The notes under the pieces are model-generated. The model saw only the letters and a list, made by a program, of their open reading frames with translations, made no database searches and was not told the origin of the DNA. A program made the translations under genes and the position numbers. This document shows, piece by piece, positions 1 through 64,000 of a stretch of DNA of 64,000 bases (position 1 is its first letter; every line of letters starts with the position of its first letter). This stretch comes from Aestuariispira ectoiniformans (lineage in GTDB: Bacteria; Pseudomonadota; Alphaproteobacteria; UBA8366; Aestuariispiraceae). The stretch is from assembly GCF_025136295.1 (NCBI RefSeq), contig NZ_CP062788.1, positions 3,427,588 through 3,491,587 of the forward strand, in the 5' to 3' direction.

Positions 1-1453
1 ACTCATCCCCGCCAAGCCTGGCAACCGTATCCATATCGCGCACGGTCGCCTTCAGGCGATGTGCCGTGGCATCCAGCAGTTCATCGCCGACACTGTGCCC
101 CAGGCTGTCGTTGATGTATTTGAAATGGTCCAGATCCAATACGATCAGGGCAAATTCGGCTTTTTCGCGCCGCGCCAACTGAATCTGCTGGTTCACGCGG
201 TCAACCAACAGGTTCCGGTTCGGCAGACCCGTCAGCGGGTCGTGATTCGCCAGAAACTCGATCTCTTCCTGGGATTCCTTGATCTGGGTGATATCGGAAA
301 AGACCGCCACATAGTTGGTGATGCGGCCAAGGTCGTCCTTGACGGCGTTGATGGTTTGCCATTCAGGAAAGACCTGACCGTTTTTACGCCGGTTCCAGAT
401 TTCGCCGCTCCAGCATCCCTCTTCCTGAAGGCATTGCCACATGTCCGCGTAAAAATGCTTGTCGTGACGCCCGGAGGTCAGAAAGCCCGGAGACTTCCCC
501 CGGATTTCATCCAATTCATAGCCGGTAATCCGGGTAAAGGCATCATTGATACTAAGGACACGCGAATCCGCATCTGTCACCATGATGCCTTCACTTGTTG
601 CATCAAAGACCGAGGCGGCAAGACGCAGGCGGCGCGCGGTGTTGTCATATTCAGTGATATCCTCGATGGCAAAGACCACTTCTTCGATCTCACCATCCTC
701 CCTGCGCAAGGCACTGCCATTTACCTGCACAAGCCGCCGCTGCCCCCAGGGGGGCGTAATCGCCAGAACCGACCCATGCACCGGCAATCCCTTTTTGAGG
801 GTTTTCGCAAAGGCCGTTTTATCCGGCGTCAGGGCATTACCGTCCCGATCCTCAAACCGCCACATGTCATCAAGGATGGAAAATCCAAGGATATCCTGCC
901 GCCCGTCCCCCAGGGTCAACTTGGCCAAACGGTTGGCAAAGCAAATGCGCCCGTCCGCGTTGACCCGGATAAGGGCCGCTACACTCGTCTGGATAATACG
1001 CTGGTGAATTTTGCGCTCATGGTCCAGTTCCTGCCGGACCTGATGGCTTTGTGACAGATCGCGAATCACGACCTGGCAAGCATTCTGCCCCTGGAAATAA
1101 GCCGGTGCCGAGGTAACCGCCGCCGGGAAGCGCGTCCCATCGAGGCGCAGCAATTGTTCTTCGACTATCTCGGACACCTGCCGCCCATCTCCGGTTCTCG
1201 TAATACGCTCCCGAACCAGATCCAGATAGTCTTCGGCCACGAAGGAAAGCACGGACCGGCCAAATAAATCCGCTTCGTCTTTTGCCCCGAACAATTCCGC
1301 CGCCGCCGAATTCGCATGCACAACATTGCCGTCCACATGCAACAGAACAGCTTCGGGAAGGAAATCAATCAATCGCTGATAGGCATCGGCAACTTCGCGA
1401 AGGGCGCTTTCGCTGTCTTCCTCTGAAACGCTGTGGAGCCAGCCAACCCCCAA
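1..1453 (-). CDS. PAS-PAS-PAS-GGDEF signalling protein (3' end cut by window edge)
   Basis: This is a probable cyclic-di-GMP synthase or sensor whose C-terminus lies outside the window. The open frame runs from base 1 to about 1566. I chose the TTG start at 1453 because a strong AGGAGGGG ribosome site lies just upstream; an in-frame GTG at 1507 is the alternative. About 484 codons are visible. Three PAS-like domains lie near residues 28-130, 151-265 and 279-400; the third contains the typical IMVTD...ITGY and FSDIT segments. A GGDEF domain begins near residue 407 with NHDPLTGLPNR and IVLDLDHFKYIND, and the sequence ends exactly at RLGGDE. The active-site loop therefore looks intact, but a following EAL domain can be neither seen nor excluded. 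No membrane segment is visible, so it is probably a cytoplasmic sensor. Confidence 0.85.
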   Translation of the reverse strand, partial: MGVGWLHSVSEEDSESALREVADAYQRLIDFLPEAVLLHVDGNVVHANSAAAELFGAKDEADLFGRSVLSFVAEDYLDLVRERITRTGDGRQVSEIVEEQLLRLDGTRFPAAVTSAPAYFQGQNACQVVIRDLSQSHQVRQELDHERKIHQRIIQTSVAALIRVNADGRICFANRLAKLTLGDGRQDILGFSILDDMWRFEDRDGNALTPDKTAFAKTLKKGLPVHGSVLAITPPWGQRRLVQVNGSALRREDGEIEEVVFAIEDITEYDNTARRLRLAASVFDATSEGIMVTDADSRVLSINDAFTRITGYELDEIRGKSPGFLTSGRHDKHFYADMWQCLQEEGCWSGEIWNRRKNGQVFPEWQTINAVKDDLGRITNYVAVFSDITQIKESQEEIEFLANHDPLTGLPNRNLLVDRVNQQIQLARREKAEFALIVLDLDHFKYINDSLGHSVGDELLDATAHRLKATVRDMDTVARLGGDE

Positions 1454-1644
1454 AGGCTTCCCCTCCTCTTCCGTCCTGCAGCCTCTAAACAAATCACACC
1501 ATCCCACAAGGTTATTCTTTTGAGATTTCCATCTGGAACACCTCAATACATTTATGAGGCTTTCCTAAGCTTGCAGGCCAATTTGCAGCCATGACCTAAG
1601 TCAAATTTTCCAATTAACAATTTCAAGTATACCTAAATACCAAT

Positions 1645-1683
1645 AAAACCAGCAAAGGTTTGTATCAGGATACCTTGCTCTGG
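1645..1683 (-). terminator. possible terminator of the M48 peptidase gene
   Basis: An imperfect inverted repeat (arms 1649-1659 and 1672-1683, with a two-base bulge) lies 9 bases past the peptidase stop codon. On the minus strand it is followed by TTTTATT. The stem is imperfect, so confidence is modest. Confidence 0.4.
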
Positions 1684-1691
1684 AAGCGAGA

Positions 1692-2588
1692 CTAAAAACG
1701 AGAGTGGAGTCGCCGATGAAAGACTGGCGATTTCGGACTGATATCCTTGGCCAGCACCATCAGTCTTTCAATCCTTTCGCCTATGTCCGGATGGCTTTGC
1801 AGCAGCGTGGGAAGGTCCCGGTCCTTCTCGACGCCAAACAGACGTTTGAACATGCTGCGGGAATGATGATCGATTTTCATCAGGGCTGTTACCAGGGCTT
1901 CAGGGTCCTCCATCAGCTCAACCGCTTTCATATCCGCAGCAAACTCCCGAAGGCGCGAAATGGCCCTCTGGCACAGGAAAGCAGCCATGGGGGCAAAAGC
2001 CAGCAGTACAAAAATCCACACAGGAATATGCACATCCGGCGACAGCCAGGAAGCGATAATACCGACCATGATCCCGAGCATGGAAACGGTGCCAACCGCC
2101 TGCCGCACCAGTTCGGTCACCAGGATCAGCTTGTTGTCGCCGTGAACGATATGCGCCACCTCATGGGCCATTACGGCAACCAGTTCTCGTTCGTTCAACA
2201 GCCTGAAACTGCCGCTGGATACGGCGATAGCCGCCTCCTCTGCGGCGCCGGTCGACAGGGCGTTCGGTGCCGGCACCTGGAGAAGATATAGGCTTGGCAC
2301 TTTCACCAGTCCAGCCCGCCTGCACAGCCCCTCCAGGTCATCGTGCAGTTCAGGCAGTTCGCTGTATGGAATTTTGCGCCCGCGGTAAAACCGCATAACC
2401 AAATCAGGCGACAGACGAGGGGCAGCCAGAAAAATGAACAGCGAGGCAACTGCAATGGCCAGAATGGTCTGAGAGCCCCCGACGACCCAGCCACAGACCA
2501 GCAGGATGACAATAAGAGCAATGATCAGCAGAATCGTATAAGCAAATGCCCTGCTCTTGTATCCCTCCAGTTGCCGTTGCCTTTTCAT
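1692..2588 (-). CDS. M48 family (HtpX-like) membrane zinc metalloprotease
   Basis: Predicted inner-membrane zinc endopeptidase of 298 aa. Two hydrophobic segments near residues 17-36 and 40-57 are followed by a catalytic domain. The zinc motif HEVAH is at residues 142-146, and the third ligand is probably Glu215 in REFAAD. Two further hydrophobic segments (about 160-182 and 188-206) lie between the motifs, as in HtpX, which degrades misfolded membrane proteins in the family. HtpX itself usually starts with a different N-terminus, so I call this HtpX-like. It is a single gene between the ribosomal operon terminator and a signalling gene, with no evident operon partner. Confidence 0.85.
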   Translation of the reverse strand: MKRQRQLEGYKSRAFAYTILLIIALIVILLVCGWVVGGSQTILAIAVASLFIFLAAPRLSPDLVMRFYRGRKIPYSELPELHDDLEGLCRRAGLVKVPSLYLLQVPAPNALSTGAAEEAAIAVSSGSFRLLNERELVAVMAHEVAHIVHGDNKLILVTELVRQAVGTVSMLGIMVGIIASWLSPDVHIPVWIFVLLAFAPMAAFLCQRAISRLREFAADMKAVELMEDPEALVTALMKIDHHSRSMFKRLFGVEKDRDLPTLLQSHPDIGERIERLMVLAKDISPKSPVFHRRLHSRF

Positions 2589-2727
2589 CGCCCTGTTCCG
2601 TTCTTGCTAAGATGCTATATCACCGGACAGTATCGCGATCTTCGTCCCGCCCCTATGACCCAGAGCAAAGACTGCCGCCTTTCATCCGCCCCGCATCGCA
2701 TCACAACGAATATGGGACCGGAACAGC

Positions 2728-2756
2728 AAAAAAAATAGGGCGCCCGAAGGCGCCCC
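2728..2756 (-). terminator. Rho-independent terminator of the ribosomal superoperon
   Basis: On the minus strand, a perfect 7-bp GC stem (2738-2744 with 2749-2755) closed by a TTCG tetraloop is followed by eight Ts with one interruption (2728-2736). It lies about 30 bases past the rplQ stop. Confidence 0.93.
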
Positions 2757-2783
2757 ACTCTAAAGTCTCAATGACCGGTACGA

Positions 2784-3212
2784 TTATTCTTCCGTACCTT
2801 CGGCTTCTTCAGCCATATCCTGGGTCGGACCGGAATCCTGACCTTTGGCATCTTCATCACGGTCGACCAGTTCGATCACGGCCATCGGCGCGGCATCACC
2901 ATAACGGAAGCCTGCTTTCAGGACGCGGGTGTAACCACCCGGACGATCGGTGTAACGCTCTGCCAGCGTGTCGAACAGCTTTGCAACCATGGCATCGTCG
3001 CGCAGAATGGCGAATGCTTGGCGACGACGGTGCAGACCACCCTTTTTGCCAAGGGTAATGATCTTGTCCATGACGCGCTTCAGTTCTTTAGCTTTCGGCA
3101 GGGTCGTTTTGATCTGCTCGTGCTTGATCAACGCGTTAGCCATGTTGGAGAACATAGCTTTACGATGAGATGCCGTACGGTTCAGTTTACGGCCCAGGTT
3201 ACCATGACGCAT
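2784..3212 (-). CDS. rplQ: 50S ribosomal protein L17
   Basis: Large-subunit protein located near the exit tunnel; last gene of the superoperon, directly before the terminator. The start [13 protein letters not shown] is diagnostic. At 142 aa it is longer than the roughly 127 aa E. coli protein because of an acidic C-terminal tail of about 25 residues ([10 protein letters not shown]... ending AEGTEE). Such tails are common in alphaproteobacteria. Confidence 0.97.
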
Positions 3213-3297
3213 GGCTTAGTCCTTTCTTCTTCAAAGTTATGCGCCGGTCGCTCAAGGCTACTGCCGGCGCTGGATTAAGCGTGAAGATTCGTCCTAT

Positions 3298-4332
3298 TTA
3301 GAACGGCTCTTCCAGCTTTTTGGCCAACTCCTCGATATTCTCGGGCGGCCACTGCGGAATGTCCATGCCGAGGGACAGGCCCATCTGCGCGAGGACTTCC
3401 TTAATTTCGTTGAGCGATTTGCGGCCGAAGTTCGGCGTACGCAGCATTTCGCTTTCGGTCTTCAGAACCAGATCGCCGATGTAGACGATGTTGTCGTTCT
3501 TCAGGCAGTTCGCGGAACGGACGCTGAGTTCCAGCTCGTCCACCTTGCGAAGCAGGTTCTTGTTGAACGGCAGTTCGGAAGCCTTGCTTTCCTCTTCCTT
3601 AACTTCCGGCTCTTCGAAGTTGATGAAGACCTGAAGCTGATCCTGGAGGATACGGGCAGCCAGTGCCAGCGCATCATCCGGGGTAACAGCGCCGTTGGTT
3701 TCAATGCTCATGGACAGTTTGTCGTAGTCGGTCTGCTGACCGACACGGGTGTTGTCCACTTTGTAGGAAACCTTACGGACCGGGGAGAAGATGGAATCGA
3801 CCGGGATCAGGCCGATCGGCGCATCTTCCGGACGGTTCTGGGCAGCCGGGACATAGCCTTTGCCGTTGTCGACGGTGAATTCGACATTCAGCTTCGCGCC
3901 TTTGTCCAGCGTGCAGAGCACGAGATCCGGGTTCATGACTTCGATGTCATGGCCGGTTTCGATCATGCCAGCAGTCGCCTCACAGGGGCCTTCGACGGAC
4001 AGGCGCATTTTCTTCGGACCTTCACCGTGCATACGCAGGGCCAAAGCCTTCACGTTCAGCACGATGTCGGTGACGTCTTCGCGCACACCCGGGATGGAGG
4101 AGAATTCGTGCAGCACGCCGTCGATCTGAATCGCGGTAACCGCAGCCCCCTGCAGCGAGGACAACAGTACGCGACGCAGCGCGTTGCCCAGGGTCAGACC
4201 AAAACCACGCTCCAGCGGGTCGGCCACAGCGGTCGCAATCCGGCTGCCGTCGCCTTTCTGGGTGACGTTCAGCTTGGTCGGCTTAATCAGCGACTGCCAG
4301 TTCTTCTGCACCATCGCAGCATTTTCCGTCAT
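3298..4332 (-). CDS. rpoA: RNA polymerase subunit alpha
   Basis: Alpha subunit that nucleates assembly of RNA polymerase and contacts UP elements and activators. 344 aa: N-terminal dimerisation domain to about residue 235, a linker, then the C-terminal DNA-binding domain containing [18 protein letters not shown] kept the first Met (4332) because GGCAGGA is well spaced before it; many relatives begin at the internal MVQKNW, six residues later. It lies between rpsK and rplQ, so polymerase and ribosome synthesis are coupled. Confidence 0.97.
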
Positions 4333-4524
4333 AGAATCCTGCCTTTGTTCTTATGCAAGCCCAAACAGTTTTGGCCGGTTCGGTTCCCATTCCTTCGGAA
4401 CCTCTCCCGGCTGAGGCTTGGAACCTGCCGTTCCGCGCCCTTTAGAAACTCCGGCACGCCTCAAAAAAATTGAGACGCGCCGGTATGTACAAACGTACTA
4501 ACGTACGCCGAACAACAGTCGCGA

Positions 4525-4911
4525 TTAGACGCGGCGGCGTTTCGGCGGACGGCAACCATTGTGCGGGATCGGGGTCACGTCACGGATCGCCGTGATGGTG
4601 AAACCAATCGCCTGCAGCGCGCGAAGAGCGGATTCACGACCGGAACCCGGGCCCTTCACGTTTACTTCCAGGGTCTTCATACCGTGTTCCTGAGCTTTCT
4701 TGCCAGCATCTTCAGCGGCAATCTGCGCAGCATACGGAGTGGACTTACGGGAGCCCTTGAAACCCATCATGCCGGCGGAGGACCAGGAGATCGCGTTCCC
4801 CTGAACGTCGGAGATGGTGATCATGGTGTTGTTGAAGGTCGCATTCACATGGCAAATGCCAGAGGTGATGTTTTTACGCTCGCGACGCTTCCGTACAGGT
4901 GCCTTAGCCAT
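4525..4911 (-). CDS. rpsK: 30S ribosomal protein S11
   Basis: Platform protein of the small subunit near the mRNA exit. 128 aa with the family core [13 protein letters not shown] and the C-terminal [11 protein letters not shown]. It lies 17 bases after rpsM and is co-transcribed with rpsM and rpoA from the promoter at 5463-5490 as well as from upstream. Confidence 0.98.
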
Positions 4912-4928
4912 ATCTCGAGCCTACCTTC

Positions 4929-5297
4929 TTACTTCTTCTTACCGGCAATCGGTTTCGCCGGGCCCTTACGGGTCCGTGCGTTGGTGTGGGTCCGCTGACC
5001 ACGCACCGGCAGGCCCTTACGATGACGCAGGCCACGGTAGCAACCCAGGTCCATCAGGCGTTTGATGTTCATTGCAACTTCGCGGCGCAGATCACCTTCA
5101 ACGGTGTAGTCGGCGTCGATCGTCTCACGGATACGAATCACTTCGTCGTCAGACAGTTCGTTGACACGACGCGGAGCGTCGATGTTGCATTTTTCACAAA
5201 TCTCTTTGGCCATTTTCGGGCCGATCCCGTGAATGTAAGTCAGGGCGATTACGACCCGCTTACCAGTCGGGATGTTTACACCAGCGATACGAGCCAC
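4929..5297 (-). CDS. rpsM: 30S ribosomal protein S13
   Basis: Small-subunit head protein that contacts P-site tRNA and L5 (bridge B1). 122 aa beginning [15 protein letters not shown]; basic C-terminus with [12 protein letters not shown]. The start codon is GTG (5297) preceded by GAGGAGA. It is the first gene after the internal promoter and a leader of about 155 nt, so it opens the alpha segment of the superoperon. Confidence 0.97.
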
Positions 5298-5462
5298 GGT
5301 GTCTCTCCTCTACAAAAATATGCGCAAGTGCGCTCCGTCTTACTCGGGGCGTCAGCTTGTTCCTTCGATCTTTTGCCCTGCCCGGCTGGTCTAGATACTA
5401 ACCCCTTGGCATGTGACCTTCGTCGTAGTGAAGAGAGGTGTACGAGGTCAAAGGCGGCGCGA

Positions 5463-5490
5463 ATTATAGGCATCGAAAAGCCTATGTCAA
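5463..5490 (-). promoter_or_regulatory. consensus sigma-70 promoter for rpsM-rpsK-rpoA-rplQ
   Basis: Read on the minus strand, a perfect -35 TTGACA (5485-5490), a 16-nt spacer and a perfect -10 TATAAT (5463-5468) lie in the 227-nt gap between adk and rpsM. Transcription should start near 5456 and leave a leader of about 155 nt before the rpsM GTG. I saw no other gene in this gap. Confidence 0.88.
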
Positions 5491-5524
5491 CGCTCCGCCG
5501 GGTAGAAACGGAACAAATTTGTGC

Positions 5525-6169
5525 TTAGCCCAGAATTCCTTCGATCTGCTTGGTGACATCATCAATGTCAGCCATGCCGTCGACGCCCTTCAACGTCCCT
5601 TTTCCCTTGTAGTAAGGCAGGATCGGCGCCGTCTGCGCATGATAGGCTTCCAACCGCGATTTCACGGTTTCGGCGTTGTCGTCCGCACGCCGGGAGAACT
5701 CAGTGCTGCCGCATTTGTCGCAGACGCCTTCCTTCTCCGGCTTTTGAAATTCGTCGTGATACCCCTGGCCGCATTTGGCACAGGTATAACGGCCGGTGAT
5801 CCGCGCGGTCAACGCAGCGTCGTCCACCTGCATCTCAATCACTGCGTCCAGCTTCATACCCTTATCGGACAGCAGCTTGTCCAGCGCTTCGGCCTGGGCA
5901 ACCGTCCGGGGGAAACCGTCGAGAATAAATCCGTTGGCCAGATCAGGCTGGTCCAGGCGGTCGGAGATGATCCCGATCATGGTCTCGTCATCGACCAGTT
6001 TACCGGCATCCATAATCGCTTTGGCTTTCCGGCCAATTTCGCTTCCGGCCTTCACCGCAGCGCGCAGCATGTCTCCGGTGGAAAGCTGGACCATGCCCCT
6101 GCTATCCTCCAGACGCTTTGCCTGGGTGCCTTTACCCGCGCCCGGCGGGCCCAACAGAATTATGTTCAT
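5525..6169 (-). CDS. adk: adenylate kinase (Zn-binding LID type)
   Basis: Converts ATP plus AMP to two ADP in the cytoplasm. 214 aa with the P-loop GPPGAGKGT at residues 7-15, the DGFPRT motif, and a long LID (about residues 122-160) holding two Cys pairs (CAKCGQGY and CDKCGS) that fit a structural zinc site. Its start overlaps the secY stop by 4 bases (ATGA), so the two are translationally coupled. This secY-adk pairing is common in many bacteria. Confidence 0.97.
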
Positions 6170-7512
6170 CGACGACGCCCCCTGAGTTTTGATTTCTTGA
6201 TCAGCCCTTCATACTGATGGGCCAACAGATGACTTTGGATCTGGCTGACCGTATCCATGGTCACGGTCACGGCGATCAACAGGCTGGTACCGCCGAAGTA
6301 GAACGGAACCGCCCATTGTGAAATCAGGATTTCCGGCAGGATACAGACGACCGACAGATAAGCCGCGCCGATGACCGTCAGCCGTGTCAGGACGTAGTCA
6401 AGATAGTCCGACGTATTCTTACCCGGCCGAATGCCTGGAACGAACCCACCGTATTTCTTCAGATTGTCCGCCGTCTCCTGCGGGTTGAAAACAACCGCAG
6501 TATAGAAAAAGGCGAAGAAGACGATCAGTGTGACGTAAAGCACCAGGAACAAGGGCTGTCCACGGCCCAGCAGGGCGGAAACGGTCTGCAGCCATTCCGG
6601 GCTGTTCCCACCGACAAAACCCGTCAGCGTCAGCGGCATCAGAAGCAGCGAACTGGCGAAGATCGGCGGGATCACACCGGAGGTGTTAATCTTCAGCGGC
6701 AGGTGAGAGCTTTCACCGCCAAACATTTTGTTACCATGCTGACGTTTCGGATACTGAATCAGGATCCGGCGTTGCGCACGCTCCATGAAGACGATGCCCG
6801 CGATAACGACAACAGCCATCACCATCAGGCCCAGGATCAGGATCGTCGGCAAGGCACCGGTGCGGCCCAGCTCGAAGGTGCTGGCCAGGGACCGGGGAAT
6901 GTTGGCGACGATACCGGAGAAAATGATCAGGGAGATACCGTTACCCACGCCGCGCTGGGTAATCTGTTCACCCAGCCACATCAGGAACATGGTGCCGCCA
7001 ACAAGCGTGATGACGGTGGTTGCCCGGAAGAACAGGCCCGGATCCATCACGGCGCTACCGCCGGCAGAGCTTTGCATTCCCTCAAGGCCCACAGCAATCC
7101 CGTAGCCCTGGACAGCGGCCAGCAGCACGGTGCCGTAGCGGGTGTATTGGTTGATCTTCTTGCGGCCCGCCTCACCTTCTTTCTTCATCGCCTCCATCTG
7201 GGGGGAGACAGCAGTGAGGAGCTGCATAATGATCGACGCCGAAATATACGGCATAATGTTCAAAGCGAAAATCGTCATACGGCGAAGCGCACCACCGGAG
7301 AACATGTCGAACATGCCCAGGACGCCGCCGGACTGACTTTCAAAAATATCGTGAAGAATGGTGGGATCGATACCCGGCAGCGGAATATAGGTGCCGAGTC
7401 GATATACGATCAACGCGCCTAGAGTGAACCAAATCCGCTTCTTAAGTTCAGTCGCCTTACCCAGCGATCCGAAATTGAAATTAGCAGCTAGCTGTTCAGC
7501 GGCTGATGCCAT
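6166..7512 (-). CDS. secY: protein translocase subunit SecY
   Basis: Channel-forming subunit of the SecYEG translocon in the inner membrane; its partner SecE is encoded in this window at 34740-34928. 448 aa with about ten hydrophobic helices, the N-terminal [13 protein letters not shown], and the cytoplasmic loop with [11 protein letters not shown]. It follows rplO after an unusual 118-nt gap that contains two hairpins (7551-7611). Confidence 0.97.
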
Positions 7513-7550
7513 CGTCGTATCCCGTCAAATAGTCACAAACAAGAACCCTG

Positions 7551-7611
7551 TTCGGAATTCGGTTCCGAAATAGCAGTCCGGCCCCGACTGGTCAAACAGT
7601 TCGGGGCCGGA
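7551..7611 (-). other. pair of hairpins between rplO and secY
   Basis: An 11-bp perfect GC-rich stem (7577-7587 with 7601-7611) extends by three more pairs around a bulge. It is followed in the transcript by a 7-bp stem (7551-7557 with 7563-7569, loop TTCGG). There is no proper U-tract, so this looks more like an mRNA processing or stability element, or a partial attenuator, than a full terminator. Confidence 0.6.
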
Positions 7612-7630
7612 ACAGCGTCAATTCGAAATT

Positions 7631-8161
7631 TTAGCCTTCACGCTTGGCGCGGGCTGCGGCCTTCCGAGCGGCCTTTTTTCCTTCCTTGGCGGGAGCTTTC
7701 ACTTCCGGCAGGGAAACGGAGCCACCGGCTTTCTCGACAGCAGCAATTGCCGTCTTGGAAGCGCGGGCTACCTGGAAGTCCACTTTCGTGGTCAGTTCGC
7801 CTTTCGCCAGCAGGCTGATACCGTCCAATTCCTTGGATACCAGACCAGCAGCGATCAGAGCAGCGGCATCAACCGGCTTGGAAGCATCAAGCTTCTTCGC
7901 ATCAATGGCTTTCTGCACGCGGCCCAGGTTCACTTCGGCGTGTTCCTTGCGGAACGGTGCGTTGGTGAAACCACGTTTCGGCAGGCGACGATACAGCGGC
8001 ATCTGACCGCCTTCGAAGCCCTTGATGGAAACGCCGGAACGGGACTTCTGACCCTTCACACCGCGGCCGCCGGTCTTACCTTTACCGGAGCCGATACCGC
8101 GACCAACACGGGTGCGGTCCTTGACGGCACCAGCGTTGTCAGACAGTTGGTTCAGTTTCAT
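7631..8161 (-). CDS. rplO: 50S ribosomal protein L15
   Basis: Late-assembly protein of the large subunit. 176 aa starting [20 protein letters not shown], with the Gly/Lys-rich [14 protein letters not shown] segment. It is longer than the roughly 144 aa E. coli protein because of a basic Ala/Lys tail ([15 protein letters not shown]). It follows rpmD by 35 bases. Confidence 0.97.
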
Positions 8162-8196
8162 AACCGTCGGTCCTTTCTATGGGACGCGAGGGGCCG

Positions 8197-8388
8197 TTAA
8201 ACGGCCTCCTCCACGCGCACCATGTGCTTCACTTTGTTGATCATGCCGCGGATCGCCGGAGTATCTTCCAGCTCACGGGTGCGACCGATCTTGTTCAGCC
8301 CCAGGCCAACAAGCGTAGCGCGCTGGCTAGCTTCACGGCGAATCGGGCTAGCGGTCTGGGTGACCTTAATGGTTTTCTTAGCCATCAA
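8197..8388 (-). CDS. rpmD: 50S ribosomal protein L30
   Basis: Small 63-aa large-subunit protein with the core [18 protein letters not shown]. Its ATG overlaps the rpsE stop by 4 bases, so translation is coupled. Confidence 0.95.
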
Positions 8389-8942
8389 GAAGCCTCCTTC
8401 ACACTAGCAGCCTCACCGTCACGACGGCCTACGAGGTCACTGACCTTTTTGCCGCGGCGAGCAGCAACCATGCGCGGCGAAGAGCTCTCTTTCAGCCCTT
8501 CAAACGCAGCCCGGATCATGTTGTACGGGTTGGACGTCCCAACGGACTTCGCAACCACGTCCTGCACACCCAGGGCTTCGAATACCGCACGGGTCGGACC
8601 ACCGGCAATGATACCGGTACCAGCCGGTGCACTGCGCATCACAACGCTACCAGCGCCGAAACGGCCCTGGGTGTCGTGGTGCAGCGTACGGCCTTCACGC
8701 AGCGGAACACGGATCATGGTCTTACGAGCCGATTCGGTTGCCTTACGGATCGCTTCCGGCACTTCACGTGCCTTACCCGATCCGAAGCCAACACGGCCAC
8801 GACCGTCACCTACAACTACCAGAGCAGCAAAGCCAAAGCGGCGGCCACCCTTTACGACCTTCGCGACGCGGTTAATCGCAACGAGTTTTTCAACCAGTTC
8901 CGGTTCTTCGCGCTCGCGACGTTCTCTCGGTTCACGTGCCAT
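8385..8942 (-). CDS. rpsE: 30S ribosomal protein S5
   Basis: Small-subunit body protein at the mRNA entry site; affects decoding fidelity. 185 aa with the double-stranded RNA-binding segment ([18 protein letters not shown]) and the [18 protein letters not shown] motif. The N-terminus has an extra charged stretch ([13 protein letters not shown]). It overlaps rpmD by 4 bases. Confidence 0.97.
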
Positions 8943-8959
8943 AGTGTTCGGCCCCTACC

Positions 8960-9322
8960 TTAGAGTTCCAGACCGGCTTCACGCGCGGCATCCGCCAGCG
9001 CCTTGATCCGGCCGTGATACTTATAGCCGCCACGGTCGAACACGACAGAAGACACACCGGCCTTCTTCGCGCGTTCCGCAATCAGCTTGCCTACTTCGGC
9101 AGCCGCTTCGGAGTTACCACCACTCTTAACTTTGGAGCGGAGGTCTTTCTCAACCGTAGAAGCAGCAGCCAGCGTCTTGCCCTGCACGTCGTCGATCAGC
9201 TGAACATAGATCTGTTTAGCGGACCGGAAGACGGAAAGCCGGGGCTTGCCAGCAGCACGCTTTTTCAACTGATAGCGCGACCGCTGAGCACGACGCTTGA
9301 AAAGTTCTTTCGTCGTCAACAT
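8960..9322 (-). CDS. rplR: 50S ribosomal protein L18
   Basis: 5S rRNA-binding protein of the central protuberance, 120 aa. Contains [18 protein letters not shown] and the ending [19 protein letters not shown], typical of L18. It follows rplF by 12 bases. Confidence 0.97.
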
Positions 9323-9334
9323 AGCATTCAGCCC

Positions 9335-9877
9335 TTACTTCTTCTTGCCTTCCTTGCGCAGGATCACCTCATCGGTGTACTTCACACCTTTGCCCTTGTA
9401 GGGCTCGGGCGGACGATAACCGCGGATGTTGCTGGCAACCTGGCCGACACGTTGTTTACTGGCGCCATAGACCGCAATGATGGTCTGACCACGATCCCCT
9501 TCAATGGAGATTTTCACGTCTTCCGGAATGGGGAAGTCAATGTCGTGGCTGAAGCCGAGAGACAGTTTCAGGGTGCTGCCCTGCACTGCCGCACGATAAC
9601 CAACGCCGTTCACGTTCAAACGCTTCACAAAGCCTTCGGATGCACCGATCACGGCGTTGTTGATCAACGCGCGGGTGGTGCCCCAGGCCTGGCGAGCCTT
9701 CTTGGTCTGGTTAATCGGGGAAACCGTAACCTGGTTGTCTTCGATGGACACATTAACGAGATCCATCAGAGACACGATCTGTTCGCCGTTCTTACCCTTT
9801 GCGCTCAGTACACCATCATTGATGGCAACTTCGACGCCAGAGGGCACGGTAACGGGGTAAATACCTACTCGTGACAT
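9335..9877 (-). CDS. rplF: 50S ribosomal protein L6
   Basis: Large-subunit protein near the sarcin-ricin loop. I set the start at MSRVGIYPVTVPSGV (9877), preceded by AAGGAGGG, giving 180 aa. The open frame extends upstream to 10030, but that part overlaps rpsH and has no similarity to L6. The C-terminal signature RGYRPPEPYKGKGVKY is present. Confidence 0.97.
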   Translation of the reverse strand: MSRVGIYPVTVPSGVEVAINDGVLSAKGKNGEQIVSLMDLVNVSIEDNQVTVSPINQTKKARQAWGTTRALINNAVIGASEGFVKRLNVNGVGYRAAVQGSTLKLSLGFSHDIDFPIPEDVKISIEGDRGQTIIAVYGASKQRVGQVASNIRGYRPPEPYKGKGVKYTDEVILRKEGKKK

Positions 9878-9887
9878 GTAACCCTCC

Positions 9888-10286
9888 TTAGAATACGCGG
9901 CAAAGAACTTCGCCGCCCACATTCTCCTGGCGGGCTTCATGGTCAGACAAAACACCTTTCGGGGTCGAAAGGATGGAAATGCCAAGCCCGTTGTAGAAGC
10001 GGCCCAGATCCTTGATCTTGGAATAAACACGGCGGCCCGGTTTGGAGACGCGCGCGATTTCCTGAATCACAGGTTCGCCATCGTGGTATTTCAGCTCAAC
10101 ATTGAGCTCCTGCACACCAGCGCGGACGTCTACCATGGAGTAACCGCGAATGTAACCTTCGCGCTTCAACACTTCGAGAACGTTCGCACGCAGTTTGCTT
10201 GCGGGAACCGGAACAACGCTCTTGCGAGCACGCTGTCCGTTGCGAATGCGGGTCAGCATATCGCCGAGCGGATCACTCATCGCCAT
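9888..10286 (-). CDS. rpsH: 30S ribosomal protein S8
   Basis: Binds the central domain of 16S rRNA; in E. coli it also represses spc-operon translation, but whether it does so here is unknown. 132 aa starting [16 protein letters not shown], with the C-terminal [19 protein letters not shown] motif. Confidence 0.97.
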
Positions 10287-10301
10287 GACGGTATGCCCTC
10301 C

Positions 10302-10607
10302 TTACCAGCTGGATTTAACCACGCCGGGGATCTGACCCCGGGAGGCGAGATCGCGCAATGCAATACGCGAAATCTTGAATTTACGATAGAATGCCTTCGG
10401 ACGGCCCGAGATTTCACAACGGTTGTGAACACGAACCGGGCTGGCGTTCTTCGGCAGCTTGTTCAGAGCCATAGCAGCCTGGAAACGCTCTTCCGGAGCC
10501 AATTCCTTGTCATGCAACGTCGCTTTCAGAGCCGCACGCTTAGCAGCATGCTTGGCCGACAGCTTTTCACGCTTATTATTGCGCGCGATAGCACTTTTCT
10601 TAGCCAT
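10302..10607 (-). CDS. rpsN: 30S ribosomal protein S14 (zinc-free type)
   Basis: Small-subunit head protein. 101 aa is the long form; only one Cys (NRCEISGRP) is present, so the CxxC zinc site of the short form is absent. The ending [11 protein letters not shown] is typical. It lies between rplE and rpsH with 15-nt gaps on either side. Confidence 0.97.
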
Positions 10608-10622
10608 AATTCCGCTCCACGA

Positions 10623-11180
10623 TTAGTTGGTAAACGGCATCTGGAAGCTGGCCAGCAGGGCCTTTGCTTCCTCGTTGGACTGAGCTGACGTGCAGATCAC
10701 GATGTCCATACCACGAACTTCGTCTACTTTATCGTATTCGATTTCGGGGAAGACGATCTGCTCTTTCAGCCCCATGGCATAGTTGCCACGGCCGTCAAAG
10801 CTTTTGCCGTTCACACCGCGGAAGTCGCGGACGCGCGGCAGCGCGATGTTGATCAGACGATCCAGAAACTCATACATGCGCTCGTCACGCAAAGTTACTT
10901 TGCACCCGATTGCCATGCCGTCACGCAGCTTGAAGCCAGCGATGGATTTTTTGGCTTTCGTGGACACCGGCTTCTGACCGGTGATCGCCGTTAATTCTTC
11001 GACCGCATTCGTGAGTTTCTTACGGTCTGCAACAGCACCGCCGACACCCATGTTGATTACGATCTTCTCAATCCGCGGCACCTGCATCGGGTTCTTATAT
11101 TCGAACTTATCGATCAGTTCCTGGCGCACCTTTTCACGGTACTGCGCCTTAAGCCGCGGGACGTACTTCTCTGTACTCAT
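10623..11180 (-). CDS. rplE: 50S ribosomal protein L5
   Basis: 5S rRNA-binding protein of the central protuberance that contacts P-site tRNA. 185 aa with [32 protein letters not shown] and the C-terminal [15 protein letters not shown]. Confidence 0.97.
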
Positions 11181-11205
11181 AGTAGCCGTATCCCTTGGTT
11201 ACGAA

Positions 11206-11523
11206 TTAGGAGTCAATGACTTCGCCGGAACGCTTAGCAACGCGTACCTTCTTGCCATCTTCCAGGACTTTGAAGCCAACGCGGGTCGGCTTGCCGTCCT
11301 TCGGGTCAACCAGGGCGACATTGGAAGCGTCAAGAGCCGCTTCCTTTTCGACGATGCCGCCTGCGTTGAGTTGGGTCGGGCGCGTATGACGTTTCACCAC
11401 ATTCACGCCCTGGACGACCACGCGGCCATCTTTCGGCAGAACCTGGAGGACTTCGCCTTCCTTGCCCTTGTCGCGACCGGTTGTAACGACAACCTTATCG
11501 CCTTTTTTGATCTTAGCCGCCAT
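11206..11523 (-). CDS. rplX: 50S ribosomal protein L24
   Basis: Assembly-initiating large-subunit protein. The start at [21 protein letters not shown] (11523) is preceded by GGAGGT and gives 105 aa. The longer open frame to 11553 runs back into rplN and is rejected. A KOW-type N-terminal motif is visible. It begins one base after the rplN stop. Confidence 0.96.
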
Positions 11524-11524
11524 C

Positions 11525-11893
11525 TTAGATAACCTCCGGCGCCAAAGAGACAATCTTCATGAAGCGCTTCGCACGAAGTTCACGCACCACCGGGCCAAAG
11601 ATACGTGTGCCAATCGGCTCACCATTCTTGTTAATCAGCACAGCGGCATTGCTATCGAACTTGATGGTGGAACCGTCCGGACGGCGAATTTCCTTCGCCG
11701 TACGTACGATCACCGCACGATGCACGTCACCTTTTTTAACACGACCGCGCGGAATTGCTTCCTTAACGGAGACGACAATGATGTCGCCAACGGATGCGGT
11801 CCGACGTTTGGAGCCGCCCAACACCTTAATGCACTGCACACGGCGAGCACCGGAGTTGTCAGCAACGTCTAGGTTGGTTTGCATCTGGATCAT
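11525..11893 (-). CDS. rplN: 50S ribosomal protein L14
   Basis: Interface protein of the large subunit (bridges B5/B8). I set the start at [17 protein letters not shown] (11893), giving the standard 122 aa; upstream codons to 11959 lie outside the family. Contains the signature [11 protein letters not shown] and ends [11 protein letters not shown]. Confidence 0.97.
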
Positions 11894-11925
11894 GGTTGGA
11901 TCCTTCTTACTCTGGGGTCCGAACC

Positions 11926-12168
11926 TTACGCTTCCGCGCCCTCGACAACGACTTCCCAAGTCTTACGCTTGGAAATCGGTCGAGTTTCGCGAATGCGCAC
12001 CACATCGCCTTTTTTAGAGGCGTTGTTTTCGTCGTGAGCCATATATTTCTTTGACTTACGAACGACCTTCTTGAACACCGGGTGTGTCACGCGGCGCTCC
12101 ACCAGCACAACGACGGATTTGTCGCAGGCGTCGGAGACCACAGTACCCTGAAGAATTCGTTTGGGCAT
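11926..12168 (-). CDS. rpsQ: 30S ribosomal protein S17
   Basis: Binds the 5' domain of 16S rRNA early in assembly. 80 aa with [20 protein letters not shown] and the [15 protein letters not shown] motif. Confidence 0.96.
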
Positions 12169-12191
12169 GTATATTACTCCCGCTTAATAGC

Positions 12192-12392
12192 TTAAGCCGA
12201 CGCCTTGCGTTCACCCAGAAGCGTCTTGATACGTGCAATATCACGACGCACTGTGCGAACACGCGCGGTATTTTCCAACTGACCACTCGCGGCCTGGAAA
12301 CGCAGATTGAACTGCTCTTTCCGCAGGTCGATGAGCTGGTCCTTCAACTCGTCGTCGGACTTCTGACGCAGATCAGCAGCAACTTTGCTCAT
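12192..12392 (-). CDS. rpmC: 50S ribosomal protein L29
   Basis: Small helical protein beside the tunnel exit. I chose [16 protein letters not shown] (12392) as the start, giving 66 aa; the open frame to 12434 overlaps rplP. Contains [19 protein letters not shown] and [11 protein letters not shown]. Confidence 0.95.
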
Positions 12393-12397
12393 CGGTC

Positions 12398-12817
12398 TTA
12401 TCCTTCTCCACCAATGCGAGACACAACCTTGCACTTGATCGGCAGCTTCGCAGCAGCCAATTCAAATGCGCGACGTGCAGTCTCGCCCTGGACGCCATCC
12501 ATTTCAAACATGATGCGGCCAGGTTTAACACGGGCCGCCCAGTATTCGGGCGTACCTTTACCTTTACCCATACGTACTTCAGCAGGCTTCTGGGAGACGG
12601 GGACATCCGGGAAAATCCGGATCCACACCTTACCCTGACGCTTGATGTGACGAGTGAGCGCACGACGGGCCGCTTCGATCTGGCGGGCTGTTATACGCCC
12701 AGGTTCCAGAGCTTTCAAGCCGAAACCGCCGAAGTTCAGAGAAGTACCGCCTTTGGCGTTGCCGTGAATACGGCCTTTATGCGCCTTGCGGAATTTCGTT
12801 CTTTTCGGGCTAAGCAT
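12398..12817 (-). CDS. rplP: 50S ribosomal protein L16
   Basis: Large-subunit protein near the A site and peptidyl transferase centre. 139 aa starting [16 protein letters not shown], with the [16 protein letters not shown] and [20 protein letters not shown] segments. Confidence 0.97.
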
Positions 12818-12852
12818 TGTACTCTCGCCTTCCTAGTCTCTCGAGGGCCGAA

Positions 12853-13524
12853 TTAACGGCCCTGTTCCTGCAGACGCTTTTCCTGGGCCATCGGATCATG
12901 AGCCATGATCTCGCCCTTGAAAATCCATACCTTGATGCCACAAACGCCATAGGTGGTGTGGGCTTCGGACGTACCGTAATCGATATCGGCACGAAGGGTG
13001 TGCAGCGGCACACGACCTTCACGATACCATTCGGTACGCGCGATTTCCGCGCCACCCAGACGACCGGCAGCATTGATACGAATGCCTTCAGCGCCCATAC
13101 GCATTGCACTCTGAACCGCCCGCTTCATCGCACGGCGGAAAGCCACACGGCGTTCCAGCTGCTGAGCGATGTTGTCGGCAACCAGTTTCGCATCCAGTTC
13201 CGGCTTGCGGATCTCAACGATGTTGAGCGCAACGTCCTTGCCGGTGCGATTCTGCAGTTCACGACGCAGTTTCTCGATGTCCGCACCCTTTTTACCGATC
13301 ACGACACCCGGACGGGCGCTGTGAATGGTAACACGGGCTTTACCAGCCGGACGTTCGATAACGACCTTGGAAACACCCGCCTGTTTCAGGCGCTCTTCCA
13401 GGTAAGCACGCAGCTTCAGGTCTTCGTGCAGAAGATCTGCGTAATTGCGATCAGCGAACCAGCGGGAATCCCAGGTCCGGTTGATTCCGACACGCAGACC
13501 GATCGGATTTACTTTATGACCCAT
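12853..13524 (-). CDS. rpsC: 30S ribosomal protein S3
   Basis: mRNA-entry protein of the small-subunit head. 223 aa starting [18 protein letters not shown]; a KH domain with [17 protein letters not shown] near residues 76-92. It shares one base with the rplV stop (TAATG), so the two are coupled. Confidence 0.97.
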
Positions 13525-13904
13525 TATTCGGACTCCCCACGTTCACGGACGACAATCGTCAGGTTGGAGAACGGCTTCAAAATACGTGCACCACGACCCC
13601 GCGCACGGGCACGGAAACGCTTCATGGTGAAAGATTTGCCAACATAGGCTTCTTTCACGAAGAGCTGGTCCACGTCGAGTTGGTGGTTGTTTTCCGCGTT
13701 GGCGATAGCCGACTGCAGAGCCTTCTTCACGTCACCGGCGATGCGGCGGTTGGAGAAGGACAGTTCTGCCAGTGCAGTATCGACGTTTTTTCCGCGGATG
13801 GAAGCAGCCACCAGGTTAAGCTTCTGCGGGCTGACGCGCAGGTTGCGGCAAACCGCACGCGCTTCAGTGTCCGCGAGGCTGCGTTCACGCGATGCTTTAC
13901 CCAT
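13524..13904 (-). CDS. rplV: 50S ribosomal protein L22
   Basis: Lines the exit-tunnel constriction. 126 aa with [20 protein letters not shown] and the beta-hairpin and tip [20 protein letters not shown], the region where macrolide-resistance changes occur in other bacteria. No deletion is apparent. Confidence 0.97.
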
Positions 13905-13909
13905 GGCGT

Positions 13910-14188
13910 TTACTTCCTCTTCGCTTTCTTATCCGCAGCGTGACCGTAGTAGGTACGGGACGGCGCGAATTCACCGAATTTGTGACCAATCATATGTTCG
14001 GTCACCAGAACCGGAACAAATTTCTGTCCGTTGTGGACCCCGAAGGTCAGTCCCACGAATTGCGGCAGGATGGTGGAGCGGCGAGACCAGGTTTTGATGA
14101 TCTCTTTACGCCCGGATTCCCGCGCAACTTCTGCTTTTTTCAGCAGAAAGTGGTCGACAAACGGACCCTTCCATACAGAACGAGCCAT
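13910..14188 (-). CDS. rpsS: 30S ribosomal protein S19
   Basis: Small-subunit head protein that pairs with S13. 92 aa starting [16 protein letters not shown], with the family motifs STILPQFVG and [13 protein letters not shown]. Confidence 0.97.
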
Positions 14189-14200
14189 TGAGAGACTCCC

Positions 14201-15031
14201 TTACTTCTTAGCGTGACGGCGACGGACGATGTACTTATCCGTTGCCTTGTTGCTACGCGTGCGCTTGCCCTTGGTCGGCTTACCCCAGGGGGTAACCGGA
14301 TGACGGCCACCGGAGGTACGGCCTTCACCACCACCATGCGGGTGGTCAACCGGGTTCATAGCGACACCGCGAACTTCCGGACGCTTGCCCTGCCAACGCA
14401 GACGACCAGCTTTACCCTGCTTGATGTTTTGCTGATCCGGGTTGGACACAGCACCGACGCTGGCGATGCAATCGCCACGAACGATGCGCAGTTCACCCGA
14501 CATCAGTTTAAGCTGCGCATAGCCCTGGTCACGACCAACGAGCTGTGCATAGCAACCAGCAGAACGAGCAAGCTGACCACCTTTGCCCGGCTTCATCTCC
14601 ACGTTGTGGACGATGGTGCCGACCGGCATGTTGGACAACGGCATCGCGTTACCCGGCTTCACATCGACCTTATTGCCGGCGATGACTTTGTCACCGGCCT
14701 TCAGGCGCTGCGGCGCCAAGATGTAGGCTTGTTCACCGTCTTCATAGCGCAGCAGCGCAATGAAGGCAGTACGGTTCGGGTCGTATTCGATCCGCTCAAC
14801 TGTCGCCGGAACGTCAAATTTCCGACGTTTGAAGTCGATGATACGATACTTCCGCTTATGACCGCCGCCTTGGCGACGGGCCGTAACGCGGCCGGTATTG
14901 TTCCGACCGCCTTTTTTCGTCAGACCTTCGGTCAGCGCCTTAACGGGGCCGCCTTTGTGAAGATCCGAACGATCCACCAGTACCAGATCACGGGTACCGG
15001 GGGTATTCGGCTTATATTGCTTCAGAGCCAT
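14201..15031 (-). CDS. rplB: 50S ribosomal protein L2
   Basis: Essential for subunit joining and peptidyl-transferase centre structure. 276 aa with [34 protein letters not shown], and the C-terminal signature [17 protein letters not shown] containing the conserved catalytic-region His. Confidence 0.98.
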
Positions 15032-15034
15032 GGC

Positions 15035-15358
15035 TTACAACCCCGTCGTTACGTCGATCGAATCACCTTCAGCGAGGGTCACGACCGCTTTCTTGAAGCC
15101 AGCGCGTTTACCCACGATACCGCGGAAACGCTTTACCTTGCCCTTAACGTTCAAGGTATTGACGGCCTTAACTTTCACGTCGAACAGATTTTCAACAGCC
15201 GCTTTGATTTCGTGCTTGTTGGCATCCGTAGCGACCTTGAAAGTCACCTGGTTGTTCTCGCTGCCCATGGTCGCCTTTTCGGTGATCACGGGAGCCTGGA
15301 TGACTTGGTACATCCGTTCCTTGGAGACAGGCTTCTTGTTTAGGAATTTCCAACTCAT
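15035..15358 (-). CDS. rplW: 50S ribosomal protein L23
   Basis: Tunnel-exit protein that docks trigger factor and SRP. 107 aa; the core [20 protein letters not shown] starts at residue 16, so there is a 15-residue N-terminal extension. The start overlaps the rplD stop by 4 bases. An internal Met16 start is possible. Confidence 0.95.
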
Positions 15359-15975
15359 TTCAGCCGAGCCTCCAATCCTTCAACCGCAGCCTTGGTCAGG
15401 ACCAAGGTGTCGCGGCGGAGAATGTCGTAAACATTGGCGCCCTGCGTCGGGAGAACGTCAACGTTCACCACATTGCGGGAAGCCAGAGCGAAGTTACCGT
15501 CAACCTCGTTACCGGAAACGATCAGAGCGTTGCTGAGACCCAAGCCGGTCAGCTTGGACAGCAGTTCTGCCGTTTTCGGGGAGGAGACAGCCGCATCATC
15601 CAGAATGATCAGCTTGCCATCGGCCTGCTTAGCGGAAAGCGCTGATTTCAGCGCCAGCTGGCGGACCTTTTTGGGCAAAGAATGACCATGATCGCGGACC
15701 ACCGGGCCAAAAGCACGTCCACCACCACGGAACTGCGAAACTTTCGCATCACCGTGACGAGCACGACCCGTGCCCTTCTGGCGGAACATTTTGGCGCCCG
15801 TGGCGTTCACTTCGCTACGGTTTTTTACCTTGTGTGTACCGGCACGACGTTTGGCGAGCTGATAGTTCACCATGCGTGCGAGAATGTCCTTACGGACCGG
15901 CACACCAAAGACCTCGTCGGCGAGTTCAATATCGCCTGCGGCCTTATTATCAAGCGTGATAACCTTCGCTTTCAT
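15355..15975 (-). CDS. rplD: 50S ribosomal protein L4
   Basis: Tunnel protein and, in E. coli, autogenous repressor of the S10 operon. 206 aa with the loop segment [20 protein letters not shown] and the C-terminal [17 protein letters not shown]. Confidence 0.97.
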
Positions 15976-15990
15976 TGGTCTGGGCCCTTC

Positions 15991-16734
15991 TTAACCTTCG
16001 GCGTTTTCGGTGGCGTCGCCACCTTCAGCCGTTACTTCTTCAGCCGGGGCGGTTGCTGCTGCACTACGAACAGCCGCCGGTTTCGGCGCCTCTTCGGGAA
16101 GATTTTTCTTCACGGCATCAGAAACAAATACCCAACCGTTTTTGCTGCCCGGAACCGCGCCCTTAACCAGGACGAGGCCACGGTCAACATCCGTGGACAC
16201 CACTTCAAGGTTCTGAACGGTAACGCGGGCTGCACCCATGTGACCGGCCATTTTCTTACCCTTGAAGACACGGCCCGGATCCTGACACTGACCCGTGGAA
16301 CCGTGGCTACGGTGCGAAATAGACACACCGTGCGATGCACGCAGACCACCGAAGTTGTGGCGCTTCATGGCACCAGCGAAACCCTTACCGATGGAGGTAC
16401 CGACGGCATCGATGTACTGACCGGCAACAAAGTGGTCAGCCGTGATTTCGTCACCAACATTCAGCAGGTTATCCGCAGAAACACGGAATTCCGCCATCTT
16501 CCGCTTCGGCTCAACTTTAGCCTTGGCGAAATGCCCACGCATAGCCTTGGTGGTATGCTTAACTTTACGCTTACCCGCGCCAAGCTGGACTGCAGTGTAA
16601 CCATTTGCATCTTCAGTGCGCGTGGCGACGACCTGCAGGTCATCCAGTTTGAGCACGGTAACCGGAATGTTGTCACCCTCGTCCGTCCAGACGCGGGTCA
16701 TTCCGACTTTCTGTGCGATTACTCCTGTACGCAT
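15991..16734 (-). CDS. rplC: 50S ribosomal protein L3
   Basis: Assembly initiator whose loop reaches the peptidyl transferase centre. 247 aa starting [16 protein letters not shown], with [20 protein letters not shown]. The C-terminus has an extra tail of about 35 residues rich in Ala, Glu and Pro ([19 protein letters not shown]), beyond the usual roughly 210 aa. Confidence 0.97.
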
Positions 16735-16746
16735 CGGAGCAACTCC

Positions 16747-17055
16747 TTACAGCTTGATCTCGACATCGACACCAGCCGCCAGGTCGAGCTTCATCAAAGC
16801 ATCAACCGTCTGCGGGGTCGGATCGACGATGTCGAGTACACGCTTGTGCGTGCGAATTTCGAACTGTTCACGGCTCTTCTTATCGATATGCGGGGACCGC
16901 AGAACCGTGAAGCGTTCAGTCCGGGTCGGAAGCGGGATCGGTCCGCGGACTTCCGCACCGGTGCGCTTCGCCGTATTGACGATCTCGAGCGTGGACTGAT
17001 CCAACACACGATGATCGAACGCCTTAAGGCGAATGCGAATGTTCTGGCTTTCCAT
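16747..17055 (-). CDS. rpsJ: 30S ribosomal protein S10 (NusE)
   Basis: Small-subunit head protein and NusG/NusB partner in antitermination. 102 aa with [20 protein letters not shown] and [20 protein letters not shown]. In many bacteria it opens the S10 operon; here it follows tuf after a 65-nt gap with a strong hairpin and its own GGAGG site. Confidence 0.97.
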
Positions 17056-17073
17056 GCCAACCTCCGGAATGAA

Positions 17074-17100
17074 CGGGACCGGAGATTTACTCCGGTCCCG
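17074..17100 (-). other. hairpin between tuf and rpsJ
   Basis: A perfect 11-bp GC-rich stem (17074-17084 with 17090-17100) and a 5-nt loop lie at the boundary of the str and S10 segments. No U-tract follows; the rpsJ ribosome site comes right after. It is probably an RNA stability or processing element rather than a terminator. Confidence 0.6.
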
Positions 17101-17120
17101 ACGACTTTACAAGCCTTACT

Positions 17121-18311
17121 TTATTCGGTGACGCTAGCGACGACGCCAGCACCGACGGTGCGGCCACCTTCGCGGATAGCGAAACGCAGACCTTCGTCCA
17201 TAGCGATCGGTGCGATCAGCTCAACATCCATGGAGATGTTGTCGCCCGGCATCACCATTTCCGTGCCTTCCGGCAGAACGACGGAACCGGTCACGTCGGT
17301 CGTACGGAAGTAGAACTGCGGACGATAGTTGGAGAAGAACGGCGTATGACGGCCACCTTCTTCTTTCGTCAGGATGTAGCACTCGCATTTGAACTTGGTG
17401 TGCGGCGTGATCGAACCCGGCTTGGCCAGAACCTGACCACGCTCGACGTCTTCACGACCGATACCACGCAGCAGCGCGCCGATGTTGTCGCCTGCTTCAC
17501 CGCTGTCCAGCAGCTTGCGGAACATTTCAACGCCCGTGACGGTGGTTTTCTGGGTGTCGCGGATACCAACGATCTCGACTTCCTCACCAACGTTCACAAC
17601 ACCGCGCTCGATACGACCGGTGACAACCGTACCACGACCGGAGATGGAGAACACGTCCTCGATCGGCATCAGGAATGCCTGGTCCTTCGGACGTTCCGGC
17701 TGCGGGATGTATTCGTCAACGGCTTTCATCAGCTCAAGAATCTTGTTCTTGCCGATTTCGTCGTCACGGCCTTCCAGAGCAGCCAGGGCGGAACCGGCGA
17801 TCACCGGAATGTCGTCACCCGGGAAGTCGTAGGAGCTCAGCAGCTCACGCACTTCCATTTCAACCAGCTCAAGCAGCTCTTCGTCGTCAACCTGGTCAAC
17901 CTTGTTCAGGAACACAACCAGAGCCGGAACGCCAACCTGACGCGCAAGCAGGATGTGCTCACGGGTCTGCGGCATCGGACCGTCGGCTGCGTTCACAACC
18001 AGGATCGCACCGTCCATCTGCGCCGCACCAGTGATCATGTTCTTCACATAGTCGGCGTGGCCCGGGCAGTCGACGTGGGCGTAGTGACGCGCTTCCGTCT
18101 CATACTCAACGTGGGCGGTGTTAATCGTAATGCCACGCTCACGCTCTTCAGGCGCCTTGTCGATGTCTGCGAAGTCCGTAGCAGCACCGCCGCCCGTCTC
18201 CGACAGAACCTTCGTGATCGCTGCCGTCAGCGTCGTTTTACCGTGGTCAACGTGTCCAACCGTACCAATGTTGCAGTGCGGTTTCGTACGTTCAAACTTT
18301 TCCTTGGCCAT
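17121..18311 (-). CDS. tuf: elongation factor Tu (copy 1, str-operon copy)
   Basis: GTPase that delivers aminoacyl-tRNA to the ribosome. 396 aa: G domain with GHVDHGKT (19-26), DCPGH and NKVD motifs, followed by two beta-barrel domains. The protein is identical to copy 2 at 35104-36294. I found only three nucleotide differences between the two genes, all silent, in the 5' third. That points to recent gene conversion. It lies between fusA and rpsJ, the classical position of tufA. Confidence 0.98.
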
Positions 18312-18345
18312 TTTCTTCTACCTTCTTGAAAAAGTAACTGCGTGC

Positions 18346-20421
<2,076 letters not shown>

Positions 20422-20433
20422 GGTTAAACCCCC

Positions 20434-20904
20434 TTACCAGCGATAGTGCGAGAATGCACGGTTGGCTTCCGCCATCTTATGCGTATCTTCGCGCTTCTTG
20501 ATGGATGCGCCACGGCTGTTAGCCGCGTCCAGCAGTTCGCCGGACAGACGTTCCATCATGGTGTTTTCAGAACGTTTACGGGCCATATCGATCAGCCAGC
20601 GGAACGCGAGGGTCTGTGCGCGTTCGGCACGGACTTCAACCGGAACCTGGTAGGTTGCACCACCGACACGGCGGGAGCGCACCTCCAGATGCGGCTTCAC
20701 GTTTTCCAGGGCTTCGTGGAACGTGGCAACCGGATCATTACCGGTGCGGCTGTTCAGCAGATCGAAAGCACCATAAACAATTTTCTCGGCCGTGGACTTT
20801 TTACCGTCCAGCATGACCGCATTGATGAATTTGGAGATCACTACATCGCCGAATTTGGCGTCGGGCAGGATCTCACGCTTCTCAGCACTATGACGTCGAG
20901 ACAT
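20434..20904 (-). CDS. rpsG: 30S ribosomal protein S7
   Basis: Head assembly protein and, in E. coli, translational repressor of the str operon. 156 aa starting [20 protein letters not shown], with [14 protein letters not shown]. Confidence 0.97.
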
Positions 20905-20916
20905 GGTTTAATACCC

Positions 20917-21288
20917 TTATTTCGGACGCTTCGCGCCATACTTGGAACGGCGCTGACGACGATCCTTGACGCCCTGCGTATCCAAGGTGCCGCGAATGGT
21001 GTGGTAACGCACACCCGGCAAGTCCTTCACACGACCGCCACGGATCATAACTACAGAGTGTTCCTGCAGGTTATGCCCCTCACCGGGGATGTAGCTGGTC
21101 ACCTCATACCCGTTAGTCAAACGCACACGCGCAACCTTACGAAGAGCCGAGTTCGGCTTTTTCGGGGTCGTCGTGTACACACGGGTGCAAACGCCACGCT
21201 TTTGCGGGCAAGCTTTCAAAGCCGGCACCATATCGCGCTTCGGCTTATCTTTCCGCGCTTTGCGGATCAGCTGGTTAATCGTCGGCAT
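20917..21288 (-). CDS. rpsL: 30S ribosomal protein S12
   Basis: Decoding-centre protein. 123 aa starting [15 protein letters not shown]. The two lysines whose replacement gives streptomycin resistance are wild type ([12 protein letters not shown] and [10 protein letters not shown]). First gene of the long superoperon, about 300 nt downstream of the promoter at 21595-21623. Confidence 0.98.
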
Positions 21289-21407
21289 TGCGTCTCTCTT
21301 CGCCTTCTCGTCTCAACCATTACGTTCGAACGTGGTCACGCATCGCGATCATCACGATGCGCATCACCCCGACAGCGAGATCTCTCGATCCTGCCATCGA
21401 AGCAGCT

Positions 21408-21436
21408 AAAAACTCGAGCAGCCGCTTCACGCGGCT
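21408..21436 (-). other. leader hairpin with short T-run upstream of rpsL
   Basis: In the roughly 300-nt rpsL leader, a 6-bp stem (21420-21425 with 21431-21436) is followed on the minus strand by CTCGAG-like bases and five Ts (21408-21412). This is a weak attenuator-like structure, 120-150 nt before rpsL. Confidence 0.4.
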
Positions 21437-21499
21437 TATAGTCGTCCCTTAAGATTACCCGGGCATTGCGTTTAGGCTCTTTCCGCTTTCTGTAGAGTT

Positions 21500-21514
21500 C
21501 ATGTCTGAGACATG
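21500..21514. repeat. perfect inverted repeat in the rpsL leader
   Basis: CATGTC-TGA-GACATG, a 6-bp perfect stem with a 3-nt loop, about 80 nt after the predicted transcription start. It could be an RNA hairpin or a protein-binding site; function unknown. Confidence 0.45.
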
Positions 21515-21594
21515 CCTGTCAGTCAAAGCGTCCGGCTCGGCGGTCGTCCGTCCAGATTGGGCCTACTGTCCAATTCCCTCTTAGAGGCGGGCGG

Positions 21595-21623
21595 ATACTA
21601 TGCAGAGGTGGAGAGCGCGTCAA
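21595..21623 (-). promoter_or_regulatory. promoter of the str-S10-spc superoperon
   Basis: On the minus strand, -35 TTGACG (21618-21623), a 17-nt spacer and -10 TAGTAT (21595-21600). It is the best match in the 610-nt space between rpsL and the EamA gene. Transcription should start near 21588. Confidence 0.75.
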
Positions 21624-21673
21624 GTAAAAGATTCCGGCGCTTTCCCGGCATCCCATATATGGTGGATTCACGG

Positions 21674-21702
21674 TTGGAATCACCAGCCGTTGTATTAATA
21701 TT
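21674..21702 (+). promoter_or_regulatory. possible promoter of the EamA transporter gene
   Basis: TTGGAA (21674-21679), a 17-nt spacer and AATATT (21697-21702) match the consensus at 4 of 6 positions each. They lie about 190 nt before the start codon. The evidence is sequence match and position only. Confidence 0.3.
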
Positions 21703-21898
21703 TCACCAATTCGTCACGGCCTAATTCATTCTTTCCACGAATTCCAGCCTCCCCTCGCGGGCGTCCCTATAAGGCCAGTGAATCATGTGCCGTCACAAAA
21801 GCTATGCCGAGCCTTCCGCTTGCCAGCAATAGGTGATTCCCCTATGCAGATTCGACCAATCTATAATAACAAATCAAATCAGCAGGGGGCCGAAGGTT

Positions 21899-22765
21899 AT
21901 GGGGTTGACGGGCAGTCATATCGTTGGGGCGGGACTTTGGATGTTGGGCGCGCTTGTGTCCTTCATTGCCATGGCCGTCGGAGGTCGGGAACTGGCGGCG
22001 GATCTGCCGGTTATCCAGTATATGTTCATCCGAAGCCTGATCGGCCTTATCATTGTCGCTCTTGTTTGCTGGCGAAGTGGCGTCGGTCAGTTGCGCCTGC
22101 GTTATCCTGGCATTCATTTCTGCCGTAACCTGTTCCATTTCGGCGCGCAATACGGTTGGTTCTTTGCGGTCTCCGTGATACCGCTGGCGGAGGTCTTCGC
22201 CATAGAGTTCACCACCCCGATCTGGACAGCAATGATCGCGACATTCGCCTTGGGAGAGCGGCTTACGCGGACGCGGATCACCACGATCCTGCTGGGCTTT
22301 ACCGGCATCCTCATCATTCTGAGGCCCGGTCTGGAAGCAATCGACCCGGTCGCCTTTATCGTGCTGGCGGCAGCCGTGGGCTTTTCAACGACCCATGTCT
22401 TCACGAAAAAGCTAAGCCGCGATCAAAGCTCACTCAATATCCTGTTCTATATGGTCGGGATGCAAGCCGTCTTCGGACTGGTCCCCGCGCTGATGGTCTG
22501 GCAAACGCCTCCCCTCGCCTCCTGGCCCTGGCTGATTACAATCGGCATCGCGGCCTTCACCGCACACTACTGTATCGCGCAGGCAATGAAGCTGGCCGAC
22601 GCCACGGTTGTCGCCCCCATGGATTTCATGCGCCTGCCTCTCGTCGCCCTTGTCGGCTTCCTCCTCTACAACGAGCAGGTCGACCTGGCGCTGTTCCTTG
22701 GGGCCGGGCTGATCCTGACCGGCAACCTCATGAATATCCGCAAGGAGCACCGCCGCACCGCCTGA
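21899..22765 (+). CDS. EamA/DMT-family membrane transporter
   Basis: Inner-membrane protein of the drug/metabolite transporter superfamily; substrate unknown. I set the start at MGLTGSHIVGAGLWMLGAL (21899), giving 288 aa with about ten hydrophobic helices in two EamA repeats. Typical pieces are ALVSFIAMAVGGREL, FTTPIWTAMIATFALGERLT and VAPMDFMRLPLVALVGFLLY. The open frame extends to 21833 but without similarity. The gene is unusual in lying on the opposite strand between rpoC and rpsL, which are adjacent in many alphaproteobacteria. Confidence 0.88.
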   Translation: MGLTGSHIVGAGLWMLGALVSFIAMAVGGRELAADLPVIQYMFIRSLIGLIIVALVCWRSGVGQLRLRYPGIHFCRNLFHFGAQYGWFFAVSVIPLAEVFAIEFTTPIWTAMIATFALGERLTRTRITTILLGFTGILIILRPGLEAIDPVAFIVLAAAVGFSTTHVFTKKLSRDQSSLNILFYMVGMQAVFGLVPALMVWQTPPLASWPWLITIGIAAFTAHYCIAQAMKLADATVVAPMDFMRLPLVALVGFLLYNEQVDLALFLGAGLILTGNLMNIRKEHRRTA

Positions 22766-22826
22766 CCCAGCCCGCCCTATTGCCACGCGGCATGGGCCTG
22801 CCGGTTACCTGCCGGAACGCACATAG

Positions 22827-22857
22827 AAAAACCCCCGCAGTTTCCTGCGGGGGTTTT
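22827..22857. terminator. bidirectional terminator shared by rpoC and the EamA gene
   Basis: A perfect 9-bp GC stem (22832-22840 with 22845-22853) with a TTTC loop, flanked by a T-run on the plus strand (22854-22857) and an A-run (22827-22831, Ts on the minus strand). It lies between two convergent genes. Confidence 0.92.
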
Positions 22858-22879
22858 ATCAGATCGAAAGTCTTACCGC

Positions 22880-27238
<4,359 letters not shown>

Positions 27239-27311
27239 TCATTCTCGCGACGCTTCTTATGGCTTGCCGTAAAGCTCGCTCACAACCGACTTTGCTTGAT
27301 CATCGAATGGC

Positions 27312-27336
27312 GGGCGGCAGGCAATGCCTACCGCCC
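27312..27336 (-). other. hairpin in the rpoB-rpoC spacer
   Basis: An 11-bp stem with one G-U pair (27312-27322 with 27326-27336) begins 7 bases after the rpoB stop, in a 123-nt gap. No U-tract follows. It probably protects or marks the 3' end of the rpoB message. Confidence 0.55.
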
Positions 27337-27343
27337 AAAACCA

Positions 27344-30300
27344 TTAGAGGTCCTGCTGCTGCAGGTCGACGTTCAAGCCAAGGGACCGCAGTTCCTTCAC
27401 CAACACGTTGAAGGATTCCGGAATACCAGCCTCGAAGTTGTCATCGCCACGGACGATTGCTTCGTAGACCTTCGTGCGGCCGGAGACGTCGTCCGATTTC
27501 ACGGTCAACATTTCCTGCAGCGTGTAAGCCGCGCCGTAGGCTTCCAGTGCCCAGACTTCCATCTCCCCGAAACGCTGGCCACCGAACTGTGCCTTACCAC
27601 CCAGCGGCTGCTGCGTGACCAGACTGTACGGGCCAATCGAACGGGCATGCAGTTTGTCATCAACCAGGTGATGCAGTTTCAGCATGTAGATGTAGCCAAC
27701 GGTTACCGGACGGTCGAACTGTTCGCCGGTACGACCATCCGTCAGGACGGCCTGGCCGGAGGTGCTGAGACCAGCACGTTCAAGCGCCTCGTTGATATCC
27801 TCGGACCGCGCCCCGTCAAAGACCGGCGTTGCAATCGGAATACCCTTCTGCAGGTTACCCGCAAGTTCCACAACCTCCTTGTCGCCGAGATCCTTGATCT
27901 CCTCGGCACTTTCCTCGTGGTTGTAGAGCTCGGTCAGATTGTTACGCAGGTCTGCAATCGCGCCACCGGCACGATATGCTTCCAGCGCTTCACTCACCTG
28001 CTTACCAAACTCGGCACATGCCCAGCCCAAATGGGTCTCCAGAATCTGACCGACGTTCATACGGGACGGCACGCCCAGCGGGTTGAGCACGATGTCAACC
28101 GGCTGACCATCTCCCAGATAAGGCATATCCTCTTGCGGCATGATTTTGGAAATCACACCCTTGTTACCGTGACGGCCGGCCATCTTGTCACCCGGCTGCA
28201 GCTTACGCTTAACAGCAACGAAGACCTTGACCATTTTCATCACGCCCGGCGGCAGTTCGTCACCGGCCTGGACCTTATCAACCTTATCTTCAAAACGCGC
28301 CTGAACCAGTGCAACAGAGTCGTCATACTGTTTCTTCAGTACTTCCAGAGCATCGTTCACGGCCTCGTCTTCAACCGTGATCTGACGCCACTGTGCCGTG
28401 GTGAACTCGTCCAGCAGGTCCTCGGTCACTTTACCACCGGTCGCCATGCCTTTCGGCCCACCGGTGACAACCTGACCATTGACCATGTCCAGGAAGCGAT
28501 TGCGGAAGGAACGTTCCAGGATCGCTTTCTCGTCGTCACGGTCCTTGGCAAGGCGTTCGATTTCCGCGCGCTCAATGGCGAGCGCACGTTCGTCCTTGTC
28601 GATACCACGACGGGAGAAGACACGGACTTCGACGACCGTACCACGGTCCCCCGGCGGCACACGCAGGGAGGTATCGCGAACGTCGGATGCCTTTTCACCG
28701 AAGATGGCGCGCAGAAGTTTTTCTTCCGGCGTCATCGGGCTTTCACCCTTCGGCGTCACCTTACCGACGAGAATGTCGCCAGCCTTCACCTCGGCACCGA
28801 TGTAAACGATACCGGCCTCGTCCAGGTTCTTCAGCGCTTCTTCACCGACGTTCGGGATATCGCGCGTGATTTCTTCCTGACCCAGCTTGGTGTCACGGGC
28901 CATGATCTCGAATTCCTCGATGTGGATCGAGGTGAACACGTCGTCTTTGACGATGCGCTCGGAGATCAGGATACTATCCTCGTAGTTGTAACCGTTCCAA
29001 GGCATGAACGCGACAAGCACGTTGCGGCCCAGGGCCAGTTCGCCCAAATCGGTGGACGGACCGTCGGCGATGATATCGCCTGCTTCGATCTTGTCACCAA
29101 CCTTAACCAGCGGACGCTGCGTGATGCAGGTGTTCTGGTTGGAACGCTGGAACTTCATCAGGTTGTAGATGTCTACGCCTGACTCGCCTGCGTCGGTCGC
29201 ATCGGTCATGCGGATCACGACACGGGTCGCATCCACCTGGTCGATCACACCGCCGCGTTTCGCAACGATCGCAACACCAGAGTCCTTGGCCACACGAGCT
29301 TCCATGCCGGTACCGACCAGCGGCGCATCGGCCTGCAGGAGCGGTACGGCCTGACGCTGCATGTTCGAGCCCATGAGAGCACGGTTGGCGTCATCGTTTT
29401 CCAGGAACGGAATAAGAGCCGCAGCAACCGATACCAGCTGTTTCGGGGAGACGTCGATCAGGTCGATGTCTTCCGGACGGGCAACCAGATAGTCACCGCG
29501 TGCGCGGCAGGCCACCAGGTCTTCCTCGAAGGTACCGTCCTTGGCACGCGGCGCGTTGGCCTGTGCAATGGTGTAACGTCCTTCATCCATAGCCGACATA
29601 TAGATGACCTCGTCGGTCACCTTGCCATCGATCACCTTACGATACGGTGCTTCGATGAAGCCGTATTTGTTCACGACGGCATAAGTGGCCAAAGAGTTGA
29701 TCAGACCGATGTTCGGACCTTCAGGGGTCTCAATCGGGCAGATACGGCCATAGTGGGTCGGGTGAACGTCACGAACCTCAAAGCCTGCACGCTCACGGGT
29801 CAGACCGCCTGGGCCCAAGGCCGACAGGCGGCGCTTGTGGGTCACTTCGGAAAGCGGGTTGGTCTGGTCCATGAACTGGCTGAGCTGCGAAGAACCGAAG
29901 AATTCACGGATTGCGGCAGCAGCCGGTTTGGCGTTGATCAGGTCATGCGGCATCACGCTGTCGATATCGACGGAACTCATCCGTTCACGGATGGCACGTT
30001 CCATACGCAGCAGGCCGACACGATACTGGTTTTCCATCAGTTCGCCGACGGAACGGACACGACGGTTGCCCAGATGGTCGATGTCGTCGATTTCACCGCG
30101 GCCGTCCTTCAGGTCAATCAGGACACGCAGGATTTCGAGGATGTCCTCACGGCGCAGGGTACGCTGGGTATCCGGCACGTCGTCCAGGCTGAAGCCCAGA
30201 CGGGAGTTCATCTTCACACGACCGACCGTGGACAGGTCATAGCGTTCGGAATCGAAGAACAGACCGTTGAAGAGGGATTCTGCCGTCTCCAGTGTCGGCG

Positions 30301-31522
30301 GTTCACCCGGACGCATAACGCGATAAATGTCGATCAGCGCATCTTCACGGTTGGCGTTCTTGTCGGCGGCCAGCGTATTACGCAGATAGGACCCAACGGT
30401 GACTTCGTCGATGTTCAGGGTCGGCAGTTCAGTGATGCCGGCATTTTCCAGCACTTCCAGAACTTCGCCCGTGATCTCGTCACCGGCTTCGACGTAAATC
30501 GCACCGGTATCTTCGTTGATCAGGTCATGTGCAACAAAACGGCTGAGAACCTCGCCCTCGTCTGCCAAAACTTCGGTCAGACCGGCTTCCACGAGCTTTT
30601 TGATGGTGCGCGGGGTCATCTTGGCGCCGGCTTCGGCAACCACTTCGCCGGACCGGGCGTCAACCAGATCGCGTTCGAGTTTCTGGCCTTTATAAGCTTC
30701 GGCAGAGAACTCAGTCGTCCAACCCTTCTTGCCTCGCCTATAGACCTTGGTGTCGTAGAAATAGTTCAGGATATTTTCCGGGGTCAGGCCCAAAGCCTTG
30801 GCCGGGTCCAGAGTCTGACCGCTTTCAGCCAGTTCGGCACGCTGTGCAGCCGTCGCATCGCTATCGAGCGCCAGCAGCAACGTGGTCGCCGGCAGCTTAC
30901 GGCGCCGGTCGATACGAACATAGACCAGGTCCTTGGCGTCGAATTCGAAGTCGAGCCAGGAACCGCGATACGGAATCACGCGTGCGGCAAACAGATATTT
31001 GCCGGAGGAGTGGCTCTTGCCCTTGTCATGGTCGAAGAACACACCCGGGGAACGGTGCATCTGGGAAACGATGACACGCTCGGTACCGTTCACGATGAAG
31101 GTGCCGTGCTCGGTCATCAGCGGCAGGTCGCCCATGTAGACGTCCTGTTCCTTGATGTCGCGGATGGAGCGGGAACCGGTGTCCTCGTCCACATCCCAGA
31201 CCACAAGGCGCAGGGTCACTTTCAGCGGTGCCGCATAGGTGATGCCGCGTTGCTGACATTCTTCTACATCGTACTTGGGTTGTTCCAGCTCGTATTTTAC
31301 GAACTCAAGCTGGCTGCGTTCCGAAAAGTCCCGGATCGGGAAAACCCCTTTGAACACTTCCTGAAGACCTGCGTCAAAGCGATCTTTCGCATCGATTCCG
31401 GTCTGAAGGAACGCGTCGTAAGAAGTTTTTTGAACCTCGATAAGGTTCGGCATCGGGGCTACTTCAGAGAGCCGTCCGAAGCTTTTACGAATCTTCTTCC
31501 GTCCCGTGTACGACTTGGCCAT
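27344..31522 (-). CDS. rpoB: RNA polymerase subunit beta
   Basis: Beta subunit, 1392 aa from [18 protein letters not shown] (31522, preceded by GAGGA); the open frame to 31555 is spurious. The rifampicin region near residues 543-568 reads [20 protein letters not shown] and [10 protein letters not shown], so the common resistance positions (Asp, His, Ser) are wild type. The GNKGVISKI and [16 protein letters not shown] motifs are present. It follows rplL after 176 nt that hold a hairpin. Confidence 0.98.
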
Positions 31523-31634
31523 GTTATTCCTCGTCAACTTCCGTCCTGCCCGCATTATGCGGGTTCTCCGCCGGGTTTTATTAATAGGCCCCCTGCGAAA
31601 AGCCTAAAGCGCCCCGATTTCCCGGAGGCGCGTC

Positions 31635-31664
31635 GAGGGGCGGCACCTTAACGGCGCGCCCCTC
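31635..31664 (-). other. hairpin in the rplL-rpoB spacer
   Basis: A perfect 8-bp GC stem (31635-31642 with 31657-31664) with a 14-nt loop lies in the 176-nt gap. In E. coli this gap holds an attenuator and an RNase III site that lower rpoBC expression relative to rplJL. A similar role here is an inference from position. Confidence 0.5.
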
Positions 31665-31698
31665 TTTAACGCTTGCCACCCTAAGGCAGCAAAGAAGC

Positions 31699-32076
31699 TT
31701 ACTTGAGCTCGACGGTTGCGCCTGCTTCTTCCAGCTTCTTCTTGATTTCTTCGGCTTCGGCCTTAGCAGCACCTTCTTTGACCGGGCTCGGAGCGCCTTC
31801 GACCAATTCTTTTGCTTCTTTCAGACCCAGGCCGGTGATGGCGCGGACTTCTTTGATCACGTTGATCTTCTTGTCGCCGGCAGAAGCCAGAACGACGTCG
31901 AAGGAGTCCTTTTCTTCAGCAGCAGCTTCGCCGCCAGCAGCGCCGGCAACAGCAGCAACAGCAACCGGAGCAGCTGCAGAAACGCCCCATTTTTCTTCCA
32001 ACAGTTTAGACAGCTCTGCTGCTTCCAGAACAGTCAGAGTGGACAGCTCTTCAACGAGCTTTTCGAGATCAGCCAT
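31699..32076 (-). CDS. rplL: 50S ribosomal protein L7/L12
   Basis: Stalk protein that recruits translation GTPases, present in several copies per ribosome. 125 aa: N-terminal dimerisation segment, an Ala/Val-rich hinge ([17 protein letters not shown]), and the C-terminal domain with [20 protein letters not shown]. Confidence 0.97.
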
Positions 32077-32121
32077 GTTAACAACTCCTAGGCAATAATA
32101 ATATGGTTTCCAAACTGCAAC

Positions 32122-32631
32122 TTAGTTTGAAGCACCGTAGGCACCGAAAACGCGGGCCAACTGGCCAGCCGGAGCCTGGGTAACGCTTGCGACCTTCTGG
32201 GCCGGAGCCTGCAGAAGACCAACGAGCTTGCCGCGCAGTTCGTCGAGGGAAGGCAGCTGGGCCAGGGCTTGTACACCCGCAGCATCCAGAGCCTGCTCGC
32301 CGAGACCACCTGCCACGATCTGCAATTTTTCGTTCTTCTTGGCGAAGCCAGCAGCGACTTTGGCAGCCGCAACGGGATCTTCAGAGAACGCAATCGCAGT
32401 CGGACCGGTGAACTGATCGGCCAAATGCTCAAACTTAGTGCCCTTCAGTGCAATCTGAGCGAGGGTGTTTTTGGTGACTTTAAAGCCAGCACCCGCATCG
32501 CGCATCTGTGCACGAAGGTCGGATACTTCCGCCACGGTCAGACCGGATTGCTGGGCAATCACGACCAAACCGGCATTGGCAAAGGTATCCTGCAGCTCGG
32601 CGACCAGTTTTTCCTTTTTAGTACGGTCCAC
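32122..32631 (-). CDS. rplJ: 50S ribosomal protein L10
   Basis: Stalk base protein that anchors L7/L12. 169 aa with a GTG start (32631) preceded by GGAGA; starts MDRTKKEKLVAELQDTF. Contains RAQMRDAGAGFKVTKNTLA. In the family, L10 bound to L12 represses its own mRNA through the leader, here the 294-nt gap upstream. Confidence 0.96.
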   Translation of the reverse strand: MDRTKKEKLVAELQDTFANAGLVVIAQQSGLTVAEVSDLRAQMRDAGAGFKVTKNTLAQIALKGTKFEHLADQFTGPTAIAFSEDPVAAAKVAAGFAKKNEKLQIVAGGLGEQALDAAGVQALAQLPSLDELRGKLVGLLQAPAQKVASVTQAPAGQLARVFGAYGASN

Positions 32632-32925
32632 TGATCGTCTCCGCTACTTTGGCCGCGCCCCAACGAAATTCGCGAAGCTAACGGCCGGTTCCAATTTGAA
32701 CCCCCATTCGCCAACGACGAAAAGGGATCCGCCTTCCTGCCCGGGAGGATTGGATCCCGACGAGGCCAAAGACCCCATCCAAAAACCTTTCCTACCTATC
32801 TATTGGAGGCAAATTTAAGATTTCCCCGAAAGGTCATCGCCGCCAGTCTCGGACAGGTCGCAAAAGACCGAAGCCTTTTGCTTACGGGACGAGGCAAGCC
32901 CCGTCCCGTAAAACTCTACGTCGCG
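32632..32925 (-). promoter_or_regulatory. candidate L10 leader (rplA-rplJ gap)
   Basis: A 294-nt gap with no gene, holding three inverted repeats in transcript order. They are a 10-bp perfect stem (32882-32891 with 32902-32911), a 7-bp stem (32860-32866 with 32875-32881), and a nested structure closed by GGATCC-type arms (32724-32730 with 32752-32758). Position and structure fit the family of autoregulatory L10 leaders. I could not identify the kink-turn binding site with certainty, nor a convincing promoter. Confidence 0.5.
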
Positions 32926-33627
32926 TTATGCGCTCGGCTGAGCGTCAACCGGGTCGATTTTAACACCCGGGCCCATCGTGGAGGACAACGCAATACGCTT
33001 GATATAGGTGCCTTTAGCGCCGGACGGACGGGCCGTCTGGATTGCCTTGACAAAGGCTTTGACGTTTTCGGTCAGGGCTTCTTCAGAGAAGCTTGCCTTG
33101 CCAACGCCGGCGTGAATGATACCGTTCTTCTCCGCACGGAACTGTACTTCACCACCCTTGGCGGCTTCAACAGCATCTTTCACGTTCGGGGTCACGGTAC
33201 CCAGCTTCGGGTTCGGCATCAGGTTACGCGGACCCAGGACCTTACCCAGACGACCGACAACAGCCATCATGTCCGGGGTTGCGATGCAACGGTCAAAGTC
33301 CAGCATACCGCCCTGGATCTGTTCCATCAGGTCTTCAGCACCAACGATATCAGCACCGGCAGCTTTCGCTTCCTCAGCCTTATCGCCACGAGCGAAAACA
33401 GCAACGCGAACGGACTTGCCTGTACCAGCCGGCAGAGCAACCGTACCGCGGACCTGCTGGTCAGCGTGACGCGGGTCGATACCGAGGTTCATTGCGATTT
33501 CGATGGTTTCATCGAATTTCGCAGAGGCATTGGCCTTAACCAGCTTAACAGCTTCTTCAACCGCGACCAGTGCATCGCGATCAACGCCTTCGTAAGCCTT
33601 TTTCAGGCGCTTACCCAGCTTCGCCAT
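32926..33627 (-). CDS. rplA: 50S ribosomal protein L1
   Basis: L1 stalk protein involved in E-site tRNA release; in E. coli it represses rplKA translation. 233 aa with [18 protein letters not shown] and the signature [20 protein letters not shown]. It lies 5 nt downstream of rplK. Confidence 0.97.
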
Positions 33628-33632
33628 GATCC

Positions 33633-34061
33633 TTACTCCTCAACTTCCAGGCCCATGGAGCGGGCGCTGCCTTTGATGGATTCCATCGCAGCTTCAACCG
33701 TGACAGCATTCATGTCTTTCAGTTTGGCTTCTGCGATTTCGCGGATCTGCGCAACGGTGACTTTGCCGACCTTGTTCTTGTTCGGCTCACCGGAACCCTT
33801 CTGCACCTTGGCGGCCTTCTTCAGGAAGTAGGACGCCGGCGGGGTTTTGGTGACGAAGTCGAAGCTACGGTCTTCATAAGCCGTGATCACAACAGGAGTC
33901 GGGGTACCCGGCTCCATGCTCTGCGTCGCAGCGTTGAAGGCCTTGCAGAATTCCATAATGTTCAGGCCGCGCTGACCCAGCGCAGGACCTACCGGCGGCG
34001 ACGGGTTCGCCTGGCCAGCTTTAATTTCGAGCTTGATATAGCCCGCAATTTTCTTTGCCAT
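33633..34061 (-). CDS. rplK: 50S ribosomal protein L11
   Basis: GTPase-centre protein needed for RelA-dependent stringent signalling. I set the start at [16 protein letters not shown] (34061), giving 143 aa; upstream codons to 34097 are not part of the family. Contains [20 protein letters not shown] and ends with [12 protein letters not shown]. Confidence 0.97.
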
Positions 34062-34184
34062 TTTCACTCTCTCAGAGTTCGCGCCGCGGTATGGCACCCC
34101 CTTGGTCTTTTGGAGGTTCCTCCCGCAGCAAATTCAGTTGAAGCCGCCTTTTACTGAATCTGAACCGATAGGTCCAGCCCCAGT

Positions 34185-34715
34185 TTAAATTTTTTCGACC
34201 TGGGAGTATTCCAGATCGACCGGCGTCGCGCGGCCAAAGATCGACACGGTAACCTTGAGACGAGCTTTTTCCTCGTCAACTTCTTCCACCATACCGTTGA
34301 AGGAGGTGAACGGACCGTCGCATACGCGGATCTGTTCGCCAACCTCGAAGGAGACGGAGGGCTTGGGCCGCTCAACGCCTTCCTTGACCTGATGGAGAAT
34401 ACGCTCTGCTTCGCGGGCGCTGATCGGGGTCGGCTTTTTGCCGGTACCGAGGAAACCGGTCACTTTCGGCGTATTGCTTACCAGATGCCAGGTTTCGTTG
34501 GACATATCCATATGCGCCAGGATATAGCCCGGGAAGAACTTGCGTTCTGCGCTGACCTTCTGACCGCGGCGCATTTCAACAACCTCTTCGGTCGGAACCA
34601 GCACATCTTCGATCATATCAGCCATATCGGAGGCAGCAGCCTGCTCCTTAATGGATTCCGCAACTTTCTTCTCAAATCCGGAATATACGTGAACTACATA
34701 CCAACGCTTGGCCAC
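34185..34715 (-). CDS. nusG: transcription termination/antitermination factor NusG
   Basis: Binds RNA polymerase and couples it to Rho or to S10 on the ribosome. 176 aa: NGN domain starting [20 protein letters not shown], with FPGYILAHM, then a C-terminal KOW domain ([19 protein letters not shown]). It lies between secE and rplK, the usual place. Confidence 0.97.
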
Positions 34716-34739
34716 AGCTATTCTCCACCCGATACGGGA

Positions 34740-34928
34740 TTAACCTACAATTAACTGAATGCCCCAGGAAATGATCCCGTCGACCATTAGGAAGAACAAG
34801 GACATAACGGCAACCATAGCGAAAACCATCAAGGTTGCAATACCGGTTTCCTTACGCGTCGGCCAGGTAACTTTCGACGTTTCCTGACGAACTTGCCGTA
34901 CAAATTTAGCTGGTGTCGTTTTTGCCAT
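34740..34928 (-). CDS. secE: protein translocase subunit SecE
   Basis: Small stabilising subunit of SecYEG. 62 aa: a short cytoplasmic part with VRQVRQETSKVTWPTRKET and one C-terminal membrane helix (about residues 32-60). This is the minimal single-helix form, unlike the three-helix E. coli protein. Confidence 0.95.
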   Translation of the reverse strand: MAKTTPAKFVRQVRQETSKVTWPTRKETGIATLMVFAMVAVMSLFFLMVDGIISWGIQLIVG

Positions 34929-34947
34929 ACTGTCCTTCGACCTATTT

Positions 34948-34976
34948 GCCGCCTAGGGCGCGGGGCCCTAAGCGGC
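34948..34976 (-). other. strong hairpin between tRNA-Trp and secE
   Basis: On the minus-strand transcript, a 12-bp stem with one U-G pair (arms 34948-34959 and 34965-34976) lies 42 nt after the tRNA CCA end and 20 nt before secE. There is no U-tract, so it is probably an RNase processing or 5'-end protection structure that separates the tRNA from the mRNA. Confidence 0.55.
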
Positions 34977-35017
34977 GTTTTCCAAGGTACCCGGCTTTAG
35001 CCAAGTATATCGGGTTT

Positions 35018-35093
35018 TGGCAGGGGCACTAGGATTCGAACCCAGGACCTACGGTTTTGGAGACCGTCGCTCTACCAACTGAGCTATACCCCT
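35018..35093 (-). tRNA. tRNA-Trp (CCA anticodon)
   Basis: 76 nt including an encoded 3' CCA. Acceptor arms AGGGGTA and TGCCCCT, D-loop AGTTGGTA, anticodon loop CTCCAAA within stem ACGGT/ACCGT, and a standard TTCGAAT T-loop. It is transcribed between tuf and secE. Confidence 0.97.
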
Positions 35094-35103
35094 ATTTAAA
35101 ACC

Positions 35104-36294
35104 TTATTCGGTGACGCTAGCGACGACGCCAGCACCGACGGTGCGGCCACCTTCGCGGATAGCGAAACGCAGACCTTCGTCCATAGCGATCGGTGCGATC
35201 AGCTCAACATCCATGGAGATGTTGTCGCCCGGCATCACCATTTCCGTGCCTTCCGGCAGAACGACGGAACCGGTCACGTCGGTCGTACGGAAGTAGAACT
35301 GCGGACGATAGTTGGAGAAGAACGGCGTATGACGGCCACCTTCTTCTTTCGTCAGGATGTAGCACTCGCATTTGAACTTGGTGTGCGGCGTGATCGAACC
35401 CGGCTTGGCCAGAACCTGACCACGCTCGACGTCTTCACGACCGATACCACGCAGCAGCGCGCCGATGTTGTCGCCTGCTTCACCGCTGTCCAGCAGCTTG
35501 CGGAACATTTCAACGCCCGTGACGGTGGTTTTCTGGGTGTCGCGGATACCAACGATCTCGACTTCCTCACCAACGTTCACAACACCGCGCTCGATACGAC
35601 CGGTGACAACCGTACCACGACCGGAGATGGAGAACACGTCCTCGATCGGCATCAGGAATGCCTGGTCCTTCGGACGTTCCGGCTGCGGGATGTATTCGTC
35701 AACGGCTTTCATCAGCTCAAGAATCTTGTTCTTGCCGATTTCGTCGTCACGGCCTTCCAGAGCAGCCAGGGCGGAACCGGCGATCACCGGAATGTCGTCA
35801 CCCGGGAAGTCGTAGGAGCTCAGCAGCTCACGCACTTCCATTTCAACCAGCTCAAGCAGCTCTTCGTCGTCAACCTGGTCAACCTTGTTCAGGAACACAA
35901 CCAGGGCCGGAACGCCAACCTGACGCGCAAGCAGGATGTGCTCACGGGTCTGCGGCATCGGACCGTCGGCTGCGTTCACAACCAGGATCGCACCGTCCAT
36001 CTGCGCCGCACCGGTGATCATGTTCTTCACATAGTCGGCGTGGCCCGGGCAGTCGACGTGGGCGTAGTGACGCGCTTCCGTCTCATACTCAACGTGGGCG
36101 GTGTTAATCGTAATGCCACGCTCACGCTCTTCAGGCGCCTTGTCGATGTCTGCGAAGTCCGTAGCAGCACCGCCGCCCGTCTCCGAAAGAACCTTCGTGA
36201 TCGCTGCCGTCAGCGTCGTTTTACCGTGGTCAACGTGTCCAACCGTACCAATGTTGCAGTGCGGTTTCGTACGTTCAAACTTTTCCTTGGCCAT
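35104..36294 (-). CDS. tuf: elongation factor Tu (copy 2, tRNA-linked copy)
   Basis: Identical 396-aa protein to copy 1, starting [16 protein letters not shown] (36294); the few codons upstream to 36309 are not part of EF-Tu. The two copies differ at only three silent sites that I could find (around 35907, 36010 and 36186). This is the tufB position, between tRNA-Gly and tRNA-Trp, and it is transcribed with them from the promoter at 36628-36656. Confidence 0.98.
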
Positions 36295-36358
36295 CGTCAG
36301 CATCCCCAACAGACAGTTGCGCCGTAAAGCGTATTAAAGTGACTACACCTTGCAAAAC

Positions 36359-36432
36359 TGGAGCGGGTGATGGGAATCGAACCCACGTGACCAGCTTGGA
36401 AGGCTGGGGCTTTACCATTAAGCTACACCCGC
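36359..36432 (-). tRNA. tRNA-Gly (TCC anticodon)
   Basis: 74 nt with encoded CCA. Acceptor GCGGGTG/CACCCGC, anticodon loop CTTCCAA in stem CCAGC/GCTGG, T-loop TTCGATT. Reads GGA and GGG codons. It lies between tRNA-Tyr and tuf. Confidence 0.97.
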
Positions 36433-36479
36433 ATGATAAAGCATCGTGTAAACATACCACTACAGCGGCCGGACATCAG

Positions 36480-36564
36480 TGGTGGTGGGAGTTGGATTCG
36501 AACCAACGTAGGCTAAGCCAACGGGTTTACAGCCCGTCCCCTTTAACCACTCGGGCATCCCACC
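36480..36564 (-). tRNA. tRNA-Tyr (GTA anticodon)
   Basis: 85 nt with encoded CCA and the long variable arm expected for tRNA-Tyr. Acceptor GGTGGGA/TCCCACC, anticodon loop CTGTAAA in stem ACGGG/CCCGT. First gene after the promoter at 36628-36656. Confidence 0.97.
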
Positions 36565-36627
36565 ACATGACCAGTTCCGAAAAACCGCTCGGTAGAACCA
36601 CCGATGTGCGCCGCTTGGGCGAGACGG

Positions 36628-36656
36628 GGTTTATGGCTTTGGGAGATCAATGTCAA
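36628..36656 (-). promoter_or_regulatory. promoter of the tRNA-Tyr/tRNA-Gly/tuf/tRNA-Trp/secE unit
   Basis: On the minus strand, a perfect -35 TTGACA (36651-36656), a 17-nt spacer and -10 TAAACC (36628-36633). A C-rich discriminator follows, typical of stringently controlled stable-RNA promoters. The predicted start is about 57 nt before tRNA-Tyr. Confidence 0.7.
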
Positions 36657-36781
36657 CGACATTTTCGAATTTTTTTGAAGCAAATTTACATCATAGAAAC
36701 ACAAGCCGCGGCACACTGCGGCTTCAGGCCTATTTATAGAAAAAGGGACTTGCGCCCGACTTCACTCAGACCTAGTTAGGC

Positions 36782-37612
36782 ATGATTATGAGCATGCAGA
36801 AAAAACACGGAAAGATTCGAAAGGGCGGCAACAAGCCGCGCCGGCCGGACCACGTAAAAGCCGGCGCCCCCGGCCCCGCCCTGCCTCCGGCCAAAGGGGG
36901 GCAATACTGGCTGTATGGCAATCACCCCGTCCAGGCCGCCCTGGCCAATGACAGCCGGCGTTTTCGCATGCTGGCCTGTACCAAGGCCCAGGCTGATGCC
37001 TATGGCGCAACGGCAGAACGCCGTGGCATAGAGACCAAACTGGTGGACCGCGCGAGCCTCGACCAGCTTTTTCCCGAAGGCACCGTTCATCAGGGGATCG
37101 CCGCCCTTGTCCAACCACTGGAAGAAACCTTCCTTGAGGATTTGCTCTTCAGCCTGCCGGACCATGCGACCTACGTTGTCCTCGATCAGGTAACCGATCC
37201 CCATAACGTTGGAGCGATCCTGCGCACAGCAGCCGTTTTCGGTGCCGATGCGGTCATCATGCAGGACCGGCACGCCCCGCCGGAATCGGCAGTCCTCGCC
37301 AAAAGCGCAAGCGGAGCGTTGGAAACAACCCCTCTCGTTCGCGTGCCCAACCTGGCACGCGCGCTGGAGCATATGAAGGACGCAGGTTTCTGGTGTGCTG
37401 GCCTTGCAGGAGAGTCGGAAACCGACCTGCCCGACTTCACACGCCCCGACCGTGCGGCAATCGTGATGGGGGCCGAAGGCAGCGGACTGCGCCGCCTCAC
37501 CCGGGACCATTGCGACGTCCTTCTACGCATTCCCATGGCGGAAAACGCCGTCGGCAGTCTGAATGTGTCCAATGCCGCCGCGATTGTGCTTTACGCATTG
37601 TGCAGTCGTTAG
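36782..37612 (+). CDS. rlmB: 23S rRNA (guanosine-2'-O) methyltransferase, RlmB/TrmH family
   Basis: SPOUT-family enzyme that in E. coli methylates G2251 of 23S rRNA. 276 aa: a basic, disordered N-terminus (KKHGKIRKGGNKPRRP), a substrate-binding domain (WLYGNHPVQAAL), then the knotted catalytic domain with LDQVTDPHNVGAILRT, IVMGAEGSGLRRL and VGSLNVSNAAAIVLY, the three SpoU motifs. It is divergent from the tRNA-tuf unit. There are two nearby ATGs at the start; I used the first. Confidence 0.93.
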   Translation: MIMSMQKKHGKIRKGGNKPRRPDHVKAGAPGPALPPAKGGQYWLYGNHPVQAALANDSRRFRMLACTKAQADAYGATAERRGIETKLVDRASLDQLFPEGTVHQGIAALVQPLEETFLEDLLFSLPDHATYVVLDQVTDPHNVGAILRTAAVFGADAVIMQDRHAPPESAVLAKSASGALETTPLVRVPNLARALEHMKDAGFWCAGLAGESETDLPDFTRPDRAAIVMGAEGSGLRRLTRDHCDVLLRIPMAENAVGSLNVSNAAAIVLYALCSR

Positions 37613-37760
37613 CCTCAGACTTTTTCACGCTATTGGCGCATTTGCTCTCTGGACAACGCTGTTGACCTTGGCCTAAATGACTGTGGACCGGCGGGGATAT
37701 TTAAGAGACCGGTTCACAGTTAAGCTGCAACACAGCGTGTCCAGTATAGAGGGGGTAATC

Positions 37761-38735
37761 TTGTACAAGTCATACCGTAATGCGCTGGCCTTGGCCGGCG
37801 TTGTTGTTTTGTCTGCCTGTGCAGTGCCGGACAAACCAGTACCGAAAGCCGAGGCGCCAGCCACACAGGCCGAACAGGAAACAGCGCAGGAAGCCACTTT
37901 GCTTCCCGATACCAAACGCCTCAAACGTAAGGTCGCAATTGCGCGCTTCACCAATGAAACCCGATATGGGAAAACATTTCTTCGAAACAAAAGCGACGAT
38001 CCGCTCGGAAAGCAGGCGACAGACATGCTCACGGCCGATCTCGTTAAATCCGGCCAGTTCATGGTCTTCGAACGTCCCGATATCGAGAAAATCAAATCGG
38101 AGCAGGCCTACCTCAAGGCCGAACAGAACCTTATTGGCGTGGACACGCTGGTTGTTGGTTCCGTGACTGAATTCGGTCGCCACACCACCGGCAAGACCGG
38201 CTTTTTCAGCTCTACCAAAAAGCAGCTCGCACGTGCGACCGTGGAGATTCGCTTGGTCGACACCCGGACCGGGCACGCCTTCTTCTCCGCCGAAGGCCAC
38301 GGCGAAGCCAGCAGCGAGGCTGGCAATGTGGCTGGATTCGGCAACCGGGCCGAATATGACGGTACCGTCAACGACCGCGCAATTGGCGCTGCTGTTTCCG
38401 ACGTCGTCAGCAGCCTTATCTCGAAACTTGATGAACGTCCCTGGCGTACCGACATCCTCAAGATCGAAGGCGACAAGATGTATATCAGTGGCGGAAAGTT
38501 TCAGGGTTTGAAAGTCGGTGACAGACTTAACGTCATGAAGGCCGGTGAAACGATCCGCAGTGAGCAGACCGGCTTTGATATCGAGCTGCCGGCGACAAAA
38601 GTCGGCACCATCGAAATCCTGGCGCATTTCGGCAACACGGAAGACGACGAAGGCTCCATTGCCGTCATTCAGCAAAACAACTTTGCGGCGCTGCCTGTGA
38701 AATCACTCTTCATTGAAGAAGGGGACGCGTCATGA
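37761..38735 (+). CDS. CsgG/HfaB-family outer-membrane lipoprotein
   Basis: Predicted lipoprotein of the CsgG family (pore- or assembly-type lipoproteins of curli, HfaB and LpoB-like systems). I set the start at a TTG codon (37761) because GAGGGGG precedes it by 6 nt and the product then begins with a proper lipoprotein signal (basic YKSYR, hydrophobic core, LSAC lipobox near residue 20). This gives 324 aa. The open frame to 37677 would bury the signal. Core segments are KRKVAIARFTNETRYGKTF, GKQATDMLTADLVKSGQF and ATVEIRLVDTRTGHAFFSAE. It is the first gene of a four-gene cassette; its stop overlaps the next start (ATGA). No curli subunit gene lies nearby. Confidence 0.85.
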   Translation: MYKSYRNALALAGVVVLSACAVPDKPVPKAEAPATQAEQETAQEATLLPDTKRLKRKVAIARFTNETRYGKTFLRNKSDDPLGKQATDMLTADLVKSGQFMVFERPDIEKIKSEQAYLKAEQNLIGVDTLVVGSVTEFGRHTTGKTGFFSSTKKQLARATVEIRLVDTRTGHAFFSAEGHGEASSEAGNVAGFGNRAEYDGTVNDRAIGAAVSDVVSSLISKLDERPWRTDILKIEGDKMYISGGKFQGLKVGDRLNVMKAGETIRSEQTGFDIELPATKVGTIEILAHFGNTEDDEGSIAVIQQNNFAALPVKSLFIEEGDAS

Positions 38736-39031
38736 AGAAATTCTTTTCCGCACTCCTAATATCCATCACGCTAGCCGCCTGCAGCCATCCGACGGAACGG
38801 ACAGCCGCACCCGACATGCGCCCCGGCATCGCTTTCCAGAACGTACCCGCAACCGCAATGGTCTACGTCGATGGACTGGAGATGGGGATGGCCGGAGACT
38901 ATGACGGTAAAAAGCAGAGCCTGACGGTTATCAAAGGCACTCATCTCATCGAGATCCGCAAGGACGGCGAAACACTGCTCTCCAGAAAGATCTACGTGGC
39001 CGGTGATTCTGTCACCATCCTCCGCCCCTGA
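38732..39031 (+). CDS. small PEGA-like predicted lipoprotein
   Basis: 99 aa, no function known to me. A signal sequence with an LAAC lipobox (Cys17) is followed by a short beta-rich domain, IAFQNVPATAMVYVDGLEMG and HLIEIRKDGETLLSRKIYV. It resembles a PEGA-type fold in which a small sugar- or surface-binding domain follows a membrane anchor. It overlaps the CsgG-like gene by 4 bases and lies 19 nt before the next gene, so it belongs to the same operon. Confidence 0.75.
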   Translation: MKKFFSALLISITLAACSHPTERTAAPDMRPGIAFQNVPATAMVYVDGLEMGMAGDYDGKKQSLTVIKGTHLIEIRKDGETLLSRKIYVAGDSVTILRP

Positions 39032-39050
39032 TGTGATGGATTAGAAAATA

Positions 39051-39446
39051 ATGATAAACAACTCCTTTAAAAAAGGAGCGGTCGCGGCTGTGCTGTTGAC
39101 TGTTCTGGTCGGTTGTCAGACCGACCGCTACATGTGGGGCTCCTACGATCAGGACCTCTACAACTATTATCGGGATACAGAGCAACGTACTGCCCTGGAA
39201 ACGAATCTGTTGGAAACGCTGGAAAAAGCTGAGCAAAAAGGCAAGGTACCGCCGGGACTATACGCCGAATACGGTTATTTGCTCATGCAGGACGGTCGAT
39301 ACGACGATGCCCGCCGCTACTTCGAGCTTGAGAAGAAACTTTGGCCGGAATCCACCAAACTGATGGACGCGGTTATCCGGGTCACGGCAGTAGACGAAGG
39401 CAACAAAGACAAAGAGGAGCAGGCCAGTGCAGAAACTGTTCAATAA
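39051..39446 (+). CDS. DUF4810-like lipoprotein
   Basis: 131 aa with a lipoprotein signal (TVLVGCQTDRY, lipobox LVGC). The mature part has YMWGSYDQDLYNYYRD and a TPR-like helix pair (PPGLYAEYGYLLMQDGRYDD and ARRYFELEKKLWPES). This matches the pattern I know for DUF4810 proteins, which are found beside CsgG- and DUF799-family genes. Its stop lies 20 bases inside the next coding region, so translation is coupled. Confidence 0.75.
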   Translation: MINNSFKKGAVAAVLLTVLVGCQTDRYMWGSYDQDLYNYYRDTEQRTALETNLLETLEKAEQKGKVPPGLYAEYGYLLMQDGRYDDARRYFELEKKLWPESTKLMDAVIRVTAVDEGNKDKEEQASAETVQ

Positions 39447-40188
39447 AGGCATTCTCCTCGGCCTTGTGATTACGGCCCTCACTGCCTGCCAAACCACACT
39501 GCCCAAGGCTGACTACACTATGTACCGGGAGCTGGATCCAAAATCCATCCTTGTGGTCATGCCCGTGAACCGCAGTGTCGAGGTAGAGGCACCGGACTAC
39601 TTCCTGACCACAATTGCCAAGCCAATTGCAGAGAAGGGATATTATGTCTTCCCGGTAAACCTCGTCAAAAACGTCATGGACGAAGAAGGTATGTCGGATG
39701 CGGACCTGGTTCACAGTTCCGACCCGACTGTGCTGGGTGAGCTATTCGGTGCGGATGCAATTCTTTACGTCTCCATTGATAAGTGGACATCGCAATGGGT
39801 AGTTTTCGACACGGTGACAACCGTGACATTTACCTACACTATGAAGAGCGGAGAAACCGGTGAGACCTTCTGGAGCAAAACCCAGAATCTGCAGTATTCC
39901 CCGAACCAGGGTGGCGGGGGCGGCGGCCTCGCGGGTTTGATCGCAAAGGCCGTGATTGCAGCCGTAGAACGGGCAGCACCGAATTATATACCGATGACGC
40001 GTCAGGCCAACGCCATTGCCGTCAATGCCAAAAACGACGGTATGCTGCCGGGCCCCTACTCTCCCGAATATAAATCCGGGGAGGAGGTCGTACAGACGAA
40101 AGAAGACGCAGCCTCCAAGGATCAACCCGCAGCGGAAGATGACACCACCGGGAAGCCGGAAGAGACTGCAGAAAAACCCTCTACATAA
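39427..40188 (+). CDS. DUF799-family lipoprotein (GNA1162-like)
   Basis: 253 aa with a GTG start (39427) overlapping the preceding gene by 20 bases. Lipobox LTAC; the mature domain has LDPKSILVVMPVNRSVEVEA and GELFGADAILYVSIDKWTSQ, typical of DUF799 proteins related to Neisseria GNA1162, a surface lipoprotein. A Gly-rich loop (NQGGGGGGLAG) and an acidic, disordered tail follow. Lipobox position +2 is Gln, which by the +2 rule predicts sorting to the outer membrane. Last gene of the cassette. Confidence 0.8.
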   Translation: MQKLFNKGILLGLVITALTACQTTLPKADYTMYRELDPKSILVVMPVNRSVEVEAPDYFLTTIAKPIAEKGYYVFPVNLVKNVMDEEGMSDADLVHSSDPTVLGELFGADAILYVSIDKWTSQWVVFDTVTTVTFTYTMKSGETGETFWSKTQNLQYSPNQGGGGGGLAGLIAKAVIAAVERAAPNYIPMTRQANAIAVNAKNDGMLPGPYSPEYKSGEEVVQTKEDAASKDQPAAEDDTTGKPEETAEKPST

Positions 40189-40206
40189 GTTGCGGCCCTG
40201 AAATTC

Positions 40207-40250
40207 TTCGCCTGGCCGGTTTCCGAACCATGCCGGACCGGTCAGGCGAA
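40207..40250 (+). terminator. hairpin after the lipoprotein cassette, probable terminator
   Basis: A 14-bp stem with one mismatch (40207-40220 with 40237-40250) about 18 nt after the DUF799 stop. Downstream is AATTTGT rather than a clean T-run, so termination efficiency is uncertain. Confidence 0.5.
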
Positions 40251-40268
40251 AATTTGTCGTGAAACCTA

Positions 40269-40297
40269 TTGCCTAACGGTCACTTTCCAGTTAGATA
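40269..40297 (+). promoter_or_regulatory. possible promoter of tRNA-Thr
   Basis: TTGCCT (40269-40274), a 17-nt spacer and TAGATA (40292-40297), with a predicted start about 17 nt before the tRNA. The -10 match is weak (3 of 6). Confidence 0.4.
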
Positions 40298-40320
40298 TCC
40301 GCGCGTTAAAAATTGATGAC

Positions 40321-40396
<76 letters not shown>

Positions 40397-40405
40397 GAAT
40401 TTCCG

Positions 40406-40438
40406 AAGGACTTAGCAGATATCTGCTAAGTCCTTTTT
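40406..40438 (+). terminator. terminator of tRNA-Thr
   Basis: A perfect 30-base palindrome (40406-40435, arms AAGGACTTAGCAGAT) followed by a run of Ts (40434-40438), 10 nt after the CCA end. Confidence 0.9.
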
Positions 40439-40567
40439 CTTTGGCGATAAAGAAACGCGCATTCCATTCGCGAATTCCACGGCAATTACATAGTCTTATT
40501 AACGATTAATCAGTAAATTTTGGATAACCAGAAAGGATAACTCACTGAAAAAAGTAGAAAACCTGCA

Positions 40568-41737
40568 ATGTTATTTCAGTTAATACATACGGCAGGTTCT
40601 ACTATTTATTTTGTGATTCTGATTGTCCTGCTCCTGTCGCGACGGATCCCACGGGCGGATTCAGGGGCCGGCTGGTGGTCGATCGCCATCTGTTTTGAAC
40701 TGGCGGGCCGTATTCTGCTGTTCATCATACAGGACAACGACAATGCCTTACTGCTGTATTCAACGCTGAATGTCCTGGAAAAACCGTTTCTTCTGATCGG
40801 CATCATCCGCTTTCTCAAAGTGGATACGCCAGTCGCAAGCATCTGGGCCACTGCCTTTGCCGCGGAATGCGTCATGCTACTGGCCTGGATAACAGACATC
40901 CCCTTGCCGGCCTATCGGGTTGGATATGCGATGGTCAATGTGGCTTTCCTGCTTGCCGCCGCCGTCATCTCCTTTCGCTATCGCCACAGGATTCCAAACC
41001 GCATAATGGTGGGTGTGGCCATCCTGAGTACCCTGCTCGCCCTGCATTGGCTGTCGGTTTATCCGATCATGTTTGCATATCCTGCCTGGCAGGATCTGGG
41101 ATTTGTTATCGGCACCGCCTGCGTCCTTGGTATCTATCTCCTGCTGTTGTGCGCGATGCTCTCGACATTGATCAGGCGCCTGCTGGATGCCGAGGAAGCG
41201 GCCCTCGACCTCGCCTATCATGCCCCCCTGACCGGACTGAAGAACAAGCGCTACACGGTGAACCTTTTCGACAGCGCCATCGTCCTGGCCAACCGCCCTC
41301 ACCAGTTCATGGCCGTCTTCTATATCGACCTGGACAACTTCAAACCCATCAACGACACAGCCGGGCACCGTGTCGGCGACAAGGTCCTAAAAATCGTTGC
41401 CAACCGGCTAGAAACCCATACCCGCAGCACGGATATATGCGCTCGTCTGGGTGGCGATGAATTTATTATCGTCGGCACACAGTTCGAACATCTGGATCAT
41501 GTCTCCGACATGGCCAACAAGCTTCTCGAACAGCTCACCCAGGCGATTCCCCTTGAGAGGGAGACATATGAACTTGGTGCCAGCATCGGGATCAGCCGCT
41601 ATCCGGAAGATGGTGACAATCTGCCGGACCTGATCGAAAAGGCCGACAAGGCGATGTATGAGGTCAAGCGGAGAGGGCAAAGCGGATTTGAATTCTATGC
41701 CTCGACGCCTCACGCGGTTTCGGCACGACAGTCCTAG
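40568..41737 (+). CDS. membrane-bound diguanylate cyclase (GGDEF)
   Basis: Makes cyclic-di-GMP from GTP at the inner membrane. 389 aa: about six or seven hydrophobic helices over residues 1-205, then a GGDEF domain with YIDLDNFKPIND and ICARLGGDEFIIVG. The inhibitory I-site RSTD lies five residues before GGDEF, so product inhibition is expected. No EAL domain follows. The N-terminal region has no recognisable ligand-binding fold. Its TAG stop overlaps the stop of the convergent GNAT gene. Confidence 0.9.
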   Translation: MLFQLIHTAGSTIYFVILIVLLLSRRIPRADSGAGWWSIAICFELAGRILLFIIQDNDNALLLYSTLNVLEKPFLLIGIIRFLKVDTPVASIWATAFAAECVMLLAWITDIPLPAYRVGYAMVNVAFLLAAAVISFRYRHRIPNRIMVGVAILSTLLALHWLSVYPIMFAYPAWQDLGFVIGTACVLGIYLLLLCAMLSTLIRRLLDAEEAALDLAYHAPLTGLKNKRYTVNLFDSAIVLANRPHQFMAVFYIDLDNFKPINDTAGHRVGDKVLKIVANRLETHTRSTDICARLGGDEFIIVGTQFEHLDHVSDMANKLLEQLTQAIPLERETYELGASIGISRYPEDGDNLPDLIEKADKAMYEVKRRGQSGFEFYASTPHAVSARQS

Positions 41738-42240
41738 TTGGCGCGGAAATCCTTAAGCATATGGACGGAGGAAAAAGGAATCTCGCCCCCAAGCGCGACA
41801 TCGAATTCACGCAGGACCTCAAAACCCAGCTTCTCATAGAAGCGAACCGCAGACAGGGTCGCGAAACATTCCAATATGTGGATATCACCGGCGTGATCCC
41901 GGCAATGGTCAATGATGTGGCGCCCCACGCCACGGCCAGTGTGTTTCGGCGAAACCGCCACATGCCGGATATGCGCGCGACCGGGCACCGTCTCGCCATG
42001 ACCGGGCGGTTCATAGCTCCATCCCCCTGCCCCGGCCAGGTCCCCATCCATTGACAGCGCGACGAAGAACTGTCCCCGTTCAATCAGCCCCAGATTGACC
42101 TTTGACAACATTGGCAGGGCCCTTTCAAGCAGCGGGCCCGGATAATCCGTTTTCAACAATTCTCCGTAGGACGCCTTGAAAAGCGCCTCCAGGGCAGGCA
42201 CATCTTCCATCACAGCTTCGCGAATCATAACCTTACTCAT
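41734..42240 (-). CDS. GNAT-family N-acetyltransferase
   Basis: Predicted acetyl-CoA-dependent acetyltransferase; substrate unknown. I set the start at MSKVMIREAVMEDVP (42240), preceded by GGAGG, giving 168 aa. The acetyl-CoA motif is RHVAVSPKHTGRGVGRHIID near residues 88-108, followed by LECFATLSAVRFYEKLGFEV. It converges with the diguanylate cyclase gene. It may be a lone gene. Confidence 0.85.
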   Translation of the reverse strand: MSKVMIREAVMEDVPALEALFKASYGELLKTDYPGPLLERALPMLSKVNLGLIERGQFFVALSMDGDLAGAGGWSYEPPGHGETVPGRAHIRHVAVSPKHTGRGVGRHIIDHCRDHAGDIHILECFATLSAVRFYEKLGFEVLREFDVALGGEIPFSSVHMLKDFRAN

Positions 42241-42323
42241 AAAAATGGTCCTCCCGGAGACTTCCGACAGGACCATCATAACATCGTACCGCACCGCAAT
42301 CCAAGGCTGCAGCTAATAGTAAA

Positions 42324-42761
42324 TCATACAACCATCACCGGGCATTTCGCCAGGCTGGTCACCTTATGGGAGACACTGCCGAGGAGGTAGCCTTCCACAT
42401 CCCCCAGGCCACGGCTGCCAAGCACGATCAGATTGATTTCGTGCTCTTCGGAAAATTTCACAATGGTCCGGGCCGGCTGTCCGCCCTTGATAAACCCACG
42501 GACTTTCGGACTACCGCATTCGGTTGCATATTTCTTCGCGTGTTCGACAACTTCCCTGGCATAGTCCTGCATGGAATCATCCAGATTTTCCGGACGTTCC
42601 GGACTTAACATGGAAACCGACGCCTCCAGCAGGCTGTAATGCCGGTAGACGCAGAGCAGCATCAGTTCAGCGTCGAATTTCTGCTGCATCTGCACGGCAA
42701 GTTTCACGGCGGCCAGCGAACCGTCCGACCCGTCGACGGGCACGAGAATATGTTCAAACAT
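42324..42761 (-). CDS. universal stress protein, UspA family
   Basis: Cytoplasmic nucleotide-binding stress protein. I set the start at MFEHILVPVDGSDGS (42761), 8 nt after AAGGAG; the frame also opens with GTG three codons earlier, but that has no spacing. 145 aa with the ATP-binding loop GSRGLGDVEGYLLGS near residue 121, fitting the G-2x-G-9x-G-S rule. It follows the TRAP permease by 72 nt on the same strand; a shared message is possible, and UspA proteins often accompany TRAP operons. Confidence 0.9.
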   Translation of the reverse strand: MFEHILVPVDGSDGSLAAVKLAVQMQQKFDAELMLLCVYRHYSLLEASVSMLSPERPENLDDSMQDYAREVVEHAKKYATECGSPKVRGFIKGGQPARTIVKFSEEHEINLIVLGSRGLGDVEGYLLGSVSHKVTSLAKCPVMVV

Positions 42762-42833
42762 AAACGCCACTCCTTCTGTTTCGTCTTGCTGGTTTATCTG
42801 GCTTGTTATTGTTGATATCCGGCAGGTCCTTCG

Positions 42834-44117
42834 TCAGCGGAATGCCACGTCGCGCAGGAACAAGGCGATCTGCGGGAAGAAGATCAGCAGAACTGCCGTC
42901 ACCAACAGCATGATAACAAAGGGTGGCGTCCCCCGGATCACATCCAGATAAGGCCTCTTGAACACCGCAATCGCGGTGAAGATGTCACATCCGAATGGTG
43001 GTGTGGCCGATCCGATCGCCACCTGCAGCGTGATGATCGTGCCCACAAGAACCGGGTCCAGACCGACCGACTTTACGACCGGCGCGAAAATCGGAACCAG
43101 AACCAGGATCACGACAATCGGGTCCACGAACATACAGCCGATGAAAAAGGCAATCGAGATTACGAACAAGACACCGATCGGCCCCATTTCCGTGATCCCG
43201 ACCGCCCCCAACATTGCCTGGGGAATCTGCGCGAAGGAAATTACCCAGGAGAAGGCCGCACCGGCCGCCACCAGAATGAAGACCACAGCAGTGATCAACC
43301 CGGTGGATTTGGAAATCGTGTAGATATCGGGCAGTGACAGGGACTTGAAGACGAGGAATTCCAGGATCACCGCATAGAGGACGCATGCCGCGGCGGCTTC
43401 GGTCGGGCTGAAGATGCCGCCATAGATACCGCCTACGATGATCACCGGGAAGCCCATCGGCCAGATCGCCTTTCTCACCGCATCTAGCCGTTCCTTCCAG
43501 GAGGCTTTCGGTTCCGTTGGGACATCCATGATCGTGGCATAGATCACGCTGTAGGTCGCAAAGAAGACCAGGATTAGCAGACCCGGCCCGATCCCGGCGA
43601 TAAACAGCTCCGCAATCGAGGTGTTGGAAACCACGCCATAGATGATCATGCCGATGCTGGGCGGGATCAGGAAGGCGATATCACTGGAATTGACGATCAG
43701 CGCCAGGATAAAGGAATCCTTGTAGCCCGCCTTCAACATGCGCGGACGCAGCGGAGAGCCAACGGCCACCACCGTCGCCTGGGTCGACCCGGAGACCGCC
43801 CCGAACAGCGTACAGGCCGCCGCCGTACTGACCGCCAAGCCGCCTTTCACATGCCCGATGAATTTCATCACCATGTCGATCAGGCGGTTGGCGGATTCGC
43901 CGCGCGTCATGATATCAGCCGCCAGAATGAACATCGGCACCGCAATCAGGGATGCGGGCCTGATCCCGGCGAGGAACTGCTGGACCATGAAGTCCATCTT
44001 TCCGACCCCGCCGAACATATCGTAAAAACCGATGAAAGCCGCCGTGATCAGCGGAACCATCATCGGGAACCCCAACAGCAGCAAGACCACCATGGTGAAC
44101 ATCATAACTCCAGCCAT
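42834..44117 (-). CDS. TRAP transporter large permease (DctM)
   Basis: Membrane subunit with about twelve helices that drives sodium-coupled uptake. 427 aa with IRPASLIAVPMFILAADIMT, a Gly-rich loop, and FIGCMFVDPIVVILVLVPIF. The start is preceded by GAGGCAGGGGG. Third gene of the transport operon, 15 nt after the DctQ stop. Confidence 0.93.
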   Translation of the reverse strand: MAGVMMFTMVVLLLLGFPMMVPLITAAFIGFYDMFGGVGKMDFMVQQFLAGIRPASLIAVPMFILAADIMTRGESANRLIDMVMKFIGHVKGGLAVSTAAACTLFGAVSGSTQATVVAVGSPLRPRMLKAGYKDSFILALIVNSSDIAFLIPPSIGMIIYGVVSNTSIAELFIAGIGPGLLILVFFATYSVIYATIMDVPTEPKASWKERLDAVRKAIWPMGFPVIIVGGIYGGIFSPTEAAAACVLYAVILEFLVFKSLSLPDIYTISKSTGLITAVVFILVAAGAAFSWVISFAQIPQAMLGAVGITEMGPIGVLFVISIAFFIGCMFVDPIVVILVLVPIFAPVVKSVGLDPVLVGTIITLQVAIGSATPPFGCDIFTAIAVFKRPYLDVIRGTPPFVIMLLVTAVLLIFFPQIALFLRDVAFR

Positions 44118-44132
44118 CTTTGCCCCCTGCCT

Positions 44133-44699
44133 CTAGATTTCTATTTCTGTTTCTTCATAGCCCTCCACCACGTTGGTGGAGAGGTAGACGTCTTTTTCGA
44201 GCACATTCTTGATCGCTGTCAGCAGATACTGCGCGCCCGTGATGAAAAAGCCGACCGGCACCCAGACGAAGATCCACCAGACCGGAATCTGCAGGGCGGG
44301 CAATACACGGCCACTGGTCATCACCTTGCCGATATAGCTGACCGAGAAATAGCAAAGTGCAAACATGGCAAGCGCCGTGACGATGGCGATAATGATCATC
44401 ATCACCTTGCGCAGCCTGAAGGGTAGATGATCGAAGACAGCCGACATTCGTATATGCCGTCCGTGGCGCGCCGCATAACCGACGCCGGCAAAAGTAATCA
44501 GGATAATCAGAATCCGGTTCACTTCCTCGGTGAAGAAAATGCTGTGTTGAAAGATATATCTGCCGACCACATTGGCGACGGTATTGGTCGCCATCAGCAG
44601 AACCCCGGCTGCCAGCATGAAGGATTCAAGCCGGCTGATCAGTGAGTCGACCCAACCGAATACGCCCGGCAGGCTGGATTTATGCTCATTGCTTGTCAT
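44133..44699 (-). CDS. TRAP transporter small permease (DctQ)
   Basis: Four-helix membrane subunit that pairs with DctM. I set the start at [15 protein letters not shown] (44699, preceded by AGGAAG), giving 188 aa; MAEGQEEV at 44723 also has a ribosome site. Typical pieces are [15 protein letters not shown] and [19 protein letters not shown]. Confidence 0.88.
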
Positions 44700-44822
44700 T
44701 ACTTCTTCCTGGCCTTCCGCCATCCGTCCTCTCCCCGTTACAATACGTGGGACGGCGGGAGCCGGGCCGAAGCCCGCCCCCCGCCTAGGCGTCAACTCAT
44801 TTACGCCCGCAGCAACCCATCT

Positions 44823-45839
44823 TTATTTCGTGGCCGCCAGATCCGCCTTCAGCTGGTCGAGGATGGCCTTGCCGCTGTCACCGGTCATTTCGATGAACTT
44901 GGCTTCCACCTCTTTGGCGGCATTCTTGAAGCAGGAACGCTGTTTTTCGTTGAGCACGGTCACCGTCATTTCAGGTTTGGCATCCATGATCTTTTTTAGT
45001 TCCTGGTCCGCCAGGCCCTTCTGGTAATCGACGATATAGTCATAAGCCGCCTTGGACGCGTCCTGGATCAGCTTCTGATCGTCTTTGCCAAGACCGTTGT
45101 AGAAGTCTTCATTGGCCATGGTCGCGGTCGTGAAGTTGTTGTGCCCGGCATAGGTGATGTAATCCGTGACCTCATAGATCTTGGTGGAGTACAGGAAGAA
45201 GGTCGGGTTTTCCTGACCCTGGATAATGTTGGTCTGCAGACCGCCATAAACCTCACCCCAGGGCAGCGGCGTCGGCGTCGCGCCGAATGCCTTATAGGAT
45301 TCCACCAGTAGCGGGTTGGTCATCACGCGGAATTTGACCTCGTTCAGGTCATCACAGGACTTCACCGGCTCCTTGGTGGTCATGGCCACCTCGCCTTCCG
45401 GGAACATGGTCAGCAGCTCCAGGCCCTGATCGGCATAGAGCTTCTTGAAGTCTTCGTTGATCGCCTTGCTTTCCTTGTAGAAGCGCGCCAGATGAGCCTG
45501 GTCGGTCGGCAACAGATAAGGTACGAAGAAAACCTGCGCTTCCGGAATCAGCGACCCGGTGAAGCCCGGGGACTGGTCCACGAACTGCAGGATACCGGCC
45601 TGGGCCTGTTCCATAATGTCCGCGGATTCGCCCAATGTTCCATAGGGGAACAATTGAACCTCGTGATCGGAATTCTCTTCGATATATTTCTTGAATTGCT
45701 GGGCATAGACCCCCTGCACTTCGGTTAAGGATTCCTCAAATGCATATTTCCAACTGTCCGCCCGGGCAGCGGAAGAACCCGTTGCAATGGCAGCCGCCAT
45801 CGCAAGACCTCCAAATAGACGCCATTTCCCTGTAGTCAT
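44823..45839 (-). CDS. TRAP transporter substrate-binding protein (DctP)
   Basis: Periplasmic binding protein, 338 aa, starting MTTGKWRLFGGLAMAAA (45839, preceded by GAGGAG); signal peptide cut near ARA-DS. The open frame to 46016 is not part of it. The family core VKFRVMTNPLLVESYKAFGA carries the Arg that binds substrate carboxylate, followed by PTPLPWGEVYGGLQTNIIQG. Substrate unknown, probably a carboxylate. First gene of the TRAP operon. Confidence 0.92.
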   Translation of the reverse strand: MTTGKWRLFGGLAMAAAIATGSSAARADSWKYAFEESLTEVQGVYAQQFKKYIEENSDHEVQLFPYGTLGESADIMEQAQAGILQFVDQSPGFTGSLIPEAQVFFVPYLLPTDQAHLARFYKESKAINEDFKKLYADQGLELLTMFPEGEVAMTTKEPVKSCDDLNEVKFRVMTNPLLVESYKAFGATPTPLPWGEVYGGLQTNIIQGQENPTFFLYSTKIYEVTDYITYAGHNNFTTATMANEDFYNGLGKDDQKLIQDASKAAYDYIVDYQKGLADQELKKIMDAKPEMTVTVLNEKQRSCFKNAAKEVEAKFIEMTGDSGKAILDQLKADLAATK

Positions 45840-45970
45840 CGTCGACTCCTCTAAAGACTGATGTGATTGGCAATACCATTGACCAATCCCGGCGCAGCAG
45901 GAGGAGCAGCAGCCACGCGCGCGCATGAGATACGGCACGTTTGCAAATTCACTTGTCTTTCTCCCTGCAG

Positions 45971-45988
45971 ACCGGCCCTTGGGCCGGT
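45971..45988. repeat. perfect palindrome upstream of dctP
   Basis: ACCGGCCC-TT-GGGCCGGT, an 18-bp perfect inverted repeat 132 nt upstream of dctP. It could form an RNA hairpin; no T-run follows. Function unknown. Confidence 0.45.
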
Positions 45989-46062
45989 GATGGTCAACAG
46001 CACCGGGTTGAGCCACCGTAACGTGTTATTTGTCTGTATTTTTCCACGTCACAGTCCATCCC

Positions 46063-46091
46063 TGACGCCTGTGACAATCACTCTGGCGTCA
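46063..46091. promoter_or_regulatory. nested palindrome upstream of dctP, candidate operator
   Basis: TGACGCC (46063-46069) and GGCGTCA (46085-46091) flank an inner inverted repeat GTGA-CAA-TCAC (46071-46081). A TATAAT lies close upstream on the minus strand (46113-46118), although I see no good -35. The position fits an operator for the TRAP operon. The half-site spacing does not fit CRP. Confidence 0.4.
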
Positions 46092-46154
46092 AGATCACTA
46101 GGATCGCACCTAATTATATTTCGCGTCAACGGGAGGAATCTTTTGTTTTATTTC

Positions 46155-46352
46155 TCAATTTTGGAAGAAAGCTGAAGATATCCCGGTATATGGGTATGTT
46201 TCTTCTTGAGAGACCTCATCAATCAGAAGGGTTGTCTTTTTGCGGAGAACAAAGTCCTGGGAGTAAACATAGAAACGGAACTTATTAGGCATGCGCTTCC
46301 AGGAAGAACCATACGCCAGGCTATCGTATATTGTCCTTTGCAATGACCGCAT
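46155..46352 (-). CDS. short uncertain hypothetical protein
   Basis: 65 aa, not recognised. It overlaps the 3' end of the next gene upstream by 32 bases. An inner ATG (46292, MPNKFRFYVYSQDFV) with GGAAG before it would give 45 aa. No motif; it may be spurious. It is the only open frame in the region upstream of dctP. Confidence 0.25.
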   Translation of the reverse strand: MRSLQRTIYDSLAYGSSWKRMPNKFRFYVYSQDFVLRKKTTLLIDEVSQEETYPYTGISSAFFQN

Positions 46353-46581
46353 CGAGTTCCAGCGGGTCTACGAAAACCGCGCGGGTTAGACCGTCTAGAC
46401 TCTGTGGGACCGGCAAATGCATGACAGCCAGAAGTCTCTTATAGCCAATGATCGAACCGCCACCGCGTACGCATTCCTCGTCAACTTCCACAAGGTAACT
46501 TCCGGCCGGGAATACTTCATCGACATCTTTCAGAATAAAAGATTTGCAGAAGGTAACAGTTTTTGCGTTGGTACGGATCAT
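46321..46581 (-). CDS. conserved small hypothetical protein
   Basis: I set the start at MIRTNAKTVTFCKSFILK (46581), preceded by GGAGG, giving 86 aa; the open frame to 46668 extends upstream without support. Motifs such as FPAGSYLVEVDEE, a hydrophobic AVMHLPVP, and the ending VDPLELDAVIAKDN resemble a small protein I have seen in many alphaproteobacterial genomes, without known function. A promoter is predicted at 46754-46782. The basis is pattern recall, not a search. Confidence 0.6.
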   Translation of the reverse strand: MIRTNAKTVTFCKSFILKDVDEVFPAGSYLVEVDEECVRGGGSIIGYKRLLAVMHLPVPQSLDGLTRAVFVDPLELDAVIAKDNIR

Positions 46582-46753
46582 AGCCCGCCTCCTACCTAGA
46601 CCATAAGAACAATTGCAGAAGCTCATCCGCACCAGGCTTTGCTCCATTAGTCCCGGTCCAGGCCTCAAATGGATGCGCCTCTTTGTTCAAAGCGCCGGTC
46701 CGCAGTATATAACAGCATGCGAGCGTTTTTGAACGTAGGAAAAAGATTTCATT

Positions 46754-46782
46754 TCTATAATAAATTGTATCAATTTTGTTAA
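46754..46782 (-). promoter_or_regulatory. predicted promoter in an AT-rich island
   Basis: On the minus strand, -35 TTAACA (46777-46782), a 17-nt spacer and -10 TATAGA (46754-46759). A-rich sequence lies upstream, like an UP element. It would drive the 86-aa gene with a leader of about 165 nt. The 120 bases from 46741 hold only 19 G or C. Confidence 0.5.
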
Positions 46783-46934
46783 AGTTCAATACTATGACAC
46801 TTTTATTTATAGATCATAATATTGAAATTAGCTTATTTTCAAATATATCAAATAATTAAAACTTCTTTTATTTTTTTTACTTTCTATCTAGACGTTACAT
46901 GGACTGGAAACCACCACCGAAACCAACATAAAAT

Positions 46935-46964
46935 AAAAAAAAGGCCGGAGGAAAACCTCCGGCC
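46935..46964 (-). terminator. terminator of the aminotransferase-puuD operon
   Basis: On the minus strand, a perfect 9-bp GC stem (46943-46951 with 46956-46964) with a TTTT loop is followed by eight Ts (46935-46942). It lies 27 nt after the puuD stop. Confidence 0.93.
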
Positions 46965-46991
46965 CAAGGTCGCTTCGGGAACGGTAGGGTG

Positions 46992-48203
46992 CTATTGCTC
47001 GAGAGCCTTCGCACCCTGTGCAATCCACTGCCCCAGCAGCTCACGTTCCTCTTTCGTCATGCCGGTCTTGTTGCCAAGGGGCATGTTGTTGGAGGCAACC
47101 GCCTGTTGCTGGATCTTCGTGGAAAGTTGGACAACCTGGTCGAAGCTATCGAACATCACGCCCGCCGGCGCGGTGTCCCAGTCTTCGTCGGTCGGTAAGG
47201 AGGAATGACAGCCGGAGCAACGCTCTCGCACGATGCCAAAAGCCACTTTCGGGCTGACCGCCTCACCGTTGGAGGCGTTGGCCCCGCCGCTTTGCGGCTT
47301 GTAGGAGACACCGACCATCAGCGCGATCATCAGTGCCGCCGCCGTCGGGTAAAGCAGGTTATGGAAGCGGCCGATATTGCCCGCATTCTTGCAGTTGTAA
47401 TAGTGGCGGATCAGGCCGCCGACCACCAGGATCACCGCAAAAATCGCCCAGCTGTATTTATGGCCATAGGTCATCGGATAGTGGTTGGACACCATCATCA
47501 GCAGGACCGGCAGGGTCAGATAGTTGTTATGGGTGGACCGCTGCTTGGCCTGTTTGCCCAGTTTCGGGTCCGGCGTCTCGCCTGCGGTCAGCGCCGCCAC
47601 AACCTTTTTCTGGTTCGGGATGATGACGAAGAAGACGTTGCCCACCATGATGGAACCGATCAGGGCGCCGGCGTGAAGATAGGCCGCGCGTCCGCTGAAG
47701 ACTTCCGAAAAGGCCCAGGCCGCGCCGACTGTCAGTAAAAAGACCAGCAACGCCAGCAACCCGGTATTCTCACCCAGCGGCGATTTGCAGATGAAATCAT
47801 AGAGAATCCAGCCACCGGCCAGCATGATGATGCTGACAAAGATCGCCTGCGGGGCCGTCAGGTCCATCACATCCGGGTCGATCAGGAAGGCGTCCGCGCC
47901 CAGATAATAGATCACCGCCAGCAGGGAGAAGCCGGAAATCCAGGTGAAATAGGCCTCGAATTTGAACCAGTGCAGCTCGTCCGGCATACGGTCGGGGGCG
48001 ACCAGGTATTTCACGATGTGATAAAAGCCGCCGCCATGGACCTGCCAGGTCTCGCCATGGGCCTTCTTGTCCAGGGCCTTGTTGGGGCGCAGGCTGGCAT
48101 CGGTGAACATGAAATAGAAGGACGACCCGATCCAGGCGATCCCGGCCGTGATATGCAGCCAGCGTATCGCCAGGTTCAGCCATTCCGGCAGGTTAACTTC
48201 CAT
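46992..48203 (-). CDS. puuD: urate hydroxylase PuuD (membrane, cytochrome c fused)
   Basis: Oxidises urate to 5-hydroxyisourate and passes electrons to the respiratory chain. I set the start at MEVNLPEWLNLAIRWLH (48203), preceded by GGGAGAG, giving 403 aa. About nine membrane helices (for example RWLHITAGIAWIGSSFYFMF) are followed by a C-terminal cytochrome c domain with the haem-binding CSGCH. This matches the known PuuD family. It follows the aminotransferase gene by 46 nt and ends at a terminator. Confidence 0.9.
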   Translation of the reverse strand: MEVNLPEWLNLAIRWLHITAGIAWIGSSFYFMFTDASLRPNKALDKKAHGETWQVHGGGFYHIVKYLVAPDRMPDELHWFKFEAYFTWISGFSLLAVIYYLGADAFLIDPDVMDLTAPQAIFVSIIMLAGGWILYDFICKSPLGENTGLLALLVFLLTVGAAWAFSEVFSGRAAYLHAGALIGSIMVGNVFFVIIPNQKKVVAALTAGETPDPKLGKQAKQRSTHNNYLTLPVLLMMVSNHYPMTYGHKYSWAIFAVILVVGGLIRHYYNCKNAGNIGRFHNLLYPTAAALMIALMVGVSYKPQSGGANASNGEAVSPKVAFGIVRERCSGCHSSLPTDEDWDTAPAGVMFDSFDQVVQLSTKIQQQAVASNNMPLGNKTGMTKEERELLGQWIAQGAKALEQ

Positions 48204-48249
48204 CTGCTTACTCTCCCAAAAGCTTTTGTTATTCTTTGTTCTGTATGGC

Positions 48250-49416
48250 TCAGCGCGTTTCGCGATAATAGGCCTGGGCGGCGGCAACACCACTGCCCAG
48301 CTCGACAGTGATCCCGGCGTCCGCCAGCGCCATTTCAACCCCGGCAAGCGCACTCAGCATCATGATATCATCCACGGCCCCCATATGTCCGATGCGGAAT
48401 ACCTTGCCGGCTACCTTGGACAGGCCGCCGCCCAGCGACAGGTGATAATTCTCATAGGCCGCCTTGATCACGGCCCCGCTGTCAGCACCTTCCGGCACCA
48501 CAATGGCCGTCACCGTATCGGAATTCCAACGGCGTTCCTTCGCACAGGTGGTCAGCCCCCAGGCATTCACCGCCTGACGCACCCCCTCGCCCAACCGGTG
48601 ATGACGGGCATGGACATTCTCAAGCCCCTCCTCCAGCAGCAGGCGGCAGCTTTCCTTCAGCCCATGCAGCAGGGTCACCGCGGGCGTATAGGGGAAATAG
48701 CCGGTCTGGTTGGACTTCAGCATCGACTTGAAATCGGCGAAGTTGCGGCCACAACGCGCACCGTCCGCAGCCGCCAGCGCCTTCTGGCTGACGCCGACGA
48801 TGGCGAGGCCCGTGGGCAGCATGAACCCTTTCTGCGAACCGCAAACGGCAACATCCACGCCCCAGTCATCCATGCGGAATTCCAGGCTGGCGATGGAACT
48901 GACGCCGTCCACCATCAAAAGCGCCGGATGGCCGGTGCCGTCGATGGCCTTACGCAGGGCACCGATATCGCTGGTCACGCCGGTCGCCGTCTCGTTATGG
49001 CAGGCGAGGATCGCCTTGATCTCGTGGTTCTTGTCCGCAGCAAGGTGGGCGGCATAGTCATCCACCGGCGCGCCTTCTCCCCAGACGCCTTCGATCACCT
49101 CGACCTCGAAACCGAAATCCCGGCACATGGCAATCCACAGGTCGGAGAAATGGCCGTAGGAGGCCGTCAAAATCTTGTCGCCCGGCGACAGGGTATTGGT
49201 AAGCGCCGCTTCCCAGCCCAGGGTGCCGGAACCTGCAAAAACCAGAACCTCACCCGTTTGCGTGCAAAAAACCTTCTTCAAATCTTTGAACAGAGGCTCC
49301 ACCAATGCCGGGAAGTCGGGCGCGCGGTGATCCTCCAACGGACGGTCGCAGGCACGGCGGATTTCTTCCGGCATATTGGTCGGGCCTGGGGTAAAAAGAT
49401 GTTTGCGCGCCAGCAT
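48250..49416 (-). CDS. PLP-dependent aminotransferase, ureidoglycine/alanine-glyoxylate type
   Basis: 388 aa fold-type I aminotransferase starting LARKHLFTPGPTNMPEEI; the PLP-binding Lys is in CGSQKGFMLP near residue 197, with ACHNETATGV and LLMVDGVSSIAS before it. In purine-degrading bacteria, relatives (PucG) transfer the amino group of (S)-ureidoglycine to glyoxylate. The family also includes serine- and alanine-glyoxylate enzymes, so specificity is inferred from the neighbours (puuD next, LysR divergent). Confidence 0.8.
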   Translation of the reverse strand: MLARKHLFTPGPTNMPEEIRRACDRPLEDHRAPDFPALVEPLFKDLKKVFCTQTGEVLVFAGSGTLGWEAALTNTLSPGDKILTASYGHFSDLWIAMCRDFGFEVEVIEGVWGEGAPVDDYAAHLAADKNHEIKAILACHNETATGVTSDIGALRKAIDGTGHPALLMVDGVSSIASLEFRMDDWGVDVAVCGSQKGFMLPTGLAIVGVSQKALAAADGARCGRNFADFKSMLKSNQTGYFPYTPAVTLLHGLKESCRLLLEEGLENVHARHHRLGEGVRQAVNAWGLTTCAKERRWNSDTVTAIVVPEGADSGAVIKAAYENYHLSLGGGLSKVAGKVFRIGHMGAVDDIMMLSALAGVEMALADAGITVELGSGVAAAQAYYRETR

Positions 49417-49534
49417 GGGGGTTGCCTCCGTCTGAATGTCCTGGTGGCCTTGGCGTTCTTACGCGCCTTTGCCATGCTGCGGACTATGCCAAAAAAACAC
49501 TTCCCGGAGAATACGAGAAAGACTATAAATACTT

Positions 49535-49549
49535 TCAAATTATTTTTGA
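49535..49549. promoter_or_regulatory. palindromic site between the LysR gene and the aminotransferase gene
   Basis: TCAAA-TTATT-TTTGA, a 15-bp inverted repeat 14 nt before the LysR start in the divergent gap. It is a candidate LysR operator. Confidence 0.4.
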
Positions 49550-49563
49550 TAATTGGTGATTTC

Positions 49564-50484
49564 ATGCGCGATATCAGTGACATGGCCGTCTTCGTCCGCG
49601 TGGCCGACCTTTGCAGCCTATCGGCGGCGGGCCGCGACCTGCGCATGTCGCCCGCCGTTGTCAGCAACCGCATCGGCAAACTGGAAGAACGGCTCGGCGT
49701 ACGCCTGCTGAACCGCACCACCCGCAAGGTCCATATGACCGAGGAAGGCGAGTTCTACTACGAACATTGCGTGCGTATTCTGGAAGAGATGCAGATCATC
49801 GAGGATACGCTGACAGAACAGCGTCAGGCCCCGCGCGGCGTGCTCAAAGTCACCATGCCCACCTCCTTCGGCCAGCGCCATGTAGCCCCCTATATCCCCG
49901 AATTCGCCGACCGATTCCCGGAGGTGGAGGTCCGCCTTCAGCTCACCGAACGCCTCGTCAATCTGGTAGAGGAAGGCATGGATCTCGGCATCCGCGTCGG
50001 CCGCCTCGACAACCCGGCACAGATCGCCCGAACGCTCGCCCCCGATCACAGACTGGTCTGCGCCTCGCCGGACTATCTGGAAAAGCACGGGACCCCACAG
50101 ACACCGGAAGACCTGTTGAATCACAACTGCCTGCTCCTGCGGTTCCCCGGGTCGCAGCAGTTCAAATGGCCCTTGGAAAACGAAAAAGGCGAATTGGTGA
50201 TGCTGCCCGTGGACGGCAATATGGACAGCAACAACAGCGAAGTGCTGCTGCAATGGGCGCTGGCCGGGCGCGGCCTTGTCCTGAAATCAACCTGGGAGAT
50301 TTACGAGCATCTGCAAAGCGGCGCGCTCGTCCCCGTCCTCACCGGCTACCGCCCCCGCGACCGCCATATCAGCGCCCTGTTCCCCCACAGCCGCTATCTC
50401 GCCCCCAAAGTCCGCGCCTTCGTCGATTTCGTCATAGAGAAATTCGGGAAAGAGCCTTATTGGGATGCGGGGTTGGGGTTCTAA
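49564..50484 (+). CDS. LysR-family transcriptional regulator
   Basis: 306 aa: winged-helix DNA-binding domain with AAGRDLRMSPAVVSNRIGKL (residues 20-39), then an effector-binding domain with RGVLKVTMPTSFGQRHVAPY and the FPGSQQFKWPLENEKG segment. I set the start at ATG 49564; the frame continues upstream, but as an antisense shadow of the aminotransferase gene. Divergent from the aminotransferase-puuD operon, it is the likely regulator of purine degradation. Confidence 0.9.
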   Translation: MRDISDMAVFVRVADLCSLSAAGRDLRMSPAVVSNRIGKLEERLGVRLLNRTTRKVHMTEEGEFYYEHCVRILEEMQIIEDTLTEQRQAPRGVLKVTMPTSFGQRHVAPYIPEFADRFPEVEVRLQLTERLVNLVEEGMDLGIRVGRLDNPAQIARTLAPDHRLVCASPDYLEKHGTPQTPEDLLNHNCLLLRFPGSQQFKWPLENEKGELVMLPVDGNMDSNNSEVLLQWALAGRGLVLKSTWEIYEHLQSGALVPVLTGYRPRDRHISALFPHSRYLAPKVRAFVDFVIEKFGKEPYWDAGLGF

Positions 50485-50496
50485 AGGCGTCAGCTC

Positions 50497-50535
50497 CGTC
50501 CCGTAGATACGCGGGACAAGCCCGCACATGACGGC
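50497..50535. repeat. intergenic repeat, type i, left copy
   Basis: 39 bases that recur at 51490-51528 with about four or five differences and the same orientation. The inner part is palindromic (GCGGG...CCCGC). No gene is seen in this LysR-GST gap (50485-50742). Confidence 0.7.
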
Positions 50536-50564
50536 AACAGTAATCTTACATATAACTTAACCGC

Positions 50565-50590
50565 TCGTCCCGGCGAAGGCCGGGACCTGG
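50565..50590. repeat. intergenic palindrome, CCCGGC-GAA-GGCCGGG type
   Basis: A palindromic motif with CCCGGCGAAGGCCGGG at its core, of the kind scattered in alphaproteobacterial intergenic regions. Confidence 0.55.
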
Positions 50591-50620
50591 CGCTGATGGT
50601 TCAGCTATCTAGGGCACTTG

Positions 50621-50650
50621 GAGATTCCGGCCTTCGCCGGAATGAGCGGA
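50621..50650. repeat. intergenic palindrome, TTCCGGC-CTTC-GCCGGAA type
   Basis: A second palindrome in the gap (TTCCGGC at 50625-50631 with GCCGGAA at 50636-50642), again a typical dispersed intergenic type. Confidence 0.55.
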
Positions 50651-50681
50651 TAAATAGATTGCAATATATAACAAATATCAC

Positions 50682-50715
50682 CATCCCCGGACGTGATCCG
50701 GGGTCCTACGAGGGC
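50682..50715. repeat. intergenic repeat, type iv, left copy
   Basis: 34 bases with a CCCCGGA...TCCGGGG palindrome. It recurs at 51555-51588 with two differences and the same orientation. Confidence 0.75.
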
Positions 50716-50742
50716 ATCGCCCGCGAAAATGAATTTGTGTGA

Positions 50743-51381
50743 TCAATCCGCCGCCGCGAAATGCGCCATCTGGTCTTCGTATGCCTTTATGAAGGCCGGG
50801 CGGGCCGTGGCGCGGGCGGTGTAATCGCGGCAGGCAGGATGGTCCGTCAGCCCGTCGAAGCGGTCGACGAGGCGTAGTACATCTGCCATCAGGATATCGG
50901 CGACAGAGAAGCTCCCGGCGAGCCACTCCCGATCCGTCAGAACGGCCTCCATATGTTTAAGCCGGGCCGCCACCCAGTTGTCCATATGCTCCCGTCCGGG
51001 CGTTTTGCTCTCGTCATCAAGGAACTTGAAAAGAACCCAGGGCAGGCTCGCCATCTCAACGGAATTAAGCGCGGCAAAAAGCCACTCGATGGCCTCGCTA
51101 CGGCGGCGCGGATCGCTCGGCAAAAGCGCATCGCTAAGGTTTCCCAGATGGAGCAGGATCGCGCCGCTTTCAAAAATCGAAAGGTCCCCATCAGTCAGCC
51201 AAGGCACCTGGCCGAAGGGTTGGTGAGAGAAATGATCCTCCTTGCGATCACTGAAGGGAACGCTTTCAACCCGGTAAGGTAACCCTGCCTCTTCCAGCGC
51301 CCAGCGCACGCGCAGATCGCGCACATAGCCCCGCGGCAATTCAGGCACCCAATCAAATGTGGTGAGGACCAGTTCCGTCAT
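50743..51381 (-). CDS. glutathione S-transferase family protein
   Basis: 212 aa from MTELVLTTFDWVPELP (51381, preceded by GGGAGA); the open frame to 51522 runs through the repeats and is rejected. A thioredoxin-fold N-terminus (RVRWALEEAGLPYRVESVPF, FGQVPWLTDGDLSIFESGAI, in which the ESGAI segment contacts glutathione) is followed by a helical domain (WLAGSFSVADILMADVLRL). Function unknown; a detoxification role is only a family-level guess. It is flanked by related repeats, unlike its purine-degradation neighbours. Confidence 0.85.
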   Translation of the reverse strand: MTELVLTTFDWVPELPRGYVRDLRVRWALEEAGLPYRVESVPFSDRKEDHFSHQPFGQVPWLTDGDLSIFESGAILLHLGNLSDALLPSDPRRRSEAIEWLFAALNSVEMASLPWVLFKFLDDESKTPGREHMDNWVAARLKHMEAVLTDREWLAGSFSVADILMADVLRLVDRFDGLTDHPACRDYTARATARPAFIKAYEDQMAHFAAAD

Positions 51382-51489
51382 ATGGCATCTCCCTTCCCCA
51401 ATCTTCCCTCTTGGGGCAAGACCATGACAGATTTTTATGACTAAACCAAGGCGGGCTTTATATAAGCCACTTTCAATCGGCGACGACAC

Positions 51490-51528
51490 CGTCCCGTGGA
51501 TACGCGGGTCAAGCCCGCGCATGACGAC
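51490..51528. repeat. intergenic repeat, type i, right copy
   Basis: Second copy of the 39-base repeat at 50497-50535. Both copies keep the same orientation and order relative to the type iv repeat, on either side of the GST gene. Confidence 0.7.
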
Positions 51529-51554
51529 GATAGGAGCAACGACAATAAATTCGT

Positions 51555-51588
51555 CATCCCCGGACTTGATCCGGGGACCTACGAGGGC
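51555..51588. repeat. intergenic repeat, type iv, right copy
   Basis: Second copy of the 34-base repeat at 50682-50715, with two differences. It lies just after the adenine deaminase 3' end (stop at 51603). Confidence 0.75.
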
Positions 51589-51602
51589 TTTGTCCTATCC
51601 GG

Positions 51603-52628
51603 CTACGCTGTCGCGCCCATCTCTGCCGCCTGTTCGTCGATGAGACCGAGCCAGGAGGCTTTTTCCTGCGCAGACAGGAAGGAGCCGGAGAAGCTGTTTT
51701 TGGCCAAGGTAACAGCGTCCGCCGCACTCAGAGGTTGGGCGTCGTGGACGGCTTTGAAATTCTGGTTCACGTAGCCGCCGAAATAAGCCGGATCGTCGGA
51801 ATTGACGGTCGCACGCAGGCCCAGTTCCAGCATCTTCGGCAGCGGGTGGTCCTTCATGTCGGTGACGCCGCAGAGCTTCAGGTTGGACAGCGGGCAAACG
51901 GTCAGCGTATAGCCGCCCTCCACGATGCGTTTGACCAGCCCGTCATCCTCCAGCGCCCGGTTGCCGTGGTCAATGCGGTCCACCTGGATGTCGTCCAGCG
52001 CCTCATAGACATAGGCGGGCGGGCCCTCCTCGCCTGCATGGGCGACCAGTTTCAGGCCCAGCTTCTTCGATTCCGCGAAGACGGTTTTGAATTTCGACGG
52101 CGGATGGCCCATTTCGGAGGAATCCAGGCCCACCCCGTCGATCCAGTCCAGGAAAGGCTTGGCCTGTTCCAGGGTTTCCAGCGCGCTTTCCTCGCTCAAA
52201 TGGCGCAGATAGCTCATGATCAGCTTGTAGCTGATGCCGAGCTTCGCCTTGCCGTCTTCCAGCGCCCGGTGAATGCCGATGATCGCGGTTTCAAAGCTAA
52301 CGCCGCGTTCCGTATGACCCTGGGGATCGAAGAATATCTCCACATGGCGCACGTTGTCTTCATTCACGCGGGTAAGATAGGCCCAGGTCAGGTCGTAGAA
52401 ATCCCGTTCCCTCAACAGGACCGACATGCCCTGATAATAGATATCCAGGAAATCCTGCAGATTGCCGAAGTCATAGGCCTTACGAAGCTCTTCGACGGAG
52501 GCATAGGGGATCGAAACCTGATTGCGTCGGGCAATCTCGAACATCAGTTCCGGTTCGAAGCTGCCTTCGATATGCAGATGCAGTTCCGCCTTGGGCAGTT
52601 CCGCAAAAAGCTCGTAAGCATCAACCAT
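51603..52628 (-). CDS. adenine deaminase (ADA superfamily)
   Basis: Zinc hydrolase that probably converts adenine to hypoxanthine. 341 aa starting MVDAYELFAELPKAELHLH (52628); the first zinc ligands are in HLHIEGS, followed by KLVAHAGEEGPPAYVYEALD, VDRIDHGNRALED and NSDDPAYFGGYVNQNF. The HIEGSFEPELMF motif and the SSEMGHPPSKF segment match the bacterial group (such as PA0148) that was shown to prefer adenine over adenosine, so an annotation as adenosine deaminase would be misleading. Operon partner of guanine deaminase (40 nt upstream). Confidence 0.85.
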   Translation of the reverse strand: MVDAYELFAELPKAELHLHIEGSFEPELMFEIARRNQVSIPYASVEELRKAYDFGNLQDFLDIYYQGMSVLLRERDFYDLTWAYLTRVNEDNVRHVEIFFDPQGHTERGVSFETAIIGIHRALEDGKAKLGISYKLIMSYLRHLSEESALETLEQAKPFLDWIDGVGLDSSEMGHPPSKFKTVFAESKKLGLKLVAHAGEEGPPAYVYEALDDIQVDRIDHGNRALEDDGLVKRIVEGGYTLTVCPLSNLKLCGVTDMKDHPLPKMLELGLRATVNSDDPAYFGGYVNQNFKAVHDAQPLSAADAVTLAKNSFSGSFLSAQEKASWLGLIDEQAAEMGATA

Positions 52629-52668
52629 TGATCCGATCCCCTCTTGTTTTTCTTTGATTAATCTATCG

Positions 52669-54006
52669 TTATCCGCGCTCGTGGGCCAGACGGCCATTCA
52701 CATATGTGGCGTGGATTGCCCGGTCGTCGGCCAAGGTCATCTGCACGAAAAGCGCCTCTTCGATATCCTTGCAATGGCTCATACGGAAATCGATCAGCGG
52801 CGTCGACTTCAGGTCCATGACAATCAGATCCGCTTCACGCCCTGGCGCGATGGAGCCTATGGTGTCACCCAGGCCGAGGCTTTCCGCCCCGCCCAATGTT
52901 GCCAGGTAATAGGCGCGGATGGCGTTCAGTGAGAAACCCCTCATCTGTGCGACCTTATAGGTCTCGTTCAGGGTCTGCAGCATGGAGAGGCTGGTACCGC
53001 CGCCCACATCCGTGGACAAGCCCGTTTTCAACGGTTCCTTGCCCAGCTTGGCCCGTTCGAAATCGAACAGCCCGCTGCCCAGGAACAGATTGGAGGTCGG
53101 GCAGGAAACCACCGTCGTACCGGTCTCATGCACATGGCGCCATTCATCATCGGTCAGATGGATGCAATGGCCGTAGATGCTGCGTTCCCCGATCAGGCCG
53201 AAATGGTCATAGACGTCCAGATAGCCCTTCTGCTCCGGGAACAACTCCTGCACCCATTTGATCTCGTCCACATTTTCGGACAGATGCGACTGCACATAAA
53301 CGTCAGAGAATTCCTTGCGCAGCGCACCGCAGGCCGCCAACTGTTCCACCGTGCTGGTGGGGGCGAAACGCGGGGTGATGGCATAAAGCGCCCGGCCGCG
53401 ATTGTGCCATTTCTCGATCAGGGCCTTGCTGTCGTCATAGGCGCTTTGCGCCGTATCGGTCAGGGCGTCGGGTGCGTGACGGTCCATGCAGACCTTGCCT
53501 GCGATCATCCGCATGTCGAGCTTTTCGGCCTCGGAGAAGAAGGCCTCCACCGACTGCGGATGCACGGTGCAGAAAACTGCCGAGGTGGTGGTGCCAACGC
53601 GCAGGCTTTCCTTCAAAAAGATAGAGGCCACCTTGCAGGCGTAATCCTCATCCGCAAAGGCCTGTTCCGCCACGAAGGTATATTTGTTGAGCCATTCCAG
53701 AAGCTGCGTGCCATAGGCGCCCAGGACCTGAAGCTGCGGGTAATGCACATGGCAATCCACAAAACCCGGCATGATCAGCTTGTCCGTGCCGCGATAGTCG
53801 GCAAGATCATAGCCCCCGGTGAGCGTCGCCAGCACGTCGTCCGCATTTCCGGCGTCTACAATTTTGCCGTCGCGGATGACAACAGCCCCGTCGCTTTCAT
53901 AACGATAGGCCTCTTCGTAAGGCACCTGGAACGGGTCGTCGGTAAAAGTGAAATAGGCTCCCCGCAGCACCAACGGCTTGTCCGTGTTCGCTTGTGCGTC
54001 TGCCAT
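52669..54006 (-). CDS. guaD: guanine deaminase
   Basis: Zinc-dependent amidohydrolase that converts guanine to xanthine. 445 aa from MADAQANTDKPLVLRG (54006); the open frame to 54054 is rejected. The metal site DCHVHYPQ is near residue 82, with SHLSENVDEI, YGHCIHLTDDEW, CPTSNLFLGSG and STDVGGGTSLSMLQ. Its product feeds XdhAB. It starts 76 nt after the terminator at 54083-54118, so it has its own promoter, which I could not pin down (only a GATAAT-like -10). Confidence 0.93.
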   Translation of the reverse strand: MADAQANTDKPLVLRGAYFTFTDDPFQVPYEEAYRYESDGAVVIRDGKIVDAGNADDVLATLTGGYDLADYRGTDKLIMPGFVDCHVHYPQLQVLGAYGTQLLEWLNKYTFVAEQAFADEDYACKVASIFLKESLRVGTTTSAVFCTVHPQSVEAFFSEAEKLDMRMIAGKVCMDRHAPDALTDTAQSAYDDSKALIEKWHNRGRALYAITPRFAPTSTVEQLAACGALRKEFSDVYVQSHLSENVDEIKWVQELFPEQKGYLDVYDHFGLIGERSIYGHCIHLTDDEWRHVHETGTTVVSCPTSNLFLGSGLFDFERAKLGKEPLKTGLSTDVGGGTSLSMLQTLNETYKVAQMRGFSLNAIRAYYLATLGGAESLGLGDTIGSIAPGREADLIVMDLKSTPLIDFRMSHCKDIEEALFVQMTLADDRAIHATYVNGRLAHERG

Positions 54007-54082
54007 ATTCCTATCTCCATCCAATACTGAATTATCGTGATAAAAAGTAACCAAAGAACGAATAAAATCTGAAATTCGGCGT

Positions 54083-54118
54083 AAAAAAGGCCCCGCCCCC
54101 TTGTTGAGGCGGGGCCTT
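54083..54118 (-). terminator. terminator of the purine ABC transporter operon
   Basis: On the minus strand, a perfect 11-bp stem (54087/54088-54097 with 54108-54118) and a 10-nt loop run into a T-run (54083-54088), 29 nt after the binding-protein stop. Confidence 0.9.
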
Positions 54119-54147
54119 CTACTTGTGAAATGCGGCTCTGTCGAGCC

Positions 54148-55233
54148 TTACTTCGGCAATTCGCCGTCGATGCCTTCCACGTAGAAGTTCATGCCCAGCA
54201 GCATTTTGTCGCTGGCGGTTTCACCTTCGGGCACGACCACTTCACCTGCCTGATTCTTGATCGGGCCAGTGAACGGGTGAATGGAATGGTCAGCCAGGCC
54301 CTTGCGGACGCTTTCGGCCAGCTCGACCACATCAGCCGGAATTGCCTTGTTATACGGGGCAAGTTCAACCATGCCGGCGTCGAAACCACCCCAGGTGTCT
54401 TCGGACTTCCAGGTGCCGTCCATCGCCGCCTTCACGCGGGCGATGTAATACGGGTTCCAGTCATCGACAATCGCCGTCAGCTGTGCCTTCGGTGCAAAGG
54501 AGGTCATGTCGGACGCCTGACCGACAGCCCAGACACCGCGTTCCTGCGCCACCTGCAGCGGCGCCGGGGAATCGGTATGCTGCAGGATCACGTCCGCACC
54601 CTGGTCAATCAGGGTCTTGGCAGCATCGCCTTCCTTGCCCGGATCGTACCAGGAGTTCACCCAGACAATCTTGAATTTCACATCCGGGTTTACTTTCCGT
54701 GCAGCCAGGAATGCCGCGTTGATGCCACGCACAACTTCCGGGATCGGGAAGGACGCGATATAGCCAACGATGTTGGACTTGGTCATCTTGCCGACGATAT
54801 GGCCGACCACATAGCGGCCTTCATAAAAACGCGAGCTGTAGGTCGCCAGGTTTTTGGCGCTCTTGTAACCCGTGGCATGCTCGAATTTCACATTCGGGAA
54901 CCGCTTGGCCACTTTCAGCGTCGGGTTCATGAAACCGAAAGAGGTCGTGAAGATCAGGTCATTGCCGGAGGCCGCCAACTGGTTGATCACACGCTCTGCA
55001 TCCGGCCCTTCGCTGACGTTCTCAACAAAGGTGGTTTTGACCTTGTCACCAAAAGCCTCTTCCACGGCTTTCCGGCCTACGTCATGGCGATAGCTGTAAC
55101 CGAAATCACCCACCGGGCCGACATAGACAAAGCCCACTTTATACGGATCGGCCTGCGCCGGACCGCTGATGGCAGCGAGACCGGCGGCAACAGCCACAGC
55201 CCCCAATGCCTTACGCAAAGTCCCTTTCAACAT
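54148..55233 (-). CDS. ABC transporter substrate-binding protein, BMP family (purine/nucleoside)
   Basis: Periplasmic ligand-binding protein for the importer encoded just upstream. 361 aa with a signal peptide (KALGAVAVAAGLAAISGPA) and cleavage near AQA-DP; no lipobox Cys, so it is soluble. The BMP fold begins YKVGFVYVGPVGDFGYSYRH; YKSAKNLATYSSRFYEGRYV follows. BMP proteins bind nucleosides or bases; xanthine, hypoxanthine or guanine is inferred from the xdh and guaD neighbours. Last gene of the operon, ended by the terminator at 54083-54118. Confidence 0.88.
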   Translation of the reverse strand: MLKGTLRKALGAVAVAAGLAAISGPAQADPYKVGFVYVGPVGDFGYSYRHDVGRKAVEEAFGDKVKTTFVENVSEGPDAERVINQLAASGNDLIFTTSFGFMNPTLKVAKRFPNVKFEHATGYKSAKNLATYSSRFYEGRYVVGHIVGKMTKSNIVGYIASFPIPEVVRGINAAFLAARKVNPDVKFKIVWVNSWYDPGKEGDAAKTLIDQGADVILQHTDSPAPLQVAQERGVWAVGQASDMTSFAPKAQLTAIVDDWNPYYIARVKAAMDGTWKSEDTWGGFDAGMVELAPYNKAIPADVVELAESVRKGLADHSIHPFTGPIKNQAGEVVVPEGETASDKMLLGMNFYVEGIDGELPK

Positions 55234-55285
55234 TCACTCTTTCTCCCTACACAATAGTTTTTGTTACCCAAACTCGACTACAACA

Positions 55286-56203
55286 CTAGCTCGTGGCGTG
55301 GAATATCTTGCCCAGACATGCGGGAGCATTCATCTTCACCAGAGCCTTATCACGGGAAATGATCACGAGAACTGCAATCGTCGCAAGATACGGCAACATC
55401 GACAGGTACTGGCTTTCAATGTTCACACCAAAACCCTGAATATTCAACTGGATAATAGTGATCCCACCGAACAGATAGGCCCCCAGGAAGGCCCGCCAGG
55501 GCTTCCAGGTAGAGAAGACAACCAGCGCCAGCGCGATCCAGCCGCGGCCGGCAGTCATTTCCTCTGCCCACATCGGTGTATAGGCCAGCGAGATATAAGC
55601 CCCGCCGAGGCCCGCCATCGCACCGCCGAACAGCACCGCCATATAACGGATGCCGACAACGTTGTAACCGATGGAATGGGCCGCATCATGGTTTGTGCCC
55701 ACCGCACGCAGGATCATGCCCGCGCGGGTCCGGCTCAGGAAATAGGAAACCGCGATCACCACGACAATCGACAGATAGACCAGAATGTCGTGACCGAAGA
55801 GCAGCTTGCCGACAACCGGCAGGTCACTCAGCCCCGGGATACCTTTCGGCAGGCCTTCATAGGCAATGCCGACAAAGCTGTTGCCGACAAGGGCACTCAG
55901 GCCAATGCCGAAAATCGTCAGCGCCAGACCGGTCGCCACCTGGTTTGCCAACAGGCTCAATGTCAGGAAGCCGAAGATCAGCGCCATGCCCATACCTGCA
56001 AGCATGCCGACCAGAATGGCCAGCGTCGCACTGCCCGTGGCTGTCGCCGTTGCGAAAGCCGCAATCGCGCCAACCAGCATCATGCCTTCGATGCCGAGAT
56101 TCAGAACACCGGATTTTTCAACGATCAACTCACCGATTGCCGCAAAGACAAGCGGGGTCGCTGCCGTCATGATCGTCAGGATAATTGGAACAAAGCCTTC
56201 CAT
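55286..56203 (-). CDS. ABC transporter permease (second), nucleoside type
   Basis: Inner-membrane permease, 305 aa with about eight to nine helices. Contains GELIVEKSGVLNLGIEGMM near residue 22, typical of this permease type (NupQ/YufQ-like). Partner of the permease at 56221-57297; 17 nt apart. Confidence 0.9.
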   Translation of the reverse strand: MEGFVPIILTIMTAATPLVFAAIGELIVEKSGVLNLGIEGMMLVGAIAAFATATATGSATLAILVGMLAGMGMALIFGFLTLSLLANQVATGLALTIFGIGLSALVGNSFVGIAYEGLPKGIPGLSDLPVVGKLLFGHDILVYLSIVVVIAVSYFLSRTRAGMILRAVGTNHDAAHSIGYNVVGIRYMAVLFGGAMAGLGGAYISLAYTPMWAEEMTAGRGWIALALVVFSTWKPWRAFLGAYLFGGITIIQLNIQGFGVNIESQYLSMLPYLATIAVLVIISRDKALVKMNAPACLGKIFHATS

Positions 56204-56220
56204 AAGTCCTCTCCCCCTTC

Positions 56221-57297
56221 CTATGCGGTTTTCGCAGTCGCCGAGCCGAAGCGCAGGCGATATTTGATCAAAACGTCACAGGCAAGCAGGTAGAACAACA
56301 GCATCCCCTGGAAGACACCTGTCACCGCGCTGGGCATGCCCATTTCGATCTGGGCTGCTTCACCGCCCAGATAGCTGAGCGCCATCAGGACACCGGCCAG
56401 CAGAATACCCACCGGATGCAGACGCCCCAGGAAAGCCACGATAATGGCGGTGAAACCATAGCCCGGCGAGATTACCGGCACCAACTGCCCCACCGGACCG
56501 GAGACTTCGAACAACCCCGCCAGACCGGACAAGCCACCACTCAGCAGCAGGGTGAACCAGACCAGTTTCTTCTGGCTGAACCCGGCATAGGACGCCGCCT
56601 TTGGCGCCATGCCGATAACCCGGACCTGGAACCCGATCAGATGACGGGAAATCATAATCCACCCGGCCACCACCACAAAAAGCGTAACCAGGGCACCGAC
56701 ATGCAGACGCGTACCTTCCCAAATGACCGGCAGCAGGGCGCTGTCATGGAACAGGCGCGATTCCGGGAAGTTGAACCCATCCGGATCGCGCAGAGGACCA
56801 TTGACCAACACACTCAGCAACAGGGTCGCCACATAGGTCAGCATCAGGCTGACCAGGATTTCGTTGGTGTTGAATTTGGTCTTCAGAAAGGCCGGGATCG
56901 CCGCCCAGGCCATACCGCCCAGCACGCCGACCACCATCATCGCCGGAAGCAGGAAGGGTGTTTCCACATCGTAGAAATACAGCCCCAACGCACCGCCGCA
57001 GATCGCACCCAGCGTCAACTGCCCCTCGGCCCCGATATTCCAGACATTCGCGCGGAAGCCCATAGCCAGGCCCACCGCGATCAGGACGATCGGTGTGGCC
57101 TTCACAAAGAGTTCGGACACGCCGTAGGCATTGCTGATCGGCGAAATGAAGAAAACACGGAGCGCCGCCAGAGGATTGTGACCGAGAATGGCGAAAAGCA
57201 CCGCACCACTCAGCAGGGTCAAGCCCACCGCCAGAAGCGGCGTCATATAGAGCATACTGCGCGAGACTTCGCCGCGCGATTCAAGTTTAAGCAACAC
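56221..57297 (-). CDS. ABC transporter permease (first), nucleoside type
   Basis: Inner-membrane permease (NupP/YufP-like). I chose the GTG start at 57297 because GGAGG lies 8 nt upstream; it gives 358 aa and overlaps the ATPase stop by 11 nt. The longer frame to 57327 has no ribosome site. About nine helices; the loop GFRANVWNIGAEGQLTLGAI matches this family. Confidence 0.88.
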   Translation of the reverse strand: MLLKLESRGEVSRSMLYMTPLLAVGLTLLSGAVLFAILGHNPLAALRVFFISPISNAYGVSELFVKATPIVLIAVGLAMGFRANVWNIGAEGQLTLGAICGGALGLYFYDVETPFLLPAMMVVGVLGGMAWAAIPAFLKTKFNTNEILVSLMLTYVATLLLSVLVNGPLRDPDGFNFPESRLFHDSALLPVIWEGTRLHVGALVTLFVVVAGWIMISRHLIGFQVRVIGMAPKAASYAGFSQKKLVWFTLLLSGGLSGLAGLFEVSGPVGQLVPVISPGYGFTAIIVAFLGRLHPVGILLAGVLMALSYLGGEAAQIEMGMPSAVTGVFQGMLLFYLLACDVLIKYRLRFGSATAKTA

Positions 57298-58849
57298 GTT
57301 TCTGGCCTCCCTCACCCGGCAGGTCATGGGTTCCCCCCATCATCAGGCCGATCTGCTCGATTGTCAGATCCTTCACCGGCTTGGCGGCGGACAGGCGTCC
57401 TTCCGCAATCACGGCGATCCGGCTGCTGATGGCAAATAACTCATCCAGATCCTGGGAAATCACCAGAACGGCAGCACCGTCATTAGCGAGGTCGATCAGG
57501 GCCTGGTGAATGGCCGCCGCCGCACCGGCATCCACACCCCATGTGGGCTGCAGCGCGATCATGACGGTCGGGTTTTGCAGGATTTCACGGCCAATGATGA
57601 ATTTCTGCAGATTACCGCCTGACAGACTGGAAGCATTATGTTCACAACCCGGCGTTTTCACCTTGAATTTCTCAATAATCTCATCGGCGTAACGCACCGT
57701 TCCGGCCACGTTGATAAAGCCGTTCGCCATCAGTTTCATCCGGCGCATGCCACTCAGGAAGGCATTTTCCCAAAGCGGCATATCGGGAACGGCCCCGTGC
57801 CCCAGGCGTTCTTCCGGCACAAAGCCGACGCCCAGATCACGACGTTCTCTCGGCCCGATCAGACCGGCGGCCTGACCTTCAATCTGGATTGCATCCGTGC
57901 TGCCCGCCAGCACTTCACCGCTCAATGCATCCATCAATTCCGTCTGACCGTTGCCCGCAATCCCGGCAATCCCCAGTATTTCACCGGCAGCAACTTCAAA
58001 GCTGACATCCTTGAGATCGGTACCATGGTCCTCTTCGGATGGCATGGACAGCCCCTTGACGATCAGGCGCGGGTGGCCCTTTTCCCCGTCTTCATGACGT
58101 TCAGGGGCCACCAGATGGGTGCCGATCATCATCTCTGCCAGGCTTTTGGCCGTTTCCTGTGTCGGATCGCATTCCGAGACGACCTTACCCAGACGCATGA
58201 TCGTTGCCTTGTGGCAAAGCTCTTTGATCTCGTCCAGCTTGTGACTGATATAAAGGATCGAAACCCCTTCGTCCGACAGACGGCGCAGGGTCACGAACAT
58301 GCGTTCGACCTCCTGCGGTGTCAGCACGCTGGTCGGTTCGTCCATGATCAGAAGTTTCGGTTCCTGCAACAGGCAGCGAACAATCTCGATACGCTGGCGT
58401 TCGCCCACCGACAGGCTGTGCACATAGCGCGCGGGGTCCAGTGGCAGGCCGTATTGTTCCGAAATCTGGATGATTCGGTCTTTCAACCCTGGCCCTGCCA
58501 GTTCCTTGGAAATTCCCAGCGCGATGTTTTCCTCAACCGTCATGGAATCGAACAGCGAGAAATGCTGGAATACCATCCCGATGCCCAGGTCACGGGCAAA
58601 CTTCGGGTTGGCGACATCCACGTCTTTCCCATTCCATTGCATCCGCCCGGAATCGGCTTTCACCACGCCGTAGATATATTTCACCAACGTACTTTTACCG
58701 GCGCCATTCTCCCCCAGAAGGGCATGAATCTCGCCAGGTTGAATGGTCAGACTGACATTGTCATTGGCCAGCGTTCCCGGATACTGCTTGGTCACGCCTT
58801 CCAACGCCAGCCGAGGAACCGTTCCTGTCTTGGCCTCACCAGAGGTCAT
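57287..58849 (-). CDS. ABC transporter ATPase with two nucleotide-binding domains
   Basis: Energises purine or nucleoside import. 520 aa from MTSGEAKTGTVPRLALEG (58849). The first domain has GENGAGKST and the Walker B LLIMDEPTSVLT; the second has LSGGNLQKFIIGREI but a degenerate P-loop (GIAGNGQTEL) and no clear catalytic Asp (ALQPTWGVD), as in RbsA/YufO-type proteins. Its ATGA start overlaps the xdhC stop by 4 bases, so the importer and xanthine dehydrogenase are co-expressed. Confidence 0.93.
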   Translation of the reverse strand: MTSGEAKTGTVPRLALEGVTKQYPGTLANDNVSLTIQPGEIHALLGENGAGKSTLVKYIYGVVKADSGRMQWNGKDVDVANPKFARDLGIGMVFQHFSLFDSMTVEENIALGISKELAGPGLKDRIIQISEQYGLPLDPARYVHSLSVGERQRIEIVRCLLQEPKLLIMDEPTSVLTPQEVERMFVTLRRLSDEGVSILYISHKLDEIKELCHKATIMRLGKVVSECDPTQETAKSLAEMMIGTHLVAPERHEDGEKGHPRLIVKGLSMPSEEDHGTDLKDVSFEVAAGEILGIAGIAGNGQTELMDALSGEVLAGSTDAIQIEGQAAGLIGPRERRDLGVGFVPEERLGHGAVPDMPLWENAFLSGMRRMKLMANGFINVAGTVRYADEIIEKFKVKTPGCEHNASSLSGGNLQKFIIGREILQNPTVMIALQPTWGVDAGAAAAIHQALIDLANDGAAVLVISQDLDELFAISSRIAVIAEGRLSAAKPVKDLTIEQIGLMMGGTHDLPGEGGQKRVA

Positions 58850-59913
58850 TCTGTGAACTCCCCGATCGTGTCGCATGAATACTCCCTGTGCCCGGCGAGA
58901 ATTCGTTCGCGAACGATCTGCAATTGCGCAGCCGTCGCCAACGCCACCTCGGCGGGTCGCTTACCGGATATGCCATCTACGCCGATGGGACAAACCAAAT
59001 TATTGATTGTTATGTCTTTGATCCCGCGCGCCTTCAACCGGCGTTCGAAACGCGCCCGTTTGGTATCCGAACCAATCAGACCGGCATAGTTAAAGTCTCC
59101 ACGCGCCAGAATCGCCGCGCAGATTTCCAGGTCGAGGCCATGATCATGTGTCATGACCAGATAGAAGGCACCTTTCGGCGCCTCTGTCACGACGGACACG
59201 GGGTCCGCCGCCACAACGACACGCATGTTCCCAGAGTGCATGCCGGAAAATTCGTCAAACTGCTCCGCCCGGCTGTCCACCCAATGGACCTTGAACGGAA
59301 GCTCCGCCAGCAGGCGGACAAGGGCATGGCCGACATGGCCTGCGCCAAACAGGTAAAGAGGTGTGCGGTCATCCAACAACGGCTCAAGGAAATAGCTCGC
59401 CCCGTCACCGCCTTCGAGATACCGACCGGCCGGTTCAGCGGCCTGCAGGATATCCTCTGCCTGCGCCCGCACTTCCGCGGGGATCAGGGCCGTCACCCCT
59501 TCCGAGGGTTTCATCAGGCGGCGACCACCCTGGTTCAGGGAAACCACAGAGATCGCCTTTTCCCCGGCTTTCAAGGCCTGGGTATGCAGGTCGATCCATT
59601 CGCGGCTGCCGTTATCCAGCGGCTCAAACATGAGCGAGGCCACACCACCACAACATTGGCCCAGTGCTGGCCCCAGAGGGTAGTCCTGGAACATGGGGCG
59701 ATGATCATGGTCAATCAGCATCTCCCGCGCCTGGTCGATGGCCCGGTATTCCAGATTGCCGCCACCGATCGTGCCTAGCACACGCGAAGATGTAACCACC
59801 ATATGGGCCCCGACCTCACGCGGGGTGGACCCACGCACATGCGCCACGGTGATGAGAACTGCGTCCTCATCGCCATCCAGCGCCTGTTGCATATGATCCA
59901 GCCACATTTCCAT
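58846..59913 (-). CDS. xdhC: xanthine dehydrogenase accessory protein XdhC
   Basis: Binds the molybdenum cofactor and delivers the sulfurated form to XdhB. 355 aa with VRGSTPREVGAHMVV and RVLGTIGGGNLEYRAID in the N-terminal part, and a Rossmann-like C-terminal part starting LYLFGAGHVGHALVRLL. It lies directly after xdhB (20 nt) and overlaps the ATPase start by 4 bases. Confidence 0.93.
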   Translation of the reverse strand: MEMWLDHMQQALDGDEDAVLITVAHVRGSTPREVGAHMVVTSSRVLGTIGGGNLEYRAIDQAREMLIDHDHRPMFQDYPLGPALGQCCGGVASLMFEPLDNGSREWIDLHTQALKAGEKAISVVSLNQGGRRLMKPSEGVTALIPAEVRAQAEDILQAAEPAGRYLEGGDGASYFLEPLLDDRTPLYLFGAGHVGHALVRLLAELPFKVHWVDSRAEQFDEFSGMHSGNMRVVVAADPVSVVTEAPKGAFYLVMTHDHGLDLEICAAILARGDFNYAGLIGSDTKRARFERRLKARGIKDITINNLVCPIGVDGISGKRPAEVALATAAQLQIVRERILAGHREYSCDTIGEFTE

Positions 59914-59933
59914 GGGTATATTCCCGTCCTACC

Positions 59934-62294
59934 TTACCGTGCCTGCCGCTTGGCCTTGAGGCGTTCCACCGCCGTCAGGACCCGCTCTGCCGTCACCGGC
60001 GCATCCAGCGCCGGATAGTCGGCATAATCATTCACGCTGGCCACCGCGTCGGACAAGGCCATCATCGCGGAAATACCCAGCATCAGCGGCGGCTCCCCGA
60101 CCGCCTTCGACCGATAGATGGTTTCCTCGCGGTTCTCACCGCCTTCCCAGATTTTAACATTAAATTCAGGCGCGCGGTCGCTGCAGGCCGGAATTTTATA
60201 GGTCGACGGCGCATGCGTGCGCAGGCGCCCGGTCTGGTCCCACCACAGTTCTTCCGTGGTCAGCCAACCAACGCCCTGCACAAAGCCGCCTTCGATCTGG
60301 CCCAGGTCGATCGCCGGGTTCAGGGACTTGCCCACATCATGCAGGATATCAACCCGCGTGATCCGGTTTTCCCCGGTCAGCGTGTCCACCAGAACCTCGG
60401 TCACAGCCGCGCCATAAGCGAAGTAATAGAACGGGCGGCCCTGCATCTTATCCACGTCGAAATGGATTTTCGGGGTCGCGTAATAACCCGTCGACGACAG
60501 GGAAATCCGCGCCAGATAGGCCTGTTTCACCAGATCGGCAAAAGCAATCTCATCTGACCCGACCCGCACCCGACCGGGCAGCCAGACAACATCTTCCACA
60601 TTGGCCTGATGCCGTTCGGCTGCGAATTTGGTCAACCGGTCCTTGATTACACGGGCCGCCGCCTGGGCCGCCATGCCGTTCATGTCGGAACCGCTGGACG
60701 CCGCCGTGGCGGACGTGTTCGGCACCTTGCCGGTATTGGTCGCCGTGATCTTCACCTTCTCGGCATCGATCTGGAATTCCTCCGCCACGACCTGCGCCAC
60801 TTTGGTGAACAGCCCCTGCCCCATTTCGGTGCCGCCATGGTTCAGGTGGACGCTGCCATCGGTATAGACATGGACCAGTGCCCCCGCCTGGTTCAGGAAC
60901 GTCGTGGTGAAAGAGATACCGAATTTCACCGGCGTCAGGGCAATGCCCTTCTTCACATAGAGACTGGTCGCATTAAACGCCCGGATCGCTTCACGGCGTG
61001 CCACATAATCACTGCTTTCCTCCAGCTCCGCCACGATGTCCTGAATGACATTGTCTTCGACCGTCATCATATAGGGCGTGATGTTGCGGTTATCGCCCTG
61101 GCCATAGAAATTGACCTTGCGCACCTCCAACGGGTCCTTGCCCAGATGGGCTGCGATTTCATCGACCACACGCTCGATCCCGACCATGCCCTGCGGGCCA
61201 CCGAACCCCCGGAAGGCGGTGTTGGAGACCGTGTTGGTCTTGCAGCGATGGGAGGTGATCGTCGCATTTTCCAGAAAATAGGCATTATCTGCATGGAACA
61301 TGGCGCGGTCAGCAATCGCCCCTGTCAGGTCCGCGGAATAACCTGCCCGGCAGGCCTGCATGAACTCAATGCCTTCTATCCGGCCATTGCTGTCGAAACC
61401 GACCTCATAGTCGATACGGAAGTCATGGCGCTTGCCGGTCATTTCCATATCGTCGTCACGGTCGAGGCGCAGCTTGGCCGCGCGGCCCGTCTTCTTCGCA
61501 ACCATGGCCGCAATGCTGGCAAGCAGCGCGGGCTGGCTTTCCTTGCCACCGAAGCCGCCGCCCATGCGGCGCACCTCAATGGTGACGCTGTGATCGCTCA
61601 CGCCCAGCGCCCTGGCTACGTTATGCTGCACTTCAGACGGGTGCTGCGTGGAAGAATAGACGAGCACATCGTCATCCTCGCCCGGCACCGCCATGGCGAT
61701 CTGGCCTTCCAGATAGAAATGATCCTGACCACCAATCCAGAGCGTGCCCGTCAGCTTGTTTGCCGCCTTGTCGATGGCCGCGCGGGAATCGCCTGCCTTC
61801 ATCACATTGGTGGCCAGCACGGTTGCCTGCTTTTCCAACGCCTGATCAATGGTGAGGATTGCTTCCAATTCCTCATATTCGATTTCCGCCAGACCGGCCG
61901 CCGCACGAGCCTGATCAATGGTTTCCGCTGCCACCGCAAACATCGGCTGGCCCACATATTGGACCGTATCGACCGCAAAGATCGGGTCGTCCCCCATGAC
62001 AGGACTGTAGTCGTTGATGCCCGGCACGTCGTCGGCCGTCAGCACGACGGCCACGCCCGGTGCCGCACGGACCTTGTCCAGGTTCGTGGACAGAATTCGG
62101 GCATGGGCCTTGGGGCTCATGGCAATATAGACCTGCAGGCTGCGCGGCGGTTCCGGGATATCGTCAGTATAGACCGCCTCACCGCTGACATGCTTGTGGC
62201 CGCTGTCATGCAGGCGCGACTGACGCACACCGCCTTTGATCTGTTCTTTATTGATTGCGTTCATTGTTTCCACACGTGCCAGATTATCAGACAT
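59934..62294 (-). CDS. xdhB: xanthine dehydrogenase molybdenum subunit XdhB
   Basis: Catalytic subunit that hydroxylates hypoxanthine and xanthine to urate. 786 aa with the MoCo loop RRMGGGFGGKE and the catalytic Glu in AVGEPPLMLG near residue 732. It overlaps the xdhA stop by 8 bases (start within ATGTCTGA). Confidence 0.95.
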   Translation of the reverse strand: MSDNLARVETMNAINKEQIKGGVRQSRLHDSGHKHVSGEAVYTDDIPEPPRSLQVYIAMSPKAHARILSTNLDKVRAAPGVAVVLTADDVPGINDYSPVMGDDPIFAVDTVQYVGQPMFAVAAETIDQARAAAGLAEIEYEELEAILTIDQALEKQATVLATNVMKAGDSRAAIDKAANKLTGTLWIGGQDHFYLEGQIAMAVPGEDDDVLVYSSTQHPSEVQHNVARALGVSDHSVTIEVRRMGGGFGGKESQPALLASIAAMVAKKTGRAAKLRLDRDDDMEMTGKRHDFRIDYEVGFDSNGRIEGIEFMQACRAGYSADLTGAIADRAMFHADNAYFLENATITSHRCKTNTVSNTAFRGFGGPQGMVGIERVVDEIAAHLGKDPLEVRKVNFYGQGDNRNITPYMMTVEDNVIQDIVAELEESSDYVARREAIRAFNATSLYVKKGIALTPVKFGISFTTTFLNQAGALVHVYTDGSVHLNHGGTEMGQGLFTKVAQVVAEEFQIDAEKVKITATNTGKVPNTSATAASSGSDMNGMAAQAAARVIKDRLTKFAAERHQANVEDVVWLPGRVRVGSDEIAFADLVKQAYLARISLSSTGYYATPKIHFDVDKMQGRPFYYFAYGAAVTEVLVDTLTGENRITRVDILHDVGKSLNPAIDLGQIEGGFVQGVGWLTTEELWWDQTGRLRTHAPSTYKIPACSDRAPEFNVKIWEGGENREETIYRSKAVGEPPLMLGISAMMALSDAVASVNDYADYPALDAPVTAERVLTAVERLKAKRQAR

Positions 62295-63798
62295 GGGCCA
62301 GGCTCCGGTCGCCTACCAGACGGGTTTCGGCCTGCGTGTCGGTGGTTTCCACAAAGAATTTATACAACAAATTCTTTGCCACCGTTTGGCGATAGGAGGC
62401 CGAGGCCCGCATATCGGTCATCGGGGAATAATCCCTGTCCATCGCCGCCATGGCGGTACGGACACTCTCTTCCGTCCAGGCTTTGCCCAGAAGTGCAGCT
62501 TCCGCATTTTTGGCGCGCGCCGGGGTTCCGGCCATCCCGCCATAACAGATACGGATATCTTCCACCTTGCCGTCTGTGATCAGGGCATTGAACACGCCCA
62601 ACGAGGCCGTGATGTCCTGGTCGAAACGCTTGGATATCTTGTAGCTGCGGAACTTGGCACCGGCCTGCGGCTTGGGCAGGCGGATCATTTCCACGAACTC
62701 ACCGGGCTCGCGATCCTGCTTGCCATATTCAATGAAGAAGTCTTCCAGCGGCATCTCGCGCTGTGTCATTCCCTTGCGCAGGACAAGCGTTGCCCCTGCC
62801 GCGATCAAAGCAGGCGGGCTATCCCCGATGGGCGAACCATTGGCCACATTGCCGCCGATGGTACCCGCGTTGCGCACCTGGGTGGAGCCGATCCGGCGGA
62901 TCAACTCGCCGAAATCCGGATAGAGCTTTGCGATTTCCTTCCAGGCATCGGTGTAGGAAACACCGGCACCAATCTCCAGCCCCGCATCGGTTTCGCGGAC
63001 CTGCTGCAAATCCCTCACCCGGCCCAGATAGACAACCGGCTTCAGTTCCTTGTGCATCTTGGTCACCCAAAGGCCCACATCGGTGGCGCCCGCCACGATG
63101 GTAGCGTCCGGATTGGCTTCCAGGATTTCCGCCAATGCCTCGACAGTGGCCGGGGCGTAATAGGTCTTGTCCCCCAGGCCGGTCACAACAGTGGCGTCAT
63201 CCTGCAGACTTTCCAGTAACGCCTTCACCTTCGCCTCTTCCGCCGCAAAGTGATCATCTCTGGGCAGGTCATACATTTTGGATGCGGCGTCGATGATCGG
63301 GCCATAGCCGGTGCAGCGGCACAGGTTCCCCGCCAGCACATCATTGGTGCGTTGCAGGTCAGGCTTCCCTTCCGTGCGATACATGGCGTAAAGCGACATG
63401 ACAAAGCCCGGTGTGCAGAAACCGCATTGCGAGCCGCTGGTATCGACCAACGCCTGCTGCGCCGGGTGCAGACGGCCATCATGGGCCTTCAGATCTTCCA
63501 CGGTGATCAATTGTTTCCCATGCAGGGTGGGCAGGAACTGGATGCAGGCATTGACCGCCCGATAGCGCATCCCACCATCCACCAATTCACCCAGAACCAC
63601 CGTACAGGCACCGCAGTCGCCTTCGGCACAGCCTTCCTTGGTTCCCATCGCAAGCTCATCCTCACGCAGCCAGCGCAGAACCGTCTGCGTCGGATCAACG
63701 GAGGTCAGCTCGCGGATTTGTCCGCGGAAGACAAACCGGATGGGGGTTTCATCCCCCAGAGCCGATGTACGAACCTTATGCGTTTCCGCCTTTGTCAT
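62287..63798 (-). CDS. xdhA: xanthine dehydrogenase FeS/FAD subunit XdhA
   Basis: Electron-transfer subunit. 503 aa: first 2Fe-2S cluster at Cys57, Cys62, Cys65 and Cys85, second at Cys125, Cys128, Cys160 and Cys162, then a FAD domain (about 200-380, with TIVAGATDVGLWVTK) and a C-terminal CO-dehydrogenase flavoprotein-type domain. The two-subunit AB organisation is typical of bacteria. The start at 63798 is preceded by a weak ribosome site and lies 6 nt after the NCS2 permease stop. Confidence 0.95.
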   Translation of the reverse strand: MTKAETHKVRTSALGDETPIRFVFRGQIRELTSVDPTQTVLRWLREDELAMGTKEGCAEGDCGACTVVLGELVDGGMRYRAVNACIQFLPTLHGKQLITVEDLKAHDGRLHPAQQALVDTSGSQCGFCTPGFVMSLYAMYRTEGKPDLQRTNDVLAGNLCRCTGYGPIIDAASKMYDLPRDDHFAAEEAKVKALLESLQDDATVVTGLGDKTYYAPATVEALAEILEANPDATIVAGATDVGLWVTKMHKELKPVVYLGRVRDLQQVRETDAGLEIGAGVSYTDAWKEIAKLYPDFGELIRRIGSTQVRNAGTIGGNVANGSPIGDSPPALIAAGATLVLRKGMTQREMPLEDFFIEYGKQDREPGEFVEMIRLPKPQAGAKFRSYKISKRFDQDITASLGVFNALITDGKVEDIRICYGGMAGTPARAKNAEAALLGKAWTEESVRTAMAAMDRDYSPMTDMRASASYRQTVAKNLLYKFFVETTDTQAETRLVGDRSLAHV

Positions 63799-63804
63799 TC
63801 TTTT

Positions 63805-64000
63805 CTAAGCCTTTTCTTCTTTCGGCAGGATTAAATTCAGGATCAGGGAGACGAACCCTGCGGGGATAACCCCGGATTTCAGAACAATCGCCAGATTGGC
63901 GTCGAGCGAAGAAAGTGCCTCGGGCACTTGCGCCAAGCCGATTGCGGCCGATAGCGACATGGCAATGATCAGCATATTGCGACGGTTCAGGTCACAGGAG
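63805..64000 (-). CDS. NCS2 family purine permease (C-terminal end only)
   Basis: The last 64 codons of a gene that continues past the right edge. The visible helix CDLNRRNMLIIAMSLSAAIG and the ending AGFVSLILNLILPKEEKA fit the C-terminus of xanthine/uracil permeases of the NCS2 family. It lies immediately before xdhA on the same strand, so it is probably the first or an early gene of the xdh-ABC operon. The family call rests on a short fragment. Confidence 0.7.
   Translation of the reverse strand, partial: SCDLNRRNMLIIAMSLSAAIGLAQVPEALSSLDANLAIVLKSGVIPAGFVSLILNLILPKEEKA

Follow-up and report, generated by a model that had tools for sequence, protein, structure and literature searches.

A four-lipoprotein operon with a long CsgG-family protein in Aestuariispira ectoiniformans and other bacteria

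What does a CsgG-family protein do when it is encoded together with three other lipoproteins and no curli gene is found beside it? This question is raised by a locus of Aestuariispira ectoiniformans. It lies in the window, which is the whole stretch of 64,000 nt that was analyzed (NZ_CP062788.1, assembly GCF_025136295.1, positions 3,427,588–3,491,587, forward strand).

The operon is found on the + strand. On its left is rlmB (36782–37612, +; NCBIfam TIGR00186, 1e-58), which is outside the module, and on its right a tRNA-Thr gene (40321–40396, +), which adjoins rlmB in relatives without the cassette. The first gene (37761–38735) has a TTG start behind AGAGGGGG and codes for a CsgG-family lipoprotein of 324 aa (Pfam CsgG, PF03783, 6e-34). 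This is a long form of the protein, in which a CsgG/TolB_N-like alpha/beta part is followed by a FlgT_C/TsaP-like C-terminal domain at about residues 229–324 (38444–38735; strands at 229–320 in the model). The second gene (38732–39031) codes for a small PEGA-like lipoprotein of 99 aa, the third (39051–39446) for a TPR-like DUF4810 lipoprotein of 131 aa (Pfam DUF4810, 3e-25) and the fourth (39427–40188, GTG start) for a GNA1162-like (DUF799) lipoprotein of 253 aa (Pfam GNA1162-like, 3e-43). The first two genes overlap by 4 nt, the second and third are 19 nt apart, and the last two overlap by 20 nt. The Pfam matches of the first, third and fourth proteins exceed the cut-off by far. CsgG and the GNA1162-like protein have one copy each in the host genome.

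The lipoboxes, with the residue that follows, are LSAC-A in CsgG, LAAC-S in the small protein, LVGC-Q in DUF4810 and LTAC-Q in the GNA1162-like protein. The sequence-only reading had listed these four lipoprotein ORFs, none of them with Asp at +2, and we have found them as described. The lipobox cysteine is invariant across the alignments of homologues: C20 in 62 CsgG, C17 in 61 small proteins, C22 in 36 DUF4810 and C21 in 33 GNA1162-like proteins. Asp at +2 is nearly missing, it is present in one of 69 small proteins and in none of the CsgG, DUF4810 and GNA1162-like homologues. To judge from these signals, all four lipoproteins are probably anchored in the outer membrane. Two divergent CsgG homologues have no lipobox (L041, 3302–4255, and L038, 2201–3133), their signal peptide looks ordinary and lacks the cysteine, while the other members of these operons retain theirs.

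Two forms of the operon

A phylum-wide search has detected DUF4810 in 40 of 398 genomes, and every locus that we fetched has CsgG and GNA1162-like genes on its two sides, in the same order. In the window, the three families are also adjacent, in this order and on one strand. The search for conserved gene order around DUF799 and DUF4810 homologues, which had been suggested from the sequence, thus gives a conserved triad, CsgG-DUF4810-GNA1162, and this triad exists in two versions.

The three-gene version is found in 29 loci (L010–L036, L039 and L043). It has a short CsgG of about 220–240 aa, which stops where the C-terminal domain of the long form begins, and no small gene. The four-gene version has a CsgG of at least 309 aa, which includes the extra C-terminal domain, and the small gene directly behind it, before DUF4810. 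Such loci comprise 80 obtained with a long-CsgG profile, together with plasmid and further loci; a few of them end at a contig edge before the last genes. The order is identical in about 90 loci, far beyond chance, and 85–90% of the junctions within the operon, in the loci compared, are overlapping or at most 10 nt apart. The conserved operon of four lipoproteins is therefore real, as had been proposed.

The small gene and the CsgG C-terminal domain are both present in about 94 loci and both absent from 29, without exception; we give this coupling as counts rather than as a P value, the loci being phylogenetically non-independent. The long-CsgG profile searches with patterns from the first half of CsgG, so that the C-terminal domain did not serve as bait, although full-length matches are favoured by the ranking. 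When the small protein was searched for separately, in 299 genomes, ten matches were obtained, all of them directly upstream of DUF4810 and adjoining a long CsgG, which in one case is split by a frameshift. In these 299 genomes the small protein is found only in this slot. Since neither the sets of loci nor the 299-genome search present any exception, the small protein and the C-terminal domain go together, which is our main new result.

Two individual loci should be mentioned. In L131 (506–1470), the long CsgG is broken into frames of 272 and 58 aa, with the break a short way into the C-terminal domain, next to a small gene that is intact. In L020, an apparent PEGA-like match was discarded: It falls on the GNA1162-like ORF and stems from an ORF of excessive length in the profile.

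Of the two forms, the one with three genes has been noted before, without being characterised. In A. baumannii genomic islands, a CsgG homologue has been described in an operon of three lipoproteins, and this operon has been proposed to influence outer-membrane permeability (PMC3224125). From an Acinetobacter contig, we infer that this operon is the CsgG/DUF4810/GNA1162 triad. The meningococcal genes NMB1124–1126 and NMB1162–1164, and probably the operon of A. baumannii islands G19ST25 and G19ST78, share with the window the same core families in the same order, their lipoprotein nature and the absence of curli genes, but they have neither the small PEGA-like gene nor the CsgG C-terminal domain. 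Among the typed vesicle antigens of meningococci are CsgG and GNA1162 members (PMC6338130). The system had been called undescribed: This is not the case for the three-gene form, whose meningococcal versions are vaccine-vesicle proteins, but we have found no description of the four-gene form in the open literature (closed-access papers and preprints were outside the scope of the search). DUF4810 is not found by name in the open-access papers searched.

Distribution and surroundings of the operon

The four-gene form is found in Pseudomonadota, Nitrospirota, Kiritimatiellota, Verrucomicrobiota, Acidobacteriota, Myxococcota, Thermodesulfobacteriota, Planctomycetota and Binatota, with several loci coming from metagenome bins. 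In a species-level genome collection, 464 stretches encode a relative of the query; we have analyzed the best 80 of these 464, so the 464 may also include stretches of other forms than the four-gene one. Identical cassettes are found in two bins, one titled Pseudomonadaceae and the other Alphaproteobacteria (L054 and L055), so at least one of these titles is probably wrong.

A concatenated tree of the four-gene form follows the phyla fairly well (10 label changes, where 8 is the minimum), which suggests that the module is mostly old and has been patchily kept, with some transfer. A highly mobile cassette is rejected for this reason. No cassette is found in other genomes of the window's family, where we have detected one weak partial GNA1162-like match. 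Four of these genomes have an empty gap of about 87–169 bp between rlmB and tRNA-Thr; the gap in the window is 2.7 kb and is filled by the cassette. This adjacency in the relatives indicates that the cassette would have been gained in the lineage of the window or lost in its relatives, in either case as a clean unit. Kiloniella is the nearest relative (65% identity in CsgG, full tree support), and it has the cassette at another site, which favours movement of the unit. In Kiloniella spongiae (L044, 5064–10307), this site is directly behind genes which read as pspF, pspA and pspC. The Psp linkage is limited to Kiloniella: No other locus has PspA.

Plasmid copies of the cassette are found in Polaromonas and Novosphingobium. 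Together with the A. baumannii islands and the absence from other genomes of the family, they might suggest an accessory trait, of surface or exclusion type, that mobile elements have spread, for example a protection of the outer membrane against phages or bacteriocins. We consider this very unlikely, as the tree is mostly by phyla, we have found no flanking repeats which could mark an insertion, PADLOC gave no match to anti-phage systems, and the "phage" copy sits among bacterial metabolic genes. This copy is a three-gene form in a record named Acinetobacter phage MD-2021a (L148, 1–13851, CAKLQH020000025.1), surrounded by paaJ, aroP, puuB and ydcW. The records under this name seem to be pieces of host chromosome registered under phage, and they probably explain the matches to PHROG families 17898, 17414 and 18664; a phage-borne module is thus rejected. 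IMG/VR has one 5.3-kb contig with a match.

On the Polaromonas plasmid pPNAP04 (L040, 6300–10618), tellurite-resistance-type genes (VWA, TerD and TerY-like) adjoin the cassette. A small ORF of about 102–118 aa is found just downstream of the cassette in this plasmid (5745–6053) and in a Paraburkholderia replicon (L042, 6031–6387), with 67% identity between them; the Polaromonas copy has no Pfam match.

A co-occurring substrate gene had been proposed as something to look for, and no conserved neighbour that could be one has been found. The commonest Pfam family is present in only two of the 73 nearest upstream proteins and three of the 66 nearest downstream ones, and clustering of all flanking ORFs does not detect any gene at a fixed position. 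A conserved substrate or regulator next door is rejected by these scans, and the operon looks self-sufficient. No flagellar family recurs among the neighbours, and there is no enrichment of Sigma54 or RpoE motifs upstream of the operon. A PAS/GGDEF-type cluster is present in 19 of the flanking regions, at varying places, which is probably explained by how common these genes are; the window itself has a GGDEF-type gene downstream of the cassette, 3' of tRNA-Thr (40568–41737).

The absence of curli genes, noticed beside the cassette, extends to the whole host genome: Neither the curlin repeat (PF07012) nor CsgF (PF10614) gives a match, and the E. coli controls are positive for both. A curli system (type VIII secretion) is rejected on these grounds.

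Folds of the four proteins

The structures considered here are single-chain predicted models, with a pLDDT of 85 for the long CsgG and 91 for the small protein. The best structural match of the long CsgG model is FlgT, from the H-ring of the Vibrio polar flagellum, over nearly the whole folded length of the model and better than CsgG itself. The Z score is 18.2 for 8z5n (rmsd 3.6, 245 residues, model residues 36–322) and 15.0 for 3w1e, compared with 13.4 for CsgG and 12.8 for PelC; FlgT matches span model residues 36–324. FlgT shares the architecture of the middle and C-terminal domains, and a Pfam FlgT_C match is found in nine of 67 CsgG homologues. On the other hand, the identity is about 13%, the long CsgG is a lipoprotein, it has no Pfam match to the N-terminal domain of FlgT (the alignment starts at FlgT residue 94–104), and there are no flagellar genes beside it. 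Overall, the occurrence of the module in many lineages seems to be independent of flagella. PelC, a protein of Pel export (5t10, 5t11), shares the alpha/beta fold. It is a lipid-anchored ring without a barrel of its own. Unlike our protein, PelC has no FlgT_C-like domain or DUF4810 and GNA1162 partners, and it sits in a polysaccharide operon.

An export pore had been the first suggestion for this cassette, and it is still the main rival explanation: The CsgG homologue would be a true CsgG-type barrel and the other three proteins its adaptor, gate or cap, with a peptide or polysaccharide substrate encoded elsewhere. All 67 homologues have a strong Pfam CsgG match, CsgG and membrane-bound CsgG are among the structural matches, and the protein shares with the curli channel (4uv2, 4uv3) its lipoprotein nature and two hairpins at the same place, with extended strands predicted. 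Nevertheless, these hairpins are 7–9 residues shorter (family medians 23 and 27 residues, 30 and 36 in E. coli CsgG, L134), the constriction loop has the same length but a different sequence, there is an extra C-terminal domain, and CsgA, CsgB and CsgF are missing. The apolar faces of the hairpins are weaker than in E. coli CsgG, and weakest in the window protein, in a test which is itself weak, since it sets the family apart from E. coli CsgG but fails to distinguish E. coli CsgG from the background. With a better fit to FlgT and no conserved neighbour as substrate, the pore explanation is weakened and we regard it as unlikely.

The small protein was thought to be the least described part, and this is borne out. 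It has no match to PEGA (PF08308) in the window, 13 of 66 homologues do match (best 1e-6), and there are no other PEGA matches in the host genome. Its model is all-beta and PEGA-like, with weak structural matches in PDB. The fourth protein is a direct homologue of Neisseria meningitidis GNA1162 (4hrv; 4e-27 by sequence, 8e-60 by profile), which comes from a three-gene form. That structure has been described as similar to TolB and LptE, with unknown function (PMC6497663).

The DUF4810 profile matches TPR chains, among them CpoB (6g5s, 0.0016). As CsgG homologues match TolB_N (31 of 67) and, weakly, LpoB (four of 67), the complex might coordinate peptidoglycan synthesis or cell constriction at the outer membrane, in the way of LpoB with CpoB and TolB. 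This seems improbable to us: The LpoB matches do not reach the curated cut-off, CpoB is outscored by generic TPR chains, and a patchy distribution is ill-suited to a basic division role. The fold is also common to many unrelated lipoproteins (PelC, LptE, PqiC and HpaA), which makes it uninformative about function.

A possible outer-membrane scaffold

We favour a different explanation, to which we assign a probability of about 45%: The four proteins would form a periplasmic ring or scaffold of lipoproteins anchored in the outer membrane, which organises or stabilises this membrane. The four genes would be a single transcription unit for this complex. The long CsgG may oligomerise to a ring beneath the outer membrane, similar to the FlgT H-ring or PelC, and the models suggest that it would have no curli-type transmembrane barrel. 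The GNA1162-like protein, with its related alpha/beta fold, and the TPR-like DUF4810 would be obligate partners, common to the three-gene form, and the PEGA-like lipoprotein would dock on the C-terminal domain unique to the long CsgG. Such a complex would be self-contained, with no linked substrate, and its most likely role would be in envelope integrity, surface growth or biofilm. An envelope stress device, as suggested from the sequence, may be considered as well.

The fixed gene order, the coupling of gene and domain, FlgT as best match, the short hairpins and the lack of a conserved neighbour all support the ring or scaffold. Two observations on the three-gene form also agree with it: The 4CMenB vesicle lipoproteins include NMB1126/1164 and NMB1125/1163, the CsgG and DUF4810-slot members (PMC10097807), and expression of the NMB1162- and NMB1164-like genes rises in biofilms of H. 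parasuis and A. pleuropneumoniae (PMC4245831). Against it, the likeness to FlgT is that of a monomer and does not prove the same assembly, and CsgG builds a pore from the same domain, whose hairpins are shorter here but present.

A bolder proposal, which we put forward as doubtful, is that many phyla have an unrecognised ring machine of the outer membrane, independent of flagella, made of a FlgT-like lipoprotein and three dedicated lipoproteins, with the PEGA-like subunit and the FlgT_C-like domain gained or lost together.

Among the proteins of the three-gene form are meningococcal components of vesicle vaccines and lipoproteins induced in biofilm, which are still uncharacterised. Seen as one obligate module, with a four-gene form that contains a FlgT-like subunit and pairs a domain with a gene, their function becomes testable, by asking which proteins co-purify, which genes to delete and which domain to truncate.
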